From: Turicimonas muris
GTDB lineage: Bacteria > Pseudomonadota > Gammaproteobacteria > Burkholderiales > Burkholderiaceae_F
Length of the DNA: 64,000 bases
Direction: 5' to 3'
Assembly (NCBI RefSeq): GCF_002221595.1
Contig: NZ_NHMP01000001.1
Span: forward strand, 434,001 to 498,000
The position numbers were made by a program, and so were the translations under genes. The notes under the pieces were generated by a model. That model ran no database searches and was not told where the DNA came from. It was given only the letters and a program-made list of their open reading frames with translations. This document shows, one piece after another, positions 1 through 64,000 of this stretch. The stretch's first letter is position 1. Each line of letters begins with the position of its first letter.

Positions 1-306
1 CAATGGCAAGTCCATATGAACGGGAATGCCTTTAAGCAGAACAAGAGCTTCGTTAGCTAAATCCAAAGCGGAGTGCATTGCTCCTTCTTCACGGTCGTAA
101 TCTGAAGCTTCGTGAAGGGGCAGACGCTGATGGTGCGCCTGCACTTCTCGAACGACATGAAGTACCTCTGAGAACTTGGATCCATAAGGCCAATTTCTCT
201 TAAGTGCATTCAAGCGGTCCTTATTTTTCTGAACGAATTCAGAAAAAGGACGCGGGCGGACAAAATCCGCTGCGTGAATGTGCTGGGAGGTAGAAGGGGA
301 AAGCAT
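1..306 (-). CDS. Hypothetical protein, 5' part only (runs off window)
   Basis: An open frame on the minus strand begins with ATG at 304-306 and stays open for 102 codons to the window edge. The start lies 6 bp after the stop of the next upstream gene (313), so it probably belongs to the same transcript. The visible N-terminus (MLSPSTSQHIHAADF) is soluble and has no signal peptide or membrane segment. No clear Shine-Dalgarno is seen before the ATG, so translational coupling is likely. I do not recognise the family. It lies downstream of the ATPase/vWA module and may be part of the same mobile-element transcript. Confidence 0.5.
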   Translation of the reverse strand, partial: MLSPSTSQHIHAADFVRPRPFSEFVQKNKDRLNALKRNWPYGSKFSEVLHVVREVQAHHQRLPLHEASDYDREEGAMHSALDLANEALVLLKGIPVHMDLPL

Positions 307-312
307 TTGTAT

Positions 313-1602
313 TTAACAGTGGTAAGGAGTATTCAAAATGAAAGAAGTTAAATGTTTGCCGCTGGCACCTTGGTATTGGCTGTATTTAGTATCGTTTGTT
401 TCTTCCTGTTCCCCTTTGGCTTTTATTTCGGAGAATTTCTCAAGTTCTGAGTCGTCCAGATAATTTTGGGCAAAGTTGGCAAACGACCAATAAAGATATT
501 TCTGGGAACCATACTTTGGGGAGAGATGCATTAAGAATGAACAAACTCTTTGCTTGGTCAAGTAAAGTGTGTAAACGGCCGAGTCTCTCTTACAGAAACT
601 GAAATTGGTGCGCCCCCATTTAAAAACAGTCATGATATCGCACAAGAAACGGATCACTTTGCAGTGACATTTACGTCCGGATTGTCTACATGCCACAGGT
701 GTGTTTTCTGCTTGGAATTCTTTGTCGTTTTGGATCTCTCCTATCCACTCTCCTTCAGTTATATAGGACGGAAAAAGTTTTAACTTGGCAGCAATTTTAT
801 AAATGCATTTTTCCCAATTTTCTGTTGTTTTAGGAAGAGCCAATTTGTTCCCATAGGCATCAGTAATGGCATCGGAAAACACTTCTTTAAAGATGTCGTG
901 ATCCCAGGTCGGGTCTTTCTCTTTAGTTTTCAATTTTTTAAAAAATTTTTCGACGATGGGCCGAGTCGCTATACGATAAGACTTGCAAGACGCTACCATC
1001 CAAAGATGTTCGTCAACTGTTCCATTAAGGTTCAGTCTTTCATCTTTTTTTCTTAAACCTCCGGCGAGTTGATAAGGCAAAGGAACTTCCTCATTTTTGA
1101 GGACATAATCCTGCAAACTCTGAAAATGTCCCTTAGGAAGAGCAAATAGCTTCTTGCTCAAGGGAATATCGGCAATGACTCCTTTACGGAATTCGTTAAG
1201 GAATACATATTTCAAAACCGCTTGCCAACAATCTTTGCTATTGAAACTCGGAAGATATCTGAGTAATTTCTTTTCTGCTGCAGCAATCCTTTCTATATCT
1301 ATTGCCAGCATGCTGTTAACGGCTTCTTCAATTAATGCAATGGAAGGAAGCCGGGCGGAGACGCCGGTTTTGCGCTTCTTAATGTCCGGAGCAGCCACGA
1401 CAGAATAGGGTACACGGTAAGCAAATGTGCACATTGCTTCAGTCAGGTCTTTCTGGGGCAGACCTGACTGAGATAGGATGTCTTTTTGAAACATATACGT
1501 CATCGTGATTGCGAATCGGTTAATTGAAAAAATAAATGGCAATGGTTGTTGGCAAAAAGTTTCCGAGGAAATCTTTTTAGAACTAATGTTTGTTTCTTTC
1601 AT
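313..1602 (-). CDS. Hypothetical protein of the ATPase/vWA module
   Basis: A 429-residue frame whose ATG is preceded by a good Shine-Dalgarno (AGAGG, 6 nt spacing). No signal peptide or membrane helix is evident. The C-terminal third has several cysteines (CRQSGRKCHCKV, residues ~310-320) that might bind metal, but no standard zinc-finger spacing is clear. It follows the vWA gene by 108 bp containing a hairpin, and runs in the same direction as four other genes of the module. I do not recognise the family; function unknown. Its place in the operon suggests an accessory role in the same mobile element. Confidence 0.6.
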   Translation of the reverse strand: MKETNISSKKISSETFCQQPLPFIFSINRFAITMTYMFQKDILSQSGLPQKDLTEAMCTFAYRVPYSVVAAPDIKKRKTGVSARLPSIALIEEAVNSMLAIDIERIAAAEKKLLRYLPSFNSKDCWQAVLKYVFLNEFRKGVIADIPLSKKLFALPKGHFQSLQDYVLKNEEVPLPYQLAGGLRKKDERLNLNGTVDEHLWMVASCKSYRIATRPIVEKFFKKLKTKEKDPTWDHDIFKEVFSDAITDAYGNKLALPKTTENWEKCIYKIAAKLKLFPSYITEGEWIGEIQNDKEFQAENTPVACRQSGRKCHCKVIRFLCDIMTVFKWGRTNFSFCKRDSAVYTLYLTKQRVCSFLMHLSPKYGSQKYLYWSFANFAQNYLDDSELEKFSEIKAKGEQEETNDTKYSQYQGASGKHLTSFILNTPYHC

Positions 1603-1642
1603 AGCAACCTCTTGAAGGTGAACTTGACCGGTACTCCCGGGG

Positions 1643-1660
1643 CCCCAACGAAAGTTGGGG
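1643..1660 (-). other. Intercistronic hairpin
   Basis: A perfect 7-bp stem (CCCCAAC/GTTGGGG) with a 4-nt loop lies between the vWA gene and the downstream 429-aa gene. There is no U-run on the transcribed strand, so it is more likely an mRNA-stability or processing element than a terminator. Confidence 0.5.
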
Positions 1661-1710
1661 GTTTATCCTACCTATGAGAGCTTAGCTTTACCCCTAGGGT
1701 AATTCAAGAG

Positions 1711-3333
1711 CTAAGAAAGATTTAGCCGCCTAATTTGGTCTTCTTTACTCCAGTAATTACTTAGGAGCTGAAAGACTTTAGGAGCAAGTTGATTTACTTC
1801 AGTGATTGTCTCTTGATACTTAAACAAGCGTTCAACATCGTCGCCGATATTGATGCAAAGAATCTCAAACCCTTTCTTCTCTAGGAGAGAAGCGGTCTTT
1901 TCTATCTTGTCTGCCTCCGGACAAAGTCCGTCGGTGATGATAAAAATGATTTTCTTTGCCTCAGGGCGAATGGATAGCTGAACGGCTGCCGTATTGAGAC
2001 TCTCAACGACGGGCGTGAATCCGAATGCTTTGACAGAAGCAAAACGGGACACGGTTCTTCTGCACGTATCGTTAAAGTTTTTAACTTCCAGCAGTGTTTT
2101 TCTGGTTAAGCCGGGAAAGGCATAACATGAAGAAACACAACCTTCCAAAGACTCAAACATTTCTGCAACGGAATAAGCACAGAGTTTTGCTTTTTCAAGC
2201 ATCTCTTGAGTCATTGAACCGCTTCTGTCTAATAAAACAGCACAGGCAGCAGATTCTTGAATCTCAAAGTTTTCTTTCTTGAATACACGGCTGTCACCCA
2301 CATTAATGCGGCTGAGAACCGGATAGTCAATACAGCTTCCCGTTCTTCCTCTTAAAGAATTAGTTAACGTTTTAGCCTGAAAGAATCTTCTGAGCTTATT
2401 GGAGTGCAGGCCGCAAAGTTCTCTGGCTTCCGTCAGAAAATTTCCCGGATTCTCACTCATAAATTCATCCCTCTTTACGGTCCATACGGCAAAGCCGTAA
2501 GGTTCTTCGGAAGAAAAGTCTTCTGCGCATTGTTTGGAATCCAACAACTGCTCGCAGTTCTTGCCCAGATCAAGATCATGGCAATCTGCAAAAGCAGCCT
2601 CCAGAAATTTTTCCGCTTTCTTTTCGGCAAATTTCTGTTCCACCGGAGAGAGCCGAGGATTCGTTCCCATCGAAGCGATTTCTTTAGGAGCGCTCGGACA
2701 TCCGGCAGGAACAAATTTAGCCAAAATTTTGCGGGCGATCTCAATGATTTCAGCCGTGCATGAAGCATTAACAGTAGGTTCTGCCATGGTGCATAAACGA
2801 GTAAATAATGCCCGTCCATACTTTTTGCAGAACACTTGTTCTGTCTGCTGAATCGGAAGATTCTCCAAATGAAAACAATGCACCTTGTCAACTAAATGCC
2901 AGTAAAGCGCTAAACACAGCAGTCTCAGCGGAGAATCTTCTTCTTTTGCAAGAGGAAGTTTGCCGAGTTTGGCAAATGTTTCGTAAAGATCCCGGCGCAT
3001 GAGATAAGAACCCGGGCAGCGGTCTGCCATGACTTTATCAATGCGGATATCTTCTAAAACATTTACCAGCGGTTTAAACGCTTTACAGTCTTCCAAGCAT
3101 TCAAACTCGGAATAAAGTACATGAGCAATTTCATGAACCGCATGGCCGAACAGAATGGTTGTCGCTGCAGCGTCTTTCGGATTTACATTAGGCAGGTGAA
3201 TCGTATTGCCGTCTGTAGAAGCGTGTTCCGCACCGAAATTTAGATTGACCGGTTTATTGGCATTCACACCGGTAAAATTTGCAATGCTGTTTTGAATCTC
3301 CGCAAGAGTTAAAAAGTTTTTATCAATAGCCAT
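1711..3333 (-). CDS. CobT-like vWA-domain protein with HExxH motif
   Basis: A 540-residue cytosolic protein with two parts. The N-terminal part carries HEIAH (residues 67-71) followed by NVLEDIRID (91-99), the zincin-like arrangement seen in CobT-related vWA proteins. The C-terminal part is a von Willebrand A domain with the MIDAS motif DRSGS (369-373) and a second conserved segment IIFIITDG. The start is supported by AGGAG upstream. No cobalamin genes are nearby, so a true cobaltochelatase role is unlikely. The gene sits in a row with a DUF3150 protein and a CobS/MoxR-like ATPase, a trio known from integrative elements and large plasmids. By analogy with MoxR-vWA pairs it may be the substrate-binding or remodelling partner of the ATPase (inference). 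Confidence 0.8.
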   Translation of the reverse strand: MAIDKNFLTLAEIQNSIANFTGVNANKPVNLNFGAEHASTDGNTIHLPNVNPKDAAATTILFGHAVHEIAHVLYSEFECLEDCKAFKPLVNVLEDIRIDKVMADRCPGSYLMRRDLYETFAKLGKLPLAKEEDSPLRLLCLALYWHLVDKVHCFHLENLPIQQTEQVFCKKYGRALFTRLCTMAEPTVNASCTAEIIEIARKILAKFVPAGCPSAPKEIASMGTNPRLSPVEQKFAEKKAEKFLEAAFADCHDLDLGKNCEQLLDSKQCAEDFSSEEPYGFAVWTVKRDEFMSENPGNFLTEARELCGLHSNKLRRFFQAKTLTNSLRGRTGSCIDYPVLSRINVGDSRVFKKENFEIQESAACAVLLDRSGSMTQEMLEKAKLCAYSVAEMFESLEGCVSSCYAFPGLTRKTLLEVKNFNDTCRRTVSRFASVKAFGFTPVVESLNTAAVQLSIRPEAKKIIFIITDGLCPEADKIEKTASLLEKKGFEILCINIGDDVERLFKYQETITEVNQLAPKVFQLLSNYWSKEDQIRRLNLS

Positions 3334-3356
3334 TAGAATTCTCCTTCGAAGATGAC

Positions 3357-3379
3357 CCGGAGAAGAAAATCTTCTCCGG
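3357..3379 (-). other. Intercistronic hairpin
   Basis: A perfect palindrome with CCGGAGAAGA and TCTTCTCCGG arms lies in the 65-bp gap between the DUF3150 gene and the vWA gene. There is no T-run on the transcribed side. Confidence 0.5.
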
Positions 3380-3398
3380 AATCCGCTTCAGGGCGTTG

Positions 3399-4547
3399 TT
3401 AACCAATAAAGAGGCTTCGGCCTCGTGCTAAGACAGAATCCACGGAACACGTCCATTTCTTCACGGGCTCTTCATCTTTTCCCAAAGATGAAGAGTCATT
3501 TCCCTCCGAAGCATTTCTCAAAGCGATGCCTTGATAAGCAGAATTTGCTTCTGAGGTAAGTGCTGTCTCGGCTATTGCCGGACAGTCATCGGTGTTCTCT
3601 TGGCCAGTATTGCCTGCCGGCTCAGTCGAATCCGATTGAAAAGAAGGTATATCCGTGCCGTGAACATTGACCTGCACTCTTCCGTTTACGGTGTCCTCTG
3701 CAGGACATTGGCCCTTGCCGAAAAAATCAATTGATTCCAGACGAGTAATCGAATCCAGCGCATCAATAATCCTTTCGGAAGTTTGCATAGCCTTAGGTCT
3801 CTGGGCAGTTACGATGTAGGCACCCTTTAATTTGACAGCGGCAGTGCCGATGTTAGGGTGGGAACGCCTCCATGTATCAAGCTTTTCACTCAGTTCTAAG
3901 CACCGGTAGAGCAGGGCATCCGGAATCTCGAGAGATTCCTTCAGCAAAGCCTCAATATCCTGAGCTTCGTTTGACATCCGCTGACAGAAGTCAGTTAGGA
4001 AAGATTCATACGAAGAAGAATGTCCGTGTTTAAAACTTGCCAGAGAAAATGCGTCATAGTTGAAACGAATATGCCCAAGGACATATTTGAGGGAAGGGAC
4101 GGATACCAGATCCGAACAGCCCCGAGGAATAATTCCTTGAGCCCGTGCTTCCCGCATTTTTTCGTATGCATGAGCAAAGTGTTCATCCCGTTGTTTAATA
4201 AACGACGCTCTGATTTCCTTTAACTCATCCAAAGCCATCCGGGCGCAGTCAGCAGGCATTACATATCCGTTGAGATAGGTTTCGCCGTGCTGCTTGCAGA
4301 ACCGTTTGGCTCTATTACGCAAATCCGTAAACGGTTTCAAAATCTCGCTAGGAACAATTCTTTTGCGGAGCATGCTCTCAGAGCCGTCCTCCACAGATAA
4401 TTGTTCGGTTGTGGTTCCCGTCCAGACCGAAATCCGGAAACAAACCATCACTAACGATTGTTTGAAATTTGCTGCTTCCTTTTTATCGGTTGAAGCAACA
4501 TCCTTTGGCTCCTCATGAAGGAGACCGTCAAATAAAGTATTTGTCAT
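3399..4547 (-). CDS. DUF3150-like protein
   Basis: A 382-residue soluble protein. The central part, with long charged helices around SEILKPFTDLRNRAKRFCKQHG and the segment RALDELKEIR...RDEHF, resembles DUF3150 proteins from integrative elements. The C-terminal ~130 residues are low-complexity and acidic. It stands between the AAA+ ATPase and the vWA protein, the usual place of DUF3150 in such trios. The family has no established biochemical activity; a role as an adaptor between ATPase and vWA protein is inference. The start at 4547 has only a weak Shine-Dalgarno. Confidence 0.7.
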   Translation of the reverse strand: MTNTLFDGLLHEEPKDVASTDKKEAANFKQSLVMVCFRISVWTGTTTEQLSVEDGSESMLRKRIVPSEILKPFTDLRNRAKRFCKQHGETYLNGYVMPADCARMALDELKEIRASFIKQRDEHFAHAYEKMREARAQGIIPRGCSDLVSVPSLKYVLGHIRFNYDAFSLASFKHGHSSSYESFLTDFCQRMSNEAQDIEALLKESLEIPDALLYRCLELSEKLDTWRRSHPNIGTAAVKLKGAYIVTAQRPKAMQTSERIIDALDSITRLESIDFFGKGQCPAEDTVNGRVQVNVHGTDIPSFQSDSTEPAGNTGQENTDDCPAIAETALTSEANSAYQGIALRNASEGNDSSSLGKDEEPVKKWTCSVDSVLARGRSLFIG

Positions 4548-4583
4548 AAGACCATTCTTAAATAAAAAAGGGGCCTTACGACC

Positions 4584-4616
4584 CTCGTTAACGGGACATA
4601 AAGCCCCGTTAACGAG
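4584..4616 (-). other. Intercistronic hairpin
   Basis: A perfect 12-bp stem (CTCGTTAACGGG/CCCGTTAACGAG, 9-nt loop) lies between the ATPase and DUF3150 genes. It is one of four strong stems, each in a different gap of this operon. Confidence 0.55.
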
Positions 4617-4699
4617 GTGGTGAAAATCTTTTGTAAGTTTTTCACCGGAAGTGAAATTCGTATGCAGTCTCTCGGAAGCCTAAAAGGCTTCCGAAGAAA

Positions 4700-5722
4700 T
4701 TAAGGCGCTGCCAAATGCGTGCAGATATCACCGAGTTCTGCTTCAACAATTTTTTCGATTGTTAAAGCACTGGTTCTATCGACCGCTTCAGTCAGTGCAA
4801 TCCGGAGGGCCCAGTTAAGGGCCTCTCTGACGCTGAGTCTCCCGGATCTTCCTGAAATAATTAGAAGATCTTTGAGGCGCAGTAAAACTCGCGTAGAGAT
4901 GGTTGCTTCAATCGGCTGAACACCGGGAGTCCCGTTGTAAGCCTCCCGCACTTTGGCGGCGGCTTTTCTGAGCCGAAGAGCGAACTCTTTTTTCCAGCTT
5001 TGCAAAGTCATACCGTGAACTTCTATATCAGGGATTTGGCTCTCAATGAGCTTCATCTCTGCAGAAGCATCGATATACTCCATCCTTAATTTCCAACAGC
5101 GATCCATTACTGCCGGATCCTGCAGGTGTCTTCCAAGATAAAGACCGCTGCTGTCGTCGGTCATACCTCTGATATTGTCTGTCATTACAATCCGCGCCCG
5201 AGGGTGCTTCTTGATGACTTCCCCGGTTGCTTCTATAAATAGAGGCGAACCTTCAAGAAGTTCATTGACTGACAGCCAAAGATCAGCAGGCGCCGCTGAC
5301 ATTTCATTGATTAAAAAGACCATGCCGTATCTCCAAGCCCTGGTTAAAGGACCGTCGACAAAGCGCATGCTCTTGTCTTTATCAATGATGTAGTGGCCGA
5401 TGAGATCTGTTCTATCGAGCCGGGAGCGAGCCGTTAATGAAACAACGGGCGCACCGACCCGGGCGCAAAACTGGTTTACAAAACTAGTTTTGCCGGAACC
5501 GTGAGGACCGCTTATGAACAAAGGTTCATCTGGTGCTGCTTCCCACCAAATCGTCATGATGCCGAGCTGCTGAGGCTGAAAGACATAATGCGGATTACGT
5601 TCGGGAATGAGGGCCAAGACGGACTGGTCCGCATTGCCGTTCGAAAATCCCAAGACAGAGCCCGGCTTGCGCAAACCAAATTCCGTCATGGCGACTTCTT
5701 TGTCATAAACCATATTCAACAT
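4700..5722 (-). CDS. CobS/MoxR-like AAA+ ATPase
   Basis: A 340-residue P-loop ATPase. Walker A is GPHGSGKT (72-79). The Walker B region is VFLINE (135-140), with Asn-Glu in place of the usual Asp-Glu. It is followed by sensor-type residues near MTDN and an arginine-rich C-terminal helical lid, all typical of the CobS/MoxR branch. AGGAG precedes the ATG. Together with the downstream DUF3150 and HExxH-vWA genes it forms a CobS-like/CobT-like pair without corrin genes, as found on integrative elements and large plasmids. Likely role: ATP-driven remodelling of an unknown macromolecular target in the cytosol, possibly in element maintenance or conjugation (inference). Confidence 0.85.
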   Translation of the reverse strand: MLNMVYDKEVAMTEFGLRKPGSVLGFSNGNADQSVLALIPERNPHYVFQPQQLGIMTIWWEAAPDEPLFISGPHGSGKTSFVNQFCARVGAPVVSLTARSRLDRTDLIGHYIIDKDKSMRFVDGPLTRAWRYGMVFLINEMSAAPADLWLSVNELLEGSPLFIEATGEVIKKHPRARIVMTDNIRGMTDDSSGLYLGRHLQDPAVMDRCWKLRMEYIDASAEMKLIESQIPDIEVHGMTLQSWKKEFALRLRKAAAKVREAYNGTPGVQPIEATISTRVLLRLKDLLIISGRSGRLSVREALNWALRIALTEAVDRTSALTIEKIVEAELGDICTHLAAP

Positions 5723-5769
5723 AAGATAACTCCTTAGTAAAGAAAATTAAAAAGGGGCACCCCATGTGA

Positions 5770-5787
5770 CCGGGGCGAAAGCCCCGG
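5770..5787 (-). other. Intercistronic hairpin
   Basis: A perfect 7-bp GC stem (CCGGGGC/GCCCCGG) with a 4-nt loop lies between the primase and ATPase genes. It is strong enough to block exonucleases but has no adjacent U-run. Confidence 0.5.
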
Positions 5788-5930
5788 AGGGATAGGAAAG
5801 AAAGCCGTCTAGCGTCTTTCACGAATTTTTTGTGTTCTTACGAACACGGGTTCTCTGATACTGCAGGCGCAGCTTTGTCTATGTGACGAAGCTTTCAGAG
5901 GAGCTTGAGGTATTTCAAACGAAGTTTGAT

Positions 5931-6914
5931 CTACCGCTTTGAAGAGAGAAGTACATCATTCCAATCTGAATCGACTTCAGGTGGGATGACGACCGAGATC
6001 TTCAAAGACTTGTATTTTTGAGCAAGGACGGAAGCTGCGGTGAACGCTTCTTTCTGTCCGACGAAGTTGGAATCGTTATCAGCGAAGATAAACAATTCTT
6101 TTACTTTTTTAGGAGGAACGAAGTTTTTAAAGTTGAAGGCCGAGATAACCGACCACACGGGCATTTCGTGAAGAATGCACGCGGACATTGCTGTCTCAAC
6201 TCCTTCCGCTAATCCAAGCCGGCCGTCGTCAGGGTTGATTTCTCCAAGCTTGATGAAGCCGCCGGAGATTTCTTTTCCAAAGACTTTCTTTGGTGCCTTG
6301 ACTTTGGCTTTTTGACCGTTGTCTAAGTAAATCCGAAGGATATTGAAGCATTCTTCTTCAGAGGAATCTATCCGGCAGAGGATACCTTCATAGTACTTCT
6401 CCTCCCAGGAAGATCCATCTTTAGACTTTTCTGCGTAACGCAAATGATCAAAGAAACGAAGTGATTGGAAGTTTCGGCCATTTAATCCTCTTGAAGAAAG
6501 ATAACGATCCGGGGATGTATCTTTTTCAATTTGAGAGCCTAAATTCCATAAGTCTTTCGAGGTAAAAGTTTTACGGGACTTAGCTTTCTTCGGTTTCGGT
6601 TCTGAAGGAACTTCGGCTGGGATTCCAAGTTGAGCTCCCAATGAAACGATTACTTCTGAGAAGTTCTTATGGGTTAAATCCATAATCACTTTAATGCCGT
6701 CTCGATGACCGCAATGGCGGCAATAACAATCTCCGTTGCCGAACTTGTCGGTAAAAGAGAAGCGATCGCTGCCTCCGCAGAACGGACAAGGCTGATTTGG
6801 TTTAGCTAATACTTCTGCGCCTAAATGCTGCTCCAGAACGCTTTTCCAGTTTCCTTTGAGCTGAGCTTTAACAAGCTGCTGAAACTCAGCAGAAGGTTGG
6901 ATTGAATTTTGCAT
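5931..6914 (-). CDS. Zinc-ribbon/Toprim primase-like protein
   Basis: A 327-residue protein with a P4/DnaG-type zinc ribbon at the N-terminus (C43-P-F-C46 and C65-R-H-C68) and a Toprim domain in the C-terminal half. The Toprim acidic residues are in LAEGVETAMSA and FIFADNDSN. This is the layout of plasmid and phage primases. No helicase domain is fused. AAGGA precedes the ATG. It is the promoter-proximal gene of the minus-strand module, so the set looks like a replication/maintenance block of an integrative element or phage-plasmid. Priming activity is inferred from the domains. Confidence 0.8.
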   Translation of the reverse strand: MQNSIQPSAEFQQLVKAQLKGNWKSVLEQHLGAEVLAKPNQPCPFCGGSDRFSFTDKFGNGDCYCRHCGHRDGIKVIMDLTHKNFSEVIVSLGAQLGIPAEVPSEPKPKKAKSRKTFTSKDLWNLGSQIEKDTSPDRYLSSRGLNGRNFQSLRFFDHLRYAEKSKDGSSWEEKYYEGILCRIDSSEEECFNILRIYLDNGQKAKVKAPKKVFGKEISGGFIKLGEINPDDGRLGLAEGVETAMSACILHEMPVWSVISAFNFKNFVPPKKVKELFIFADNDSNFVGQKEAFTAASVLAQKYKSLKISVVIPPEVDSDWNDVLLSSKR

Positions 6915-6916
6915 GA

Positions 6917-7812
6917 TTAAAAATCCTTAAAAATTCGACGTTCTGTTACCGCACAGCGGAAAGGGAATCCGCCGATTGGTGAATTGATGATCCATCCGAA
7001 GATGGGCTTTTGAGAAAACAGAAAATTCTTAACGGTTTTTCTCGGAGCCGGTCGATTAAGGTCGACAACCATTGGGTGCGAACTGTACAGGAGCCCAAAA
7101 AATAAAAAAAGACGACCAACTCGAGGTGATTTGCGGATATTTGCAAAAAAATGGAAATTCATTCAAGACGGTTAACTATTTATACTCCCTGGGAGGCAGT
7201 TATTGTTTTCGATGGGTGAATAATTTTGACAGAGGGGTAATTAAATAGCGGGTGGTTTTACGAACATTTTCTTTTATCGGAATTTTAAAGCTTAAAGCCC
7301 AGCTTTCAAAGCTAAAGCGAAGACTTAAGTTTTTCATTCGGACTAGATAATGGAGCCGTTAAGAGAGAAAAAGGTCGTTTAAAACTAGTTGTTCTTAACA
7401 TCTTAATCCTTTGTTTTTAAGAAAGATTTCTAGGAAAATAGTTGAATGCTCGAAAAGGAAAAGGTGACTGTGTTAGAGAGAGGGAAAACCCTTAGTTCCT
7501 AATAAAAAAAAAAAAAAAAATAGAAATTTCTTTAAATAATGCGTAGACTCGGAAAAAATTAAAAAGCTCAGGCTGGGAGGGGAACTTGCGCAACAGACGC
7601 ATTCAATAGGCATAGAAAAAGGAATTTTTCCCTTTATTTCTTATGAAAAGGCTTTGTTCTGTCTAAGAATCTTACATGTAAAGTTCTTTAGGTATAGCAA
7701 AGGGTTTGTAAAAATATTGATGCTCCTTCTACTAGCATTACGTTCCCCAACCGACCGATCCATACAAGGTTTCTGGATTTTTATTTATTTTGAATATCTC
7801 AATGAAGACAAT
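6917..7812. other. Intergenic region with 17-bp poly-A tract
   Basis: About 0.9 kb between the divergent primase module and the glycan locus. Two overlapping minus-strand frames (about 6917-7162) show no ribosome site or recognisable protein and are probably spurious. A run of 17 A (7504-7520) lies about 290 bp before the first glycan gene. Slippage there could alter promoter spacing, but I cannot place a convincing promoter. A TTGACA hexamer at about 7226 lacks a good -10. No RNA gene was recognised. Confidence 0.4.
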
Positions 7813-8823
7813 ATGTATAAAGGTAATAAAGTAGCAATTGGAGTCCCTTGTTACAACGAAGCTGTTGCTCTCCCAAAAGTTCTTGAAGACATCACTAAGT
7901 ATTTTCCGGAAGGTGAAGTCTATGTTTTTGACAACAACTCTACTGATGACACTTTCCAAGTTGCAGAAAATTATTTTTCATCCTCTAAACAGATTTTAAG
8001 AACTGAAGAATATGGACTTTTAATGGGGGGGGTATTCAAGGTCAAAGCTAAAGGAAAAGGCAACGTAGTCACCCAATTTTTTTCCATAATCGAGGCTGAT
8101 ATATACGTTATTGTAGACGGAGATGCAACATATGATATTGCGTCATTGAGGTCGATGATTGACATTCTTCTCCAAAAGAGGTTGGACATGGTAGTTGGAA
8201 GAAGAGTTGAAATTGACAGTGATCCGGGGAATAAAGTTTACAGAAAAGGGCATAGGTTTGGAAATAAAGTTATAACTAGTGCTATTGCCTACGTTTTTGA
8301 TCAAAAATCTTCGAAAAGAATTTTCCGAGACATGCTCTCTGGCTTTAGAGTTTTTTCAAGACGTTACGTTAAATCATTCCCTTCTCTATCCCAAGGTTTT
8401 GAAATTGAAACTCAATTGAATGTCCATGCGCTTCAATTAAAAATGAGATGTGAAGAAATTCCAACCCCGTATTACAAGAGACCTGACGGAAGTGAGAGTA
8501 AGTTATCGACTTACAAGGACGGGGTCAGAATTGCCTGGACTATTTTTAAGATTTATGCAACTGAAAAGCCTCTGTTTTTTTATTCAGTTTTGGCAATTTT
8601 TTTCGGATTTTTATCGATCATCTTAGCCGTTCCCATATTAGTCACTTACCTAAATACTGGAATGGTTCCACGCCTACCTACCGCAGTGCTTTCTACTGGG
8701 TTGATGATCTTTGCTTTCCTAAGTTTTGTGGCTGGTATTATTTTGCAAACGGTCACTAAAGGAAGAATTGAATTTAAACGTCTTTTATATCTTTCCTATC
8801 CGGTCCCTCATGAAAAGAAGTAG
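7813..8823 (+). CDS. GtrB-like polyprenyl-phosphate GT2 glycosyltransferase
   Basis: A 336-residue DPM1/GtrB-type enzyme that would move a sugar from a nucleotide donor to undecaprenyl phosphate at the inner membrane. It has a GT-A domain with GVPCYNE (10-16), the DGD metal motif (102-104) in EADIYVIVDGDATYD, and two C-terminal membrane helices (about 255-278 and 291-313). The start at 7813 fits the family N-terminus; a longer in-frame extension to 7654 is not conserved-looking. Codons 71-74 contain a G8 tract (8025-8032), so a one-base slip would truncate the protein; it is in frame here. It overlaps the GtrA gene by 14 bp, and a GT-C-like gene follows, giving a gtr-style trio. Confidence 0.85.
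   Translation: MYKGNKVAIGVPCYNEAVALPKVLEDITKYFPEGEVYVFDNNSTDDTFQVAENYFSSSKQILRTEEYGLLMGGVFKVKAKGKGNVVTQFFSIIEADIYVIVDGDATYDIASLRSMIDILLQKRLDMVVGRRVEIDSDPGNKVYRKGHRFGNKVITSAIAYVFDQKSSKRIFRDMLSGFRVFSRRYVKSFPSLSQGFEIETQLNVHALQLKMRCEEIPTPYYKRPDGSESKLSTYKDGVRIAWTIFKIYATEKPLFFYSVLAIFFGFLSIILAVPILVTYLNTGMVPRLPTAVLSTGLMIFAFLSFVAGIILQTVTKGRIEFKRLLYLSYPVPHEKK
8025..8032 (+). repeat. G8 homopolymer in glycosyltransferase gene
   Basis: Eight consecutive G in the coding strand (ATG GGG GGG GTA, codons 71-74). Poly-G tracts of this length in surface-glycan genes are classic slipped-strand contingency sites in other bacteria. In this sequence the frame is ON. Confidence 0.6.
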
Positions 8824-9199
8824 TACATACTTTCAATTTATCAAATTCTCAGTTGTGGGCACTTTTGGATTTGGTGTTGATGTTTGTGTTTTCTACCTTT
8901 TTACCCAAATTTGTAACCTAGGTTTGGCCCGAATAATCGCTTTTTTGGTTGCTGTGATTTTTACGTTTTTGCTGAATCGGAGTTTTACATTTTTGGTAGA
9001 GAAAAAAACTGGCTTCTTACCAGAATTTATTAAGTATTTTTTCTCAATGATTCTAGGAGGTTTAGCTAACTTAGCTACATCGTTATATTTGTTGTATCAA
9101 ATCAAATTTTTTGAGAATTATCAATTCATTCCTCTCGCTTTGGGCAGCGTGGCTGGATTGCTAATAAATTTTTCTCTTTCCAAGAAGATTTTTTCTTAA
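8810..9199 (+). CDS. GtrA-family flippase
   Basis: A 129-residue membrane protein with four predicted helices and the GtrA signature near the start (FIKFSVVGTFGFGVDVCVFY) and in the middle (FLLNRSFTF). GtrA proteins are thought to flip undecaprenyl-linked sugars to the periplasm. The ATG at 8810 overlaps the preceding glycosyltransferase stop, showing translational coupling; an earlier in-frame start at 8726 would lie deep in that gene and is rejected. It works with the upstream GtrB-like enzyme and probably the downstream membrane glycosyltransferase. Confidence 0.85.
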   Translation: MKRSSTYFQFIKFSVVGTFGFGVDVCVFYLFTQICNLGLARIIAFLVAVIFTFLLNRSFTFLVEKKTGFLPEFIKYFFSMILGGLANLATSLYLLYQIKFFENYQFIPLALGSVAGLLINFSLSKKIFS

Positions 9200-9283
9200 T
9201 CTTGTTCCCGTAAATGGTAAGACTGAGAGGATGCCTGAAAAGCTGGTTAACTTTTGAAATTTTGTATATCTCTTAGATGAATC

Positions 9284-11134
9284 ATGAGTAGTTTGTTTTT
9301 TTTTAGTAGATTAATTATTAGTTTGGGAACGTTTTTGGCCTTAACTTTAAATGCAGTTCCTAGACCTCATGGCTCTCAACTATTTCCCAGGATTGAATCG
9401 CTTCCTGACAGCTATGGGGCCTTAGGGCTTTTCCTTTGTGCAATTATTTTGCTGGTGGTTTTCTCTGGCCTTGATCTTAAGATCACAAAAAAAGACTTTC
9501 CCTGTCTTTTAGCCTCTTCTCTTATTACTTTTTTAGCATTAATTTCAGATAGTTTTGCTCAATATTCAAGTTTCAGAGGAATAACTTTTTCTTTCAGCAC
9601 GATTTTAATTTTTTTTCTGAAATTTGGAGTATTTGCTTTTTGGGGTACTATTTTTGTAAAAGCGGCACTCCGATTTAGTAAAAGTTTTTTTGAAATGGAG
9701 AATCTGCAGGGTACGTCAGTTTCTAAAGAATTAGTGAAATACTTTGTATTCTCTTTCTTAATAATCTTTTTGGCATGGTTGCCTTACTATATAGTTTTTT
9801 TCCCAGGAACCCCAACTTGGGACGGCTTAACTATGATCAATTCAGCCGCTGGTTTTTGGCCTCCTTCTAATCATCACCCTTATTTTTTCTCATGTTTTTT
9901 CGCATTAGTTCTTAAACTTCGGTTTTGGATAGGAGATGAAAATAGTTTCGCTTGTTTATCTGGAATCCTGTTTCTCTTCGAGATCCTGCTTTATACAATC
10001 AGTTGTTTATTAATAAGAATCTCCGTCCCTACACTGCGACAATGGGTATATTTTCTCTTTCCCCTCTTCTTTGCTCTTGTTCCCCAGTTTCCACTTTATG
10101 CCCAAGCGATTATGAAAGATGGTCTTTATGCTTCTTCATTTGCCTTATTTTCTTCTACGCTTCTGGCTTTAGTCATGGTAACTAAAAGACAGAAAAATAA
10201 TAACGTAGGGTTGATAGTATTGTTTTTTATTAGTGCGTTCTTTCTTTGTTTTATAAGGCACAATGGAATATTTGTGGTCGTCCCTACTGCTTTGTTCTTG
10301 ATAGGATATCTCGGTCTGCAAAAATCAAAAAGTTGTAAACCCCTTGTAATGAGTTTTTGTTTGTTGTTATTTCTTGTCCTGTCTTCAAATTATTATCTTA
10401 AAAATGTTCTTCATGTTAAGCCCTCTCCAACAAGAGAAACTTTTGCGTTGCTGGGGCAACCCATTGCTAAGGCTTGGATGGAAAATAAGCATTCCTTCGA
10501 CGCGAGTATGCTAAAGGAAATGGAAAAGGTTTTTTATGACAGTGAAAAAATTTTAACGGACTATAACCCTCAACTTTATGATCCAGTTAAACATCAGATC
10601 AGGAAGGAAGCTTCTCCAAAAGACGTAGCACAATTAGCTTTTAAGGTATGTAAACAATTTCCCAAATCTTGCATAAAAGGTCTGATAAGTCATAGTTATT
10701 TATATTTTTACCCCTTTGCAAATAATAATGTAATGGCACCTTTTTATTGGTGGATAGAAACTGGAGCACCAAATATTGGTAAATTTAAACTACAATATAC
10801 TTTTTCCTCCAGGTGGAGAGAAAGAGTGACCAATTACGGTTATATATGGGTTGAAAAGATGCCTTTCTCATTTGTAACTCGACCTTATTTACCCACCTAT
10901 TTAGCTATTCTTCTTGGTGTTTTAATCATTTTTAGAAGATCTGCTGCGGGCATGATCCTGGTTCTTCCAATATTTTTAACACTTACTTTGAATATTTTAT
11001 CGCCAGTAAATGGTGACTTTAGGTACCAACTTCCTTTATTGGCCGTGGTGCCAATGATGATTTTATGGCTCGTAATGTTTGGACAAGAAGGAAGTACAAA
11101 GGTTCAGAAAAAGATATTGTTAACAAGGGCGTAG
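9284..11134 (+). CDS. Polytopic membrane protein, DUF6020/GT-C-like
   Basis: A 616-residue protein with about a dozen hydrophobic segments. The motif FPGTPTWDGL, followed by SNHHPYFFSCFFALV and a later KDGLYASSFALFSS, resembles DUF6020/GT-C-like proteins of surface-glycan loci. It probably transfers the lipid-linked sugar to the glycan in the periplasm, as the third partner of the gtr-like trio (inference from order). Codons 5-7 form a T9 tract (LFFF) right after the start, another potential slippage site. The family call is tentative. Confidence 0.65.
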   Translation: MSSLFFFSRLIISLGTFLALTLNAVPRPHGSQLFPRIESLPDSYGALGLFLCAIILLVVFSGLDLKITKKDFPCLLASSLITFLALISDSFAQYSSFRGITFSFSTILIFFLKFGVFAFWGTIFVKAALRFSKSFFEMENLQGTSVSKELVKYFVFSFLIIFLAWLPYYIVFFPGTPTWDGLTMINSAAGFWPPSNHHPYFFSCFFALVLKLRFWIGDENSFACLSGILFLFEILLYTISCLLIRISVPTLRQWVYFLFPLFFALVPQFPLYAQAIMKDGLYASSFALFSSTLLALVMVTKRQKNNNVGLIVLFFISAFFLCFIRHNGIFVVVPTALFLIGYLGLQKSKSCKPLVMSFCLLLFLVLSSNYYLKNVLHVKPSPTRETFALLGQPIAKAWMENKHSFDASMLKEMEKVFYDSEKILTDYNPQLYDPVKHQIRKEASPKDVAQLAFKVCKQFPKSCIKGLISHSYLYFYPFANNNVMAPFYWWIETGAPNIGKFKLQYTFSSRWRERVTNYGYIWVEKMPFSFVTRPYLPTYLAILLGVLIIFRRSAAGMILVLPIFLTLTLNILSPVNGDFRYQLPLLAVVPMMILWLVMFGQEGSTKVQKKILLTRA

Positions 11135-11228
11135 ATAGTCAAGATACTTTCTCTAGCAGATTGGGGGAAAAAATGCTAAATAAACGATATGAGTTTTTTT
11201 CACGCCCTAATGAATGAAAGTTTCTTTC

Positions 11229-11288
11229 GCGAATTGGAACCGACAGTATGTGGAGTTTTTGCCGGCGCCGTCTGCGGTTCCAATTCGC
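11229..11288. other. Long inverted repeat downstream of GT-C gene
   Basis: A perfect 14-bp inverted repeat (GCGAATTGGAACCG ... CGGTTCCAATTCGC) with a 32-nt GC-rich interior, in the 250-bp gap between the membrane glycosyltransferase and the first IS. It has no T-run. It may be a remnant of an element end or an RNA structure. Confidence 0.4.
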
Positions 11289-11381
11289 TCGTTCCCGCAT
11301 CTCCAGCATTTCCAGCATCGTCCGCATTATCAATAATCCTCGAAGACTCCAACTTCCGTTATCCCCAAACTTTGTTAGCCC

Positions 11382-13328
11382 TAGACTATATCAGTCGGGC
11401 TTAAAAAGGCGAGGGGGTTTAAGACAGCCCAACAAACTGATGAGGTCCCTATCTTTTTTAGGTAGGGGCTTTTTCATTATCCAGTTTGTTCCAGACGGGG
11501 CTCTTACGGCTTTATGCCGGCTTAAAGAAGCAAATGCCATACGCAGTGAATCGCCGGGCAACTTCACCTTGCGTCTCTCAGTCTCTGATAAATCGACCTT
11601 ATTCTGCTTTCTCTGTTCCTGACAGTACTTTTCAATCTCCGGCAAAGGCTGCGCGAAGTTTCTAACATTCATCAGAAAGATATTGCGCAGCGGCTGAGCT
11701 AGCGACAGCAAAAAGAGTTTGCCCTCATAGGTTGCTTTCGTGCTGTAGAGCCTGTCGCCGGAATTTTCTACCTTAAATCCTCTAAAGGCTTCTTCTATAA
11801 CATTTCTCTGTCTGCTTATTCTGACAGCGGCACTCGGGTCTTCTATGCAATTTGTTCTTATCGCCCAGGCGCCCTTAAGACATCTGACACTATCGAGCGC
11901 TTTAGTCTTTTTTATCCAAACTTTTCGCTTCTCATCTTCTTTAATATAGGGCGATGCCTGCGTATACAAGCTATGTTCCACGGTCAGTCCTTTATTTTTC
12001 TTTTCCAGCACCTCAGCAACGACAGCTTCTAATTGTTTCATCTGAGCAGTTTGGAGTTCCGGATTCACATACAAGTGAAGATACTGAGTAGTGGTAAAAG
12101 TTTGCTCTGTCACCGGCATTTTTTGTTGCCAAGACTCTGTAAAAGTTCTGCAATAGAGTCCAACGTCGGGAAGATAAAAAGCAGAACTAGAGAAGGAAGC
12201 TTTGTATTTTCTGAATTTCTCCTTTATCCCTTCCTCAGAAAGAGGCACTCCCGTGAGGTAGCCGAGCTCAGAATTAATGAGCTGCTGCACGTTATGGAGG
12301 CTATGGTAGCCTCTGTCGGTAACGAATACAGTATCGGTCAGGTCAAAGTTAGCGTTGAGCATATCGGCAATCACAGTAGAGTACAGGGCCTTATCGTTAA
12401 TAGAGCCTTCACTTTCTAAGGCGTAGACCGTCTCTCCGGTTAAGTAGTCAATTCCTAGGGTGTAATTAATTTGTTTTAAATCCGGTCGCTGTTTTGCATG
12501 TCCAAAGGCAGCGTCTTCAATGGTTTCCGAGTAACTGTGAACGCATGTGGAATCCAAAGCCAGGAGGTGGCGGACGTTGGAAGCTAAAGTTTTTTGTTCA
12601 GCCAATTTCTCATAGAAGTTACGAACCCGATCGAATCTAAGCTTGAAGTATTTTTTAATAGTCTCATCGGTTATTTTGGCAAGAAGCCTGCTTATCTGGG
12701 CAGAATCAAGTAGTTGTGCGCTGGGAAGCCATTGTTGCGGCAACCATTGCTGATAAATCTGTAAGGCCCCGTTGGAAGAAAGAAAAACATAAACCGCCAG
12801 TTTGAGAAAATTGTCTGCATCCTCCGGTTCTAAAACCTCTTTCAAATCTTTAAGGATGTGATGTTCCAGGGCAGTGTGCCAGCAGATCCAGCTGCCGAGC
12901 GGAGAAACAATGTCATCTAGGCAGGAACTGCTTCTTTGTTCTTCTAAGGCTTCGGTTTCCTCTTCAGTCTTTGTTACCAATTCATTGCTTTCGTAAAAGT
13001 AGAGTTGGCCGGCAAACTCAGGATATTTTTCAAGGAACTTCTTGCTGAAAGAGACCTTGCCTGTGGATGTGTTCAGAGAGCCTACGTAAATACGTTCCTT
13101 AGGCTCGGAGCGCTTCTTTTCTTTATTCCATTCATTCCTATAGCGAACGACATAAGTAGTTCCGTTGGCGTTATGGCAGGTCGTGTATCGAAAGTGGCCG
13201 TCGGGGTAAATTTTAGTACGTCCCATGATTTAATAGACCCGCTGTGTATTATATAGTCTATTATAGTACAAAAAAAGAAAAACTTGGGAAAATTTTTAAC
13301 TTTTCTCAATTTTTCCAAGTAGTTATTC
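11382..13328 (-). mobile_element. IS1634-family element A (probably interrupted by element B)
   Basis: The left end at 11382 reads TAGACTATATCAG, 9 bp past the transposase stop. The same 10 bp occur inverted at 13251-13260, only 24 bp before the ATG. A second inverted match (TAGACTATAATC) occurs at 15276-15287, just beyond element B. The other two IS1634-family elements here have 130-143 bp between end and start codon, so the second match (about 117 bp once element B is removed) is the more likely true end. Element B would then be nested in element A. No target duplication was found for A. Confidence 0.55.
11391..13226 (-). CDS. IS1634-family DDE transposase (element A)
   Basis: A 611-residue transposase. 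The DDE catalytic residues are visible in order: D in LLALDSTCVHSYSE, D in VFVTDRGYHS and E in RQRNVIEEAFRGFK. The N-terminal segment (YRNEWNKEKKRSEPKERIYVG) is typical of the group. It is intact, and cuts the glycan locus into two parts together with element B. It is only distantly similar to the neighbouring transposase (13459-15249), so the two are not duplicates of one element. Confidence 0.85.
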   Translation of the reverse strand: MGRTKIYPDGHFRYTTCHNANGTTYVVRYRNEWNKEKKRSEPKERIYVGSLNTSTGKVSFSKKFLEKYPEFAGQLYFYESNELVTKTEEETEALEEQRSSSCLDDIVSPLGSWICWHTALEHHILKDLKEVLEPEDADNFLKLAVYVFLSSNGALQIYQQWLPQQWLPSAQLLDSAQISRLLAKITDETIKKYFKLRFDRVRNFYEKLAEQKTLASNVRHLLALDSTCVHSYSETIEDAAFGHAKQRPDLKQINYTLGIDYLTGETVYALESEGSINDKALYSTVIADMLNANFDLTDTVFVTDRGYHSLHNVQQLINSELGYLTGVPLSEEGIKEKFRKYKASFSSSAFYLPDVGLYCRTFTESWQQKMPVTEQTFTTTQYLHLYVNPELQTAQMKQLEAVVAEVLEKKNKGLTVEHSLYTQASPYIKEDEKRKVWIKKTKALDSVRCLKGAWAIRTNCIEDPSAAVRISRQRNVIEEAFRGFKVENSGDRLYSTKATYEGKLFLLSLAQPLRNIFLMNVRNFAQPLPEIEKYCQEQRKQNKVDLSETERRKVKLPGDSLRMAFASLSRHKAVRAPSGTNWIMKKPLPKKDRDLISLLGCLKPPRLFKPD

Positions 13329-15266
13329 CCTGAATTCCCGTTAATCTAGGTGCATATTTAACAATTTCTTGCTTTTTCTTAATAACTTGCTGATTTAGTG
13401 CTCTTTTTGAGTTACGAATCAGCTTTTTTATATATTTAATAGGTGATAATTATCTCCTATGAAAACCGATACTTCTCAAACAAATTTTGATCCTTCGGCT
13501 CAAGAAAACTATTTCATTGAGTCAGGAGTTATCTCACCCATTTTTATTAAGAACAATCATGGGATTAGATATGCGATTTTCTACAGAAATAAATGGGAAG
13601 GCTCCACTTGCCAGAAACAATTCCAGAAAACGGTAGGAAGAATTTTTGATGATGACTCAGTAGAGCTAGGAAAGAAATTCTTAAGTCAGTTTCCTGCTTT
13701 AAAGGACTGCAAGGCCACCTTATCTGGAAGAACAATACGTCTTGCCGGTCCAAATATTGCGGTGCTTCCACCTCTTGAGCCCATGGCTCAACAACGTCAG
13801 GCTTTCTTTGATGAACTCGATCAGAACACTCGACTTTCTGCCGGAGCCTCCTATGTCTTGTGGCAAATAGCCCAACAAAACCATCTGCTGACTGATCTTG
13901 AGGATGTATTTGGGAAAAACCGTGCGGCAGTTCTTCTGTCTTTGGCTATTTTCTTTGCCTCCGATCCGGGCGCCGTTGCCTCAGAATTTGAGATCTACAG
14001 CCATCACACTTGGCTGCCTTGCTCTCCCTTGAGCTCTCAGGAAGTCTCCGAAGTTTTTCAAAGCATCTTAAATCCAGAAGTCATGCGATTTCTTCACAAA
14101 AGGATTCAACACTCTAAATCTTCCGAGCAGAATTCTCTTTATTGGAGCTTTGACACCACCTCTATCTCTTCTTACTCTGAAACCATCCGAAAAACTGCCT
14201 ATGGTTACAGCAAAGAAAATCCAGAACTGCCTCAGTTAAACTTGGGTCTGATCGTTTCCGAAAATTCCGGAGAACCTCTGTATTACAAAGTTCTGGAAGG
14301 TTCAATTTCTGATCCTCTGGCTTTAAGGCAGTTGTTGGTAGACACCGCTCAATTGGATACCTCCAACGTTAGCTTAGTCATGGATAGAGCCTTTAGCTCA
14401 CCTTCTTTGCTTGACCAACTTTATAAAAACAATCTTGGATTTATCTGCGGCTCTAAGACCAACCTTAATTACTGCAAATCGGTTATTAACAGTTTTGCCA
14501 GGGAATTGCAGTTAGGAGGCGTGGATACATTCTTAGAAGAATATGGACTGCAAGCCAAAACATCTTCAACTACTTGGTCTTACTACGATCCTTCAACAGG
14601 TTATCGTGAAAGGAAGCCACTGTATATCCATGTTTATCTTGACCCATTCCGTGCCGCCGGAGAAAGAGAAACATTGTTGAAAAAGCTGAAAAAACTGCAG
14701 AAAAAAATTAAAGCTAAATCTCCCTTAAATAAACCGGAAGCAGACTTGCGTAAACAGTTCTTTATCAAGGGCTCTCTAGGATGGGCTTACGACAAAGAAC
14801 TGTGGCAGCAAAATGAAAAACTACTAGGGCTATTCGTATTGGTGTCCAGCTCAGTATCTTCGGCAGCTGAAGCTTTGAGAATTTACCGGCAAAGAGACAT
14901 CGTGGAGAAGAACTTCAATAACCTCAAAGAGAGATGTTCGGGACGCCGCATGCGTTGCCAGGAAAGCGCTTTAGAAGGAAAAGTATTTGTTCTATTTCTA
15001 AGCTTGATTTTGCTGATGAATTTAAAAATGCGTTTCCACCGGGCAAGAGAAGAAGAAAACTGTCAGGAAGAAAAAGCAAAATTTTTGCCTGACGATGTCC
15101 CCGACTTCTTAAGAGGGCTGAGTGTGATAGATGTCACAAGCCGGAAATCAGAAAACAATCAATTCTTTTATTGGGACTTAATTCCAAAGAAAATAAGATT
15201 AACTTTGGAAGCCATAGGAATCAAAGAACCTCCTAGATTTATCACCTAGGAGGTCCGGAATTCAGG
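13329..15266 (+). mobile_element. IS1634-family element B, complete, with TSD
   Basis: Inverted ends begin CCTGAATTCC and share a second block CTAGGTG within 24 bp (13329-13352 and 15243-15266). A perfect 6-bp duplication TTATTC flanks them (13323-13328 and 15267-15272). Length is 1,938 bp with one transposase gene. The clean duplication indicates a fairly recent insertion. A 40-bp piece of the same right end occurs at 55647-55686 with two mismatches. Confidence 0.9.
13459..15249 (+). CDS. IS1634-family DDE transposase (element B)
   Basis: A 596-residue transposase with catalytic residues in WSFDTTSISSYSE, LVMDRAFSS and RQRDIVEKNFNNLK, the typical D-D-E layout with an insertion domain between the second D and the E. 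The gene fills the element, starting 130 bp from the left end and stopping 17 bp before the right end. It is intact and presumably active. Confidence 0.88.
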   Translation: MKTDTSQTNFDPSAQENYFIESGVISPIFIKNNHGIRYAIFYRNKWEGSTCQKQFQKTVGRIFDDDSVELGKKFLSQFPALKDCKATLSGRTIRLAGPNIAVLPPLEPMAQQRQAFFDELDQNTRLSAGASYVLWQIAQQNHLLTDLEDVFGKNRAAVLLSLAIFFASDPGAVASEFEIYSHHTWLPCSPLSSQEVSEVFQSILNPEVMRFLHKRIQHSKSSEQNSLYWSFDTTSISSYSETIRKTAYGYSKENPELPQLNLGLIVSENSGEPLYYKVLEGSISDPLALRQLLVDTAQLDTSNVSLVMDRAFSSPSLLDQLYKNNLGFICGSKTNLNYCKSVINSFARELQLGGVDTFLEEYGLQAKTSSTTWSYYDPSTGYRERKPLYIHVYLDPFRAAGERETLLKKLKKLQKKIKAKSPLNKPEADLRKQFFIKGSLGWAYDKELWQQNEKLLGLFVLVSSSVSSAAEALRIYRQRDIVEKNFNNLKERCSGRRMRCQESALEGKVFVLFLSLILLMNLKMRFHRAREEENCQEEKAKFLPDDVPDFLRGLSVIDVTSRKSENNQFFYWDLIPKKIRLTLEAIGIKEPPRFIT

Positions 15267-15511
15267 TTATTCGTGGATTATAGTCTAATTTACAAAATTT
15301 ACATTTTTTGTGTTTCTATAATTCTGCAAGGTTTGGGTTGTTTGCTCGAAAAACTCAACTTTAACGGATGTACATGTCGCTTTTTTGTTATTTGTTGTTG
15401 CCTGATGTCAAGGGATGCAGGCGGAAATGGAGGGGACCCGCTTGCGGGGAGCAGGCCGTTTAAGAGCCGTAATGCCCTTGACAGAAGAATGCAACAACCT
15501 TCACGCTATTA

Positions 15512-15547
15512 GTCGGCCCCTCCGACATACATGGCGGAGGGGCCGAC
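15512..15547. other. Perfect 13-bp GC-rich hairpin
   Basis: Arms GTCGGCCCCTCCG and CGGAGGGGCCGAC with a 10-nt loop (15525-15534). A second palindrome, CCCCCTTTT/AAAAGGGGG, follows at 15567-15586. Together they look like a REP- or MITE-like unit in the non-coding stretch 15288-15820, where no gene was recognised. Confidence 0.45.
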
Positions 15548-15820
15548 GTCAGATGGCGAATCGCTTCCCCCTTTTCTAAAAGGGGGACGGGAGGGGGCTT
15601 GGTGAAATAACGAATTTGCTTGGATATGTCAAATTTCCCACTAATCCGGGAAGAACCAGATATTTATGTTTATCTATTTGTTTAAAAAAGATTTTAAAGA
15701 TTTTTTTTGTTATTTTCTTAGATAAATGAATGCGTCCGCCCTGGTTGAAGGATACGTCCACAACCGGCTCCAGATAAGGGTTCGTGTAAAAACAGGAAAG
15801 AGTCTTTATTAGGCTATAGT

Positions 15821-16867
15821 TTAATTTTTGGGGAAATTGTTAATTAATTCAATAAAATAACTTGAGATTATTCTTTTTGCTCGTCCTATACCAAATTTCT
15901 TTAATCGATAGAAAAGATAAATAAGGTTCCAAACTGTTTTGGAAGGATTGTTTTTTTTGGCCTTCATAATCCAGTTTAGTCCACTGTAATATCTTGGTTT
16001 TCTCTGGGCAATTTCTTCCCAAGGAACTTCCGAGAATGTTTTTAAAAGATCATCAAATCTATAGTCTGCTCCCTTCACAGCCCACAATAAAAAATCTGCC
16101 GCCCACTCTTCAAAACCTTGATTAACATTAACGTATCTTTCTTTCAAAAAAATCTTCATTAGTTGGACAGCTTTGTAATAGTCTTGTTCCTCTTCTGTAA
16201 GAGAGTTGCTTAAGGAAGATAGTCGGTTTACCCTATGGTAAATGCTGCATTTTCCAGTATGAAGGATCTTTCTTGCCAATATCAAGGAGCTATAAACAAA
16301 TACTAAATCTTCAGAATTTCTTAAATGGGGAAAGAGCAACTTATTGTCTTTTATAAATTGTGTTTTAAACGCTTTGTCCCATGCCCAACCCATATATGAA
16401 TAAAAAATAGAGTCTTTATCTCCCGGGTTTTTCTGTGGACGATTACTCCAACCAATTTTGTTTATAAAGCCACTTTTATGGTCTAGCTCATAAGATCCGC
16501 AAATTCCTACATCTGGATTTTGAAGCAATACTGGATAAAAAGATTCAAAATAATCTCTACTTAAAATATCGTCTCCGTCTAAAACAAAAAAATAATCGGT
16601 CCATATTTTTTCTATACCAATATTTCTGAGCGAACTTACTCCTTGATGCACCATTCCGTAGAAGTGCCAACTTTCATTATTTCTACAAAAAGTTTCCACG
16701 ATTTCCTTTGTTCCGTCCGAAGAGCCATCATCAAAGATTAATACCTCATCCGGCGGAAAGCTCTGCTCTTTCAAACTCGTCAACATTTCTTCGATGCAAT
16801 CTGACATGTTCCAAGTGGTTAGAACTACAGAAAAAGTAATTGCTCGCTTGTGTTCACATTTATTCAT
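15821..16867 (-). CDS. GT2-family glycosyltransferase
   Basis: A 348-residue soluble or peripheral enzyme with a GT-A fold: N-terminal FSVVLTTWNMSDCIEEML, donor-site segment IFDDGSSDGT, then the LDGDD metal-binding motif (about residues 96-100). The C-terminal half has the ED pair (NSEDLVF) of the acceptor site. It is the only minus-strand gene of the glycan locus and lies between the IS pair and wecB, so it may be separately transcribed. Sugar specificity cannot be read from sequence. Confidence 0.8.
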   Translation of the reverse strand: MNKCEHKRAITFSVVLTTWNMSDCIEEMLTSLKEQSFPPDEVLIFDDGSSDGTKEIVETFCRNNESWHFYGMVHQGVSSLRNIGIEKIWTDYFFVLDGDDILSRDYFESFYPVLLQNPDVGICGSYELDHKSGFINKIGWSNRPQKNPGDKDSIFYSYMGWAWDKAFKTQFIKDNKLLFPHLRNSEDLVFVYSSLILARKILHTGKCSIYHRVNRLSSLSNSLTEEEQDYYKAVQLMKIFLKERYVNVNQGFEEWAADFLLWAVKGADYRFDDLLKTFSEVPWEEIAQRKPRYYSGLNWIMKAKKNNPSKTVWNLIYLFYRLKKFGIGRAKRIISSYFIELINNFPKN

Positions 16868-17336
16868 TTTTTAACTCGTTCTTTTTTCGTTGGGACTTTA
16901 GCCATTAAAACTAAAAGAGATTGTCGCAAGAATTCATTAAATAATAGTTTCGCAAATTTTTAAACGCCAGATCCAACTGCCAAACGAAAGCCAGGTAGAC
17001 CGAGACTGCATCCGATCGCGGACCCAACTCCTAAGAGAAGAATCGATAGGCCCAAAAAAACAAATCAACAGAAAACTGACATTGAGAAAGCTTCAAACGG
17101 TTAATAGATTGCTATAGTGCAGAAAGTTGAGAAAGTTTTAATGCAAAGATTTGTAAATAAGTTCAAATTAACGAGAAAGTCGCTTGACAATCATCGATTA
17201 TGCTCAAATTCATCGGTACTCACTTTCAAAGGCGAATTTAAAAGCAAAAGTTGTGTTAACCTTCACAAAAATCCGCATATTGTGTAGAGAAGTAACATGC
17301 GTAATATTTATTCTTTTGAAAAAAGAAGGTGAAATT
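16868..17336. other. Divergent intergenic region before wecB
   Basis: About 470 bp between the minus-strand GT2 gene and the wecB start. It must hold the promoter for the main glycan operon. A TTGACA hexamer sits at 17184-17189, but no matching -10 is evident. No JUMPstart/ops sequence, RNA gene or repeat was seen. Confidence 0.3.
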
Positions 17337-18464
17337 GTGGAGAAGAAGGTTCTCGTTTTTGTTGGCACGCGACCAGAAGCTATCAAAATGGCTCCTGTTT
17401 ACAAAGAATTGAAGTTGAGGAAAGGTTTTAATCCAATTCTCGTGTCATCTGGGCAACATAAAGAAATGCTTGCACAGGCTCTTACTTCATTTGACTTAGC
17501 TCCAGATATTGACTTGAAAGTTATGACGTCAGGCCAGTCACTTAGCGGGATGAGTGCACGCCTTTTTGAGGCCATAGACGGTCTTCTTGAGAAGGAAGAG
17601 CCGGATTGCATTTTGGTTCAGGGTGACACAACTACAGTTCAAGTAGCTAGTTTAGTTGCTTTTTATCGTCGTATTCCTGTAGGACACGTTGAAGCTGGAC
17701 TCAGAAGCCACAATATTTACTCTCCTTTTCCTGAGGAGCTGAATAGGAAAATAACTGGATTAGTTGCAACTTGGCACTTTGCACCGACATCGTTGTCTAA
17801 AAATAATCTATTGTCGGAGGGTATCCCGGAAGACAAAATCCTTGTAAGTGGCAATACGGTAATTGATTCTTTGAAATGGATGTGTGCAAAGTTAGAGAAA
17901 GAACCCCCCAAGCTACCTCTAGAGATTGAAGACGCTATATCACAAAATAGACGAATCATTTTAGTGACTGCCCACAGAAGGGAGAGTTTCGGGGACGGCT
18001 TTGAACATATTTGTGCGGCAATTGAAAAACTTTCAGCGGCTTTCCCTGAAGATAGAATAGTTTATCCGGTCCATTTAAATCCAAATGTGAGGAAAGTGGT
18101 ATTTGCTCACTTAAATAATCATAAAGGGATTATTCTTATTGATCCTTTGGATTATGAGACCTTTGTTTATCTTGTAAATAAATCATATCTTGTCCTTACT
18201 GACTCAGGAGGAATACAGGAGGAAGCTCCATCTCTTGGAAAGCCTGTGTTGGTTATGCGAGATGTTACCGAACGTCCTGAAGGGGTTGAGGCAGGGGTCA
18301 ATCTTCTTGTAGGAACAGATGCCAGTAGAATCTTTAGTACGGCCAATAAATTTTTGGTTGACTTAAAAGAGCATGCGAGGATAGCAGCCATTCCAAGTCC
18401 TTTTGGCGATGGGACTGCCTCTAAACAGATCGTAAATTTCCTAGAGAAACACATTAGATCATAG
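17337..18464 (+). CDS. wecB: UDP-N-acetylglucosamine 2-epimerase
   Basis: A 376-residue enzyme interconverting UDP-GlcNAc and UDP-ManNAc in the cytosol. Signatures: VFVGTRPEAIKMAPV at the N-terminus, VQGDTTTVQVAS, GHVEAGLRSHNIYSPFPEE, GNTVIDSL, TAHRRESFG and the C-terminal TDSGGIQEEAPSLGKPVLVMRD. I chose GTG at 17337 because GAAGGTG precedes it by 5 nt and the length then matches E. coli WecB; an in-frame extension to 17184 looks spurious. It supplies ManNAc-type precursors for the following glycosyltransferases and stops 3 bp before the next gene. Confidence 0.9.
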   Translation: MEKKVLVFVGTRPEAIKMAPVYKELKLRKGFNPILVSSGQHKEMLAQALTSFDLAPDIDLKVMTSGQSLSGMSARLFEAIDGLLEKEEPDCILVQGDTTTVQVASLVAFYRRIPVGHVEAGLRSHNIYSPFPEELNRKITGLVATWHFAPTSLSKNNLLSEGIPEDKILVSGNTVIDSLKWMCAKLEKEPPKLPLEIEDAISQNRRIILVTAHRRESFGDGFEHICAAIEKLSAAFPEDRIVYPVHLNPNVRKVVFAHLNNHKGIILIDPLDYETFVYLVNKSYLVLTDSGGIQEEAPSLGKPVLVMRDVTERPEGVEAGVNLLVGTDASRIFSTANKFLVDLKEHARIAAIPSPFGDGTASKQIVNFLEKHIRS

Positions 18465-18467
18465 TTA

Positions 18468-19760
18468 ATGAAAAGTATTAGTGCCAGAAAGATTTCTCAC
18501 GCCTATCGTCAGGTTAAAAGAAGATACGATAGGTATGGGATATCTATAATTCAAGTTGCGTTTAATCGTCTTGTGCTAAGACTAAGGACTGCTCTGGATA
18601 ATTTGTGTTATCCATTTTTTTTTAATAAGGAAGACTTAGAGTCATTATTCTCTTCCAGATATGAATTCGTTGATTATTCTGCTGGTAAGCTCGAATGGAA
18701 TGGAAGACTGGTGCAGCGGTATCGGCAGATCGCTACAGAGTTTTCTAAATTGGACGGCTTAGTTATATCGGGATCTTTGCCTCAGGTAGATAATGTGCGA
18801 TTCGTAAGAAAGATTTCACCTCACCATATCTTAATTAACCCATATATTCGACCATTAGTAAAAGATATTGAAAAATTATGTTCGGCGCAAACTAAAAAGG
18901 TAATAGTTAGATTGCAATCCACCGATTTTACTTTTTCAATTGAAGATGTGAACAGATTCAAAGAAATGGGTTTTTCAATATTATATGAATATATTGATCC
19001 GTTTCATGAAAATATTTCGGGGGATATTCCAGAAAAGATTTATGAACGGCATAAAAGGATTCTTCAAGATGAAGGTATCTTTGTTTGCTGTACTGCTGAT
19101 GCGCTAAAAAAAGAAGTAAGTATTAATAGAGCAAATGTGTTGCTGTCACCAAATGGTGTGAATTTGGAGCATTGGAAAAGCTCTGACAAACCTAATAAAA
19201 ATTCAGCTTTTTATAAAGAGTTAAAAGGTAGAAATTCGCATAATTTGCCGGTTATTGGATATCATGGCGCCTTGGCAAAATGGATAGATTATGACTTGTT
19301 AAAGAAGATCTCAAAAACCGGTGACTACTTTTTGTTGATAATAGGCCAACAATATGATGATTCTTTAAAAAAAAGCGGACTCTTATCTTCTCAGAATGTA
19401 TTCTATGCCGGACCTGTGGATTACGATTTTCTCCCTCAAGCGGCACAGGCTTATGACATTTCTATTATTCCCTTTGAACAGTCTGAGTTGTCAAATTGTG
19501 TTTCCCCTATAAAACTCTTTGAATACATGGCACTTGGAAAACCGATAGTTTCAACAGAAACATCAGAAGTTTTGAAATATAGGTCGTGTTTGGTTTCTCA
19601 AACTCATGACGGATTTATAAAAAAGCTTGAATATGCACTTCAACTTAAAAATGAACTGTGGTATCGCAAAATATTGAATGAAGAAGCTCGATGCAATAGT
19701 TGGAACGCAAGAGCCAAGCAACTTCTTGCTTTTTTGAAAGAAGAGCAATTCAAAGTGTAA
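18468..19760 (+). CDS. GT4-like glycosyltransferase
   Basis: A 430-residue protein of GT-B type. The C-terminal Rossmann half shows VIGYHGALAKWIDYDLL, IIPFEQSELSNCVSPIKLFEYMALGKPIVS (the E-x7-E-like acceptor/donor region) and a closing helix. It is clearly related to the N-terminal half of the next gene (shared YEYIDPFHE/YEMHDELS and ERHKRIL/DRHSQIL segments), so the two arose by duplication. It starts 3 bp after wecB, so is cotranscribed. A T9 tract encoding FFF lies near 18615. Confidence 0.8.
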   Translation: MKSISARKISHAYRQVKRRYDRYGISIIQVAFNRLVLRLRTALDNLCYPFFFNKEDLESLFSSRYEFVDYSAGKLEWNGRLVQRYRQIATEFSKLDGLVISGSLPQVDNVRFVRKISPHHILINPYIRPLVKDIEKLCSAQTKKVIVRLQSTDFTFSIEDVNRFKEMGFSILYEYIDPFHENISGDIPEKIYERHKRILQDEGIFVCCTADALKKEVSINRANVLLSPNGVNLEHWKSSDKPNKNSAFYKELKGRNSHNLPVIGYHGALAKWIDYDLLKKISKTGDYFLLIIGQQYDDSLKKSGLLSSQNVFYAGPVDYDFLPQAAQAYDISIIPFEQSELSNCVSPIKLFEYMALGKPIVSTETSEVLKYRSCLVSQTHDGFIKKLEYALQLKNELWYRKILNEEARCNSWNARAKQLLAFLKEEQFKV

Positions 19761-19922
19761 GCTTTTTAACTGCTGCAAAATTTATAGAATAAGTAATCTT
19801 TCCGAAGCTATCTTTAATTATTCTTAAAAACTTCGAGGAAACTTATAGGCTAACAAAAGCATCCAAAATCAATGATATAAGGTCATATTTAGATTATTCA
19901 AATAAAGAAAAAAGGTTCAACG

Positions 19923-22202
19923 ATGAAGCAATTGATTGCTAAAAGTATTCGTACAGTGCGAACTGGAGGTTTCCCACTTCTTGCTCGAAAAGGGAAAAAT
20001 TATATAAAAAAACAAATCGCTAAGAGAATTTTAGAGGACGGGCAAAGGATCGAGGAGCTGCCAAAACTTCCTGAGAATGTTCTGCACCCGAAAGATTTTT
20101 TCAATTTGACAAACCTTATTCAGATGCTTCATACCGGCAACTACAGAGGGGTGTATGTTCAAGGTTCCCAATGCATTGGATGGTTTGATTGTGTAAAACA
20201 AAGAAGCCATCATATAGCAGAATACTTTATGGAGAAGGGATATCTAGTTTTATGTGGAGCTAATCAAGCTTTCTCTGGAGACACAACTTCCTCTTTAAAG
20301 TTCATTAACAAAAATTTAGTTCTCTTTAATGTAGATTCTCGAGCTTTCGTAAAAGAATTGTTGGAAATAGTTGCTCAGGAGTTTAATGGATTTAAGTTCT
20401 ATCAGATTATTGCAACAGAGCCAGGAATGACATTAGAGGAAATTAGTTTTATTAAGGAGCTAGGATTTGAGTTCATGTACGAGATGCATGATGAACTTTC
20501 TCCAGAAATTTTTCACTCTATTAATCAGACTATCTTAGACAGGCATAGCCAGATTCTCAAGGATGAGGACGTTATAGTTCTTACGACGGCTGATTTGCTG
20601 TATGAAAAAGTGAAAGAAAGAAGGAAAGGTAATGTTATTTTATCTCCAAACGCGGCAAAAATAGAGGATTGGGAGGTAAATAACGAAACCTTGAAGGTAT
20701 TACCTCAGGAGATTGCCTCTTTGGTCAAAGAAAAAAGACCCATTGTCGGTTTTTATGGAGGTTTTGCTTCGTGGTTAGATTATGAGTTAATCCGTAAAGT
20801 CGCAACGAATTTTCCAGAATGTCAAGTTGTGATGATCGGCTACGATTATGAGCAAGGGCATGGAGCGTTCGCAAAAAGCAAAGTTTCAGAGATCAAAAAT
20901 GTGACGATTGTCCCTGCTCAAAAGTATTCAAATTTGAAATACTTTAGTCAGTATTTTGCCGTGGCTATCGTTCCTTTTAGGGATTATGAATTATCCAAGA
21001 CTGTTTCACCTGTGAAAATGTTTGAGCATATGGCTCAAGGAATTCCTGTGGTTGCGTCTGGCTTACCTGAGTGCGAAAAGTATCCACCTGTTTTTGTCTC
21101 TTACAGCCATGAACAATTCTTAAAGGATGTTGAGAAGGCATTGAGTTTGTCAAAAGATAGTGACTTTAAGAATAAACTAAAGGAGTGTGCGGCCGCGAAC
21201 TCGTGGAGGAGCAGGGGCGCCGAAATCATGGAGCTCTTCGAAAAGAGATATAGAGAAAGTTTCCCTTTATCTTTAGAGCAACCACTTCTTTCGATTGTGA
21301 TTCCTACTTATAACATGGATAAGTACATTACACGGAGCTTGGATGTTCTTGCCCATCCGTGTTTCGCTAAATTGATAGAAATTATTGCGGTTAATGATGG
21401 TTCTAAGGATTACACCCCGGAAATTCTTAAAGGACAACTTCAAAGGTTCGATAATCTAAAGGTTATAACAAAAGAAAATGGTGGCCATGGATCTTGTATA
21501 AATGCAGGGATTGCAGCATCAACAGGTAAATTTTTCAAACTCGTAGATGCGGATGATTTTTTGTCACCAATCTCTCTACTTCAGCATTTACTTTTTCTAT
21601 ATAAATCGGATGCCGATTTAATTGTGACAAACTATCGGAGGTTTGATGAATCTGGAAACGTCACATTAGGTGTTTCTTACAGTGAGAGACTTGAAGAAGG
21701 CAAGACTTACGAAAGTTCTGATTTTTACAATAGCATGCTTTCATTGTTAGGCTTTACCTCTTACGCACATATGCACTCAATTACTTATAGAACAGAAATT
21801 CTCAAAAAAATGGGTAGAAAAATTTCTGAGAATTCTTTTTATGTGGATCAGGAATTTATTACATATCCTCTACATAATGTAAAAAAAGTTCAATATCAGA
21901 ATATATTTCTTTATGACTATCTTGTTGGACGTCCGGGGCAGAGCGTGGATATCACAGTTGCGAAAAAAAGAGCCAACATGAATTTGACGATTCTGAAAAA
22001 GATAAGAGAATACTATTCGTTGCAAAACAACGAAGTTCTAAAGAAATACTTGAATAACATATTGTATGAGCAGTCTTATTTCTGGTTTTCTCTTACAGAA
22101 GATAAAAGCGAAGCTCAAGATCTTCTATCTTGGTGGAAGAGAAATAACCTAAATTCTTATGATTTTAAAGATTTTGAAAATATGGTTGCTCGTATAAAAT
22201 AA
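19923..22202 (+). CDS. Bifunctional glycosyltransferase, GT4-like + GT2 fusion
   Basis: A 759-residue fusion. Residues ~1-440 form a GT-B domain paralogous to the preceding protein (GFYGGFASWLDYELI, VPFRDYELSKTVSPVKMFEHMAQGIPVV). Residues ~450-759 are a GT2 domain beginning PLLSIVIPTYNMDKYITRSL, with VNDGSKDYT and the VDADDF metal motif. Such two-domain enzymes often add two sugars in succession or polymerise a repeat. A hairpin terminator follows, so this may end the wecB transcript. Confidence 0.82.
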   Translation: MKQLIAKSIRTVRTGGFPLLARKGKNYIKKQIAKRILEDGQRIEELPKLPENVLHPKDFFNLTNLIQMLHTGNYRGVYVQGSQCIGWFDCVKQRSHHIAEYFMEKGYLVLCGANQAFSGDTTSSLKFINKNLVLFNVDSRAFVKELLEIVAQEFNGFKFYQIIATEPGMTLEEISFIKELGFEFMYEMHDELSPEIFHSINQTILDRHSQILKDEDVIVLTTADLLYEKVKERRKGNVILSPNAAKIEDWEVNNETLKVLPQEIASLVKEKRPIVGFYGGFASWLDYELIRKVATNFPECQVVMIGYDYEQGHGAFAKSKVSEIKNVTIVPAQKYSNLKYFSQYFAVAIVPFRDYELSKTVSPVKMFEHMAQGIPVVASGLPECEKYPPVFVSYSHEQFLKDVEKALSLSKDSDFKNKLKECAAANSWRSRGAEIMELFEKRYRESFPLSLEQPLLSIVIPTYNMDKYITRSLDVLAHPCFAKLIEIIAVNDGSKDYTPEILKGQLQRFDNLKVITKENGGHGSCINAGIAASTGKFFKLVDADDFLSPISLLQHLLFLYKSDADLIVTNYRRFDESGNVTLGVSYSERLEEGKTYESSDFYNSMLSLLGFTSYAHMHSITYRTEILKKMGRKISENSFYVDQEFITYPLHNVKKVQYQNIFLYDYLVGRPGQSVDITVAKKRANMNLTILKKIREYYSLQNNEVLKKYLNNILYEQSYFWFSLTEDKSEAQDLLSWWKRNNLNSYDFKDFENMVARIK

Positions 22203-22266
22203 GAGTATTGGGTATAGTCTCAATTTTTAGAGATGTGTCGGCCAAACTGTGTAACTCATAACATTT

Positions 22267-22303
22267 AGCCATCGTTTTCAAAACAATTAAGATGGCTTTT
22301 TGG
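22267..22303 (+). terminator. Rho-independent terminator candidate
   Basis: Stem AGCCATC/GATGGCT (22267-22273, 22291-22297) followed by a T-rich stretch containing T7, 65 bp after the fused glycosyltransferase. The rest of the gap to 22407 contains another small stem (CCTCTC/GAGAGG). Confidence 0.6.
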
Positions 22304-22407
22304 GCGTTTTTTTGCAATGGCGAAGGACGCCCATCCGATTTAAAGGCCTCTCTCATTGGGAGAGGTAGAATGTGCGCTTTACTGGTAATCTTTTTTTATA
22401 ACTGCTA

Positions 22408-23211
22408 ATGATCAAATTAAATGCTAACCGAGAGGGCAAAATAGATATTTTGGCTGCCATCAAGAACATCTATTTGCCTCTTTATTTGGCGAAATCCGAT
22501 ATTCGTCAGAGGTACAGAAGATCTACTTTGGGTCCTTTTTGGATTACTATTTCTACAGGAGTTATGATTGCCTGTCTTGGGAGTATTTTTGGAACGATTT
22601 TTAAAACTCCCTTATACGATTTCTTGCCCTTCTTATCGGCTGGATTAATTTTATGGGGATTCATTTCATCAACCTTAACTGAGGCGACTACGGTTTTTTC
22701 TAGCTCAGAGCCAATCATTAAACAGCTTCCTATCCCACTGTTTACGCATGTAATAAGAATGGTGGCGAGAAACTTTTATATCTTTTTGCATAATTTGATC
22801 ATTTTCCCAATAGTTTTAATTTGTGTTCAACGTCCTTTAACTTGGGAGTCTTTGTATTTAATTCCAGGCTTAGCAATTTTATTGCTAAATCTGCTTTGGG
22901 CGTCTCTGAGCATTGGAATCATTTGTTCGCGCTATCGCGATCTGACACAGATTATGACAAGCATTCTCCAAATTTTCTTTTATGTAACACCAATTATTTG
23001 GATGCCTTCAGCTTTGCCTGCGCGTGCAAGTCTGATGGTTTTGGATCCAAATCCGTTTTATCATTTCATGCAGATACTTAGGTGTCCGCTACTAGGAGAA
23101 TCGCCGACTTCCTTGAATTGGGGCATCACTCTTTTAATAACTATTGTGGGTTGGGTTTTTGCAGGAATTCTTTTTGATAAGTATCGCTCTCGAATTGCGT
23201 ATTGGTTGTAA
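22408..23211 (+). CDS. wzm: ABC-2 polysaccharide export permease (Wzm)
   Basis: A 267-residue inner-membrane permease with six predicted helices. It carries the ABC-2 transporter features of O-antigen/capsule exporters: YLAKSDIRQRYRRSTLGPFW near the N-terminus, and CSRYRDLTQIMTSILQIFFYVTPIIW before the last helices. The next gene, encoding the ATPase, starts directly after its stop with no gap. The pair exports an undecaprenyl-linked polysaccharide made in the cytosol, consistent with the soluble glycosyltransferases upstream. Confidence 0.88.
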   Translation: MIKLNANREGKIDILAAIKNIYLPLYLAKSDIRQRYRRSTLGPFWITISTGVMIACLGSIFGTIFKTPLYDFLPFLSAGLILWGFISSTLTEATTVFSSSEPIIKQLPIPLFTHVIRMVARNFYIFLHNLIIFPIVLICVQRPLTWESLYLIPGLAILLLNLLWASLSIGIICSRYRDLTQIMTSILQIFFYVTPIIWMPSALPARASLMVLDPNPFYHFMQILRCPLLGESPTSLNWGITLLITIVGWVFAGILFDKYRSRIAYWL

Positions 23212-23958
23212 ATGATGGGAAAGATTATATTGAAGAAAGTGTGTGTAGATATTCCTGTCTACAATTCGCAGGGAAGATCTCTAAAAAAAACAATGATGGG
23301 GATCGCTACTGGTGGAAGAATAGGATTGACGGAAGCGGGAAAAACCGTTATTCGTTCATTAGACAACATTGATTTGCAGATTGCTCCATTGGAAAGAGTG
23401 GGAATTATTGGTCATAATGGTTCTGGGAAAAGTACTCTTTTAAGAGTTCTTGGTAAGGTCTATGCTCCATCTAGCGGAGAAATTAAAATAGATGGAAAAA
23501 TAGGTTCTCTTATCGATATTTCTCTAGGTATAGATGGAGAAGCTACTGGAATTGAAAACATATATCTTCGTGCTGCCCTTCTAGGAGTGCCTAAAAAACA
23601 GGTAGATCGCGACTTACAATCTTTAATTGAATTTACAGAGTTAGGAGATTTTATCAATATGCCCGTTCGGACTTATTCTACGGGTATGCATTTACGCCTC
23701 GCTTTTGCGGTATCTACAATGATATCTCCCGAAATATTATTGATGGATGAATGGCTTTCCGTTGGAGATAACAATTTCCAAGCAAGGGCAGAAGAAAGAC
23801 TTAACAAACTCATCCAACGGACCAATATACTTGTAATTGCAAGTCACTCTCGAGCTTTGATTGAGAGATGCTGTACTAGGGTAATTTGGCTCGAGCATGG
23901 TAAAATCAAAATGGATGGAGTCCCCTCAGAGATTTGTCCTTTGTATTTCAATTATTAA
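23212..23958 (+). CDS. wzt: ABC polysaccharide export ATPase (Wzt-like, short form)
   Basis: A 248-residue ATPase with Walker A GHNGSGKS, signature YSTGMHLRLAFA and Walker B ILLMDEWLSVGD, followed by the switch histidine in ASHSRAL. It lacks the C-terminal carbohydrate-binding domain of Wzt proteins that read a chain-end modification. This makes it like KpsT or O-antigen exporters that do not need a capped chain. Its start codon abuts the permease stop. Confidence 0.88.
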   Translation: MMGKIILKKVCVDIPVYNSQGRSLKKTMMGIATGGRIGLTEAGKTVIRSLDNIDLQIAPLERVGIIGHNGSGKSTLLRVLGKVYAPSSGEIKIDGKIGSLIDISLGIDGEATGIENIYLRAALLGVPKKQVDRDLQSLIEFTELGDFINMPVRTYSTGMHLRLAFAVSTMISPEILLMDEWLSVGDNNFQARAEERLNKLIQRTNILVIASHSRALIERCCTRVIWLEHGKIKMDGVPSEICPLYFNY

Positions 23959-24091
23959 TAAAGAATTTGACGAGCCATTTATTTTATTGAATTTCGATAT
24001 TTTTAGTAGCTAAAGCTTTTAGTAAGCTAAATTTAAGTCGAATTCTCACACTAACTTTAAAAGACAAAATCTCAAATCTTGTTAAGTACAA

Positions 24092-25600
24092 ATGAATTCA
24101 ACCTTAAAGAAGTTTCTTCGAATTGAAAAAATAGAAACAGTTCTTAGCCGAATCATTAAAGAAGAATTGCTTCTATCTCATCAAAATGTGATAGCCGAAA
24201 ATGATAAATTGAGAGCTGATTTTTTTCAAATGGTTGGTAAATTAGATTCACTCTCAGATGAATTCCGAATTTTAGAGGAAAAATTAGATAGAACGCAACA
24301 AGAGTTAGAGAAGGAGAGGAGACGTAGAGAAGAGGCTGAGGTTGAGAATTTAAAAAACGTTTCTTTCCAAATTTCCTCCCACGTCTCTTCTCAAGTTCAG
24401 AGGTTAGAAAACTCTCTGTCCTGTCTTTTTCAAAGAGTTTCGGTTCCCGCAGAACGGAAAAGAATTGTATTTCTCATTCATAACGTTGCAGCTATAGATG
24501 CAATTCTTCCAATTATTTATGAAGCTCAAAGAAGGGAGCATCGGGTAGTTGTTATTGCTATCAGAAACAAATTCTCGTCCTCTCAGACTAATGTTGAAAG
24601 TCAGCATATCGCCCTTCAAAGTCTAGGAATCGAGCATTTGCGTTTCGAAAAGCTAAATCCAGGAGAAGGTCTGGATTATTTAAAATCTATATATCCAGAC
24701 GTTATCTTTAGACAATCTCCTTGGGAACGAGACATAGATGAAGAATTCAGTATTGAGAGGTTGAGATTTAGCAAGGTTTGCTATGCTCCTTACTACGGAA
24801 TTCAATTTTTAAGACATTTTACTCCTGAAGATCCGGTCGACTACCACTGTGATCAAGAGTTTCATAGAAAAGCATGGGCAATTTTTGTGGAAGATGCTAC
24901 CGAAGTTTTTGATAATTTTAAAAATTCTTCTTTAATGAGAGGAATAAATATTGTTCCGACCGGGCTTCCTAAATACGAGCATCTGACTGGCCAGCTCAGT
25001 GCTTCGTCAAGACCAGAAAAGAATATTAAGACGATTCTTTGGGCTCCTCACCATAGCTTTGACAAGAACTGGTTGGGTTTTGCTACCTTTATCGAAACAC
25101 ACAACGAAATATTAAAATTTTTGGAAGAGAATAAGGACACATTCAATATCATTTTTCGTCCACATCCCTTGTTCAAGACAAATCTTGTTTCAAGTGGAAA
25201 GATGACAAATGAACAATATGAAAGTGTTATGAATAGATTTAAAGAGTTGCCAAACTTTTCTTTTTCAACACATTCTTCTCCGCATTATGATTTTGATGCT
25301 AGCGATCTCTTACTAACAGACGGAATAAGCTTTTTGGCTTCTTATTTAGTTACGCATAAGCCAATTGTTTGGTTGGATTCAAATCATCATATGGAGTTTA
25401 CTACTTTGGGTGCAAAGGTCGCGTCCGGTAGTTATCGCTTATCTATTGAAAATTTACCTTCCCTACAAACGGTTATTCGAACAATTTTGGTGGATGGTAA
25501 AGACCCTTTATTTGAAGAGAGAGAAAAGCTTAGAAAGATTCTTCTCGGGAAAGGAAGACCATCAGAAAATATCTTGAATTACATTGAGCAAAATGTCTAG
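24092..25600 (+). CDS. CDP-glycerol glycerophosphotransferase-like protein with coiled coil
   Basis: A 502-residue protein. Residues ~30-115 are a heptad-rich coiled coil (EFRILEEKLDRTQQELEKER). The remainder is a TagB/TagF-like GT-B domain: APHHSF, IIFRPHPLFK and LLTDGISFLASYLVTHKPIVWLD are the typical CDP-glycerol transferase motifs, including the HP and DG active-site pairs. It would add glycerol-phosphate (or a similar polyol-phosphate) to the glycan, a modification that often caps or decorates capsules. The substrate is inferred from the family only. Confidence 0.7.
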   Translation: MNSTLKKFLRIEKIETVLSRIIKEELLLSHQNVIAENDKLRADFFQMVGKLDSLSDEFRILEEKLDRTQQELEKERRRREEAEVENLKNVSFQISSHVSSQVQRLENSLSCLFQRVSVPAERKRIVFLIHNVAAIDAILPIIYEAQRREHRVVVIAIRNKFSSSQTNVESQHIALQSLGIEHLRFEKLNPGEGLDYLKSIYPDVIFRQSPWERDIDEEFSIERLRFSKVCYAPYYGIQFLRHFTPEDPVDYHCDQEFHRKAWAIFVEDATEVFDNFKNSSLMRGINIVPTGLPKYEHLTGQLSASSRPEKNIKTILWAPHHSFDKNWLGFATFIETHNEILKFLEENKDTFNIIFRPHPLFKTNLVSSGKMTNEQYESVMNRFKELPNFSFSTHSSPHYDFDASDLLLTDGISFLASYLVTHKPIVWLDSNHHMEFTTLGAKVASGSYRLSIENLPSLQTVIRTILVDGKDPLFEEREKLRKILLGKGRPSENILNYIEQNV

Positions 25601-25693
25601 TCGTTTTTTGGGATGGTTCTGATTTGTTCAGAAGTCAACCGCTTTTGAGAGCATTTTGATAATTCATAAAAACATATTAAAAAAGGATTGGTA

Positions 25694-26797
25694 ATGAAAT
25701 TTTTATTAGTAGGAGCAGGGATTTCGAATATCGCACTTGCTCGGAAGATGGCAGAGGCTGGAAATTCTGTCGTGGTAATTGACCAGCGAGCGGAGCTAGG
25801 TGGGAATTGTTACGACTTCTGGGATCAAAATGGAATAGATATCCATAAATATGGCACGCATATCTTTCATACAGAAAACGAAGAAGTATGGAAATTTTTG
25901 TCTCAATTTACTCAGTGGTATCCTTATCAACATGAGGTAAAAGCACTCATTGATGGCCAGCTTGTTCCCGTTCCTTTTAACTTTAATTCAATTGAGCAGT
26001 TGTTTCCTCAAAAAATGGCTCAGTCTCTTATCGAGGCTTTGCTGAACGAGTTTCCATTCAACAAGAAAGTTCCAATTCTTAAGTTAAGAGAAAGCAAGGA
26101 TAAAGATTTGCAATTCTTAGCAGAGTACGTATACGAAAAAGTTTTCCTGCACTACACTGTCAAGCAATGGGGAGTTAAGCCAGAGGATTTGGATCCTTTA
26201 GTGACTGGACGCGTACCGGTATTTGTCGGTCGTGATAATCGGTACTTCCAAGCTAAGTATCAGGGAATTCCACTTCATGGCTATACGGCGATGTTTGAAA
26301 AAATGTTGGATCATCCCAACATTGAAGTCCGGCTCAACACGCCATTTGATAAATCAATGCTTAAAGATTTCGACCATTGTTTCTTTACCGGCGCAATTGA
26401 TGAGTTCTTTGACTATCAGTATGGGGAATTACCGTATAGAAGTTTAAAGTTTGATTTCCTGACATTCGATCGTCCATATTTTCAAAGTAACTCAGTGGTT
26501 AACTACCCGTGCAACTACGACTTCACTCGTATTGGTGAATACAAGTATTTCTTGGGAACACAGAGTAACTCTACCGTTGTTTCTTACGAATATCCGGAAC
26601 CGTTTGTTTTAGGAAAGAATGAACGTTACTACCCGATCATCAATGAAGAAAACAAGGCCTTATATGCCAAGTATCTGGCCCTTGCAGACAAATTAGAAAA
26701 TGTCACGTTCCTTGGCCGTTTGGGAGATTACAAATACTACGATATGGATCAGGCTGTCGGAAGGGTTTTAAAATTGGCCGAAAACTTTACTGCTTAA
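25694..26797 (+). CDS. glf: UDP-galactopyranose mutase
   Basis: A 367-residue flavoenzyme converting UDP-Galp to UDP-Galf. It shows the N-terminal dinucleotide site LLVGAGISNIALARKMAEAG, the DQRAELGGNCYD segment, HKYGTHIFHT with the catalytic-site histidines, the FNFNSIEQLFP stretch and YTVKQWG. ATG at 25694 is preferred over TTG at 25688 because of AAGGA spacing and the family N-terminus. Its presence predicts galactofuranose in the exported polysaccharide, although no obvious dedicated GlfT can be named among the glycosyltransferases. Confidence 0.93.
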   Translation: MKFLLVGAGISNIALARKMAEAGNSVVVIDQRAELGGNCYDFWDQNGIDIHKYGTHIFHTENEEVWKFLSQFTQWYPYQHEVKALIDGQLVPVPFNFNSIEQLFPQKMAQSLIEALLNEFPFNKKVPILKLRESKDKDLQFLAEYVYEKVFLHYTVKQWGVKPEDLDPLVTGRVPVFVGRDNRYFQAKYQGIPLHGYTAMFEKMLDHPNIEVRLNTPFDKSMLKDFDHCFFTGAIDEFFDYQYGELPYRSLKFDFLTFDRPYFQSNSVVNYPCNYDFTRIGEYKYFLGTQSNSTVVSYEYPEPFVLGKNERYYPIINEENKALYAKYLALADKLENVTFLGRLGDYKYYDMDQAVGRVLKLAENFTA

Positions 26798-26906
26798 CCC
26801 AAAGGCATATACAACATCACCTCTGAAAACCTTAAATTCGTGTTTAACTAACCTAAACAAATTCGGGAGGTAGCTTTAAACCAGCGTCTCCCGTCTCTGT
26901 CTTTCA

Positions 26907-26928
26907 TTCAGGTCATTATCTGCCTGAA
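26907..26928. terminator. Possible bidirectional hairpin between convergent genes
   Basis: TTCAGG/CCTGAA stem with a 10-nt loop between glf and the convergent flavoprotein gene. The flanking T-runs are weak, so this is tentative. Confidence 0.3.
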
Positions 26929-26953
26929 CAAAAGAATTCTTTACTGCACCGAG

Positions 26954-28423
26954 TTACTTGCCTGCAATACTGTCGATGGCAATGCGGCCAAAGCAAATAG
27001 CTTTTCCGAACGCTGTTCCGGTCATGTATGCAGCACCGTGCACGCCTCCGGTCAATTCGCCGGCTGCATGCAAAGCAGGTATGACTTCACCGAATACATT
27101 AATGACCTGAGCCTTTTCATTAATCTTCAGACCACAGTACGTCCCGATCAAAGCGGCAGTAGTCGGCATGATGTAGAACGGTCCTTTTTCTAACGGAACC
27201 GGTTTCCCAAAACCGCTGGTCAGTGAAGTGCGGCCGAATTCATCTTTACCTTCCTTGATGCCTTTGTTGTACTTTTCAACGGTTTCTTTAACCTGTTTCG
27301 GATCTAAACCGGCTTTCTTTGCAGCCTCTTCAATAGTTTCGCCGAAATAAACCCATTTCTGACCGGCAGGATCGTTGGTTAAGGCTGTCATCATTTCAAC
27401 GCCTTGCGTATCATTCTTGAGGTCATAATCAAGAATGTTCTTATCAAACACCTGATATGAGTACCCGTCGGTCTGCGCTAAGGAAGCATCCCCTTGAAGC
27501 TTGTAGGATTGAGATTCATCAGTAAAGCGTTTGCCTTCCTTGTTAATCATGATGGCGCCGCTATAGGTAATAAGGCTCATATCTTGAATGATTGTAGGTT
27601 TGAGCTTGAATCCGTAAGAGGCTTTAATGTAGGTAGTATCAAGCGTATCCGCACCGATTGCCTGAGCCATTAAGATGCCGTCGCCTTGAGTGCCGCCGCC
27701 TGAAATCGCATCGGCCTTAGCCATGATAGGATTAAATTTAGCAAGCAATTCCGGATTTCTGGAAAATCCGCCTGCAGCAAGAACAACCCCTTTGGTAGCG
27801 CCGAGAACCACATCTTTCTTGTTAATGGTGGCCTTGACTCCGATTACTCTTCCGGTTCCGCATTCAGTAACTAAGCGGTTGGCTTTAGCGTTAAGAACAA
27901 TTTCAACTCCTCGATCTTTTGCATACTTGGTCAAAGCTTTGATAACTTCCGGAGGGTTGAAAGTATGGGAGCGTGGAACACTCATGCCGGAGGCGGCCAT
28001 GACGCCTCTAGGATGAACGTCTAACGTCTTAGTTAAAAAGTCATATTGAATCTTTGACATATTCACAAAAGCTCGGACGACTTTCGGATCGTTCTTGCCT
28101 TTGCCGGTCTTAATCATGTCGTTGTAGAAAATATCGGCCGTATCAGTTTTGCCTTTGGCTTTTTGAAGATCTGTTCCGAAAGTAGAGAACTGACCGCCGC
28201 ATAAGAGGCTTGAACCGCCGAGCAAGCCGGTCTTTTCCAATACGATGGCTTTCAAACCTAATTCGCCGGCTCTGCATGCTGCTGAGAGACCCGCACCGCC
28301 GCCTCCAACGATGACTACGTCATATTCTTTGTCAAAGCCGGCTGCATTAGCCTGCACAGAAGGAAGGGTGGCTAAAGTGCCTAAGCCGACTGTCTTCAAA
28401 AGATTTCTGCGAGATAGTGTCAT
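26954..28423 (-). CDS. Tat-exported flavoprotein reductase (fumarate-reductase-like)
   Basis: A 489-residue FAD enzyme. The N-terminus SRRNLLKTVGLGTLA is a canonical Tat signal, cleaved probably after ANA, so the enzyme acts in the periplasm. The FAD-binding fold starts VVIVGGGGAGLSAACRAGE; later motifs (GALVLAAGGFSRNPELL-like segment, GGGTQGDGILMA, ALHAAGELTGGVHGAAYM) match soluble flavocytochrome c/fumarate reductase flavoproteins. No heme or FMN domain is present, so electrons must come from a separate partner. AAGGAG precedes the ATG. The gene is divergent from a paralogue, sharing a control region with an FNR-type box. The electron acceptor is unknown. Confidence 0.85.
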   Translation of the reverse strand: MTLSRRNLLKTVGLGTLATLPSVQANAAGFDKEYDVVIVGGGGAGLSAACRAGELGLKAIVLEKTGLLGGSSLLCGGQFSTFGTDLQKAKGKTDTADIFYNDMIKTGKGKNDPKVVRAFVNMSKIQYDFLTKTLDVHPRGVMAASGMSVPRSHTFNPPEVIKALTKYAKDRGVEIVLNAKANRLVTECGTGRVIGVKATINKKDVVLGATKGVVLAAGGFSRNPELLAKFNPIMAKADAISGGGTQGDGILMAQAIGADTLDTTYIKASYGFKLKPTIIQDMSLITYSGAIMINKEGKRFTDESQSYKLQGDASLAQTDGYSYQVFDKNILDYDLKNDTQGVEMMTALTNDPAGQKWVYFGETIEEAAKKAGLDPKQVKETVEKYNKGIKEGKDEFGRTSLTSGFGKPVPLEKGPFYIMPTTAALIGTYCGLKINEKAQVINVFGEVIPALHAAGELTGGVHGAAYMTGTAFGKAICFGRIAIDSIAGK

Positions 28424-28527
28424 AAGGTTCTCCTTGTTCAGCTTAAATGGAGCTCAGAGAAGATAACTCGTTGTTTTCTTACCTCTCTAAGTAAGATTCA
28501 GTCTAGAAAGCGAAATACGTAAGTATG

Positions 28528-28541
28528 TTGATCTAGATCAA
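28528..28541. promoter_or_regulatory. FNR-type binding site
   Basis: TTGATCTAGATCAA is a perfect match to the FNR consensus TTGAT-N4-ATCAA, in the 220-bp region between the two divergent flavoprotein genes. It fits oxygen-dependent control of one or both anaerobic reductases. Confidence 0.75.
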
Positions 28542-28643
28542 ACTTTTGCACGGAAAATACATTGGGTTGTTTTAAAGGACGTGATGAGGCTATCCTTTCT
28601 TAATCTGATAAAAATTTAAAAAGACTTCCAAGGAAAAATCCAG

Positions 28644-30137
28644 ATGCTGAGAAGAACTGTTCTCGCCTTACCATGCTTATTCTTAAGCCCGACCTCGGCT
28701 GACAGGTTGTTATCCTCAGCTGATGCTTCGGAATTCATAAAGAAAGAAACTTCTCAGCTTCCCGGGGAAGTGGAGTTACTAATAATTGGCTCCGGAGCTG
28801 CCGGGTTATCGTGTGCTGTCCGAGCAGCCGAACTCGGCGTCAAATCTATTTTGCTTGTAGAAAAAGAACCTCTCATAGGAGGTTCAAGCAAGATGTGCGG
28901 AGGACATTTTTCCGTAGCCGACACTGAGTATCAGAGACTTAATCATGTAACAGATAGTCCGGAACTTTTCTATAGAGATTTGATCCAAGCCGGCGGAGGT
29001 AAAAATGATCCAAGCTTGGTGCAGAAATTCGTAGAGGCGGGAAGGGCGCAATTTGACTTTCTTTATAAGAACAATATTAAGCCGATGAGTTTGTGGGCTT
29101 CCGGAGGCTCCGATATTCCGAGAGGACACGTTTTTAATCCGCATGAAATTGTTTTCTTCCTATTAGATAAGGCCCGTAACGCAAACGTCCGAATTGTTCC
29201 TTCCGTAAGAGCTGTGGAAATTGAATTAAGTCCTGTTTCTCAAAAAATGACTGTCACCTTAGAGTATTTGGGACAAAGATTAGAAGTCAGGACGGCAGTG
29301 ACAGTGTTGGCATCGGGCGGTTTCGCAAATAATCGGAAGATGCTTCAGGAGTATCTAAACGATCTAGAGAACATTCAAGTCTTCTCCGGAAACGGCAATA
29401 CCGGTGACGGTCATAAGATCGGTTTGGAATTGGGCGGTCAACTTATAGATACGGAATTTATTAAACCTTCTTACGGATTCATCAAAAATGCCGCCGATCC
29501 GAATGACTTCACCATGATCTTCTATGGAGGCGCTGTAATTCTCAATCAGGACGGCCATAGATTCGTGAATGAATCTATTTCGTATAAGGACATCGGCCTG
29601 ATAGCCTTACAGCAGACTAATGGAAGAAGTTTCATTGTCTTTGATGAAAATATTCGCATAAGACAGTTAGAAAGCCGACCTCCGGAAGCTAAGCTTTGGG
29701 AAAATTTAAATAAGCATTCTTCATATGTTTTTTTTGCTGACACAATTGCAGAGGCGGCTCGCAGAGCCGGGCTTCATCCTATTAATACGGAAAAAACGAT
29801 ACGCGACTACAACGAAATGGTAGAAAAAGGAGAGGGACTGCCCTTTGGTCGTAAGTCTTTATCCGGAGGTTTCGGGAAGCCGGTAAAAATTGAAAGACCT
29901 CCTTTTTATGTCATGCCCGCATCCTCTGGAATTATGGGAACTTATTGCGGCTTGAAAGTAAATGATAAGACTCAATTATTAAGGAGCGATGGACAAATCA
30001 TCCCTAATGTTTTGGCCGCTGGTGAAATCATGGGAGGTGTCCACGGAGAAAATTTCACTCCGGGATGCGGATTCGGAAAAGCTTTAGCTTTTGGAAGAGT
30101 TGCTGGTGAAACTGCCTATTCATTGATTCAGCCATGA
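28644..30137 (+). CDS. Secreted flavoprotein reductase, paralogue
   Basis: A 497-residue FAD enzyme of the same family as the divergent gene: ELLIIGSGAAGLSCAVRAAELG, GGSSKMCGGHFS, FSGNGNTGDGHKIGLELGG and NVLAAGEIMGGVHGENF. The N-terminus (LRRTVLALPCLFLSPTS) has an RR pair and hydrophobic stretch, so it is probably exported, though the Tat motif is weaker than in the neighbour. AAGGA precedes the start. Its TGA overlaps the ATG of the sensor gene (ATGA), so enzyme and sensor are cotranscribed and the sensor probably reports on the enzyme's substrate. Confidence 0.83.
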   Translation: MLRRTVLALPCLFLSPTSADRLLSSADASEFIKKETSQLPGEVELLIIGSGAAGLSCAVRAAELGVKSILLVEKEPLIGGSSKMCGGHFSVADTEYQRLNHVTDSPELFYRDLIQAGGGKNDPSLVQKFVEAGRAQFDFLYKNNIKPMSLWASGGSDIPRGHVFNPHEIVFFLLDKARNANVRIVPSVRAVEIELSPVSQKMTVTLEYLGQRLEVRTAVTVLASGGFANNRKMLQEYLNDLENIQVFSGNGNTGDGHKIGLELGGQLIDTEFIKPSYGFIKNAADPNDFTMIFYGGAVILNQDGHRFVNESISYKDIGLIALQQTNGRSFIVFDENIRIRQLESRPPEAKLWENLNKHSSYVFFADTIAEAARRAGLHPINTEKTIRDYNEMVEKGEGLPFGRKSLSGGFGKPVKIERPPFYVMPASSGIMGTYCGLKVNDKTQLLRSDGQIIPNVLAAGEIMGGVHGENFTPGCGFGKALAFGRVAGETAYSLIQP

Positions 30138-31895
30138 AGAAGACACTTTTCTTTCTATTTCTTTACTTTTTCCTGACAGTTCATGCCATGGCCATGAATA
30201 GTTTACGGCTAGGCATTGAAGAATCGATTCTTCTTGGAAGAGAGGAAACTCTCGTAAAAGAAACGGTTGCGGCTTTGAACAAGAGGTTGGAAAGAGAGAT
30301 TATTGTCAATGTCTTTTCAACTGAAAACTTGAAGACGGCTGTAGAAAACAATGAAGTAGATTTATTCATTTCATCAGCCTCCTTCTTTTCTTCAATGGGC
30401 AAAAGCGGAGTTAAAGATTTGGCTACGGCGGTGTCGGACAGGGCTTTAGATCCGAATTATGGTAAAAGTACTGCGGTGTTCATCAGAGCCAAAGGCAGCA
30501 ATCTTTCTCATTTGAAAGATCTGAAGGAAAGAAAAGTTTTCTTCAATCCTAACTATGGAGAAGAAAATCTCTTCCTGTTATTCGGAGAATTCGGGGAAAA
30601 GAAAAACAACTTAGCCGAAGAATATGAGATATTCAAGAAAGGCTTAATTAAAAAAAGACATTAGTCTTGACAGGCAAATCGAAGGACTTCTCCTTGGAGA
30701 TTGGGACGCAGTGATTCTTCCGGGTTGCCAATTAGAAACCGAATCGGAAAAATTACCCATTTCCTCATTAGAGATAGACGTTCTTCTTCCCAAGATCCAC
30801 TCAAATTTTCGATGTGTTCACTCCACAGCCCTCTATCCGAATATTACGATTGGTACCTTACCTTCAGTGTCTGCTAGTTTGTCTCGGCAGCTGAGTATTA
30901 TTCTTTTGAGTCTGCCTCCGACCAAGCAAGGAATGTTGTGGGGAACGGCCTCTGATTTTTCTCAAATAGATAAGGTTCTTAGGTTAATTGACAGAGATGC
31001 AAATGCGTCTGATCGGAAGTGGTCCTTCTCAAGGGTTTTAGCCGAATATTGGTTTGTCTTTTTAGGAGCACTAGGTCTTGTAATTGGCCTTCTTCTGCAT
31101 TCGGTTCGATCCGAACATTTAGTGCAAAAACGCACTGCCCAGCTTACAGCTTCTCTTAAAAAGCAAGAACAGCTGAAGAAACAAGCGGTACTAACGGAAG
31201 AGAAGTTAGGAAAGCTGCAGAGGCTGGGAACAATTAGTCAGATGAGCAGTCTATTCGCGCATGAACTACGTCAGCCTTTGAATGCAATCAGGTGCTATAC
31301 CTTCAGCTTGAGCCGGTTGATCAAAAAAGAAAAAGTGGATCCGGAAAAATTTCAAAGAGGACTGAAGGAAATTACGGAGCAAGTAATCAGAGCTGACGAT
31401 ATTATTCAGAAAGTTAGAGACTATGTAAAAAATAAAACTTCTTGCCCCCAGCTCTTTCATTTGAAACCTTTGCTTGTTCATACGATTAAAATTTTTGAAA
31501 TTTCCCATAAAGAATGCAAATTCGATCTGACGGAGGTTCAAGATACTGAACTCTATGGTGAACCTTTAGAAGTCGAATTGATTTTTTCGAACTTAATAAA
31601 AAATGCTTATGAGGCGGTAAGTCCAACACAGATTCCTGCCGTTTTTATATCAGCTCAGCCTCAATCGTCAGGCTTCTTAGAAATTAAGGTCTGGGACAAC
31701 GGCCCGTGGATACCGGATGATAAGTTTCAAACTTTTGAGCAGGGGTTTAAATCTACGAAAGCGGATGGACTCGGCTTAGGTCTTTCAATTGTTAGGACGT
31801 TTGTTGAGAAATCGGGAGGAAATTTAGCTTTATCGAGAAGTGATTTGGGCGGATTGTTGGTAACCTTCACATTACCTATTGCAAAGAAGAGTTAA
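30134..31895 (+). pseudogene. TtrS-like sensor histidine kinase, frameshifted at A7
   Basis: Two frames form one gene: 30134-30664 (signal peptide plus N-terminal half of a PhnD-like periplasmic binding domain) and 30711-31895 (rest of that domain, a membrane helix near VFLGALGLVIGLLLHSV, and the kinase). The kinase has the H-box FAHELRQPLNAIR, N-box NLIKNAYEAV and G-boxes DNGPWIPD and GLGLGLSIV. Removing one A from the A7 run at 30650-30656 joins the frames without loss (KKDISLDRQIEGLL). The layout matches TtrS-type kinases. Either the sensor is broken, expression depends on slippage at the run, or the base call is wrong. Confidence 0.75.
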
Positions 31896-31904
31896 GAGAT
31901 AAGC

Positions 31905-32522
31905 ATGAACACAAAAATCAGAGATATCGCGGTTATTAGAGTTGTTGACGATGACGAAGATGTCCAAAAAGCTATTCGTTTTTTGCTAGAGAATGAGGAC
32001 TGGAAGGTTCAAGTTTATTCCAGCGGTGAGCAGTTTTTGATTGATGAGGCCTCCTCGGTTCCCGGTTGCATTATCTTGGACATTCAAATGGAGGGGATGA
32101 GTGGATTGGAGGTTCAAAGAGAGTTGGTCGTTAGAGGTTCTTCGGTACCCGTGATTTTCTTAACCGCCCACGGAGACGTTCCGATGGCGGTTGAAGCGAT
32201 GAAGTCAGGGGCATGCGATTTTTTGCAGAAACCTTTAGATCCGGAGAAGTTACTAGATTTGATAGAAATTCTGGTTGCTAGAGATGTCTCTGAAAGAGAG
32301 TTAAAAATTCCTTATCCGGAGGCCAAAAGAAGGTTCGACAGTCTTACTAACAGAGAAAAACAAATTCTTTCTTTAGCCTTAAAAGAGTTAAGCAATAGAG
32401 AAATTGCTGAGGCACTCGACTTAAGTAAACGGACTGTAGAGACCCATAGGCAAACGGCATATAGAAAACTTGGAGTCTCAAACGTAAAAGAGCTGGCACT
32501 TGCGGTGGAGAACTTTATGTAG
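31905..32522 (+). CDS. TtrR/FixJ-like response regulator
   Basis: A 205-residue two-domain regulator. The receiver domain has acidic residues in VVDDDEDV, the phosphoacceptor D in CIILDIQMEGMSG, T in FLTAHGD and K in FLQKPLDP. The C-terminal LuxR-type helix-turn-helix is LTNREKQILSLALKELSNREIAEALDLSKRTVETH. It begins 9 bp after the kinase. By analogy with TtrSR it would activate the adjacent flavoprotein genes when the substrate is sensed (inference). Confidence 0.87.
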   Translation: MNTKIRDIAVIRVVDDDEDVQKAIRFLLENEDWKVQVYSSGEQFLIDEASSVPGCIILDIQMEGMSGLEVQRELVVRGSSVPVIFLTAHGDVPMAVEAMKSGACDFLQKPLDPEKLLDLIEILVARDVSERELKIPYPEAKRRFDSLTNREKQILSLALKELSNREIAEALDLSKRTVETHRQTAYRKLGVSNVKELALAVENFM

Positions 32523-32769
32523 GGTAGGTAGCTGTTGTAACAGTAAAGTATTCTGGGGAGTTTTCAGTTACTGTGGGGTTCTTGCTGATGTTGCTGTTGG
32601 GGGTTTATGAACCTTCGTCAGGGGTGCTTTTCCCGAGAGCCTCTGGAATCTGCAAAGGCTCCCGCAAGGAGATTGTGGACAAGAACGAGAAAAGGGCGAA
32701 AAAATAGCTAAGTTCCTGGCATGCCTCTAAATCTGTTAAAATAGTCGGGTTCGGTTTCTCTCCGTATCC

Positions 32770-32798
32770 GTCTTGTCAGCCCATTGGGCTGACAAGAC
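32770..32798. repeat. 29-bp near-perfect palindrome
   Basis: Arms GTCTTGTCAGCCCA and TGGGCTGACAAGAC around a single T. It resembles the palindromic IS66-type ends at 55497-55531 and 60883-60924 (GTCTTATCA...), and directly abuts the first CRISPR-like repeat. Confidence 0.55.
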
Positions 32799-33035
32799 TC
32801 ATATATCTCTTCAAAGCAGGGAAGTCATTCCTACTTCGATATTCGATGACGAAGACGTGCAGAGGCAGTCTCAATCCCTTCAAAACAGGGGAATCATTCC
32901 GACGCGGAAGTAAAGACTTCTATCTTTAAGAAGTCTTAATCCCTTCAGAGCAGGAAAGCTATTCTGTCTACATCGAAGCGGGTTTACCGAATATAACAGG
33001 GTCACAATCCCTTCAAACAGGGAAATCATTCCTAC
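32799..33035. CRISPR. Short degenerate CRISPR-like array, four repeats
   Basis: Four related units of about 35-39 bp share the core AATCCCTTCAAA-CAGGG-AATCATTCC-AC. They lie at about 32799-32834, 32868-32903, 32933-32971 and 33001-33035, with three unrelated spacers of 33, 29 and 29 bp. The period is 64-69 bp. Repeats carry several substitutions and small indels, and the core contains a short CCCT/AGGG stem. No cas gene is visible in the window, so this looks like a decaying orphan array. Type cannot be assigned. Confidence 0.7.
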
Positions 33036-33392
33036 CCTTCCTGGATTATTTTTAATTTTAAAATCATTGGGTTAAGAAGAAAAAAAGACCATAAGAAAAT
33101 AAAAATAAAGAAAACCTAGAAAATTGCTAATTTTACCCCCTTCTCAATATTAAGAATGCCATATCAAAAAGGTATTAAGTTCCGGGTGCGTGAATAGTGA
33201 ACAAAAATTTAAAGAACAAAACGATCTGAATGAAACCTACTCAAGGCTTGTTCTGACCTATATGACCAATAAGTCTATAAGAAAATTTATAGCGTAGTCA
33301 AAGTCCTTTTCAAAGTAAAAGTTCCAAGACATAGATGAGCCAAAAGCCCAGGTGGCTCAGAATTTCTCTATGTCAATTTAGAGGAAAAAGTA

Positions 33393-33524
33393 ATGTCTCG
33401 TCACCCTTGGAAACAGATTATTAGTGAGTACCATATATCGGGACTTACCAAAGGCAAGTTTTTTCAATACAACCAGGCTCACCCGGAAGCCAAACTTTGT
33501 CGTACTACTTTCTTCAATAAATAA
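33393..33524 (+). CDS. IS66 TnpA-like small protein (possibly truncated)
   Basis: A 43-residue frame beginning MSRHPWKQIISEYHISGLTK with GAGG upstream. The pattern of an aromatic/KQIIxEYxxSGLTK helix followed by TTFFNK resembles the helix-turn-helix start of IS66-type TnpA accessory proteins. It ends early, and no tnpB or tnpC follows, so it is probably a fragment. Confidence 0.35.
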   Translation: MSRHPWKQIISEYHISGLTKGKFFQYNQAHPEAKLCRTTFFNK

Positions 33525-33690
33525 GCCCTGTTTGAAAAGTTATTGAGAAAAGGAGAAACTCCAATTCGCTTCCGGAAATAGCTCAATGTGCTTTAAAAAT
33601 CCTTAGGTTGGAGAAAACTTTTCATTTACTCGACTTTGGACAGCTCTGAATAAAACTGTTGAGTTACATGATCGTGGACCATTTGGTCCA

Positions 33691-33761
33691 GCAACGTTTT
33701 AGATGTTTGTTCATGTTCTTTTCCTTTAATTTCTTTCGGGAAAGTATTATGACCACCTATG
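33691..33761 (+). repeat. Remnant of an IS 3' end (family also at 45136, 55535, 60835)
   Basis: The terminal sequence TTCTTT...GGGAAAGTATTATGACCACC resembles the ends at 45136-45245 and 55535-55643 and the inverted piece at 60835-60870. Only the last ~50 bp are well kept here. Confidence 0.45.
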
Positions 33762-33816
33762 GATGGACTCCTAATCCTTATCCCTCTATTAAGAAGGTGA
33801 CAATCCAGAGTGTAAT

Positions 33817-33957
33817 ATGTCTGTAGCTAAAATTTCAAAAGAAATCAACAAGTTGTGTCTCTTCTATAGATTGAAAGATGGGATAGAGTTATCGGAATGT
33901 CTTTACGATACGCTCGAGGAAACGAGGGAATTCTGCTTCAATCACTCGATAAACTGA
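33817..33957 (+). CDS. Small hypothetical ORF
   Basis: A 46-codon frame (MSVAKISKEINKLCLFYRLK...) just before the IS1634-family element. It has no clear Shine-Dalgarno and no recognised family. It may be a gene fragment left after IS insertions. Confidence 0.2.
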   Translation: MSVAKISKEINKLCLFYRLKDGIELSECLYDTLEETREFCFNHSIN

Positions 33958-33991
33958 GATAACTAAGAACAAAACTGTCAGCAGTGCGAGA

Positions 33992-34043
33992 GAAAAAAGA
34001 TAAACCACGCAGCCTACTTTAAAAGCTAAAGCGATAAGAGTCA
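33992..34043. repeat. 52-bp direct repeat, left copy (long TSD)
   Basis: Identical over 52 bp to 36063-36114. The two copies directly abut the inverted ends of the IS1634-family element, so they are best read as one unusually long target duplication. Confidence 0.85.
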
Positions 34044-36062
34044 CCCGAGTTTGACACCTATTTTTGCAGATGAGACCAGACGCGCTCTGGGTTCCTCTGC
34101 AAAAAAATTTACCGTCTTTGTAGCGTAAAAGTAGCGTGTTTTAAAAAATTCAGGTATAATATCCTTACAGTAGTCGGAGTCGGAAAAATGCCTTTGCATG
34201 TTTCAGTGGTTAAAGTTAAAAATCATCAATACATCCGTGTCTATTCGAGTTATCGAAATGAAAAAGGACAACCTCGTTCTCGAATAATTGAAAACCACGG
34301 CAGACTTGATGCCGCTTTAGAAAAAGATCCTCAGTATGTGGAAAGACTCAAAGAACGCATTGCTAAGGAGAATGCTCTAGAAGCTCAGAACAAATCTCTG
34401 GAACTTGAAAATCAAGCCAAAAGAAGAATGGATAAGTTGGCTGATTCTGCTAAAGGTCTTAACGAGAAACCGGGCAATTTCAAGAGCCTCAATGTTGGCT
34501 CGGCTCTTATAAGGAAGGTGTGGTTAGATTTAAAAATGCCGGAGATGTTCCGCCATCTTCAAAAAGGCAGAAAAATCCAATATCCCTATGACCAGACTGC
34601 TTACCTTCTGACTGAGCAGAGGTTCTTAAATCCCTCAAGTAAGTTGAAAAGCTTTAATAACCGTGCTCATAGCATCATTGATCACGGCCAAGTCGATCAT
34701 CTTGAAGATTTGTATAAAGTTCTCGATGTGCTTCAAGAAGATAAGAAAACCATCGTCAGACATTTAAATAAAGAAATCCAGAAAAGAACAAAAAGGACTG
34801 TCACGGCTGCCTTTTACGATGTGACCACCTACAGTTTTGAGAGCCACAGTGTCTCTGAATACAAGGATTTCGGTCTAAGCAAAGATCATAAGGTTAACGA
34901 GGTTCAGGTCGTGCTTGGACTTGTTATGGATGAGAACGGCATCCCCATTGACTATGAACTCCTTGCAGGCAACACCAGTGAATTCGGGACGATGGTGCCG
35001 TTGATTAAGAAAATAAAAAATACCTATCATCTCAAACAGCTGATTGTGGTTGCTGACCGTGGCTTGAATTGTGCTGAGAACCTATTTGCTCTCAAAGAAA
35101 TTGGCTGCGACTTCGTTATTGCTCAGAAGTTTAAAAACTCTGCGGCGCAAATAAAGACTCAAATTCTGGATCCCGACAACTGGGAGGAGTATATTTGCAA
35201 AGACGACGGAGAGGTTAAGTGTCAATATAAAACACTGAATGTGACTCAGGAACTGCACGAGAGGAAAGAAAGTCCGACTACTCATCGCCGGTACCGGGGC
35301 CCAAAGGTTCTAGGCACCATGGAACTAAATTGGATCGTCTCTTACAGCCCGGCAAGAGCGGCTAAAGATAAGGCCGATAGAGACAGAGCCATTGAGAAGG
35401 CAAAGAAGGCGGTCGATGATCCAAACAGACTTCGAAGCTGCGGGTATAAATCCCTTATTACGATCCCTAAAGGGACCGGTTCTCCTCGTATAAATTGGGA
35501 CAAAATTGAAGAACAGGCCAAGTGGGACGGTTATTACGTTATTTGTACGAATCTTGAAATTTCGCCTCATGAAGCAACCAGTATTTATCGAAAACTCTGG
35601 CAAATTGAAGATTGTTTTAGAGTCTCAAAAACTCATCTGGAAACACGTCAGTGCTTCGTGTGGACGGATCCTCACATTTATGGACACTTCCTTAGTTGTT
35701 TTATAAGCCTGGTCATTGAAAAATACATGCTCTTCATGCTTAAAAGGGAGTTAGGCAAAGAAGAAATCACACACGACAAGATGCTTGAGAGCATCAAAAC
35801 CGCCAGTGTTGTTTACGATGATATTAACCCTCAGGTGCCTCTTTATTTAAGACTGTATGAGGCTGGGTTGTTCGACCGAATGTCCACCGTATTTGGGCTG
35901 GACGCTCTCAATCGAGTGGAAACTCCGTCTTCTCTAAGAAGGAAATTACATTTGCCGATTGCAAAAACTTTAGCTACACAGACGTAATTTTTATAAAGTC
36001 TGGGAACCTCGATGGAGCCTAGGTTCCCGCAGATTTCTTGATGAATCTGGTGTCAAAGTCGG
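34044..36062 (+). mobile_element. IS1634-family element C
   Basis: Ends are CCGAGTTTGACACC (34045-34058) and, inverted, CCGACTTTGACACC (36049-36062), a 13/14 match. One transposase gene lies inside. The element is flanked by a 52-bp perfect direct repeat. Long and variable target duplications have been reported for IS1634 and IS1549, which supports the family assignment. Confidence 0.88.
34188..35987 (+). CDS. IS1634-family DDE transposase (element C)
   Basis: A 599-residue transposase. Catalytic positions are visible in AAFYDVTTYSFESHS, LIVVADRGLN and YRKLWQIEDCFRVSKT. The YREKGQ-like N-terminal strand region and the long insertion before the last acidic residue match the IS1634 branch. The start follows the left end by 143 bp. 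The gene is intact. Confidence 0.88.
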   Translation: MPLHVSVVKVKNHQYIRVYSSYRNEKGQPRSRIIENHGRLDAALEKDPQYVERLKERIAKENALEAQNKSLELENQAKRRMDKLADSAKGLNEKPGNFKSLNVGSALIRKVWLDLKMPEMFRHLQKGRKIQYPYDQTAYLLTEQRFLNPSSKLKSFNNRAHSIIDHGQVDHLEDLYKVLDVLQEDKKTIVRHLNKEIQKRTKRTVTAAFYDVTTYSFESHSVSEYKDFGLSKDHKVNEVQVVLGLVMDENGIPIDYELLAGNTSEFGTMVPLIKKIKNTYHLKQLIVVADRGLNCAENLFALKEIGCDFVIAQKFKNSAAQIKTQILDPDNWEEYICKDDGEVKCQYKTLNVTQELHERKESPTTHRRYRGPKVLGTMELNWIVSYSPARAAKDKADRDRAIEKAKKAVDDPNRLRSCGYKSLITIPKGTGSPRINWDKIEEQAKWDGYYVICTNLEISPHEATSIYRKLWQIEDCFRVSKTHLETRQCFVWTDPHIYGHFLSCFISLVIEKYMLFMLKRELGKEEITHDKMLESIKTASVVYDDINPQVPLYLRLYEAGLFDRMSTVFGLDALNRVETPSSLRRKLHLPIAKTLATQT

Positions 36063-36148
36063 GAAAAAAGATAAACCACGCAGCCTACTTTAAAAGCTAA
36101 AGCGATAAGAGTCATGAACATTACTCCTTAAAACTGCGTGGTTTATAT
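36063..36148. repeat. Right copy of 52-bp repeat, continuing into a long hairpin
   Basis: 36063-36114 duplicates 33992-34043. In this copy ATAAACCACGCAG (from 36071) pairs with CTGCGTGGTTTAT (about 36134-36146), forming a 13-bp stem with a 50-nt interior. The original target was thus a structured element, perhaps the terminator region of the minus-strand dcuB gene or a small MITE, which the IS split by duplicating its left half. Confidence 0.6.
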
Positions 36149-36211
36149 TGGAGGAAAGCCTGGAACCCTCTCCTCCTTGGATAACATTGATAGAGCTAGT
36201 TTGTTATGGTT

Positions 36212-37546
36212 TTAAAAGATTCCGCAGACGGCAAACCCTAAAGCAACGGAAAATACAATTGCTAATACGCCTGGAATAAAGAACGAGTGATTAAATACCC
36301 ATTTGCCAATGCGTGTTGTACCGGTATCGTCCATCTGAACAGCACCTAAAAGTGTCGGGTATGTCGGAAGCACGAACAGGGCTGAAACAGCTGCAAAGGA
36401 AGCGACTAGCATATACGCATTATCCGGATTTGCAGCGGAGATTCCTAATGCGGCGACCACTGTCGGAGTGATAGCTTTAGCAGTAGCGGCCTGCGAATAA
36501 AGCAGCATAGCGGCTAGGAAGAAAACGACAGCAAGAAGGGCAGGGTACTGACTGATGGTCTGAGATGCAAAATCTTTGATTTCTTTAGTGTGACCTGACA
36601 CAAAAGTATCACCCAGCCAAGCCACGCCGAGCACACAAATGCAAGCAACCATACCTGATTTAAAAACAGAAGTGGAAGCAATATCTCCGAGCTTAACATT
36701 GCAGAGTGTTGTAATTAAAGCACCGACCAACAACATCAAGCTGATGATGGCAGCATCACGAGGAACGACAACTTGTTTGATAAGGCCCACAGCTGGAGAA
36801 ATGGCAGATGCGTAGAGTACAACGCAAACAACTCCGATTAAGAAAACCCAGACAGAACGCTTAGCAGCTGGTGTAATTTTCATTTCCTTCAAACCGACAG
36901 GTGGTTTAACCAAACCTTCTTTCAAGCGTTCTTGATAGATTGGATCGGTAGCTAAATCCATCTTGCTGATAAGAGTCATTATGAACGCTGTAATCATGCA
37001 CCCGGCAAACGTTGTTAGCAGCCATACGCCTAATAGTGTCGGATAACTCCAGCCAAACGGTTCGAGAACACCGGTCATGTAAATAACTGCGGCAGAAACC
37101 GGAGAGGCGGTGATAGCGATCTGGGAAGCGACTACCGCGATAGAAAGCGGAACGGAAGGACGAATGTTTTCGCCTTTAGCCACTTCCACGATAACCGGAA
37201 TCATAGAGAAAGCGGTATGGCCTGTACCAGCAAAAATCGTTAAAACATAAGTAACTAACGGAGCGAGATAGTTAATATATTTGGGGTTCTTGTACAGAAT
37301 CTTTTCTGCAATGTAAACCAAATAATCCAGTCCTCCGGCTAATTGCATGGCAGAAATTGCTGCAATGACCGAGGCAATGATCAGGATTACGTCCCAAGGA
37401 ATATTGCCTGGTTTCATGCCTAAACATAAACCTAAAATAAGAACGCCGGCGCCACCGGCATATCCGATGCCGATGCCGCCTAATCTGACACCGACAAAGA
37501 TTGCACCTAACAGCACAACTATTTGTAATGCGACTATGAAGTCCAT
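36212..37546 (-). CDS. dcuB: Anaerobic C4-dicarboxylate antiporter
   Basis: A 444-residue inner-membrane protein with about 11-12 helices, matching Dcu antiporters in length and in segments such as GGLDYLVYIAEKILYKNPKYINYLAPLVTYVLTIFAGTGHTAFSMIPVI and KAITPTVVAALGISAANPDNAYM. It exchanges fumarate, malate or aspartate for succinate during fumarate respiration. GGAGG lies 4-5 nt before the ATG. It fits with the flavoprotein reductases nearby. Whether it is DcuA- or DcuB-type cannot be settled by eye; no FNR box was seen in its upstream 150 bp. Confidence 0.88.
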   Translation of the reverse strand: MDFIVALQIVVLLGAIFVGVRLGGIGIGYAGGAGVLILGLCLGMKPGNIPWDVILIIASVIAAISAMQLAGGLDYLVYIAEKILYKNPKYINYLAPLVTYVLTIFAGTGHTAFSMIPVIVEVAKGENIRPSVPLSIAVVASQIAITASPVSAAVIYMTGVLEPFGWSYPTLLGVWLLTTFAGCMITAFIMTLISKMDLATDPIYQERLKEGLVKPPVGLKEMKITPAAKRSVWVFLIGVVCVVLYASAISPAVGLIKQVVVPRDAAIISLMLLVGALITTLCNVKLGDIASTSVFKSGMVACICVLGVAWLGDTFVSGHTKEIKDFASQTISQYPALLAVVFFLAAMLLYSQAATAKAITPTVVAALGISAANPDNAYMLVASFAAVSALFVLPTYPTLLGAVQMDDTGTTRIGKWVFNHSFFIPGVLAIVFSVALGFAVCGIF

Positions 37547-37618
37547 ATAACCTCCAAAGCTATTAACTAGAGGTAATAGCTCGTTTGAAATTTATAAGTT
37601 CTTTTGTGAGGGTAATGT

Positions 37619-37648
37619 GCAGAGAACAATAAAGATATTGTTCTCTGC
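37619..37648. other. Perfect 13-bp hairpin after autotransporter gene
   Basis: Arms GCAGAGAACAATA and TATTGTTCTCTGC with a 4-nt loop, between the autotransporter stop and dcuB. No U-run follows on the minus strand, so it may be a factor-dependent terminator or a processing stem. Confidence 0.5.
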
Positions 37649-37709
37649 CTTAGAGTAGGCCTCAAGCATTGAATCCTACTCGTCAACTTTTAAAGATCTT
37701 TCAAATCGA

Positions 37710-40700
37710 TTAAAAAGCAATCTTCAAAGTTGCGCCGACCCCATTAGATTTAATTTTGCTGCCGTAGGCTCCATAATAAGAGACTCCTAAGGCGACTCGT
37801 TTGCCCAACTGAGCTTCAACACCCAGACCAACTGAAGCAACTGCAGAGAGTTTTTCACTCTGGATCTTAGCAGTGGCGCCGTTACCAAATTTCAGAGTAG
37901 ATTTTCCTCTGGTGTCGCCCATGAATTGGGTCCAGTTCACATCTGCAACCGCTTTAAACTTGGCTGACCCAACATCAAAAGGAACTTTAGCTCTAACTCC
38001 TACATTGGAGACGGCTAAGTTTTGCTTGTCAAAGTCTGTTTTAACTTGACCGCCTGCATAGTTTTCGCTGAATCCGTCGGCAGACAGATGCATCCATGCC
38101 AAACCGACATAAGGTTCAACTTCGACAGAGCCAAGGTTCAAACCGGTGTAAGCAGCTTCTGCAAAGATTTGTGCAACGCTGGCGTTGTAGCTCGGGGAAG
38201 AACCAAATGTTTGGTTCTTATAGATTAAGCTTCTAGCTGAGTCTCTATCCTGATGAGTGTAGGCAAATCCATAGTTCAAGCGAACCGGATTAAGTTTTGA
38301 CTGGCCATAGATACCGAAGTGTAGATCGTTGGAGTCAATCTTTCCATCGCTGTGAGCTTTAAATTTAGTCTTGCCGGCTCCAAAGAATACACCAACTTTA
38401 TTGTTGAGGTTGATGTCAGCCTCTAAACCTACCAAACCGGTATAGAAGTCAGCATCCATCTTTGAAGAGGCAGTGCGATCCATCTTGGACCAGTTGCCTA
38501 CGGCAGACATCCAAAGACGTGCGCGACCTTCGTCAACATCTGCAACTCTGGCGGCGCCGTCGATACCGATTGCTTGATCTTTGACCGAGCGGATGAGCGA
38601 TTGCCCGTTGGCAATCGTCATCGCATTAGCTGTAGCATGGATGTCATTAGCCAAAGAAGCTATGGTGTTTCTAGCCTCTTCTTTTGTAGCACTGGTTAGA
38701 CCAGCCAGCAGTGTTGAATCAGCTGTAAGTGCGTTAGCTACTGATTTTCCGTTTGCATTGAGAGCATAATCGGCAAGAGTCTTATCGCCTTTTTCCAATG
38801 TACCGGTAATGGTGTTTCCATTCAATGTAACGGTATGATTTACTAACGCATAATCAGGAGAAACGATAGCATTGTTAAAGCCTTCAATGTTTTCGGCCGT
38901 AACGGTACCGGTCTGAGGGTTCCCGTTATACGCTTCTTCGAAAACATTCTTTGTCAAAGAATCAACACCGATCTGTGCACCCGGGTTAAACGTCAGGTTT
39001 CCAACCTGAACATTTTGATCTGCAACAATAGCATATGTGCCGCCGTTATTAACAACAACATTTGCTTTATTGACGGCAGCTCTAGTCACTCCTGCAGCCG
39101 TATTTAACAGACCTTTTTGTGTGAAGGTATCGTTGTAGCTTTCAAGCACACCGAATGTGCCTCCGTTTACATTAACTGTACCGGTTCCAAAGGATTCCGT
39201 GAAACCGTAAAGGGCACCTTCTTTAACAGTTGTTCCGCCGGTGTAACTATTGTTGCCTGTCATCACCAAAGTACCGGATCCTGATTTGATTAATGCGCCT
39301 TTATATAAGCCATTATCAATCTTATTCTGGATGTACGCAGCACGAGCGGCATAGTATTCTTTACGCCACTGTTCAGCTTGTTCTGGAGAAACAGCATTGT
39401 CATAGAAATCTAAGTTTCCATCCAAAACTACTAAGTCGTCTCCAAGAGTGTAAGCACCTCCTGCAGCTGGATCTGTGCCATTCTTGGTTGCTTCCATCCA
39501 AGCAAGATCTTCCTTTTCTCTCTGCTGTAAACCAGCCTCGATGATGTCATTGCTCCAAACGTCTAGTGGCTCATTAAGACGATACTCAAAGTGATCCAAG
39601 AACTGACCGGGACCGTACATGCCTTTTTCTAGATCAGGCATACCCCAACCGTAGATCACATCGGGAGTGCCTTCAGCAGCAGTCCAGTTTGTAAACGGTT
39701 GACCATTCGGTCCAACATGGCTCGCTGTCGTGTACATGACATCTTTTACCTGGATGGCTGTCATGCTTGGATAACGAGACTGCAAAACAGTAAAAGCACC
39801 GGAGATTTGAGGATCTGATGCGGAAGTACCATTAAATCCTGTTGTAGTCAGACGACCGTCTGCGAGCTGAGTGGTGACATAAGTAGTTCCGATTCCAGGG
39901 TATGCGGTTGGACCGGACATCGACCACCACTTGGCCAAACCGGCTTTACAGTATGTTGCCTGCATATATTGGTCATTATCTCCGCGAGTCTGCATGACGC
40001 CGACTGCATTTAACCAATTCTTTTCGGCTTCCGGATGGAAGTATGGGTAAAGACCCTTAAGATAAGGTGTTCCTCTATCTTGGTTACCAGCGGCCCAAGA
40101 GAGAATAACGTTAGTGCCTTTTACTGCATCATATGCGCCGTCTAAGAAACTGGGTTTGTCACCATATTTCAATTTGAAATACATGTATTCCCATTCAAAT
40201 GCAGACGGGTTCTTTGAGTATTGATCAGCACCGGGGACGTCATTTAACCCTAAGAAACTATAGTCACCGGAGAAAGTAACTGCATAGGCAGCGGCGGCGG
40301 TGTCGTAAGTCCCTTTACCATCTAAAAGGTCCTGCATTTCATCCGGAGTTAAGATATAACCGCCTGAACTGTAAATCTTCGTATTAGTGCCGTACGAGTT
40401 ATTGATCATGCCGCCGCGATAAGCTCCGTTGGCGTCGATAATTGCATCGGCAAGTGCCTTATAACCTTTGTTATAGAAGGTGTAGTCTTGGAAAGGACCG
40501 TAATTATTGTTGTCGTTTGCTCCTGTATTCCCAACAATGACATCAGCTTTAAATGCAACACCATGGCCCCATTCTCCATTTCTTTCGGCGCCAATAACAC
40601 CAGTTACCTGTGTTCCATGTGCATCATTAATTGGAATTGTGTAATTGCCTGTAACGTCAAATTCTTCCCCTTCTGTAAAGGGTTGACCTGCTCCAGGGGT

Positions 40701-41142
40701 CGGAGTTTGACCTTTAGTAATTTTTGAGTAAATGCTTTGAGGATAGCGGTTTCCGCTTGAACCGTAAGTACCTGTTACATGTGTAACCGTGATACGCGGT
40801 GTATTCAAATCAGGATTTCCGAGCCAAGCAGCAGAATCCATTACACCGGTCATTGTGTTTTGGCCGAAATAGCCAAGGGCGTAGGCAGAAGAGGCATTCA
40901 TTGCTCCTAAGCCCCAATTGTAGTTATATTCTGTGGTCTCCCAGGAAGCTTTATCGCCAATTACTCCGGGTTCAACATACGCAGCAACTGAATTACCCCC
41001 CCCCTGTTGTCAGCAGGATAAGTCCAGTCAGAGCAACAGCTGCTACTGATTTAGTCCTTTTGCCGCGTGATGTTTGCAACTCGCTTGTGGTAACAAATGT
41101 CTGAGTAACATCGTTCCATATTGCTTTAAAGATTTTATTCAT
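37710..41142 (-). CDS. S8 serine protease autotransporter, frame broken by poly-G tract
   Basis: The real start is ATG at 41142 (GGAG upstream), giving an ESPR-type extended signal (MNKIFKAIWNDVTQTFV...). The frame then meets a G9 run (40996-41004 on the plus strand as C9) and stops at once. With eight G it reads on into the 1,063-residue frame 37710-40901, for a total near 1,143 residues. That frame has the subtilisin triad (D in GVMDSAAW, H in NDAHGTQVTG, S in NGTSASDPQ), a single autotransporter-associated beta repeat (GALIKSGSGTLVMTGNNSYTGGT) and a C-terminal beta-barrel ending in ATLKIAF. It is a surface or secreted protease, OFF in this sequence, and a likely phase-variable gene. Confidence 0.87.
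40996..41004 (-). repeat. G9 contingency tract in autotransporter signal peptide
   Basis: Nine G on the coding strand directly after codons for LLTT in the signal peptide. G9 gives TAA right after the run; G8 restores the protease frame. Confidence 0.8.
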
Positions 41143-42192
41143 TGAAATTCTCCATTTTCTTTGAGAAAGAGAAATCTAAGTTCGCTAACGTCGTTCCTCA
41201 ATTAACAGTCAGCGGTCTTCATAAAAGACCTTTACACTTTAAAACAATATGTAAAAAAATGAATGAGCAACAACCCTTATAAAAATTACCGAAATATCTT
41301 TCTTTTGCCTCTGCTGTTCAAAATAATTTCAAAGCAAATTCAAGAGGTTGATTTTATCGGTTTTCGCTATCATGTTGTTCTTTCCCCAAAACAGGCCTTT
41401 CTGTCCGGAGAGTCCTATCTGTAGAGGCGGAGGTCTACGTTTTCCGGTTGCTGCCCGTATATCCGGATTCAATGGTCACTGCACTAAGTTCTTTCAGGTC
41501 ATTAAATAAGGCCTGAAATATTGCGCTCAGCGATAGATTTGCCATTTATTATATGAGGCTCTGCGCCTTGATAACTCTAAGATTAGAACAGCCATGGGAG
41601 CTCTTTGGTTAAGGGTTTCGGAGTATAAAACTCTCACCATTGCCTCAGAGCCAGTAACGATAACCTGTATTCTGAACCTTTGTTTAGGATCTTAAAATAC
41701 ATTGGCTTTTTCCTTTAGCCTCTTCATCGAGGCATTCACATGGTTGCTCCTGATAATAGATACTGTGCAGAGACGTAGAAATCTTGAGAAGATGGGAAAT
41801 CATTATTCCGCAAGTTCGCAAGAATAACCTTCAAGATGGATTTCAGGGAAACTTATGAAGTTCAGGTAGCCGGAACAGGTTTCTGGATCCTAAAAAAATC
41901 CTCTGTCTCAGACGTCATGATCTGTCGAAATGACTTTATGGCAAGTGTGGAAGGTGTAAGTAGTAACGGACCGCAGCGGCATTAAAGTCGAGAACACTTT
42001 ACATAAAAGTCATGAGACATACGCTTTGGTTCTTTGGCTATGGAGAACGAGTTGGAAAAGACTCTCAAGCCAAGTGGAGCTGAATGCCTAGGAGACGGGG
42101 CACGGAGCGTCCCCAAGCAAAAATGCTTAAATAGTATTTGTATGCAATGAAATAGAAGACCTATCTTACAATAATTGCATCTTGAGCTCGAA
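41143..42192. other. 1.05-kb region without a recognisable gene
   Basis: Upstream of the autotransporter and downstream of the dipeptidase. A 49-codon frame (41836-41985, MDFRETYEVQVAGTGFW...) and a minus-strand 75-codon frame (41982-42209) are present, but neither has a clear ribosome site or known family. The first ~200 bp should hold the autotransporter promoter. The rest is probably decayed coding sequence. Confidence 0.3.
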
Positions 42193-42227
42193 GCAAAAGG
42201 CTGCCCCAAAATTTTCAGAGCAGCCTT
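42193..42227 (-). terminator. Rho-independent terminator of the dipeptidase gene
   Basis: Stem AAGGCTGC/GCAGCCTT with a 15-nt loop, followed on the minus strand by TTTTGC, 25 bp past the dipeptidase stop. Confidence 0.75.
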
Positions 42228-42251
42228 GCCTTGCTTACAGACGGTGTTTAA

Positions 42252-44054
42252 CTACTTTTCTATCTTAACGGTATCCATGGCTATCACTGGTTCACCCTCA
42301 ATTTTCGTCCACAGATACAACTGAGTCATTACACCAGGGAAAGTTTGAGCCACAGCAGCTTTAACAGGGAAAGAAAGGATCGCATCCTTTTTCCCGTCCC
42401 CGTTAACATCTTTGAATTCAACAGATGTCGGGTTAGTCAGTTGCAAGTTCCGATTCAAGCTTCCATCGGGATATCCGTCCCCAAAGAAAGTTTGCTTTGG
42501 ATCAATTCCTTCAGCGTTGATATCTTTGGAAGAGAAAAGAGTGACAGTGACATTGCCTTTGTCATTGATAGAAAGCTTGCTTGCACCAATCGCAATCGTA
42601 GCCTTGTAGTTCTGCGCTACTTCGGATGCCGTTGCTCCCAGAACTTTATCGAAGCTTTCAACGTTGAACTGATGCATATGGTCTACTGTTTTTTCTTTGC
42701 TTACCGTGGAGAGCTGAAGGGCTCGCTCGTAAGCTATTGCAAAATCCTGTTCTGCTTGTGCCTCGAAGACTTTTTGTTTGTCCGCAAATTTTCTGAATGC
42801 CAGATTATCCCAATCTAAGAAGTTTTGATGATTAATAAACGTGAAAACCGTTCGGTCAGGAGAGTAGTCAAAGTCATTCGGTACACTTCTAAACTGTGCC
42901 TTTGTGGCTTGCTCCGGCGTTAAATAAGACTGAATGTCCGCTGGTTTTCCAAGCATGAATTGCGGATAAGAAAACTGGGAATCGGGACGCCCGGAGGTTC
43001 TCCAACTGTAAGATATCAGAGGATTCTTGGTCAGAACGTACACTGCGCTGTCAAAAGTGCCCGAATTAGAGGTTTCGTTGAACATCTCATGCTTCCAACC
43101 GGACTTGTTGGTGTACCAAGGATTGTTTTGTCTTAGAAGTCCGCGGACGTCCGCAACCGACATCTTTCTTTCCGGTTTGATACTCATAGACTCGGGATAA
43201 TTGTATGGCTGTACCATGTCTTTGCCGGTGAGTCGATAAAGGACGGCGCGTACTCGCTCAGTGTTAGCGGGTCTGTCGATTCGAGCCCGAAGTTGATAGG
43301 CCTCGCGGAAATTAAAGTCTGAATAATCTCCGGCTTTTGCTGGCTTATAAGTACCCTTCTCTATAGCATGCTGTACTAAATCAGGAGAGGCGATGACATT
43401 TTCTTTGTCTTTCAAATCGACCTGACCAAGCGAAAAGGCATTGCTCATTACGGTCATTTCATTGTCGCCGACGCGTCTGGCTAAATAACGGCCGCCCTTT
43501 AATAAAGCAAGCTGCCAAGCCTCTTTTGAGTCAGCAATGGTATAAGTTCTTCCTTGATGGCGGTAACCGTACTTAGTTACCAAATCAATAGCAATCTTGA
43601 CGCCGTCTCTGGCTGATGTAGCGCGTTCAGCGAGCAATCGACGAATACCGTAACCAATACCTCCGTCCTTGACTTTTTCATCCTTTTCAATGGTCAGATC
43701 ACAGTTGTTAGAAGTTATGAGAACTCCGGCTTCATTGTAAAAACCGTCGGAAAAAGCGTAACCGTCCGGGTGTAATGTTTGTTGCCACCAGAAGCCTAGA
43801 GTTTTTTCTACCTGAGGTATTTGAGCGGTATTGGGTTCATACTGAAGCATCTCTCCTGTTTTGTGTACAGCCGGAGGGACCCAGTACTGATTACTCATTA
43901 CCCGGCCGTCGTTATCCTCGTTATGGCCAACAATAATGTTTCCATCGGCACTGACGTTTTTACCCACGATAATAGTGAAGCAGGCATTCGCAGGACTCAT
44001 CGTACCAACAGCTGCGGCTACTAAAACGGCAGACCAAGCGGCTTTAAATCTCAT
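42252..44054 (-). CDS. Secreted C69-family dipeptidase
   Basis: A 600-residue Ntn-hydrolase. The signal peptide MRFKAAWSAVLVAAAVGTMSPANA is followed directly by Cys, the catalytic nucleophile exposed on processing in family C69 (CFTIIVGKNVSADGN). Further family motifs are GHNEDNDGR, TSNNCD and the IADSKEAWQ segment. I chose ATG at 44054 because AGGAG precedes it by 7 nt and because the longer frame (44123) would bury the signal peptide. It would release amino acids from dipeptides in the periplasm. It is transcribed divergently from a LysR regulator 98 bp away, a likely control pair. Confidence 0.87.
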   Translation of the reverse strand: MRFKAAWSAVLVAAAVGTMSPANACFTIIVGKNVSADGNIIVGHNEDNDGRVMSNQYWVPPAVHKTGEMLQYEPNTAQIPQVEKTLGFWWQQTLHPDGYAFSDGFYNEAGVLITSNNCDLTIEKDEKVKDGGIGYGIRRLLAERATSARDGVKIAIDLVTKYGYRHQGRTYTIADSKEAWQLALLKGGRYLARRVGDNEMTVMSNAFSLGQVDLKDKENVIASPDLVQHAIEKGTYKPAKAGDYSDFNFREAYQLRARIDRPANTERVRAVLYRLTGKDMVQPYNYPESMSIKPERKMSVADVRGLLRQNNPWYTNKSGWKHEMFNETSNSGTFDSAVYVLTKNPLISYSWRTSGRPDSQFSYPQFMLGKPADIQSYLTPEQATKAQFRSVPNDFDYSPDRTVFTFINHQNFLDWDNLAFRKFADKQKVFEAQAEQDFAIAYERALQLSTVSKEKTVDHMHQFNVESFDKVLGATASEVAQNYKATIAIGASKLSINDKGNVTVTLFSSKDINAEGIDPKQTFFGDGYPDGSLNRNLQLTNPTSVEFKDVNGDGKKDAILSFPVKAAVAQTFPGVMTQLYLWTKIEGEPVIAMDTVKIEK

Positions 44055-44152
44055 TTGAACACTCCTTAAATGAAAATGTACATCAACGGCTATAATTCTA
44101 AGCGTCACGGAATAAGTCATCAAGGCGTTTTTAGCAAACCTGGGTTAACCCT

Positions 44153-45109
44153 ATGAATCCAAATTCTTCTTCTCCACTTCATGCGCTTCGGCTGGACACT
44201 TGGCATTTAGTCAGGCGCGTTGCTCAGCTAGGCTCTATGAACAAAACCGCAGCTGATGCCGGATTGGACGTAGGAAGGATTAGCTCAAAGATCCGAGCTT
44301 TGGAAGCAGAACTTGGTTTTGAGATTTTTCGCCGTAACCCACATAGCGTCGCGCTTACTGCAAGAGGCACCGCCATGCTCACAGAAATTTCTCCTTTGCT
44401 AGACCAATTTGAGAGGTGCTTGCAAAAATTTTCTACTTCATCAGATTCGATAAAGCGTACCCTCAAAATTAAGGTGCCAAATGGAACAATTCCTGTCTTT
44501 ATTCGCTGGTTCAAAGCTTTTAGAGAAGAGTTCCCTGACTTTGATATTGAATTAACGGACAACAAATCAATTGATTTAGGGTCTCAGATGGGTTTTGATG
44601 TGGCAGTCTTTTGTAATCTCAACCAAAAGCCGCCGGGCCCAATAGAGAGGCTTGGTGACGTTCCTACCTTTCTTGTTGCCTCACCAAAATACTTGGAAAC
44701 TCACCAAAAAATCATTTCGCCGGGGGACCTTGATTCGCATTGTCTGATTTCTTGCTTCAACTGGAATACGTCTCTCAGGTGCTTGTACGGACCTGACGGA
44801 GCGACCATATCGGTTAAAGCGCAGCATTTCTTTTGCGTTGACTGTTCTCAGAGCTGCCTGCAAGCTGCATTGGAAGGAATTGGTATTGGCTGGGGCGTTC
44901 CATTAATTCTTTGTCGCGATGCTTTAAGCCGCGGAGATTTAATCCGCTTGTTGCATCCATTTGAGACGGTCGGTCTTTCGTACTATCTATCCGAGACTAA
45001 ACCAGTAAGCCTTCCTTCGGGAAAGACTTTGGGAGAGTGGATTGCTAATCATTGGCAAATGGAGTTCGGACACTTAACACGGTTGTCTCCGGCGTTTGCT
45101 TTGGACTGA
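44153..45109 (+). CDS. LysR-family transcriptional regulator
   Basis: A 318-residue protein with an N-terminal winged helix-turn-helix (VRRVAQLGSMNKTAADAGLDVGRISSKIRALEAELGFEIFRR, residues ~20-62) and a substrate-binding C-terminal domain. It is divergent from the C69 dipeptidase and probably controls it, binding in the 98-bp gap; no clear T-N11-A operator was singled out. Shine-Dalgarno is weak. Confidence 0.85.
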   Translation: MNPNSSSPLHALRLDTWHLVRRVAQLGSMNKTAADAGLDVGRISSKIRALEAELGFEIFRRNPHSVALTARGTAMLTEISPLLDQFERCLQKFSTSSDSIKRTLKIKVPNGTIPVFIRWFKAFREEFPDFDIELTDNKSIDLGSQMGFDVAVFCNLNQKPPGPIERLGDVPTFLVASPKYLETHQKIISPGDLDSHCLISCFNWNTSLRCLYGPDGATISVKAQHFFCVDCSQSCLQAALEGIGIGWGVPLILCRDALSRGDLIRLLHPFETVGLSYYLSETKPVSLPSGKTLGEWIANHWQMEFGHLTRLSPAFALD

Positions 45110-45135
45110 TAAGGGAAATAGAGGTTTTTGAAGAG

Positions 45136-45245
45136 ACAAGACAATTTACCCACCAAAACGTTTTGAAGTACTTCAGTATCCTCCAAGATCTTTTATCCAT
45201 GTTCTTTATTTTAATTTCTCTAGAGAAAGTATTATGACAACATAT
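45136..45245 (+). repeat. Remnant of IS 3' end (copy 2)
   Basis: About 110 bp closely matching 55535-55643, including the coding-like stretch QNVLKYFSILQDLL and the terminal GAAAGTATTATGACAAC. The shared end marks the boundary of an otherwise lost IS. Confidence 0.7.
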
Positions 45246-45460
45246 GCGTCGATTTCAATCAAGATCGTACTCAATGTAAAAATGCCAACTATATTCAAAA
45301 TAGAACGCTGCTTAATAAGACAACTTTGGCAATAATTAGGAATGCCCAAGAACATGAAATTGAACTAACCGGAAAAGAGCCAATAACAGTTAAGCGCTTT
45401 ATGGAAAAGTTCTCGGTTTTAGATAAGGCCTTAGAAGTATTGCCGACTGCAATTAAATAA
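45224..45460 (+). pseudogene. C-terminal gene fragment
   Basis: An open frame without start, ending TAA at 45458-45460, encodes CVDFNQDRTQCKNANYIQ and later HEIELTGKEPITVKRFMEKF. Its 5' part is replaced by the IS remnant before it. The family is not recognised. Confidence 0.35.
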
Positions 45461-45584
45461 TTTTCATGCGTAGGCCCTGAACTTATTTTAATAAAATATA
45501 AGTTATAAGATAGCCTTAATAATGTGCGGGATAGCGTAGGGTTATTAAAATTTTGATGATGAAGAGAGCTGCCTATGATTTTTT

Positions 45585-45597
45585 CTCCTGAGAGGAG
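45585..45597 (+). promoter_or_regulatory. Hairpin over the ribosome-binding site of the ABC-3C operon
   Basis: CTCCT-GAG-AGGAG lies 10 bp before the ATG at 45607. The 3' arm is the Shine-Dalgarno itself, so the stem could sequester it and throttle translation. Confidence 0.4.
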
Positions 45598-45606
45598 GAT
45601 CTTCTA

Positions 45607-46731
45607 ATGACAAATTTAAAAAACAATGCTTCGCGCTCAACAGAAGGAATTATTTACCAATTTTTAGCGGCTCTGAATGCATGTTTCGATCTGGCCCCAG
45701 ATGAAGAAATTTACATAGAACGCTTTGGGGATGTAACTGTATCTCATGATTCTCAAACAGAAGTAAAGACAACGGCGGGTAATCTAACTGAGAAAAGTGA
45801 AAATCTTTGGAAAACTCTGAATAACTGGTTACAAGAAAAATTTGAGGTTGGTCATTACAACTCATTGTTTTTGCTAATAACTCAAAAGATCTCAAAAAAA
45901 AGTAGCTTGGCCGAATGGAATGAAAAATCTCCTCACCAAAAACTAGCAATTCTCAAGGCGGCCGGGGGCGACTATAAAAGTAAAGGGAAAAGTGAAAGTA
46001 TTTTACGACTGATAAAGGAGGTACTAGCTGAGGATAAAGAAAAGAAATTGCTTTTGGTTCTTGGGAAGTTTCAAATTCTGTCGCGTGCGCCTTCTTCAAA
46101 AGATCTTTATAACCATATTCTCGCTACTAGGCTTATGTCGATTCCGGACAAAAATAAAAAAGTAGTCGCTGATGCTCTTTTTGGATACGTATGCTCTAAA
46201 AATGACAGGCCTGGGGATGGATGGGTAATCACATATAAGGACTTTGCTGAGGTTTTAGGTAATCTTACTCAAACGTATTGTCCAAAGAATTTTCAATTTC
46301 CAAATATTGAAATCTCGGATCCTGAACCAGCGAATTTTGAAGAGCGTAATTTTGTAAAGAAAATTAGAGAAATTGAATGTGAAGAAGAGATACTGGACGC
46401 GATCAAAGATTACCTAAAGACAAACGAAGCAATAACCCAATTTTTTCAACATTATTCATGTTCCCCGGATGATTTGAGCACTTATTCAAACGAACTATTA
46501 CAATTATTTAGGAGAAAATATAGAAGTAAGGTACGGCGGCTGGATAGGGAGAACCCTATAGATTTGTCCCAAGATTTTTACTCTGAGATGACTACTACGG
46601 TTCCAAGCTCAAAGATTTCAGTTGATTGGCCAGACACTCCTATGTATTTTCGCAATGGTACGCTGCATGAGTTGACTGATTCCGATGAGCATGATTTAAG
46701 GTGGTTGGTGTGTGAATGCATGAATACATAA
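45607..46731 (+). CDS. ABC-3C system protein with Cap4-like (DUF4297) nuclease domain
   Basis: A 374-residue protein. Residues ~8-75 look like the Cap4/DUF4297 restriction-type nuclease fold: Q18 in EGIIYQF, D42 in IERFGDV, and E52-V-K54, followed by LWKTLNNWL. The C-terminal half (CEEEILDAIKDYLKTNEAI to the end) fits the CTD-type partner of ABC-three-component systems. The next two genes encode a middle component and a DUF3732 ATPase in overlapping order, the full ABC-3C set, a group predicted from comparative genomics to act in defence. It probably cuts DNA when the ATPase senses invasion (inference). Confidence 0.75.
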   Translation: MTNLKNNASRSTEGIIYQFLAALNACFDLAPDEEIYIERFGDVTVSHDSQTEVKTTAGNLTEKSENLWKTLNNWLQEKFEVGHYNSLFLLITQKISKKSSLAEWNEKSPHQKLAILKAAGGDYKSKGKSESILRLIKEVLAEDKEKKLLLVLGKFQILSRAPSSKDLYNHILATRLMSIPDKNKKVVADALFGYVCSKNDRPGDGWVITYKDFAEVLGNLTQTYCPKNFQFPNIEISDPEPANFEERNFVKKIREIECEEEILDAIKDYLKTNEAITQFFQHYSCSPDDLSTYSNELLQLFRRKYRSKVRRLDRENPIDLSQDFYSEMTTTVPSSKISVDWPDTPMYFRNGTLHELTDSDEHDLRWLVCECMNT

Positions 46732-47183
46732 AGAATAGTTACTTTGTTTTTAACAATCCATTTTTGCTGACACCTGTCTTAGTTTCTTTCTTTCAGAATT
46801 ACACTGGAAGAGAGGATAATTTCCTTCTATCTTATCTGGTGCTTCCTCTTTCGTTACCTAAGGAGGGGAAAGCCGTTCTAGGGCATATAAATTCGAGAAG
46901 CACGTTAAATAAATTGCAAGAAAACAATAACGTTCTAATTTTTCGATTGAATTCTCGCTTAACTGAATACAGAGAATTAACCAATCATTGTATTCAATAT
47001 AGTCTGGATAATGATTTTTTAGTTTTGAATGGGCTGAGCCTTACAGTAGGAAAGAATGTGCCTCCCCCAAGTCGGAACTCCTCAATAAAGGATTCCGCAA
47101 AAGTGTCTGCGAACCTAGGGAAACTCCTGTCTAAATACCGAGTCGTTGATATTTTCCGTTTTTTAGGGGTTAAAGGTTTATGA
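46716..47183 (+). CDS. ABC-3C system middle component
   Basis: A 155-residue protein overlapping the nuclease gene by 16 bp. It begins with the aromatic NPF segment (FVFNNPFLLTPVLVSFFQNY) and LLSYLVLPLSLPKE typical of ABC-3C middle components, and ends with a predicted winged-helix-like helix pair (LLSKYRVVDIFRFLGVKGL). Its TGA overlaps the ATG of the ATPase gene (ATGA). The middle component is thought to bridge the ATPase and the effector. Confidence 0.75.
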   Translation: MHEYIKNSYFVFNNPFLLTPVLVSFFQNYTGREDNFLLSYLVLPLSLPKEGKAVLGHINSRSTLNKLQENNNVLIFRLNSRLTEYRELTNHCIQYSLDNDFLVLNGLSLTVGKNVPPPSRNSSIKDSAKVSANLGKLLSKYRVVDIFRFLGVKGL

Positions 47184-49260
47184 AAGCGTTTGTAAAAAAA
47201 TTGGCTTAATTAGCAAAGCCAATATTGAACACTCAGTCAGCTTTGAACAGGGAGTCAATATAGTTACTGGAAGATCTTCAACTGGAAAAAGTGCTCTAAT
47301 TGAAATATTCAATTATTGCTTTGGTAGTTCTCAAAACAACGTTCCCGTCGGAGTAATAAAAGAAAACGCTCAACTTTATTTTGTTGTTTTTCAGTTCGAA
47401 GATTTTTGTCTCTTATTGGGTAGGTATCCCGACCAATCAAAAGCTTTTCTTCAAAGAACTGATAAAGAAACAGATGATCTTAGAGTTGAAGATTTCCCTC
47501 TTGAGTTATTCACTCCTCTAAAAGTCTTTAAGCAAAATTTGGCAAAAAATTTTGGATTAAAAGTCAAAGATGTTGAAGAGAACCTAGAAGCCTTAAATTT
47601 TAGAAAGAGAAAAAACCCACCGTCTGTGAGATTATTTCTACCATATATGATTCAAAATCAAACTCTGGTGGCGTCAAAAGATTCTCTTTTTTATGGTTTT
47701 CAAGATTCAATTAAAAAGGACCTGACGATTGAACAATTCAGTATCGTATCTGGGTTTGTGGACCAAGAATATTTTTATAAACTGCAGGAAATTAATAAAT
47801 TAAAAAAAGAACAAAAGCTTTTGATTGGCAAAAAAAAGTATCTCGAAGAAAGAGCTGTTGCAAAAAGGTCACTTTTGGAATCTCTCTCGCGACAATATGA
47901 ATTGTTGACGGGGCAAACGGTTGAATTGAACAATTCTACAGAGTTTCTAAGTACAGCAGAGGAGATTGTTTCTAGAAAAGAGCCATTATTAACTTCAATC
48001 GAAGATGAGGCTCAGAGATCGATCAAAGAATTAAATGATATAGACAGGAAAATAAATTTAGAAAATGCTGAAATCAGGGATAGACAACAAAAAATAAATG
48101 ATATAGAAAAAACCAAATTAATCCCGAAAAAAATAGAGGAGAACTTTGCACCCGCTAAAGTTTCAGGTCAAGATTATCCAGTATATAAGAGTAAGTGTCC
48201 ATTTTGTTCGAATGTTACAGACGGGGTTCTCCGCCAGGCTAACAAATTGGCAGAGGCTATTGCTTATCTGAATCAAGAGCTAAGTTCAATCCCAGCATTA
48301 GAAGATTCTTTTGACAAAGAGCTTCATGAATTAAAAGAAGAATTAATAGAACATCGTAAAAAACTAAAGATTCTCCAATCTGAGAAGCAAAAAATTTTAG
48401 CGGTTTCCGATAATTTAAGAAAAAATTATTCTTTAAACGATCAAGCTTACCGCCTTCTTTTTAAACTCCAAATTGTTTCAGAAGAGCTTGAAAATAATGG
48501 TGAAGATTTTAAGAAATCCCTGAAGGAGTTGACCAATCAAATAAAAAAACTAGAAGAGGAGTTAATTTCGAATTACCCTTTGGAGAAGGAGATGGAAAAG
48601 GCCTCAGAATACATTAGTGATCAAATTAATGAAATTGCCAATAAGTTGGATTTTGAAGAATCATATAAACCATTAAATTTTAAGTTTGATCTCAAAAAAT
48701 TCGAGCTTTTAACTAAGGTTCAAGATGAAAGGGTGCAAGTCAGGCAAATGGGAAGTGGCGCAAATTGGTTGTATTGTCACTTGAGTTTGTTCATGGCTTT
48801 TACTAGATTTTTTTCTTATCATATAAAGTCAGCGCTTATACCTCCCATTTTATTTTTAGATCAACCAAGCCAGGTCTACTTTCCTTCTTCTGACGAGAAA
48901 TCCAATTTTGAGGGGATTCAAGAAGAAGAAAACCCTAATACAAAAGTTCAAGATTCTGAGGTGAAGGAGAACAGGAGAAAAGACGATCTGGAAGAAGTAA
49001 AAAATTTTTTTAATCAGATAGTAATATTTAATAAGAATACTTTGAAATTTACTGGCTATGAACCCCAAATAATTATTACCGAGCATGCAGATCACCTAGA
49101 ACTCAATGCGTGCAATTTCGAATCATTGGTTCGAGCTCGATGGAGAGAACCGGGGCTCGGGTTAGTCGACCTTCGTGCGAATGAAGACGTAGTCCTAAAT
49201 CCTACGGGAGATGGTAATGTAGAGTCAAAAAATATTCCAGAGAATCCTTCTGAGAAGTAA
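47180..49260 (+). CDS. ABC-3C DUF3732 (Rad50/SMC-like) ATPase, frameshifted at A7
   Basis: The natural start is ATG at 47180, but it reaches TAA after nine codons. The ATPase frame (codon register 47179) has no start codon before its Walker A GRSSTGKS (47269-47292). Adding one A to the A7 run at 47196-47202 joins ATG to the ATPase (MKAFVKKIGLISKANIEH). The protein then has Walker A, long coiled coils around a zinc-hook-like CPFC motif, a signature region RQMGSGANW, and Walker B ILFLDQPSQVYFP of DUF3732. About 693 residues if restored. Either the system is inactive, frameshifting is used, or the base is wrong. An IS66 end starts 2 bp after the stop. Confidence 0.75.
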
Positions 49261-49482
49261 GGTACGCGTCTTTTCACGTAGTATCTAAATAACGGTCGCA
49301 CTAGCGAAATGAAGTCTCCAGATAATCAACGGAGACTTTTATGTCAGATGTGCTTAAACTCATGATTCTTGAAGCCAGCCGCCGTTGCAAAAAGCCGTCT
49401 CAAATACAAAAATTCGTATTTAAAAATTACGGCTACAACGTAAGCTTCCCATGGCTCGATAAGAGCTGTGGATTTTCCGGCA

Positions 49483-51540
49483 TTAGCTCTCTGCTTGCAA
49501 TTGTTTGTAGGTAGACGGAAGCCATGGCTTGAGGTCGTAATCTTCCAGTCCGTGCTTGAAGTCCAAGGAACCTATCTTCTTGGTTTTATCGTGTCCGTCT
49601 TTTAACGCTTCCGTCCAAGCCTTATCGAGGACGTGACCATAGACGCTCCGACAGTACTTTTTCAAATATTCCACTGGGGCTATGCCGTTGAGTTCGAACG
49701 TCTTAAAGATAGAGTAGATGTCGCACATATCCACCGCATACTCAACCGATTGTTTATACCAAATGTTTTTCCTCAGAACTGTCACCGGCCTCAAGCGGCT
49801 TTCTACCAGATTAGAGTCAGCCGGTACTTTGAAGTCATCGATAAAGACCTTAAATTCATTGCGCAAATTCATATAGTAAGCGCATGCCGCTGAGTACAAC
49901 CCGCCTCCGACTCCTTTCTTATATAAACCCGATTGAGTTTTTATACAGATTTTGTCGGCTTGATAGGACATTATTTTGTCTACCGCCGTTAATAAAGAGT
50001 CCTGGCGCCTGCGGTATTCCTCCTGCTTCCTCTGCGAGACTTCCTTCGATATTGCCTCTTGCAGGTTATACAGCTTTGATAGTGCCTCAACACAGATAAG
50101 CACGCAGCTGCCCGGCTCAGCCTGTTGGACTCTTGTCTTCATCTGCTTGAGCTTTTCTTTTTCACCGAGCGCTGATTGATGAAGTTCTTTTAAAAGACTG
50201 CTGCTTAACAGAGCACTGAGAAGTTTGCGCCGGTAGTGGATTAAACAGCTTTGATGCTTTCTTTCCCCGCCTAGTGCCTGAAGAACTGTTTCATAGGCGC
50301 TATAGCCATCGGTTACTAAAGTATTGAACTGGAAGTCTGATGTGATTTGTGAGCCAATTGCTTGAGCGCTTCGGCTTGGTAAATACTTAAGGATAAATAT
50401 TTGTTCAGGCGCTGAAGCTGCTGTTGTCAGAGCCAGAAGATAATTCTGTTTGCGCAGCTTAGACTCATTCATGCACTCCTTGGCACACTTTCCTCTTCCC
50501 TGAGCTTCAAGCACCGGAAATACAGTTTCATCTGCGATTAGTACATCGGCTTTCTTTAAAGAGGATTCATAAAGCAGAGCAAGAGGATGCAGGTAAAAGC
50601 GGGCTAAATCATGCAAGTTGTACGAGACGGTGTCATGGCCCAAGAAAAGCTTTTGCTGCAGCTCCTTAATCTGTCTGTGCAGCGGTATTCCGCTGTAAAG
50701 TCCCATAGCTAGCTCAACTAGCATCGATGTACCGACTGTGCGTGCGCAGTTAACCGGATGCTCTGCATCGACCGGGAGCCTGACATGTGCTTGTCCGCAT
50801 TTGGGACATACATAAACATCTTGCCGCTGAGAGAGCGCCTCAAGATTGTCCAGTTTCGGCAGTGCCTTTCTTCTTATTGTTTCTACAAAGCTAGAGAGCT
50901 TTATCATCTCTTCCGTGCAGCCTTTACAGTGAGGAACTTTGTCGGAAGCAGGAACAACGGTGCGCTCCCTTACCTTTGGATTTACCTTTTGGCGCCCAAG
51001 GCTCGGTTTCTTTTCTAAAGCGGCAATCGAAGCAGCAGGCTCATTGACGATGCTTTTAAATTCTCCGGCTAACGGAGTGTTTTCCGGCAACGATTTAACG
51101 ACTTGATCGACGATGCGTGTGGCCTCTATGAGTTCTTTGCTGCCGTTAACCCACGAGCCTTTGTTTTCTTTGAGTTCTTTATCAACCTCAGCCCTGCCAA
51201 TTTTTTCCGATCCTTTTCCCAGTAAAGCTTGAAATTGACTCGAACTATTTTCAGCCAAGACTCTGAGCGATTCAAGCATATGGCTGATCTGCTGTTCAAT
51301 GGCTAGCTCCATCCATTTATCTTCGGCAATCAGATAGTTGTCGGCTAATAAGGCTACTTCTTTACAGTTGTGAAATGCGTTGATGACAATTGTGGAGAGC
51401 CCGCGAAATCGTGCCTGTATTTCTTTTTTTTCTTTTTCCGTTTTAAGCACAAGCTCAATGAGTTCTTCTTGTGACAAATTTTTGAGCTGCTTCTTGTTGA
51501 ACACTTTGCTCTCCGGTTGGGAATGCCGAACACTGTTCAT
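49483..51540 (-). CDS. tnpC: IS66 transposase TnpC (element 1)
   Basis: A 685-residue DDE transposase. It has an N-terminal helical region, a zinc-finger pair (CKGCTEEM and CPKCGQAH), and the catalytic core with D in VLIADETVF, D in TLVTDGYSAYE, and E in DSNLVESRLRPV. Intact. The start has a plausible AG-rich site. Confidence 0.9.
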   Translation of the reverse strand: MNSVRHSQPESKVFNKKQLKNLSQEELIELVLKTEKEKKEIQARFRGLSTIVINAFHNCKEVALLADNYLIAEDKWMELAIEQQISHMLESLRVLAENSSSQFQALLGKGSEKIGRAEVDKELKENKGSWVNGSKELIEATRIVDQVVKSLPENTPLAGEFKSIVNEPAASIAALEKKPSLGRQKVNPKVRERTVVPASDKVPHCKGCTEEMIKLSSFVETIRRKALPKLDNLEALSQRQDVYVCPKCGQAHVRLPVDAEHPVNCARTVGTSMLVELAMGLYSGIPLHRQIKELQQKLFLGHDTVSYNLHDLARFYLHPLALLYESSLKKADVLIADETVFPVLEAQGRGKCAKECMNESKLRKQNYLLALTTAASAPEQIFILKYLPSRSAQAIGSQITSDFQFNTLVTDGYSAYETVLQALGGERKHQSCLIHYRRKLLSALLSSSLLKELHQSALGEKEKLKQMKTRVQQAEPGSCVLICVEALSKLYNLQEAISKEVSQRKQEEYRRRQDSLLTAVDKIMSYQADKICIKTQSGLYKKGVGGGLYSAACAYYMNLRNEFKVFIDDFKVPADSNLVESRLRPVTVLRKNIWYKQSVEYAVDMCDIYSIFKTFELNGIAPVEYLKKYCRSVYGHVLDKAWTEALKDGHDKTKKIGSLDFKHGLEDYDLKPWLPSTYKQLQAES

Positions 51541-51680
51541 TATGAAGCAACTGAAAGCAGATTAAAATCGGCCTTAGCAGTCCCCTCCAAAGCTCTCAAA
51601 TACCATGGCTAAAAGTCTTGGTGATCAAGGTTTATAGGATGGATTTTTTTAACGCTGGTTATCAAACAAAGTGTTACAAC

Positions 51681-52037
51681 TTATTGTTCCTTAAAGTAGT
51701 TTTTGCGGGCTCCTTCAATGCGTTTTCCATTTAAAAAGGATACGAGCTGTTCAGCTGTTAGGCTTCTTTTAGCCGGGCTGTCAAGAAAACTCATTAGCTG
51801 TTGGAAACTCCCGTGATGCAGCCGTCTGGTTATCAAAGTCATTCCCGACTGATCAGCTGCGATAATCTTGGCCAGCGCCCGTGTACGAGATAAAAACACA
51901 ACACAATGATGGCCCGAGCAGATGTCTATATTAAGAGTGCTTCTAGCAAAGGCTTCTAGTCTAAAGTAACCGGCTCGTAGATCAGTGGCAGTGGTGACGA
52001 CCGTAATCTTGCAGCCTTTAAAGTTCAGAAAACTCAT
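51681..52037 (-). CDS. tnpB: IS66 TnpB (Orf2) of element 1
   Basis: A 118-residue accessory protein with the IS66 Orf2 pattern: VVTTATDLRAGYFRLEAFAR near the start and MTLITRRLHHGSFQ later. It overlaps tnpA by 4 bp (ATGA). It is required for transposition in IS66 elements together with TnpA and TnpC. Confidence 0.85.
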   Translation of the reverse strand: MSFLNFKGCKITVVTTATDLRAGYFRLEAFARSTLNIDICSGHHCVVFLSRTRALAKIIAADQSGMTLITRRLHHGSFQQLMSFLDSPAKRSLTAEQLVSFLNGKRIEGARKNYFKEQ

Positions 52038-52348
52038 GGCTCCACTCCGAGAAGCATCTTTATCAAACCTCTGACTTCAAGACTAGGATCCGCCGTTTCA
52101 TAGCTGACAGTAACCTCCGATCTTACAGAAACGGTAATTTGCTTCGAGGCTGGACTTAATTCTGCCGGCTTTTCCACTGCGGCCGGCTCGATTTCAAATA
52201 TCTCAACTTCGTCTTCTTGCATATCTTGCTCGGCTGCCTCAAGTTCGTTGTGAACAACTGTTGGGCTCGGATTGGCTTCCACTGTAACGGAAGGAAAGGA
52301 AAGAACGTAGTCGGCTTGGCTCATGTAAAACTCCTCTCGGTTGTTCAA
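52034..52348 (-). CDS. tnpA: TnpA-like first gene of IS66 element 1
   Basis: A 104-residue protein at the tnpA position. It is acidic and ends SYETADPSLEVRGLIKMLLGVEP. It shows little of the usual TnpA helix-turn-helix, so its identity rests mainly on position and on overlap with tnpB. Confidence 0.6.
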   Translation of the reverse strand: MNNREEFYMSQADYVLSFPSVTVEANPSPTVVHNELEAAEQDMQEDEVEIFEIEPAAVEKPAELSPASKQITVSVRSEVTVSYETADPSLEVRGLIKMLLGVEP

Positions 52349-52691
52349 TAAGCCAATTTTTCACCTTCGCTAGAAAATATTCATCACAGTCATGGGAACC
52401 TTACGCTACAACGTCAGCCGGGAACACATTGCCTCTACCCTGCTGGAAAGCACTGGCCTTAGGAAAGCAAAAACCAATCGCTTTGTTCACTACTTTCTTC
52501 CCCGTGTTCATCCATGCCCGGATATAGTTAATGTCTTCGAGCTTGATCTCTGCGATGATGATTTTTTTTGGGGGTATCTGTACTGAAACCGGTTCCATCA
52601 CGGTTTCCGTAGGAGGAACTACGGTAGAGCTCCAGTCAGAACACTTAGCTGACAAGATAGTTTATTTGCTTCAAGAAGCTGGGGTTCAATT

Positions 52692-53084
52692 ATGAGAATT
52701 AATTTTCAAGACTATCGGGTCACTCTTATTGTGACTGCGACGGATTTGCGCTGCGGCTGTTCCCGGCTCTGTGCTATTGCACAGGAAAAACTTAACATCA
52801 ATGTCTATCGGGGAGAGGACATTGTGGTGTTTATCTCCAAGAGTTCTGCTATTTGCAAATTGGTGTGCGCAGATGCCAAAGGAACTTCGATGCTGACCAG
52901 GACTCTGCACGCCGGAAGATTTGAAAAGATGCTGGTAAAAAGAGATGAAGATGGGAAAATTAATTTAACGCTAAAGGAATTAGAGTCATTTTTAAATGGC
53001 GAGAAAATATTTGAAAAAAGATCTAATTTCTATCCGAGAAAACAAAACATAAAACATTCATCTCTTAGTTTTAGTGGCCGTTAA
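52692..53084 (+). CDS. tnpB: IS66 TnpB (Orf2) of element 2
   Basis: A 130-residue Orf2 homologue (VTATDLRCGCSRLCAIAQEKL, SMLTRTLHAGRFEKML). It is intact but sits between a split tnpA and a frameshifted tnpC. It closely resembles the minus-strand remnant at 56447-56796. Confidence 0.82.
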   Translation: MRINFQDYRVTLIVTATDLRCGCSRLCAIAQEKLNINVYRGEDIVVFISKSSAICKLVCADAKGTSMLTRTLHAGRFEKMLVKRDEDGKINLTLKELESFLNGEKIFEKRSNFYPRKQNIKHSSLSFSGR

Positions 53085-53238
53085 GACCATTTTTATGGCT
53101 TTAAAAACATTGATTCTCAAGGATTAAATATGATAGTTAAAATAATAAAATTATTAAATTATTATAAAAAAACAATATAAAAATACTTTCCTGGGATATA
53201 ATAAAACACATGATAAAACTTAAATTAAGAGAAGAAAG

Positions 53239-55471
53239 ATGCCTGAAAATTACCTCGACAAAGACGAAGAGATACGGTTTCTCAGGGCATTACTGGAAGA
53301 AGAAAAACTTAAAAGAAAATCTGCTGAAAGCAAAATAAAAGAAGAACAAAATAAACGATTAAAAGCCGAAGATAATTTTCAAACTGAAAAAAATAAAAGA
53401 ACTGCAGCTGAGGGAAATTTATCGGCAGAAAAAGCCAAAAGACAGGAGGCGGAGGAAAAACTAGTTAATACCGAAAAAGCGTTTGTGGCTGTATTTAAGT
53501 TGGTTCCTAAAGCGTTAGAAAACGCTGAGGTGCTCCAAAAGGAAATTTCTGCCGTTACTTCTCTAACTTAGACGGTGCAGCCAACGAAGCTTATGAGGCA
53601 TTCTTGAATTTTATGGCTGAGGTCCAGCGTCTTATCGGCACTAAAGCTAAACTGCAAGGCATGCTCTTTGTTGAAGGTAATGAAAAAATTGATCCCGATA
53701 AAGCCCAAGAAGCTGCCGATGATCTTAACAATTTATGCCGAGGAACAAACCTGGAAACAAAGAGCTTCGGCGCCTATATACAGCCTTTGACAGACTTGGG
53801 CTGAAAGGCTCTCTTGACAAAGACGAGCTTCTGAAGTCTCTGGCCGATGTTACGAAGAAAATCAAACGTTACGAAAGTAATTCTGAAGCCAAGAAACCGA
53901 CTCACCGAGGCAAAGTCAATAACAAATCTGAACTGTCGAAACGACGCGTAGCCCCAATTCATGGGCCAGTTGCTTCTGAATGTCCTCAATGCCATGGCAC
54001 CAACCTAGTCAGTCTGGGAGACAAAAGCGAAGAGATAAAGACGGCAATGTATCTGTGTATAGATAAAGCTGTTCAGACCGTAGTGAAAAAACATGGCCAT
54101 CAGATAGACTTCTGTCCCCAGTGCGGAAAGTTTGTTGCTCACTTCCATGAAGGAGACGACCAGCCAATTTATCCGGGCAGAGAAATCAGTACCAACACTG
54201 TCATCGATTTAACTCAAATGATGGTATTAGGCTTACCAATTGACAGAGCAGCAAAGAACTTCGAGAGGTTGGCAAAGCTGGGCTCCAACACCGTCAGCTA
54301 CAGTGTTCATCAGTACACGCAGACTTATCTAAAGCAGCTTTACAACGCGCTTATGAGCACCTTGAAGAAGCAGTCCATGATTTACAGCGACGAGACCACG
54401 TGGAACTGTCTTCAAGATCAAGGCAGAGGAAAGATGGCCAAGGCAGCTAAGAGCTCCGAAGGCCGCTCCAAAAACTTTATCCTCTCGCTGGGCACTGCCG
54501 GAGCCTGCCAGCATAAGGTCAACCTTTACCACTACCTCAAGACCCGCTCTGCTGAAAATATCTCCTCGGTTATTCGCTCTGATTTTGAATTCGACGTTCT
54601 GATAACGGACGCTTATTCTGCTTACCAAACTGTGATGAAGCAGCATCCGAATGCAAAACTGCAGAACTGTCTGGTTCACTTCAGAAGAATCTTGCTCGAA
54701 GCGGTCAGACTCGATAAGTTCGTAAAGGAAAGCGCAGAACTCAGTGAAGAAGCCATTGAAGAGCGAATCCTCTCAGCCCTCAAGTCACTAAACCCGGCAA
54801 CCCAGCTAACTACTTCTCTTTACGCTCTGTCAAAAATCTTCACTTGTGAGCATCTCAAAAAACAGAAGGCACCAGGGTCGACAGACTACTTTGAACTTCA
54901 CCAACTTCAGAATCAACTCTTTGACATTATCGATGCTGAAATAAAGAACGCAGCTAAAGACCGGTTGATTGAAAAGGGCGCCAAACAAACCAGTCCAATA
55001 GGAGACCTCATCGCAAAGGCACGCGTCTACTATCTCAACAACAAAGAATTTCTCAGGACCTTCTTATTGGACCCGGTAATCCCGATAGATACAAATCCGG
55101 TAGAAAGGCTCATCCGTGCAATCGCCAGTTATCGCAAGACTTGCCCATATAAGCACTCTGCGGAGTACACTCAATCGATGTGCATCATCATGAGTGTATA
55201 TGCCACGCTCTCGGCCAATGGAATTGAAGACCCAGCCAACTGGCTTAGGATTTACAGCACCAAGTTATACAAGCACATGCTGGAGAATGCACTGTACCTG
55301 GCTAGCAAAGCCAATAATCCTGACGACAAAACCGAATTATTAAAGAAGAGGATTAGAAAAGAGAACAAAGTCGGTTCCTCGGCAGATAAGAGCTGTGCAC
55401 TAACCGAAGAAAATCTTGTAGCCGGCTTCGACTTTGAAAGGTATGCTACCTCAATCTTCTCTGTAATCTAA
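53239..55471 (+). pseudogene. tnpC: IS66 tnpC of element 2, two frameshifts
   Basis: Three consecutive frames make one TnpC. 53239-53571 is the N-terminal coiled coil (KAEDNFQTEKNKRTAAEG). 53604-53804 is a short middle part. 53735-55471 has the zinc fingers (CPQCHGT, CPQCGKFV) and the catalytic core (SMIYSDETTW, VLITDAYSAYQ, DTNPVERLIRA). The second and third frames overlap. The last frame alone is 578 residues and might be translated from 53735, but the full transposase is broken. Confidence 0.75.
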
Positions 55472-55496
55472 CCACAATCTGAATTTTATAGGGGAT

Positions 55497-55531
55497 CCTT
55501 ATCAGCCTCTATGGGCTGATAAGACGCGTAC
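55497..55531 (+). repeat. Palindromic right end of IS66 element 2
   Basis: CTTATCAGCC-TCTAT-GGGCTGATAAG followed by ACGCGTAC. A near-identical, fully palindromic copy occurs at 60883-60924. Confidence 0.6.
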
Positions 55532-55534
55532 GAA

Positions 55535-55643
55535 ACAAGACAATTTACCTACCAAAACGTCTTGAAGTACTTCAGTATCTCCAAGATCTTTTATCCATAT
55601 TTCTTTCCCATAATTTCTCTGGGGAAAGTATTATGACAACCTA
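55535..55643 (+). repeat. Remnant of IS 3' end (copy 3)
   Basis: Matches 45136-45245 over about 110 bp. IS66 element 2 appears to have inserted directly before or into it. Confidence 0.7.
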
Positions 55644-55646
55644 TGG

Positions 55647-55686
55647 AACCTCCTAGATTTATCACCTGAGAGGTCCGGAATTCAGG
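55647..55686 (+). mobile_element. Solo right end of IS1634-family element B
   Basis: 40 bp identical to 15227-15266 except for two bases, ending at the same GGAATTCAGG terminus. The rest of that copy has been lost. Confidence 0.75.
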
Positions 55687-55708
55687 ATGAATGAGTTGAA
55701 GATATACC

Positions 55709-55895
55709 TTACAGGCGATCGTCAATTTTTAAAGTTTTCAATATTTTGTTTGCCAAGTATCGGGAAGTTATGCCGCGATATACAGTTTCTTGAATACCGT
55801 TGCAGGACCAGATTTCATGATCGCCTTTCGCTTGCCGGACGAAAAACTCCGTTTCCTTTGATTGTGGCAATGTGGAACTTGTAAATGCCTCTCAT
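55709..55895 (-). pseudogene. hicA: HicA-like toxin, frameshifted
   Basis: ATG at 55893-55895 overlaps the stop of the DUF1902 gene (ATGA). The first frame gives MRGIYKFHIATIKGNGVF; after a T5 run the match continues in the -1 frame as VRQAKGDHEIWSCNGIQETV and then SRYLANKILKTLK, ending at TAA 55709-55711. This is the HicA core (KGDHEIW with the catalytic His; SR-AN-ILK). Removing one T restores about 61 residues. HicA toxins bind and cleave mRNA. Here the toxin is broken while the antitoxin is intact, a common way for such pairs to decay. Confidence 0.7.
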
Positions 55896-56173
55896 TGAAG
55901 AGTAACCAAGTCAAAACTTGGAATAACGGTATTAGTCTCTTTCTTTTTGAAAGCTTCCTCGAGAGCTTCAGCAAAGAGACCGGCTAGTTTTTCTTTTAGT
56001 TGCTCGGGTGTTTCTGCTTCCGTGGCAATCCCCAAAAAGGGAAGGAAATCCTCACAAGTAGCTTCATAGACCTGTGCTTCCTTGTCGTACATGACTTCCA
56101 CTTTGGGTTTGAGCAAACAGCCGGCTCGGGTAGCTAACTTCCACCCTGGGCTGCCCACTCTATATACAAACAT
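55892..56173 (-). CDS. DUF1902/HicB-like antitoxin
   Basis: A 93-residue protein. The central part, VEVMYDKEAQVYEATCEDFLPFLGIATEAETPEQLKEKL, fits the HicB/DUF1902 partial RNase H-like fold with the acidic YDxEA and A-T-x-x-D/E pattern. It precedes, and overlaps by ATGA, a HicA-like frame, the usual antitoxin-toxin order for DUF1902 pairs. It would neutralise and autoregulate the toxin. Confidence 0.75.
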   Translation of the reverse strand: MFVYRVGSPGWKLATRAGCLLKPKVEVMYDKEAQVYEATCEDFLPFLGIATEAETPEQLKEKLAGLFAEALEEAFKKKETNTVIPSFDLVTLQ

Positions 56174-56322
56174 TTAAATTCCCTCGATGAGTTAGAGACT
56201 TAAAATCCATGATTGGAATTCTAGTGGAATTTTATTAAAGTTAGTCTAAATAAGTGAAATGCAAAAAAAGTTACTGTCCCACAATGAACGAAAGCAAATC
56301 AAAGCGCCTTGGCCTCTAATCC

Positions 56323-57236
56323 TATTGTTTTTAAAATGATAATTTTATTATTTTAATTATCGTATTTAAGCCGTGAGTATCAAGGTTTTTTAAGCTATGA
56401 AAAATGGCCTCAACGGCTACTAAAACTAAGAGATGAATGTTTTATGTTTTATTTTCTCGGATAGAAATTAGATCTGTTTTCAAATATTTTCTCGTCATTT
56501 AAAAATGACACTAACTCCTTTAGCCTCAAATTAATTTTCCCATCTTCATCTCTTCTTATAACATCTTTTCAAATCTTCCAGCGAGCAGAGTCCTGGTCAG
56601 CATCGAAGTTCCTTTGGCATCTGCGCACACCAATTTGCAAATAGCAGAACTCTTAGAGATGAACAACACAATGTCCCCTCCCCGATAGATATTAATGTTA
56701 AGTTTTTCCTGTGCAATAGCACAGAACCGGGAACAGCCGCAACGCAATTCCGTCGGAGTTACAATAAGGGTGCTCCGATAGTCTTAAAATTAATTCTCAT
56801 AATTGAAAACCAGCTTCTTGAAGTAATCTTGTCGGCCAAGTGTTCTGACTGGAGCTCTACCATAGTTCCTCCTACGGAAACCGTAACGGAACAGGTTTCG
56901 GTGCAGATGCTCTTCAAATCATCATCGCAAGGATCAAGCTCCAGGACCTTAACTGTATCTGGGCATGGATGAACGTAGGGAAGAAATTAGTTAACAAAGC
57001 GATTGGTTTTTGCTTTCTTAAGGCCCGAGCTTTCTAGCAGGGTACAGGCAATGTGTTCACGGCTGACGTTGCAGCCGTAATTCTTAAATGCGAATTTTTG
57101 TATTTTGGACGGCTTTTTGCAATGGCGGCTGACTCCAAGAATCATGGGTTTAAAAGTCCTCGTTGATTTTCTGGAGACTTCATTTTGCTAGTGGACCGTT
57201 ATTTAGATACTACGTGAAAAGACGCATACCTTTCTC
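56323..57236 (-). mobile_element. IS66 remnant (element 3), tnpA and tnpB decayed
   Basis: On the minus strand the end GGTATGCGTCTTTTCACGTA (outermost base 57236) is followed by decayed tnpA (to about 56797) and tnpB (about 56796-56447), parallel to element 2 but with many changes. Only a 63-codon piece of tnpB (56556-56747) stays open. Homology with element 2 stops near 56323. Elements 2 and 3 thus face each other as inverted copies around the hicA region. Confidence 0.75.
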
Positions 57237-57489
57237 GACAATTTTCATCCCTCTTTGATTATTAAGTTGTTGCGCCCTGGAAAGACAGGGAAACTCAAAA
57301 TCAACTAAACCCGACTAAATCAAACTAAAATAGTCACAAGGAAAAATCATGTAAGAAATTCTTAAGAATCTTTTGCTATATGTGAATGCCGCCAGAACTT
57401 GGTTGGTTAACTTATCTGTTGTTCCTTAGCCATTGGCTTGTTATTTAAACAAGTTTAAATAGAGGAATAGAAGGAGACTGGAGAAAGCG

Positions 57490-58524
57490 ATGGACGTCGG
57501 TAGCTATATAGTGCCTTCGCGGAACTCTGTACGAAAAGCTGGAAAAGCCTTGGTTCAGAGCTCCGATTACAAAGACAAAGAGGAAGCACTTAAAATTTTA
57601 AGTAATTGGAGAGCTGTTCATGCAGTTCCAATAAACACTCTACAATCCTTTTTGAGAACTAAACTGAAGAGCTTAAAATTCTCCTCACCTATCGTCGCTC
57701 AAAGACTAAAAAGGACTCCTTCAATAATTAGCAAACTCACAAGATTTCCTTCAATGGACCTTGACAGAATGCAAGATATTGGAGGGATCAGAGTAATAGT
57801 AAATACTATCCAAGATGTCAACAAACTCTACAATGAACTTAATAGTAGTAATTTTAAACATCAATTAGTATTGCCCCCAAATGATTATATTAAGAGTCCC
57901 AAACCGGATGGTTATAGAAGTCTTCATCAAGTTGTTAAATATAAAAATTTGAAACAGCCAAAGTTTGATGATCTTCGTATTGAGATTCAAATCAGAACAA
58001 AGCTACAACACTCTTGGGCCACTGCTGTTGAAACTCTTGGAATGTTAGAAAAATGTTCCCTAAAAAGCGGCGAAGGCGATGAAAAAGTAAAGACTTTTTT
58101 TAAGATAGCCAGCGCTCTATTTTCTATGCAAGAAAATAGTCCAATAGTAGAAGAGTTAGAAAACTTCAGCAAAGAAAAACTAGTTGAAAAGTTTAAAGCT
58201 CTTGAAAAAGAACTTTCGATTTTAAGAAAACTTGAAGGTATAGCTGTTTCGGCTAAACATATACAAACAGTAAATCCAAAGTTTTCTGGATATCATGTTA
58301 TTCAGCTCTTTGCTGATGTTGGCAAAGTTCGTCTTATCGCATTTGATGACTTGTCTGACGCAGAAAGTTTTTACTCAATCAAGGAACAAGAAACAAAAGA
58401 CAATCAAAATATTGATGTGGTTTTAATGTCGGCAGGTGCACTAAAAGATATAAAAAGAGCATATCCAAATTACTTTTTAGATACCAAAGACTTCTTGAAA
58501 AACATTAAGAATATTACAAGTTGA
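57490..58524 (+). CDS. RelA/SpoT-domain protein (possible toxSAS-like)
   Basis: A 344-residue soluble protein with a RelA/SpoT nucleotidyltransferase domain at residues ~55-185: LDRMQDIGGIRV (91-102), PDGYRSLHQVV (139-149) and EIQIRTKLQHSWA (165-177), all key synthetase motifs. No HD hydrolase, TGS or ACT domain is present. The C-terminal ~150 residues are unassigned. Stand-alone proteins of this type make (p)ppGpp or act as toxic small alarmone synthetases, including phage-defence forms. The defence-island setting favours the latter (inference). AAGGAGA-like bases precede the ATG. Confidence 0.78.
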   Translation: MDVGSYIVPSRNSVRKAGKALVQSSDYKDKEEALKILSNWRAVHAVPINTLQSFLRTKLKSLKFSSPIVAQRLKRTPSIISKLTRFPSMDLDRMQDIGGIRVIVNTIQDVNKLYNELNSSNFKHQLVLPPNDYIKSPKPDGYRSLHQVVKYKNLKQPKFDDLRIEIQIRTKLQHSWATAVETLGMLEKCSLKSGEGDEKVKTFFKIASALFSMQENSPIVEELENFSKEKLVEKFKALEKELSILRKLEGIAVSAKHIQTVNPKFSGYHVIQLFADVGKVRLIAFDDLSDAESFYSIKEQETKDNQNIDVVLMSAGALKDIKRAYPNYFLDTKDFLKNIKNITS

Positions 58525-58570
58525 AAACATCTCTATGATTTTGCTAGCTTGCTTCGTCAGCTTTTTTATG

Positions 58571-59190
58571 GTACGCCCTGCAGGGTACTTTTTTATAGGG
58601 AACAAATCTCGAATCTGTCCGGTGAGGGGAAGGGTTAGAGATTCGGCAAAGGTTTAACCGCGACGTTAAGTCTGAAGGAACCTGGTAGCAGAATGCATGT
58701 TCAACGAGCAGGAAGCGGATATGTGGCGGTCTAAGCGTTTTTTGGGAAGGGGTGGTATATCCAACGCCCAATACTCATACAGGACCCTAAGACGTATATC
58801 CGCTGGACAGGCGGAAAAGAGACCGGAAGTTAAATTAGAAGTCAGCCTAGGTCATAGTAGAGGTAACTCGAGGGATCGAACATTAACGATGTAAGTAGAG
58901 GTGACTAATTTCATGACTATCGCAGGAACTCATGCCAGCGCTCTCAGAGAGCCTGCTTCAATATATGGCGAGCAGACCAGCGAGGTGCGGTAGACAGCCG
59001 AAGCAAGAGGTTTTGGTTATGGCGAAATCACAATGGACGAAAGTAGAACCTAAAGGAACTCCCCTAAACGAGATTGTAAGTTTAGTTCTCGAAGAAACGG
59101 CCCAGGAAGTGATAAGAAATAAGGGTGCGGCCGGCGTTGACGACATTACTTTTGAGAACTTGCGGCTATTTCAGGAGTGTGTCGGAACTA
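58571..59190 (+). mobile_element. 5' fragment of a group II intron
   Basis: The stretch starts GTACGCCCTGCAGGGTAC, like the 5' end of bacterial group II introns of the class-C type, directly after a T6 run. It continues with typical domain I blocks (GAACCTGGTAGCAGAATGC near 58678) and the start of an intron-encoded reverse transcriptase. The reverse transcriptase breaks off near 59190. No domains V/VI were seen, so the intron is truncated at the 3' side and cannot splice. Confidence 0.65.
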
Positions 59191-59249
59191 AAAAACTGAA
59201 CGTTTTTTCAAGTTCGGCTAAAATATTCTTCATCACAGAACGGCTCTAG
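59019..59249 (+). pseudogene. Truncated group II intron reverse transcriptase
   Basis: MAKSQWTKVEPKGTPLNEIV and then VIRNKGAAGVDDITFE match the N-terminus of intron-encoded reverse transcriptases (the GAAGVD motif of RT-0/RT-1). After about 50 residues the homology stops and unrelated codons lead to the stop. The next ~390 bp (to 59582) contain nothing I recognise. Confidence 0.65.
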
Positions 59250-59525
59250 TTTTTAGCTTTTTTCTCATAACTCCGACAACCTTTTCTACCTACACCAACA
59301 TTTCATTTCATCGCCGACACTTCTAGCTTCCGGAGGACTAAATTATTTCTTTACACCGGCATTGCTTTTCATATCTCCGACTCCTTAGTTCAGTCTAAGA
59401 CATTTAGAGACTTATCATTTTGGGGCACCTTATGCTTGACTTTCGGAAATGTGAAATCTCGATGGAAGACTTGCCGTAAATGAGATAGGGAGTTGTGATG
59501 TTTGCTACTTACGGGAAGATGTATA

Positions 59526-59557
59526 TTTACTAATTTTGATTGTCTAGGTTAAAATCG
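59526..59557 (+). promoter_or_regulatory. Possible sigma-70 promoter
   Basis: TTTACT and TTAAAAT-like hexamers about 17 bp apart, 30 bp before the small gene at 59583. Confidence 0.35.
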
Positions 59558-59582
59558 TCCCCATCTAACTTAGGAGAGAATT

Positions 59583-59795
59583 ATGCGGGAGACTCCTGAA
59601 AACCATTTTTTTAAATATGATAGTGCTTTTGATGAAAAGGTGAATGGCTTTTTTGAGAAAAACTCGATCACAACTAAAAAGACAGATCGGTCTGGACAAT
59701 TCCCTAGTGGCATTATTGATTCATTTAAACCTTGCATGCAAAAAAAACAAGAATTTACTTTTAGAGCGGAAACTTCTTTGACAAATAAGGGATAG
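59583..59795 (+). CDS. Small protein upstream of SDH-type protease
   Basis: A 70-residue frame with a good AGGAG 8 nt before the ATG. It stops 3 bp before the protease gene, so the two form an operon. It is charged and hydrophilic (FEKNSITTKKTDRSGQFPSG), with no signal peptide or known domain. It may be a regulator or partner of the protease. Confidence 0.55.
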   Translation: MRETPENHFFKYDSAFDEKVNGFFEKNSITTKKTDRSGQFPSGIIDSFKPCMQKKQEFTFRAETSLTNKG

Positions 59796-59798
59796 GGT

Positions 59799-60707
59799 AT
59801 GGCAAGCTGGTCGGAAGTTTTGAAAGAAGTAAATGGTGAGAGTGAGTCGAGATTAGATTTTTTAAGGAAGAAGTATCTAAAGGCTATCGCTTCTCATACA
59901 AAAAGGAATGTTATTTCTTTTTATTCTGGATGGTTACAGGTGCCAGAGCTTTCCCCGTATTTTGTCTCTATTAATGATAGTGACAAAACAGGACTCATGA
60001 ACTGTTGTAAGGGGGTTGATAAGGCTAAAGGCTTAGATCTTATCCTCCACACTCCTGGAGGAGATTTGGCTGCGACCGAATCTATCATTGACTACCTTCA
60101 TTCATTTTATAATGGCGACATTAGGGCCTTTGTTCCACAAATTGCTATGTCTGGGGGGACCCTTATTGCTACGGCTTGCAAAGAAATATGGATGGGTAGA
60201 CAATCGTCTATTGGTCCGGTAGATCCTCAGTTCGGTCCATTAGCTGCTATTGGCTTGTTAGACGAATTTGAGATGATATATAAGGAAATAAAACAGGATC
60301 CTGCTAAGATCTCTATCTGGAAGCCAATTTTAGAGAAATTAGGGCCTACAGATATTATTAGATGCAAACGAGCTGTGGAATGGTCACAAGAAATTTTAGA
60401 GACAAACCTCAAGAGAGGTATGCTTAAAAATTCAGATTCCCAGGAGCAAAAAACAAAGATAAAAAAAATATCTGATTTGTTAGGACAACAAAAGAATTCA
60501 AAAGCGCACGCTCGTCACATCAATGCAGATAGGGCAGCATCTTGTGGGCTTACAATAAAACTCCTGGAAGATGACAACACTCTCCAAGATAAGGTACTTT
60601 CGTTTCACCATCTCATGTGTATAACCTTTGATTCATTAAAAGCGGCAAAAATAATTGCAAATGACTCAGGGGCGGTTTATTACTTGAGATCACGCCCGGC
60701 TAAATAG
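59799..60707 (+). CDS. ClpP-fold serine protease, SDH_sah type
   Basis: A 302-residue protein of the serine dehydrogenase proteinase/SppA-like group. It has LILHTPGGDLAATESI (81-96, oxyanion-type GG), the nucleophile region AMSGGTLIATACKEIWMG (Ser118) and SSIGPVDPQFGPLAA (137-149), the standard landmarks of the family. No signal peptide or membrane helix, so it should be cytosolic, unlike classical SppA. It is coupled to a small upstream gene. Two divergent relatives lie 1.5-3 kb downstream on the other strand. Such proteases occur in defence islands, but no target is known. Confidence 0.8.
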   Translation: MASWSEVLKEVNGESESRLDFLRKKYLKAIASHTKRNVISFYSGWLQVPELSPYFVSINDSDKTGLMNCCKGVDKAKGLDLILHTPGGDLAATESIIDYLHSFYNGDIRAFVPQIAMSGGTLIATACKEIWMGRQSSIGPVDPQFGPLAAIGLLDEFEMIYKEIKQDPAKISIWKPILEKLGPTDIIRCKRAVEWSQEILETNLKRGMLKNSDSQEQKTKIKKISDLLGQQKNSKAHARHINADRAASCGLTIKLLEDDNTLQDKVLSFHHLMCITFDSLKAAKIIANDSGAVYYLRSRPAK

Positions 60708-60763
60708 AAAGGGTTATTCTCAGCATTCTGTCATTCTTTAGAAGTTGATAATGAGGGTACCTC

Positions 60764-60924
60764 GCTCCAAAAACTCTATCCTCTCGCTTGGCACTGCTAG
60801 AGCGAGACCAAGAGGGTTAGCCTTTACGATCACAGGTTGTCATAATACTTTCCCGAGAGAAATTAAAAGACAAAAGATCTTTGTACGCGTCTTATCACCC
60901 TCTATGGGCGGATAAGACGTGTAC
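60764..60924. repeat. Mosaic of IS remnants
   Basis: 60764-60831 matches tnpC of IS66 element 2 (near 54465-54535). 60835-60870 is the inverted end of the IS remnant family (GGTTGTCATAATACTTTC). 60883-60924 is a 42-nt imperfect palindrome matching the IS66 element 2 end. Confidence 0.65.
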
Positions 60925-61060
60925 ATGGTTTCCGAAAGATTTACTGCCTATTTATCGTTGCTAGGATACTTTTGACTGGCTTCCGAAGAAGCCTGGGAAA
61001 AATTCAAGTGGCGATTTGTTTGGAAAAAATGACAACACCGGCAGGAGTTCCACGATAAAG

Positions 61061-62164
61061 TTAAGGAGTTGAACCATTTGTCTTCATTTTTCTTGTAATT
61101 GACCTCAGAATCTTGTCTGTCAATTCTTTTTGTAAAGTTCTTTTGTCCTCCGGCAAAGTGTCAGCTAAAGACCAAGCTTCCGTTACTTGAAAAAAGACCG
61201 GCGGTGCGTTTTTTGTTTGAGAATCCGGAAGTGCTAAAAGTTCAGATAAAAAACTAGAGAACAATGTGACAAGAGCATCGAATTCGATACTGTAATGCCA
61301 AAACTCTTGCCGAGAATAGTCTATATAGGGGCAATCTTTGGGAGGAATTCTCCAAAGTTCATAATGTTTTCGATTGTTGAGCTTAGAAAGCGAAATGCCC
61401 GGCTGAATAAGAGTCTCAGGAGGAAGACGCCATTCCCCTCTCTCATGTTTAAAACAATTGTCTAGATCCCTGATAAGATTTAAAAAATTTAAGTATCTTC
61501 CAATAGGAGGAAGAAATTCAAAGGAAGAGTCTTTTTTCGAGTCTATCACCGTCCCGAAATCTTCAATTTCGTACTGGTTAAGTTTGAGTTCAATTTCAAG
61601 GTAAGGAACAAGAAGAATTAAAAGAATTCTTCGCATAGTGGCAATGATTTTTCTGGCCAGAGCTTGGTGGTGGATCAGATGAAAGGGAGAGGTGAAAGAG
61701 TTTGGGTCATTCTCCTTTTTCGGGAGCCGGTCGTGAGATAGATAAAAAAGTTGAAGATCTAAATTCAAACTTTTAAGCTCCAGCAACGCCATCATCCCTG
61801 TTCCAATTTGACTCGGGTCCTTCTCGGTTTTTTCTCTTACTGCTAGTATTAATGGACAAACTGCGCTTATCCAAGGCTCCTCATTTTTAACATAATCTGG
61901 CAATACCAGCGGTCTCGAATGGAACCTTGAAGTTGGGTGAAACATGCACACCACTTGATAACTTGGAGTAACTCTGCGCCTAGGGACTATTGTCCATTGC
62001 TTGGTACTTTCATCAAAAAAAGGCCAATCTCCAATTTCTCTCGAAGGAGGGTAAGGCATAGAAGTCGTTCCTAACTCAGCTTCTTCACTTCTCAAGCAAT
62101 TGATTAAAAGGGCCCCGTCGCTTTTTCTGTAATGATGTTGATTAAGAGTAAGAGGTTGGGTCAT
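61061..62164 (-). CDS. Unknown protein of the twin-protease operon
   Basis: A 367-residue protein and the last gene of the minus-strand operon, 14 bp after the second protease-like gene. It contains a hydrophobic stretch (RRILLILLVPYLEIELKL, about residues 180-200) that may be a buried helix or a membrane segment, and a C-terminal helical part. The pattern LIRDLDNCFKHERGEW recalls helical HEPN-like or substrate-binding folds but no catalytic motif is clear. I do not recognise the family. Being cotranscribed with two ClpP-fold proteins, it may be their sensor, substrate or adaptor. Confidence 0.65.
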   Translation of the reverse strand: MTQPLTLNQHHYRKSDGALLINCLRSEEAELGTTSMPYPPSREIGDWPFFDESTKQWTIVPRRRVTPSYQVVCMFHPTSRFHSRPLVLPDYVKNEEPWISAVCPLILAVREKTEKDPSQIGTGMMALLELKSLNLDLQLFYLSHDRLPKKENDPNSFTSPFHLIHHQALARKIIATMRRILLILLVPYLEIELKLNQYEIEDFGTVIDSKKDSSFEFLPPIGRYLNFLNLIRDLDNCFKHERGEWRLPPETLIQPGISLSKLNNRKHYELWRIPPKDCPYIDYSRQEFWHYSIEFDALVTLFSSFLSELLALPDSQTKNAPPVFFQVTEAWSLADTLPEDKRTLQKELTDKILRSITRKMKTNGSTP

Positions 62165-62178
62165 TTTCTGTTTCTTTC

Positions 62179-63204
62179 CTATGGTTTGACGGAATAATCA
62201 AATGGCATGGAGAGCTGAATGGAAATTGCTGGAAGTGAAACTTTTTCCCGGTCTCCGCAGTAGGTGGATATGACATCACGTCTAATGGATTTGAGCCCTC
62301 CATCTGCAGAAAAAGTAAGAAGAGGGAGAAGACTAAAATTTAAGAAGCAAGAATTGCCTTTTTTATAGAAATCCAGAAGCTGTTGGCCCCGAACAGGAAG
62401 AGAGTAGTCGGCTAGGAGGTCAATAATTCTCTTTAGCTTGTTAGAGTCTATTTCGGAGAGCTCTGTAACTTTCATCCCGCTTTCTTTGATATCGCTTATT
62501 GTCAATAAACTGTTATGGGGTAAGTCATTTTCTAAGAAGAGAGTGAGAAGATTTTCTATCGTCTTTTCAGACAACTTTTTTTTCTTAAGTCTTTCTAAGA
62601 GTGCACTTTTTATTTGATTTCTTGCTCTTAGAGCTTGGGCCATGACTATAGGGTCAGTGTTTTTATAGAGGGAGAGTAGAGAAGCGGCCTTCTCCTCATA
62701 CGAACAATTTTGAGAAAGAATAGCAATAATGTCCGAAACAGACACTGTTGGTGTTTTTGGGTTTGTAAAGTTATTAACTCTGGGATCAAATGGGCTAAAG
62801 ACAGAATCCTTAGAGCCAATTAACTCGTCACCCATTAAAGCCAACAAGGATGCAGCACTGAGAGCTTTGCCGGGAACAATAATAGAAAAGCGCTCACAGT
62901 TTTCTTTAATCAACTTGACAATATTCAAAACTGTTGGAAAGTTTCCTCCCTTGCTAGAAAGAAGGATGCCTAATTGGGAAATCTTTTCTTCATTAGAAAG
63001 ACCTTTTCCTTCTTTGATTTTTTTGAGTTGTTCCGCAATAAAATATTCCGCTGGATAGCTTATTTCTCCGGACAGTTCATCAGAAGAAGGGGAGAAAAGG
63101 GCGATGATCGGCATTCCGAGGCTTTCTTCCGTTTCTTCAATTTCCTTTCTCACTTCTATGAGAAGAGGATCGATGATGTTCTGAGGATTTTTTTCTTCCT
63201 TCAT
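62179..63204 (-). CDS. Divergent ClpP-fold (SDH-like) serine protease B
   Basis: A 341-residue protein. Family landmarks: LGILLSSKGGNFPTVLNIV (78-96), IIVPGKALSAASLLALMGDEL (108-127) with the likely nucleophile Ser116, and DSVFSPFDPRVNN (134-145). The remaining C-terminal ~190 residues are an unassigned helical region. Its ATG overlaps the stop of the preceding gene by ATGA. It differs enough from the plus-strand protease to be a separate subfamily. It probably forms a hetero-oligomer with its upstream neighbour (inference from coupling). Confidence 0.72.
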   Translation of the reverse strand: MKEEKNPQNIIDPLLIEVRKEIEETEESLGMPIIALFSPSSDELSGEISYPAEYFIAEQLKKIKEGKGLSNEEKISQLGILLSSKGGNFPTVLNIVKLIKENCERFSIIVPGKALSAASLLALMGDELIGSKDSVFSPFDPRVNNFTNPKTPTVSVSDIIAILSQNCSYEEKAASLLSLYKNTDPIVMAQALRARNQIKSALLERLKKKKLSEKTIENLLTLFLENDLPHNSLLTISDIKESGMKVTELSEIDSNKLKRIIDLLADYSLPVRGQQLLDFYKKGNSCFLNFSLLPLLTFSADGGLKSIRRDVISTYCGDREKVSLPAISIQLSMPFDYSVKP

Positions 63205-63986
63205 AATTGATTGCTCTTTTTCTCTAATTTTCTAAGCTCGCTGCTTTGTTCCTTAGTGATGAGATTTATCGAAAGTCCGACTTTTTTGAGATCTGTGAAA
63301 TAAGCGCAAGAATCAAAACTTCCTAATTCTTTTAAAAAGTAGTCAGGCAACTGCTCACAAGCCTTGTATGTGGGGTTTGTAATTAAAAGCAATTCTTGTC
63401 TTAAGAAAGCAAGGTGTTTCTTCGCCTTTTCCCTTGATTCCAAAGAAAATGCTTGAATTTGCAAATGTTCAATAAACTCTTTTACTGCTTGGGAACTATT
63501 TTCGAAAATCTTGTTGACGAATTTCACCCAAGGCTGAAACTCATAGGGGTTCAAGTGCCACGGTTGTCCGTTGTGGACCACTAAAGGAAATCCATGCATA
63601 TAAAAAGTAGGATCGATAGCAGCTAAAGACCCGTAGGGTGAGATGTAGACTTGTTCGGCGCCAAGGGCTAACACGGTTGCTAGACTTCCTGCTTTAGAAC
63701 GAATCCATAAGTTATAACTAATGTGAAGCGATTTCAAATATTTAATGGTTTGGATAGCGCTCGCAATATCGAAAGAAAAGCTATCGATAACGAGCTCTAT
63801 TCTTCGAATATCCGTTCTTTTGGTTGTCTTTTTAACTTCTGTTAAAAGTCCCGATTTTCTTTGGCTAAAAAAGGTCATCTCTTCTTTAAGAAAAAGATAA
63901 CTCAAGAGACCATTTCCATCATTTGCGGGGGTTGAGAATTCGTTCAAGCAGGGCATAACAGTTGGTACCTTTCTCGGGAAGCTCAT
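63201..63986 (-). CDS. Divergent ClpP-fold (SDH-like) serine protease A
   Basis: A 261-residue protein. It has ELVIDSFSFDIASAIQTIKYL (64-84), the nucleophile region IRSKAGSLATVLALGAEQVYI (95-115, likely Ser101) and SPYGSLAAIDPTFYMHG (116-132). The GG pair usual in the first motif is replaced by SFSFD, so its oxyanion loop is unusual and activity uncertain. A TAA codon lies directly before ATG 63986, and ATG 63956 is an alternative start. It is the first visible gene of the operon; the promoter lies at or beyond the window edge. Confidence 0.68.
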   Translation of the reverse strand: MSFPRKVPTVMPCLNEFSTPANDGNGLLSYLFLKEEMTFFSQRKSGLLTEVKKTTKRTDIRRIELVIDSFSFDIASAIQTIKYLKSLHISYNLWIRSKAGSLATVLALGAEQVYISPYGSLAAIDPTFYMHGFPLVVHNGQPWHLNPYEFQPWVKFVNKIFENSSQAVKEFIEHLQIQAFSLESREKAKKHLAFLRQELLLITNPTYKACEQLPDYFLKELGSFDSCAYFTDLKKVGLSINLITKEQSSELRKLEKKSNQL

Positions 63987-64000
63987 TTAAGAATTCTGGG

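What the first reader, a model, noticed from the sequence alone, without database searches (positions are those of the whole stretch)
37710..41142. Phase-variable autotransporter protease switched OFF by a G9 tract
An S8 protease autotransporter has its ESPR signal peptide (start 41142) split from the passenger by a run of nine G, followed at once by TAA. Eight G would give one continuous ~1,143-residue protein. Poly-G tracts in the 5' coding region of surface proteins are the hallmark of slipped-strand contingency loci. The triad, beta-barrel and ribosome site are all intact, which argues against simple decay.
Basis: partly seen in the sequence, partly recalled or inferred. Interest (0 to 1): 0.85.

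Follow-up and report, generated by a model that had tools for sequence, protein, structure and literature searches.

The report
Switchable surface protease-like gene, currently off
A bacterium related to the gut commensal Parasutterella carries a gene for a large secreted surface protein whose export signal is cut from the rest by a run of nine Gs, and since similar runs lie in or just before seven other surface-protein genes of this genome, it is best read as one of many random on/off switches, though the switching itself has not been seen.

Summary
An ESPR signal-peptide piece (46 codons from 41142) meets G9 and TAA; the S8/PATR/beta-barrel frame (to 37710) is open through the tract but in another frame. 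Slipped-strand phase variation is the best reading, now backed by the whole genome: exact G runs of length 6 to 10 number 66, 3, 3, 18, 1. Eight of about 19 autotransporter genes carry such a tract, five split the same way near the start. Other tracts sit in typical contingency genes: methyltransferases, sugar genes, prophage tail region. Switching itself is not shown: no reads or sister strains. Simple decay is less likely: no stop in 1063 codons, barrel half evolving normally. But 'triad intact' is only partly right: D, H, S remain while their motifs drifted and the protease half evolves fast. None of 12 homologues has a 5' coding tract, and three of them are broken in other ways, which keeps decay alive as a rival. 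New and unexplained: in this lineage exact G9 runs tend to be followed by TA (11 of 14 here, 7 of 7 in P. excrementihominis, 1 of 37 outside the family), also where no stop codon could be the reason.

The parts
41150..41153 (-). GGAG, likely ribosome-binding site, 7 nt before the ATG
   Evidence: read directly
41005..41142 (-). ESPR-type extended signal peptide piece, 46 codons before the tract
   Evidence: (PF13018 E 7.8e-13)
40996..41004 (-). G9 tract
40993..40995 (-). TAA directly after the tract, in frame with the signal peptide at this length; its TA is also the 3' flank common to G9 tracts of this lineage
37710..40901 (-). downstream ORF, 1063 codons from its first ATG, no internal stop; its frame stays open through the tract
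39642..40850 (-). Peptidase_S8 domain; catalytic D, H, N, S letters kept, motif context drifted, fast evolving
39210..39293 (-). PATR repeat of the passenger
   Evidence: PF12951
37776..38516 (-). autotransporter beta-domain, evolving at normal rates

Best explanation
This is a type Va autotransporter under slipped-strand (poly-G) phase variation, caught in the OFF phase, and one of about 20 such loci in the genome. Shown: the tract, the frame split, the open downstream frame, the genome-wide excess of G9 runs and their concentration in autotransporter and other contingency-type genes. Inferred: replication slippage changes the tract length in some cells, so that part of the population makes and exports the protein; in OFF cells translation stops just after the export signal. 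The protein most likely acts as a surface-exposed, diversifying factor of protease ancestry; whether it still cuts proteins is doubtful.
For: Exact G runs 66/3/3/18/1 for lengths 6-10. 8 of about 19 autotransporter genes carry tracts (Fisher p 4e-13 against an assumed ~2500 genes). Of the 9 autotransporter tracts, 5 give the same 5' piece | tract | passenger split, 1 is in frame, and 3 begin 101-140 bases before the open frame. Other tracts: N6_N4 methyltransferase with a ResIII gene after it, Eco57I-type methyltransferase, nucleotide-sugar dehydrogenase, glycosyltransferase, prophage tail region. Relatives show the same design: 51 TA-flanked tracts in six genomes, lengths 8 (7), 9 (35), 10 (8), 15 (1); similar but not identical sequences in G016 carry G9, G9, G9 and G10, and tandem genes in G032 carry G9 or G10, in and out of frame. 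1063 codons without stop; barrel half at codon-position rates 0.102/0.056/0.496, like a relative's 0.083/0.045/0.525.
Against: No length variation at this very locus could be seen: no reads, no sister strain; the IMG copy of a prophage of this genome is identical over 9993 bases and probably the same genome. None of 12 homologues in 8 genomes has a tract in its 5' coding region. Three homologues are broken without a tract: the second P. excrementihominis copy has its ESPR piece and passenger in different frames, and copies in G016 and G009 hold an internal stop. MutS is present, so slippage may be modest. 18 of 22 at exactly nine is a narrow spread.
Confidence: 0.78

Rival explanations
1. A fixed frameshift in a gene that is becoming a pseudogene; the G run is incidental.
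For: Homologues lack a 5' coding tract, and three of the 12 are broken in other ways: ESPR and passenger in different frames without a tract in the second P. excrementihominis copy, one internal stop each in a G016 and a G009 copy. Protease half on a very long branch, 1.86 against 0.084 for a same-genus homologue, motifs drifted. In Campylobacter, capC autotransporter genes decay by lineage, not by tract length (PMC7168839, passages).
Against: No stop in 1063 codons despite that branch; barrel half under normal constraint, and the protease half still has a third-position excess, 0.307/0.281/0.576; four further autotransporter genes of the genome are split at a tract in the same way.
Confidence: 0.14
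2. Assembly or sequencing error in a homopolymer; the real gene is continuous.
For: No raw reads seen; the genome is a 20-contig draft.
Against: Error alone would hardly give 18 runs of exactly nine, concentrated in contingency-type genes and shared as a type by other species. Even if one length were misread, the tract class remains.
Confidence: 0.04
3. Programmed slippage of RNA polymerase or ribosome at G9-TAA yields the full protein at a set ratio, with no DNA change.
For: Most tracts are exactly nine and several are followed by a stop codon in the frame of the 5' piece.
Against: Six of the 14 TA tracts of the genome are upstream of or between genes, or have C on the coding strand; similar or tandem copies in relatives differ in DNA length.
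Confidence: 0.04

Closest known systems
Campylobacter capD (coding poly-G tract) and capC (promoter tract) autotransporters, PMC7168839 (passages)
   Same: Autotransporter genes with a G tract in the coding sequence or upstream of it; for the capC tract of C. jejuni G9 is the commonest length.
   Different: Other lineage; here an ESPR-type signal peptide and an S8 passenger, and the tract sits at the end of the signal peptide and is followed by TA.
Poly-G phasome of Campylobacter, PMC6321876 (passages)
   Same: Genome-wide set of poly-G loci; tracts of seven or more peak at 9 (53%) and 10 (26%) there; here 18 of 22 tracts of eight or more are 9.
   Different: A 3' TA flank here; whether Campylobacter tracts have one was not tested. 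MutS is present here.
Fusolisin (PDB 8axg, E 1.2e-13 over query 274-440), an S8 autotransporter protease (that label is recalled)
   Same: Part of the S8 domain.
   Different: The window protein has lost motif residues around the catalytic letters.

Membership tests
poly-G contingency locus (slipped-strand phase variation) | G run of 8 or more near the 5' end of the coding region or in the promoter | tested here: met
   G9 after codon 46
poly-G contingency locus (slipped-strand phase variation) | runs of this length exceed chance in the genome | tested here: met
   66/3/3/18/1 for exact G6-G10
poly-G contingency locus (slipped-strand phase variation) | 5' and 3' pieces in different frames with the rest of the gene open | tested here: met
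poly-G contingency locus (slipped-strand phase variation) | tract length differs between clonal cells or isolates | not testable with these tools
   no reads or sister strains; only similar or tandem copies in relatives differ
poly-G contingency locus (slipped-strand phase variation) | reversible change of expression | not testable with these tools
   needs a bench test
type Va autotransporter with ESPR | ESPR signal peptide, passenger, C-terminal beta-domain | tested here: met
   PF13018, PF12951, PF03797 above cut-off; secretion not tested
active S8 (subtilisin-type) protease | catalytic Asp, His, Ser and oxyanion Asn present | tested here: met
   letters aligned with relatives
active S8 (subtilisin-type) protease | conserved motif context D-[ST]-G, HGTHV, GTSM-x-AP-H (consensus partly recalled, partly from the aligned relatives) | tested here: not met
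   DSA, HGTQV, GTSASDPQ
active S8 (subtilisin-type) protease | catalytic geometry in a model | tested here: inconclusive
   AlphaFold2 with 3 sequences failed, mean pLDDT 29.3

The most novel reading that the evidence does not exclude
In Parasutterella and relatives the switch is not a plain homopolymer but a defined element, GGGGGGGGGTA, whose length and 3' flank are kept by a lineage-specific factor or mutational process that acts on it (host- or phage-borne), giving a set of loci that switch by a common machinery rather than by passive slippage alone.
Probability: 0.15. Interest if true: 0.9.

Novelty: new member of a known kind. Interest (0 to 1): 0.57.

Why it matters
If it switches, a group of gut commensals uses phase variation on the scale known from Campylobacter, across surface proteins, restriction-modification and prophage tail genes. 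That would bear on how commensals persist against immunity and phages. The TA flank gives a concrete, testable oddity about how the tracts arise or are kept.

Tried and rejected
Stop-codon selection as the whole reason for the TA flank: rejected, because 6 of the 14 TA tracts of G000 are upstream of or between genes (3) or have C on the coding strand (3). A longer shared motif: none found beyond TA, only few C at the next base (2 of 65) and some T excess at +9 (35 of 65). Strain variation through viral contigs: two queries from the prophage region gave the same genome's copy, P. excrementihominis and remote relatives; the window's autotransporter has no relative there. Loss of MutS as the cause: MutS_V is present in G000 (58 of 61 genomes). 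Structure of the protease half: model useless, so no fold search was made. In one search two rows were wrong-frame ORFs (L137, L143); that analysis was redone, where L137 covers only the first part; the single-dissenter counts are not used. One search gave no Pfam family for the 1629-aa protein as a whole; its last 317 residues alone match the Autotransporter domain, in line. My notebook gives 12 of 14 for TA in G000; the recount is 11 of 14. Confidence was lowered from 0.82 to 0.78, and decay raised from 0.10 to 0.14, after one search showed a homologue with a frame break at the signal peptide and no tract.

Full report
What is there. On the minus strand an ATG at 41142, preceded by GGAG, opens an ESPR-type signal peptide. 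After 46 codons it meets nine G and then TAA. The rest of the gene, to 37710, has an S8 protease domain, a PATR repeat and an autotransporter beta-domain. Its frame is open from five bases before the tract but differs from the frame of the signal peptide.

Is it more than chance? In the window alone, one G9 is only mildly unusual (mean 0.07 in shuffles, 6 of 100 reach one). In the whole assembly, G000 with 2.89 Mb in 20 contigs, exact G runs number 66 of length 6, 3 of length 7, 3 of length 8, 18 of length 9 and 1 of length 10 (the 22 runs of eight or more rechecked). A second peak at nine after a gap at seven and eight is not random decay with length.

Where the other tracts are. The genome has 20 Autotransporter-domain matches, about 19 genes because two matches on C15 adjoin. 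Eight of these genes carry a tract; 9 of the 22 tracts lie in them or start up to 140 bases before their open frame (binomial p 2e-9 to 1.5e-8 for an assumed territory of 4-5 kb per gene). In five genes a short piece with a start codon, 22 to 49 codons long, ends at the tract while the passenger is open in another frame: the finding, C14:66734 (also ESPR), C5:30075, C11:558937 and C11:620605. Caveats: in C11:620605 the piece counted starts at GTG and its signal-peptide nature was not tested; in C5 the passenger frame has a TTG of its own six codons before the tract, and that gene has a second frame break further down. In one case (C15:312237) the tract is in frame; in three (C15:312969, 109393, 123415) it lies upstream. 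C15:312237 and 312969 belong to one gene. Others sit in an N6_N4 methyltransferase followed by a ResIII gene, an Eco57I-type methyltransferase, a nucleotide-sugar dehydrogenase, a family 2 glycosyltransferase in this window (G8 at 8025), and a row of small genes beside tail fibre genes of a prophage (three tracts; the small genes themselves match no PHROG). A few, such as the G8 at a cytochrome oxidase gene, may be chance.

Relatives. In 51 tracts from six related genomes, fetched because they are followed by TA, lengths are 8 (7), 9 (35), 10 (8) and 15 (1). Several show the same split: 40 codons | at least 998, 41 | 1004, 53 | 1002, 50 | 981 (L099, L110, L118, L128). Four similar, not identical, sequences in G016 carry G9, G9, G9 and G10. 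In G032 a row of genes carries G9 or G10: of six tracts three join pieces in frame, two out of frame, and one lies on the other strand. This is the nearest thing here to seeing slippage; it compares copies, not clonal cells. In G001 a gene beside an S8 autotransporter, whose 58-codon first piece is a LysR-type HTH (PF00126, 8.8e-19), is itself split by G9-TAA.

The S8 homologues. 9 of 61 genomes hold a match at E up to 1e-40. Apart from the window gene I count 12 homologous genes in 8 genomes, with the 5' region in hand; none has a G run of 6 or more in its 5' coding region. One (G011) has a G15 about 640 bases before the match. So the tract probably arose in the window's lineage. Against my reading, three of the 12 are broken without a tract: in the second P. 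excrementihominis copy the ESPR piece and the passenger are in different frames, and copies in G016 and G009 hold an internal stop. The two G001 copies run off their contigs. G032 is P. muris and G006 P. excrementihominis: their sequence is found in the named or IMG loci L001, L002 and L088 (that L088 is this species follows from the match with G006).

State of the gene. In the protease half (residues 1-533) the window protein has an end branch of 1.86 changes per column against 0.084 for the same-genus homologue L055 (the tree tool calls the place of such a long row unsure, and L143 is longer still). Change rates at codon positions 1, 2, 3, counted where L055 and L135 agree, are 0.307, 0.281, 0.576; L055 counted the same way against L135 and L136 gives 0.114, 0.065, 0.450. 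In the barrel half (534-1063) the window gene has 0.102, 0.056, 0.496, like L142 with 0.083, 0.045, 0.525. Decay should strike both halves alike. A fast protease half with a constrained barrel fits diversifying or relaxed selection on the exposed domain, or its replacement by a divergent copy; I cannot tell these apart. The catalytic letters are kept, but DSG reads DSA (canonical in 9 of 9 relatives), HGTH reads HGTQ (9 of 9) and GTSMxAPH reads GTSASDPQ (7 of 8), so proteolysis is doubtful. A fold model failed.

The TA flank. Among exact G9 runs with no G in the two bases on either side, the next two bases are TA in 11 of 14 in G000, 7 of 7 in G006, 4 of 7 in G001, 3 of 7 in G016, 2 of 9 in G021, 29 of 56 over 23 family genomes and 1 of 37 in 14 genomes of the same order outside the family. 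GGGGGGGGTA occurs 117 times against 34 for the same pattern read backwards in 37 family genomes, and 38 against 47 in 24 genomes outside. T follows 14 of 18 exact G9 runs in G000 but 14 of 66 G6 runs (Fisher p 1.7e-5). The base before the tract shows no preference. All four tracts of a P. excrementihominis prophage are G9 followed by TA. A stop codon in the OFF frame cannot be the whole reason, since 6 of the 14 TA tracts in G000 are upstream of or between genes or have C on the coding strand. I have no tested explanation: TA may favour slippage, mark a site for a dedicated factor, or be a by-product of how tracts arise.

Known ground. Campylobacter has coding and promoter poly-G tracts at autotransporter genes (PMC7168839, passages) and a poly-G phasome peaking at nine (PMC6321876, passages). 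So the mechanism is a known kind. Searches for phase variation or autotransporters with Parasutterella, Sutterella or Turicimonas and for gut-microbiome homopolymer phase variation listed no paper on the subject; they cover open-licence PMC papers only, one search listed 20 of 322, and of the two papers I saw passages of one (PMC13101326, not on this subject) and the listing of the other.

Verdict. Phase-variable autotransporter, OFF at this tract length, is the best explanation at 0.78. Shown: sequence, frames, genome-wide pattern. Not shown: switching, export, activity.

Noticed in passing
8025-8032 (+): A second tract in the window, G8 followed by TA, inside the open frame of a family 2 glycosyltransferase gene (7654-8823).
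   Followed up: partly
G000 genome-wide; G9 tracts in this lineage are followed by TA far more often than outside the family, also in non-coding places; unexplained.
   Followed up: partly
L040:7493-9024, L088:8743-11067, L122:3031-5381: Rows of small genes with G9/G10 tracts (three, four and six tracts), in L040 beside prophage tail fibre genes; possible combinatorial switching.
   Followed up: partly
L049:5724-5733 and L052 (G000 C15:276829-276837): G10 at the start of the open frame of an N6_N4 methyltransferase with a ResIII gene after it, and G9 in frame in an Eco57I-type methyltransferase: possible phase-variable DNA modification.
   Followed up: partly
L103:2304-2312 (same place as in L056): LysR-type regulator gene split by G9-TAA beside an S8 autotransporter in the other species of the genus.
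   Followed up: partly
L142, G006: Second S8 autotransporter of P. excrementihominis has its ESPR piece and passenger in different frames without any G tract.
   Followed up: partly
L130, L133, L134 (G016): Four similar sequences with G9, G9, G9 and G10 tracts; gene context not worked out.
   Followed up: no
L039:6057-10449: Autotransporter on C5 has a tract near its start and a second frame break further down (1052- and 414-codon frames overlap).
   Followed up: no
34188-35987 (+): Transposase gene (PF01609), one open frame of 599 codons, near the locus.
   Followed up: no
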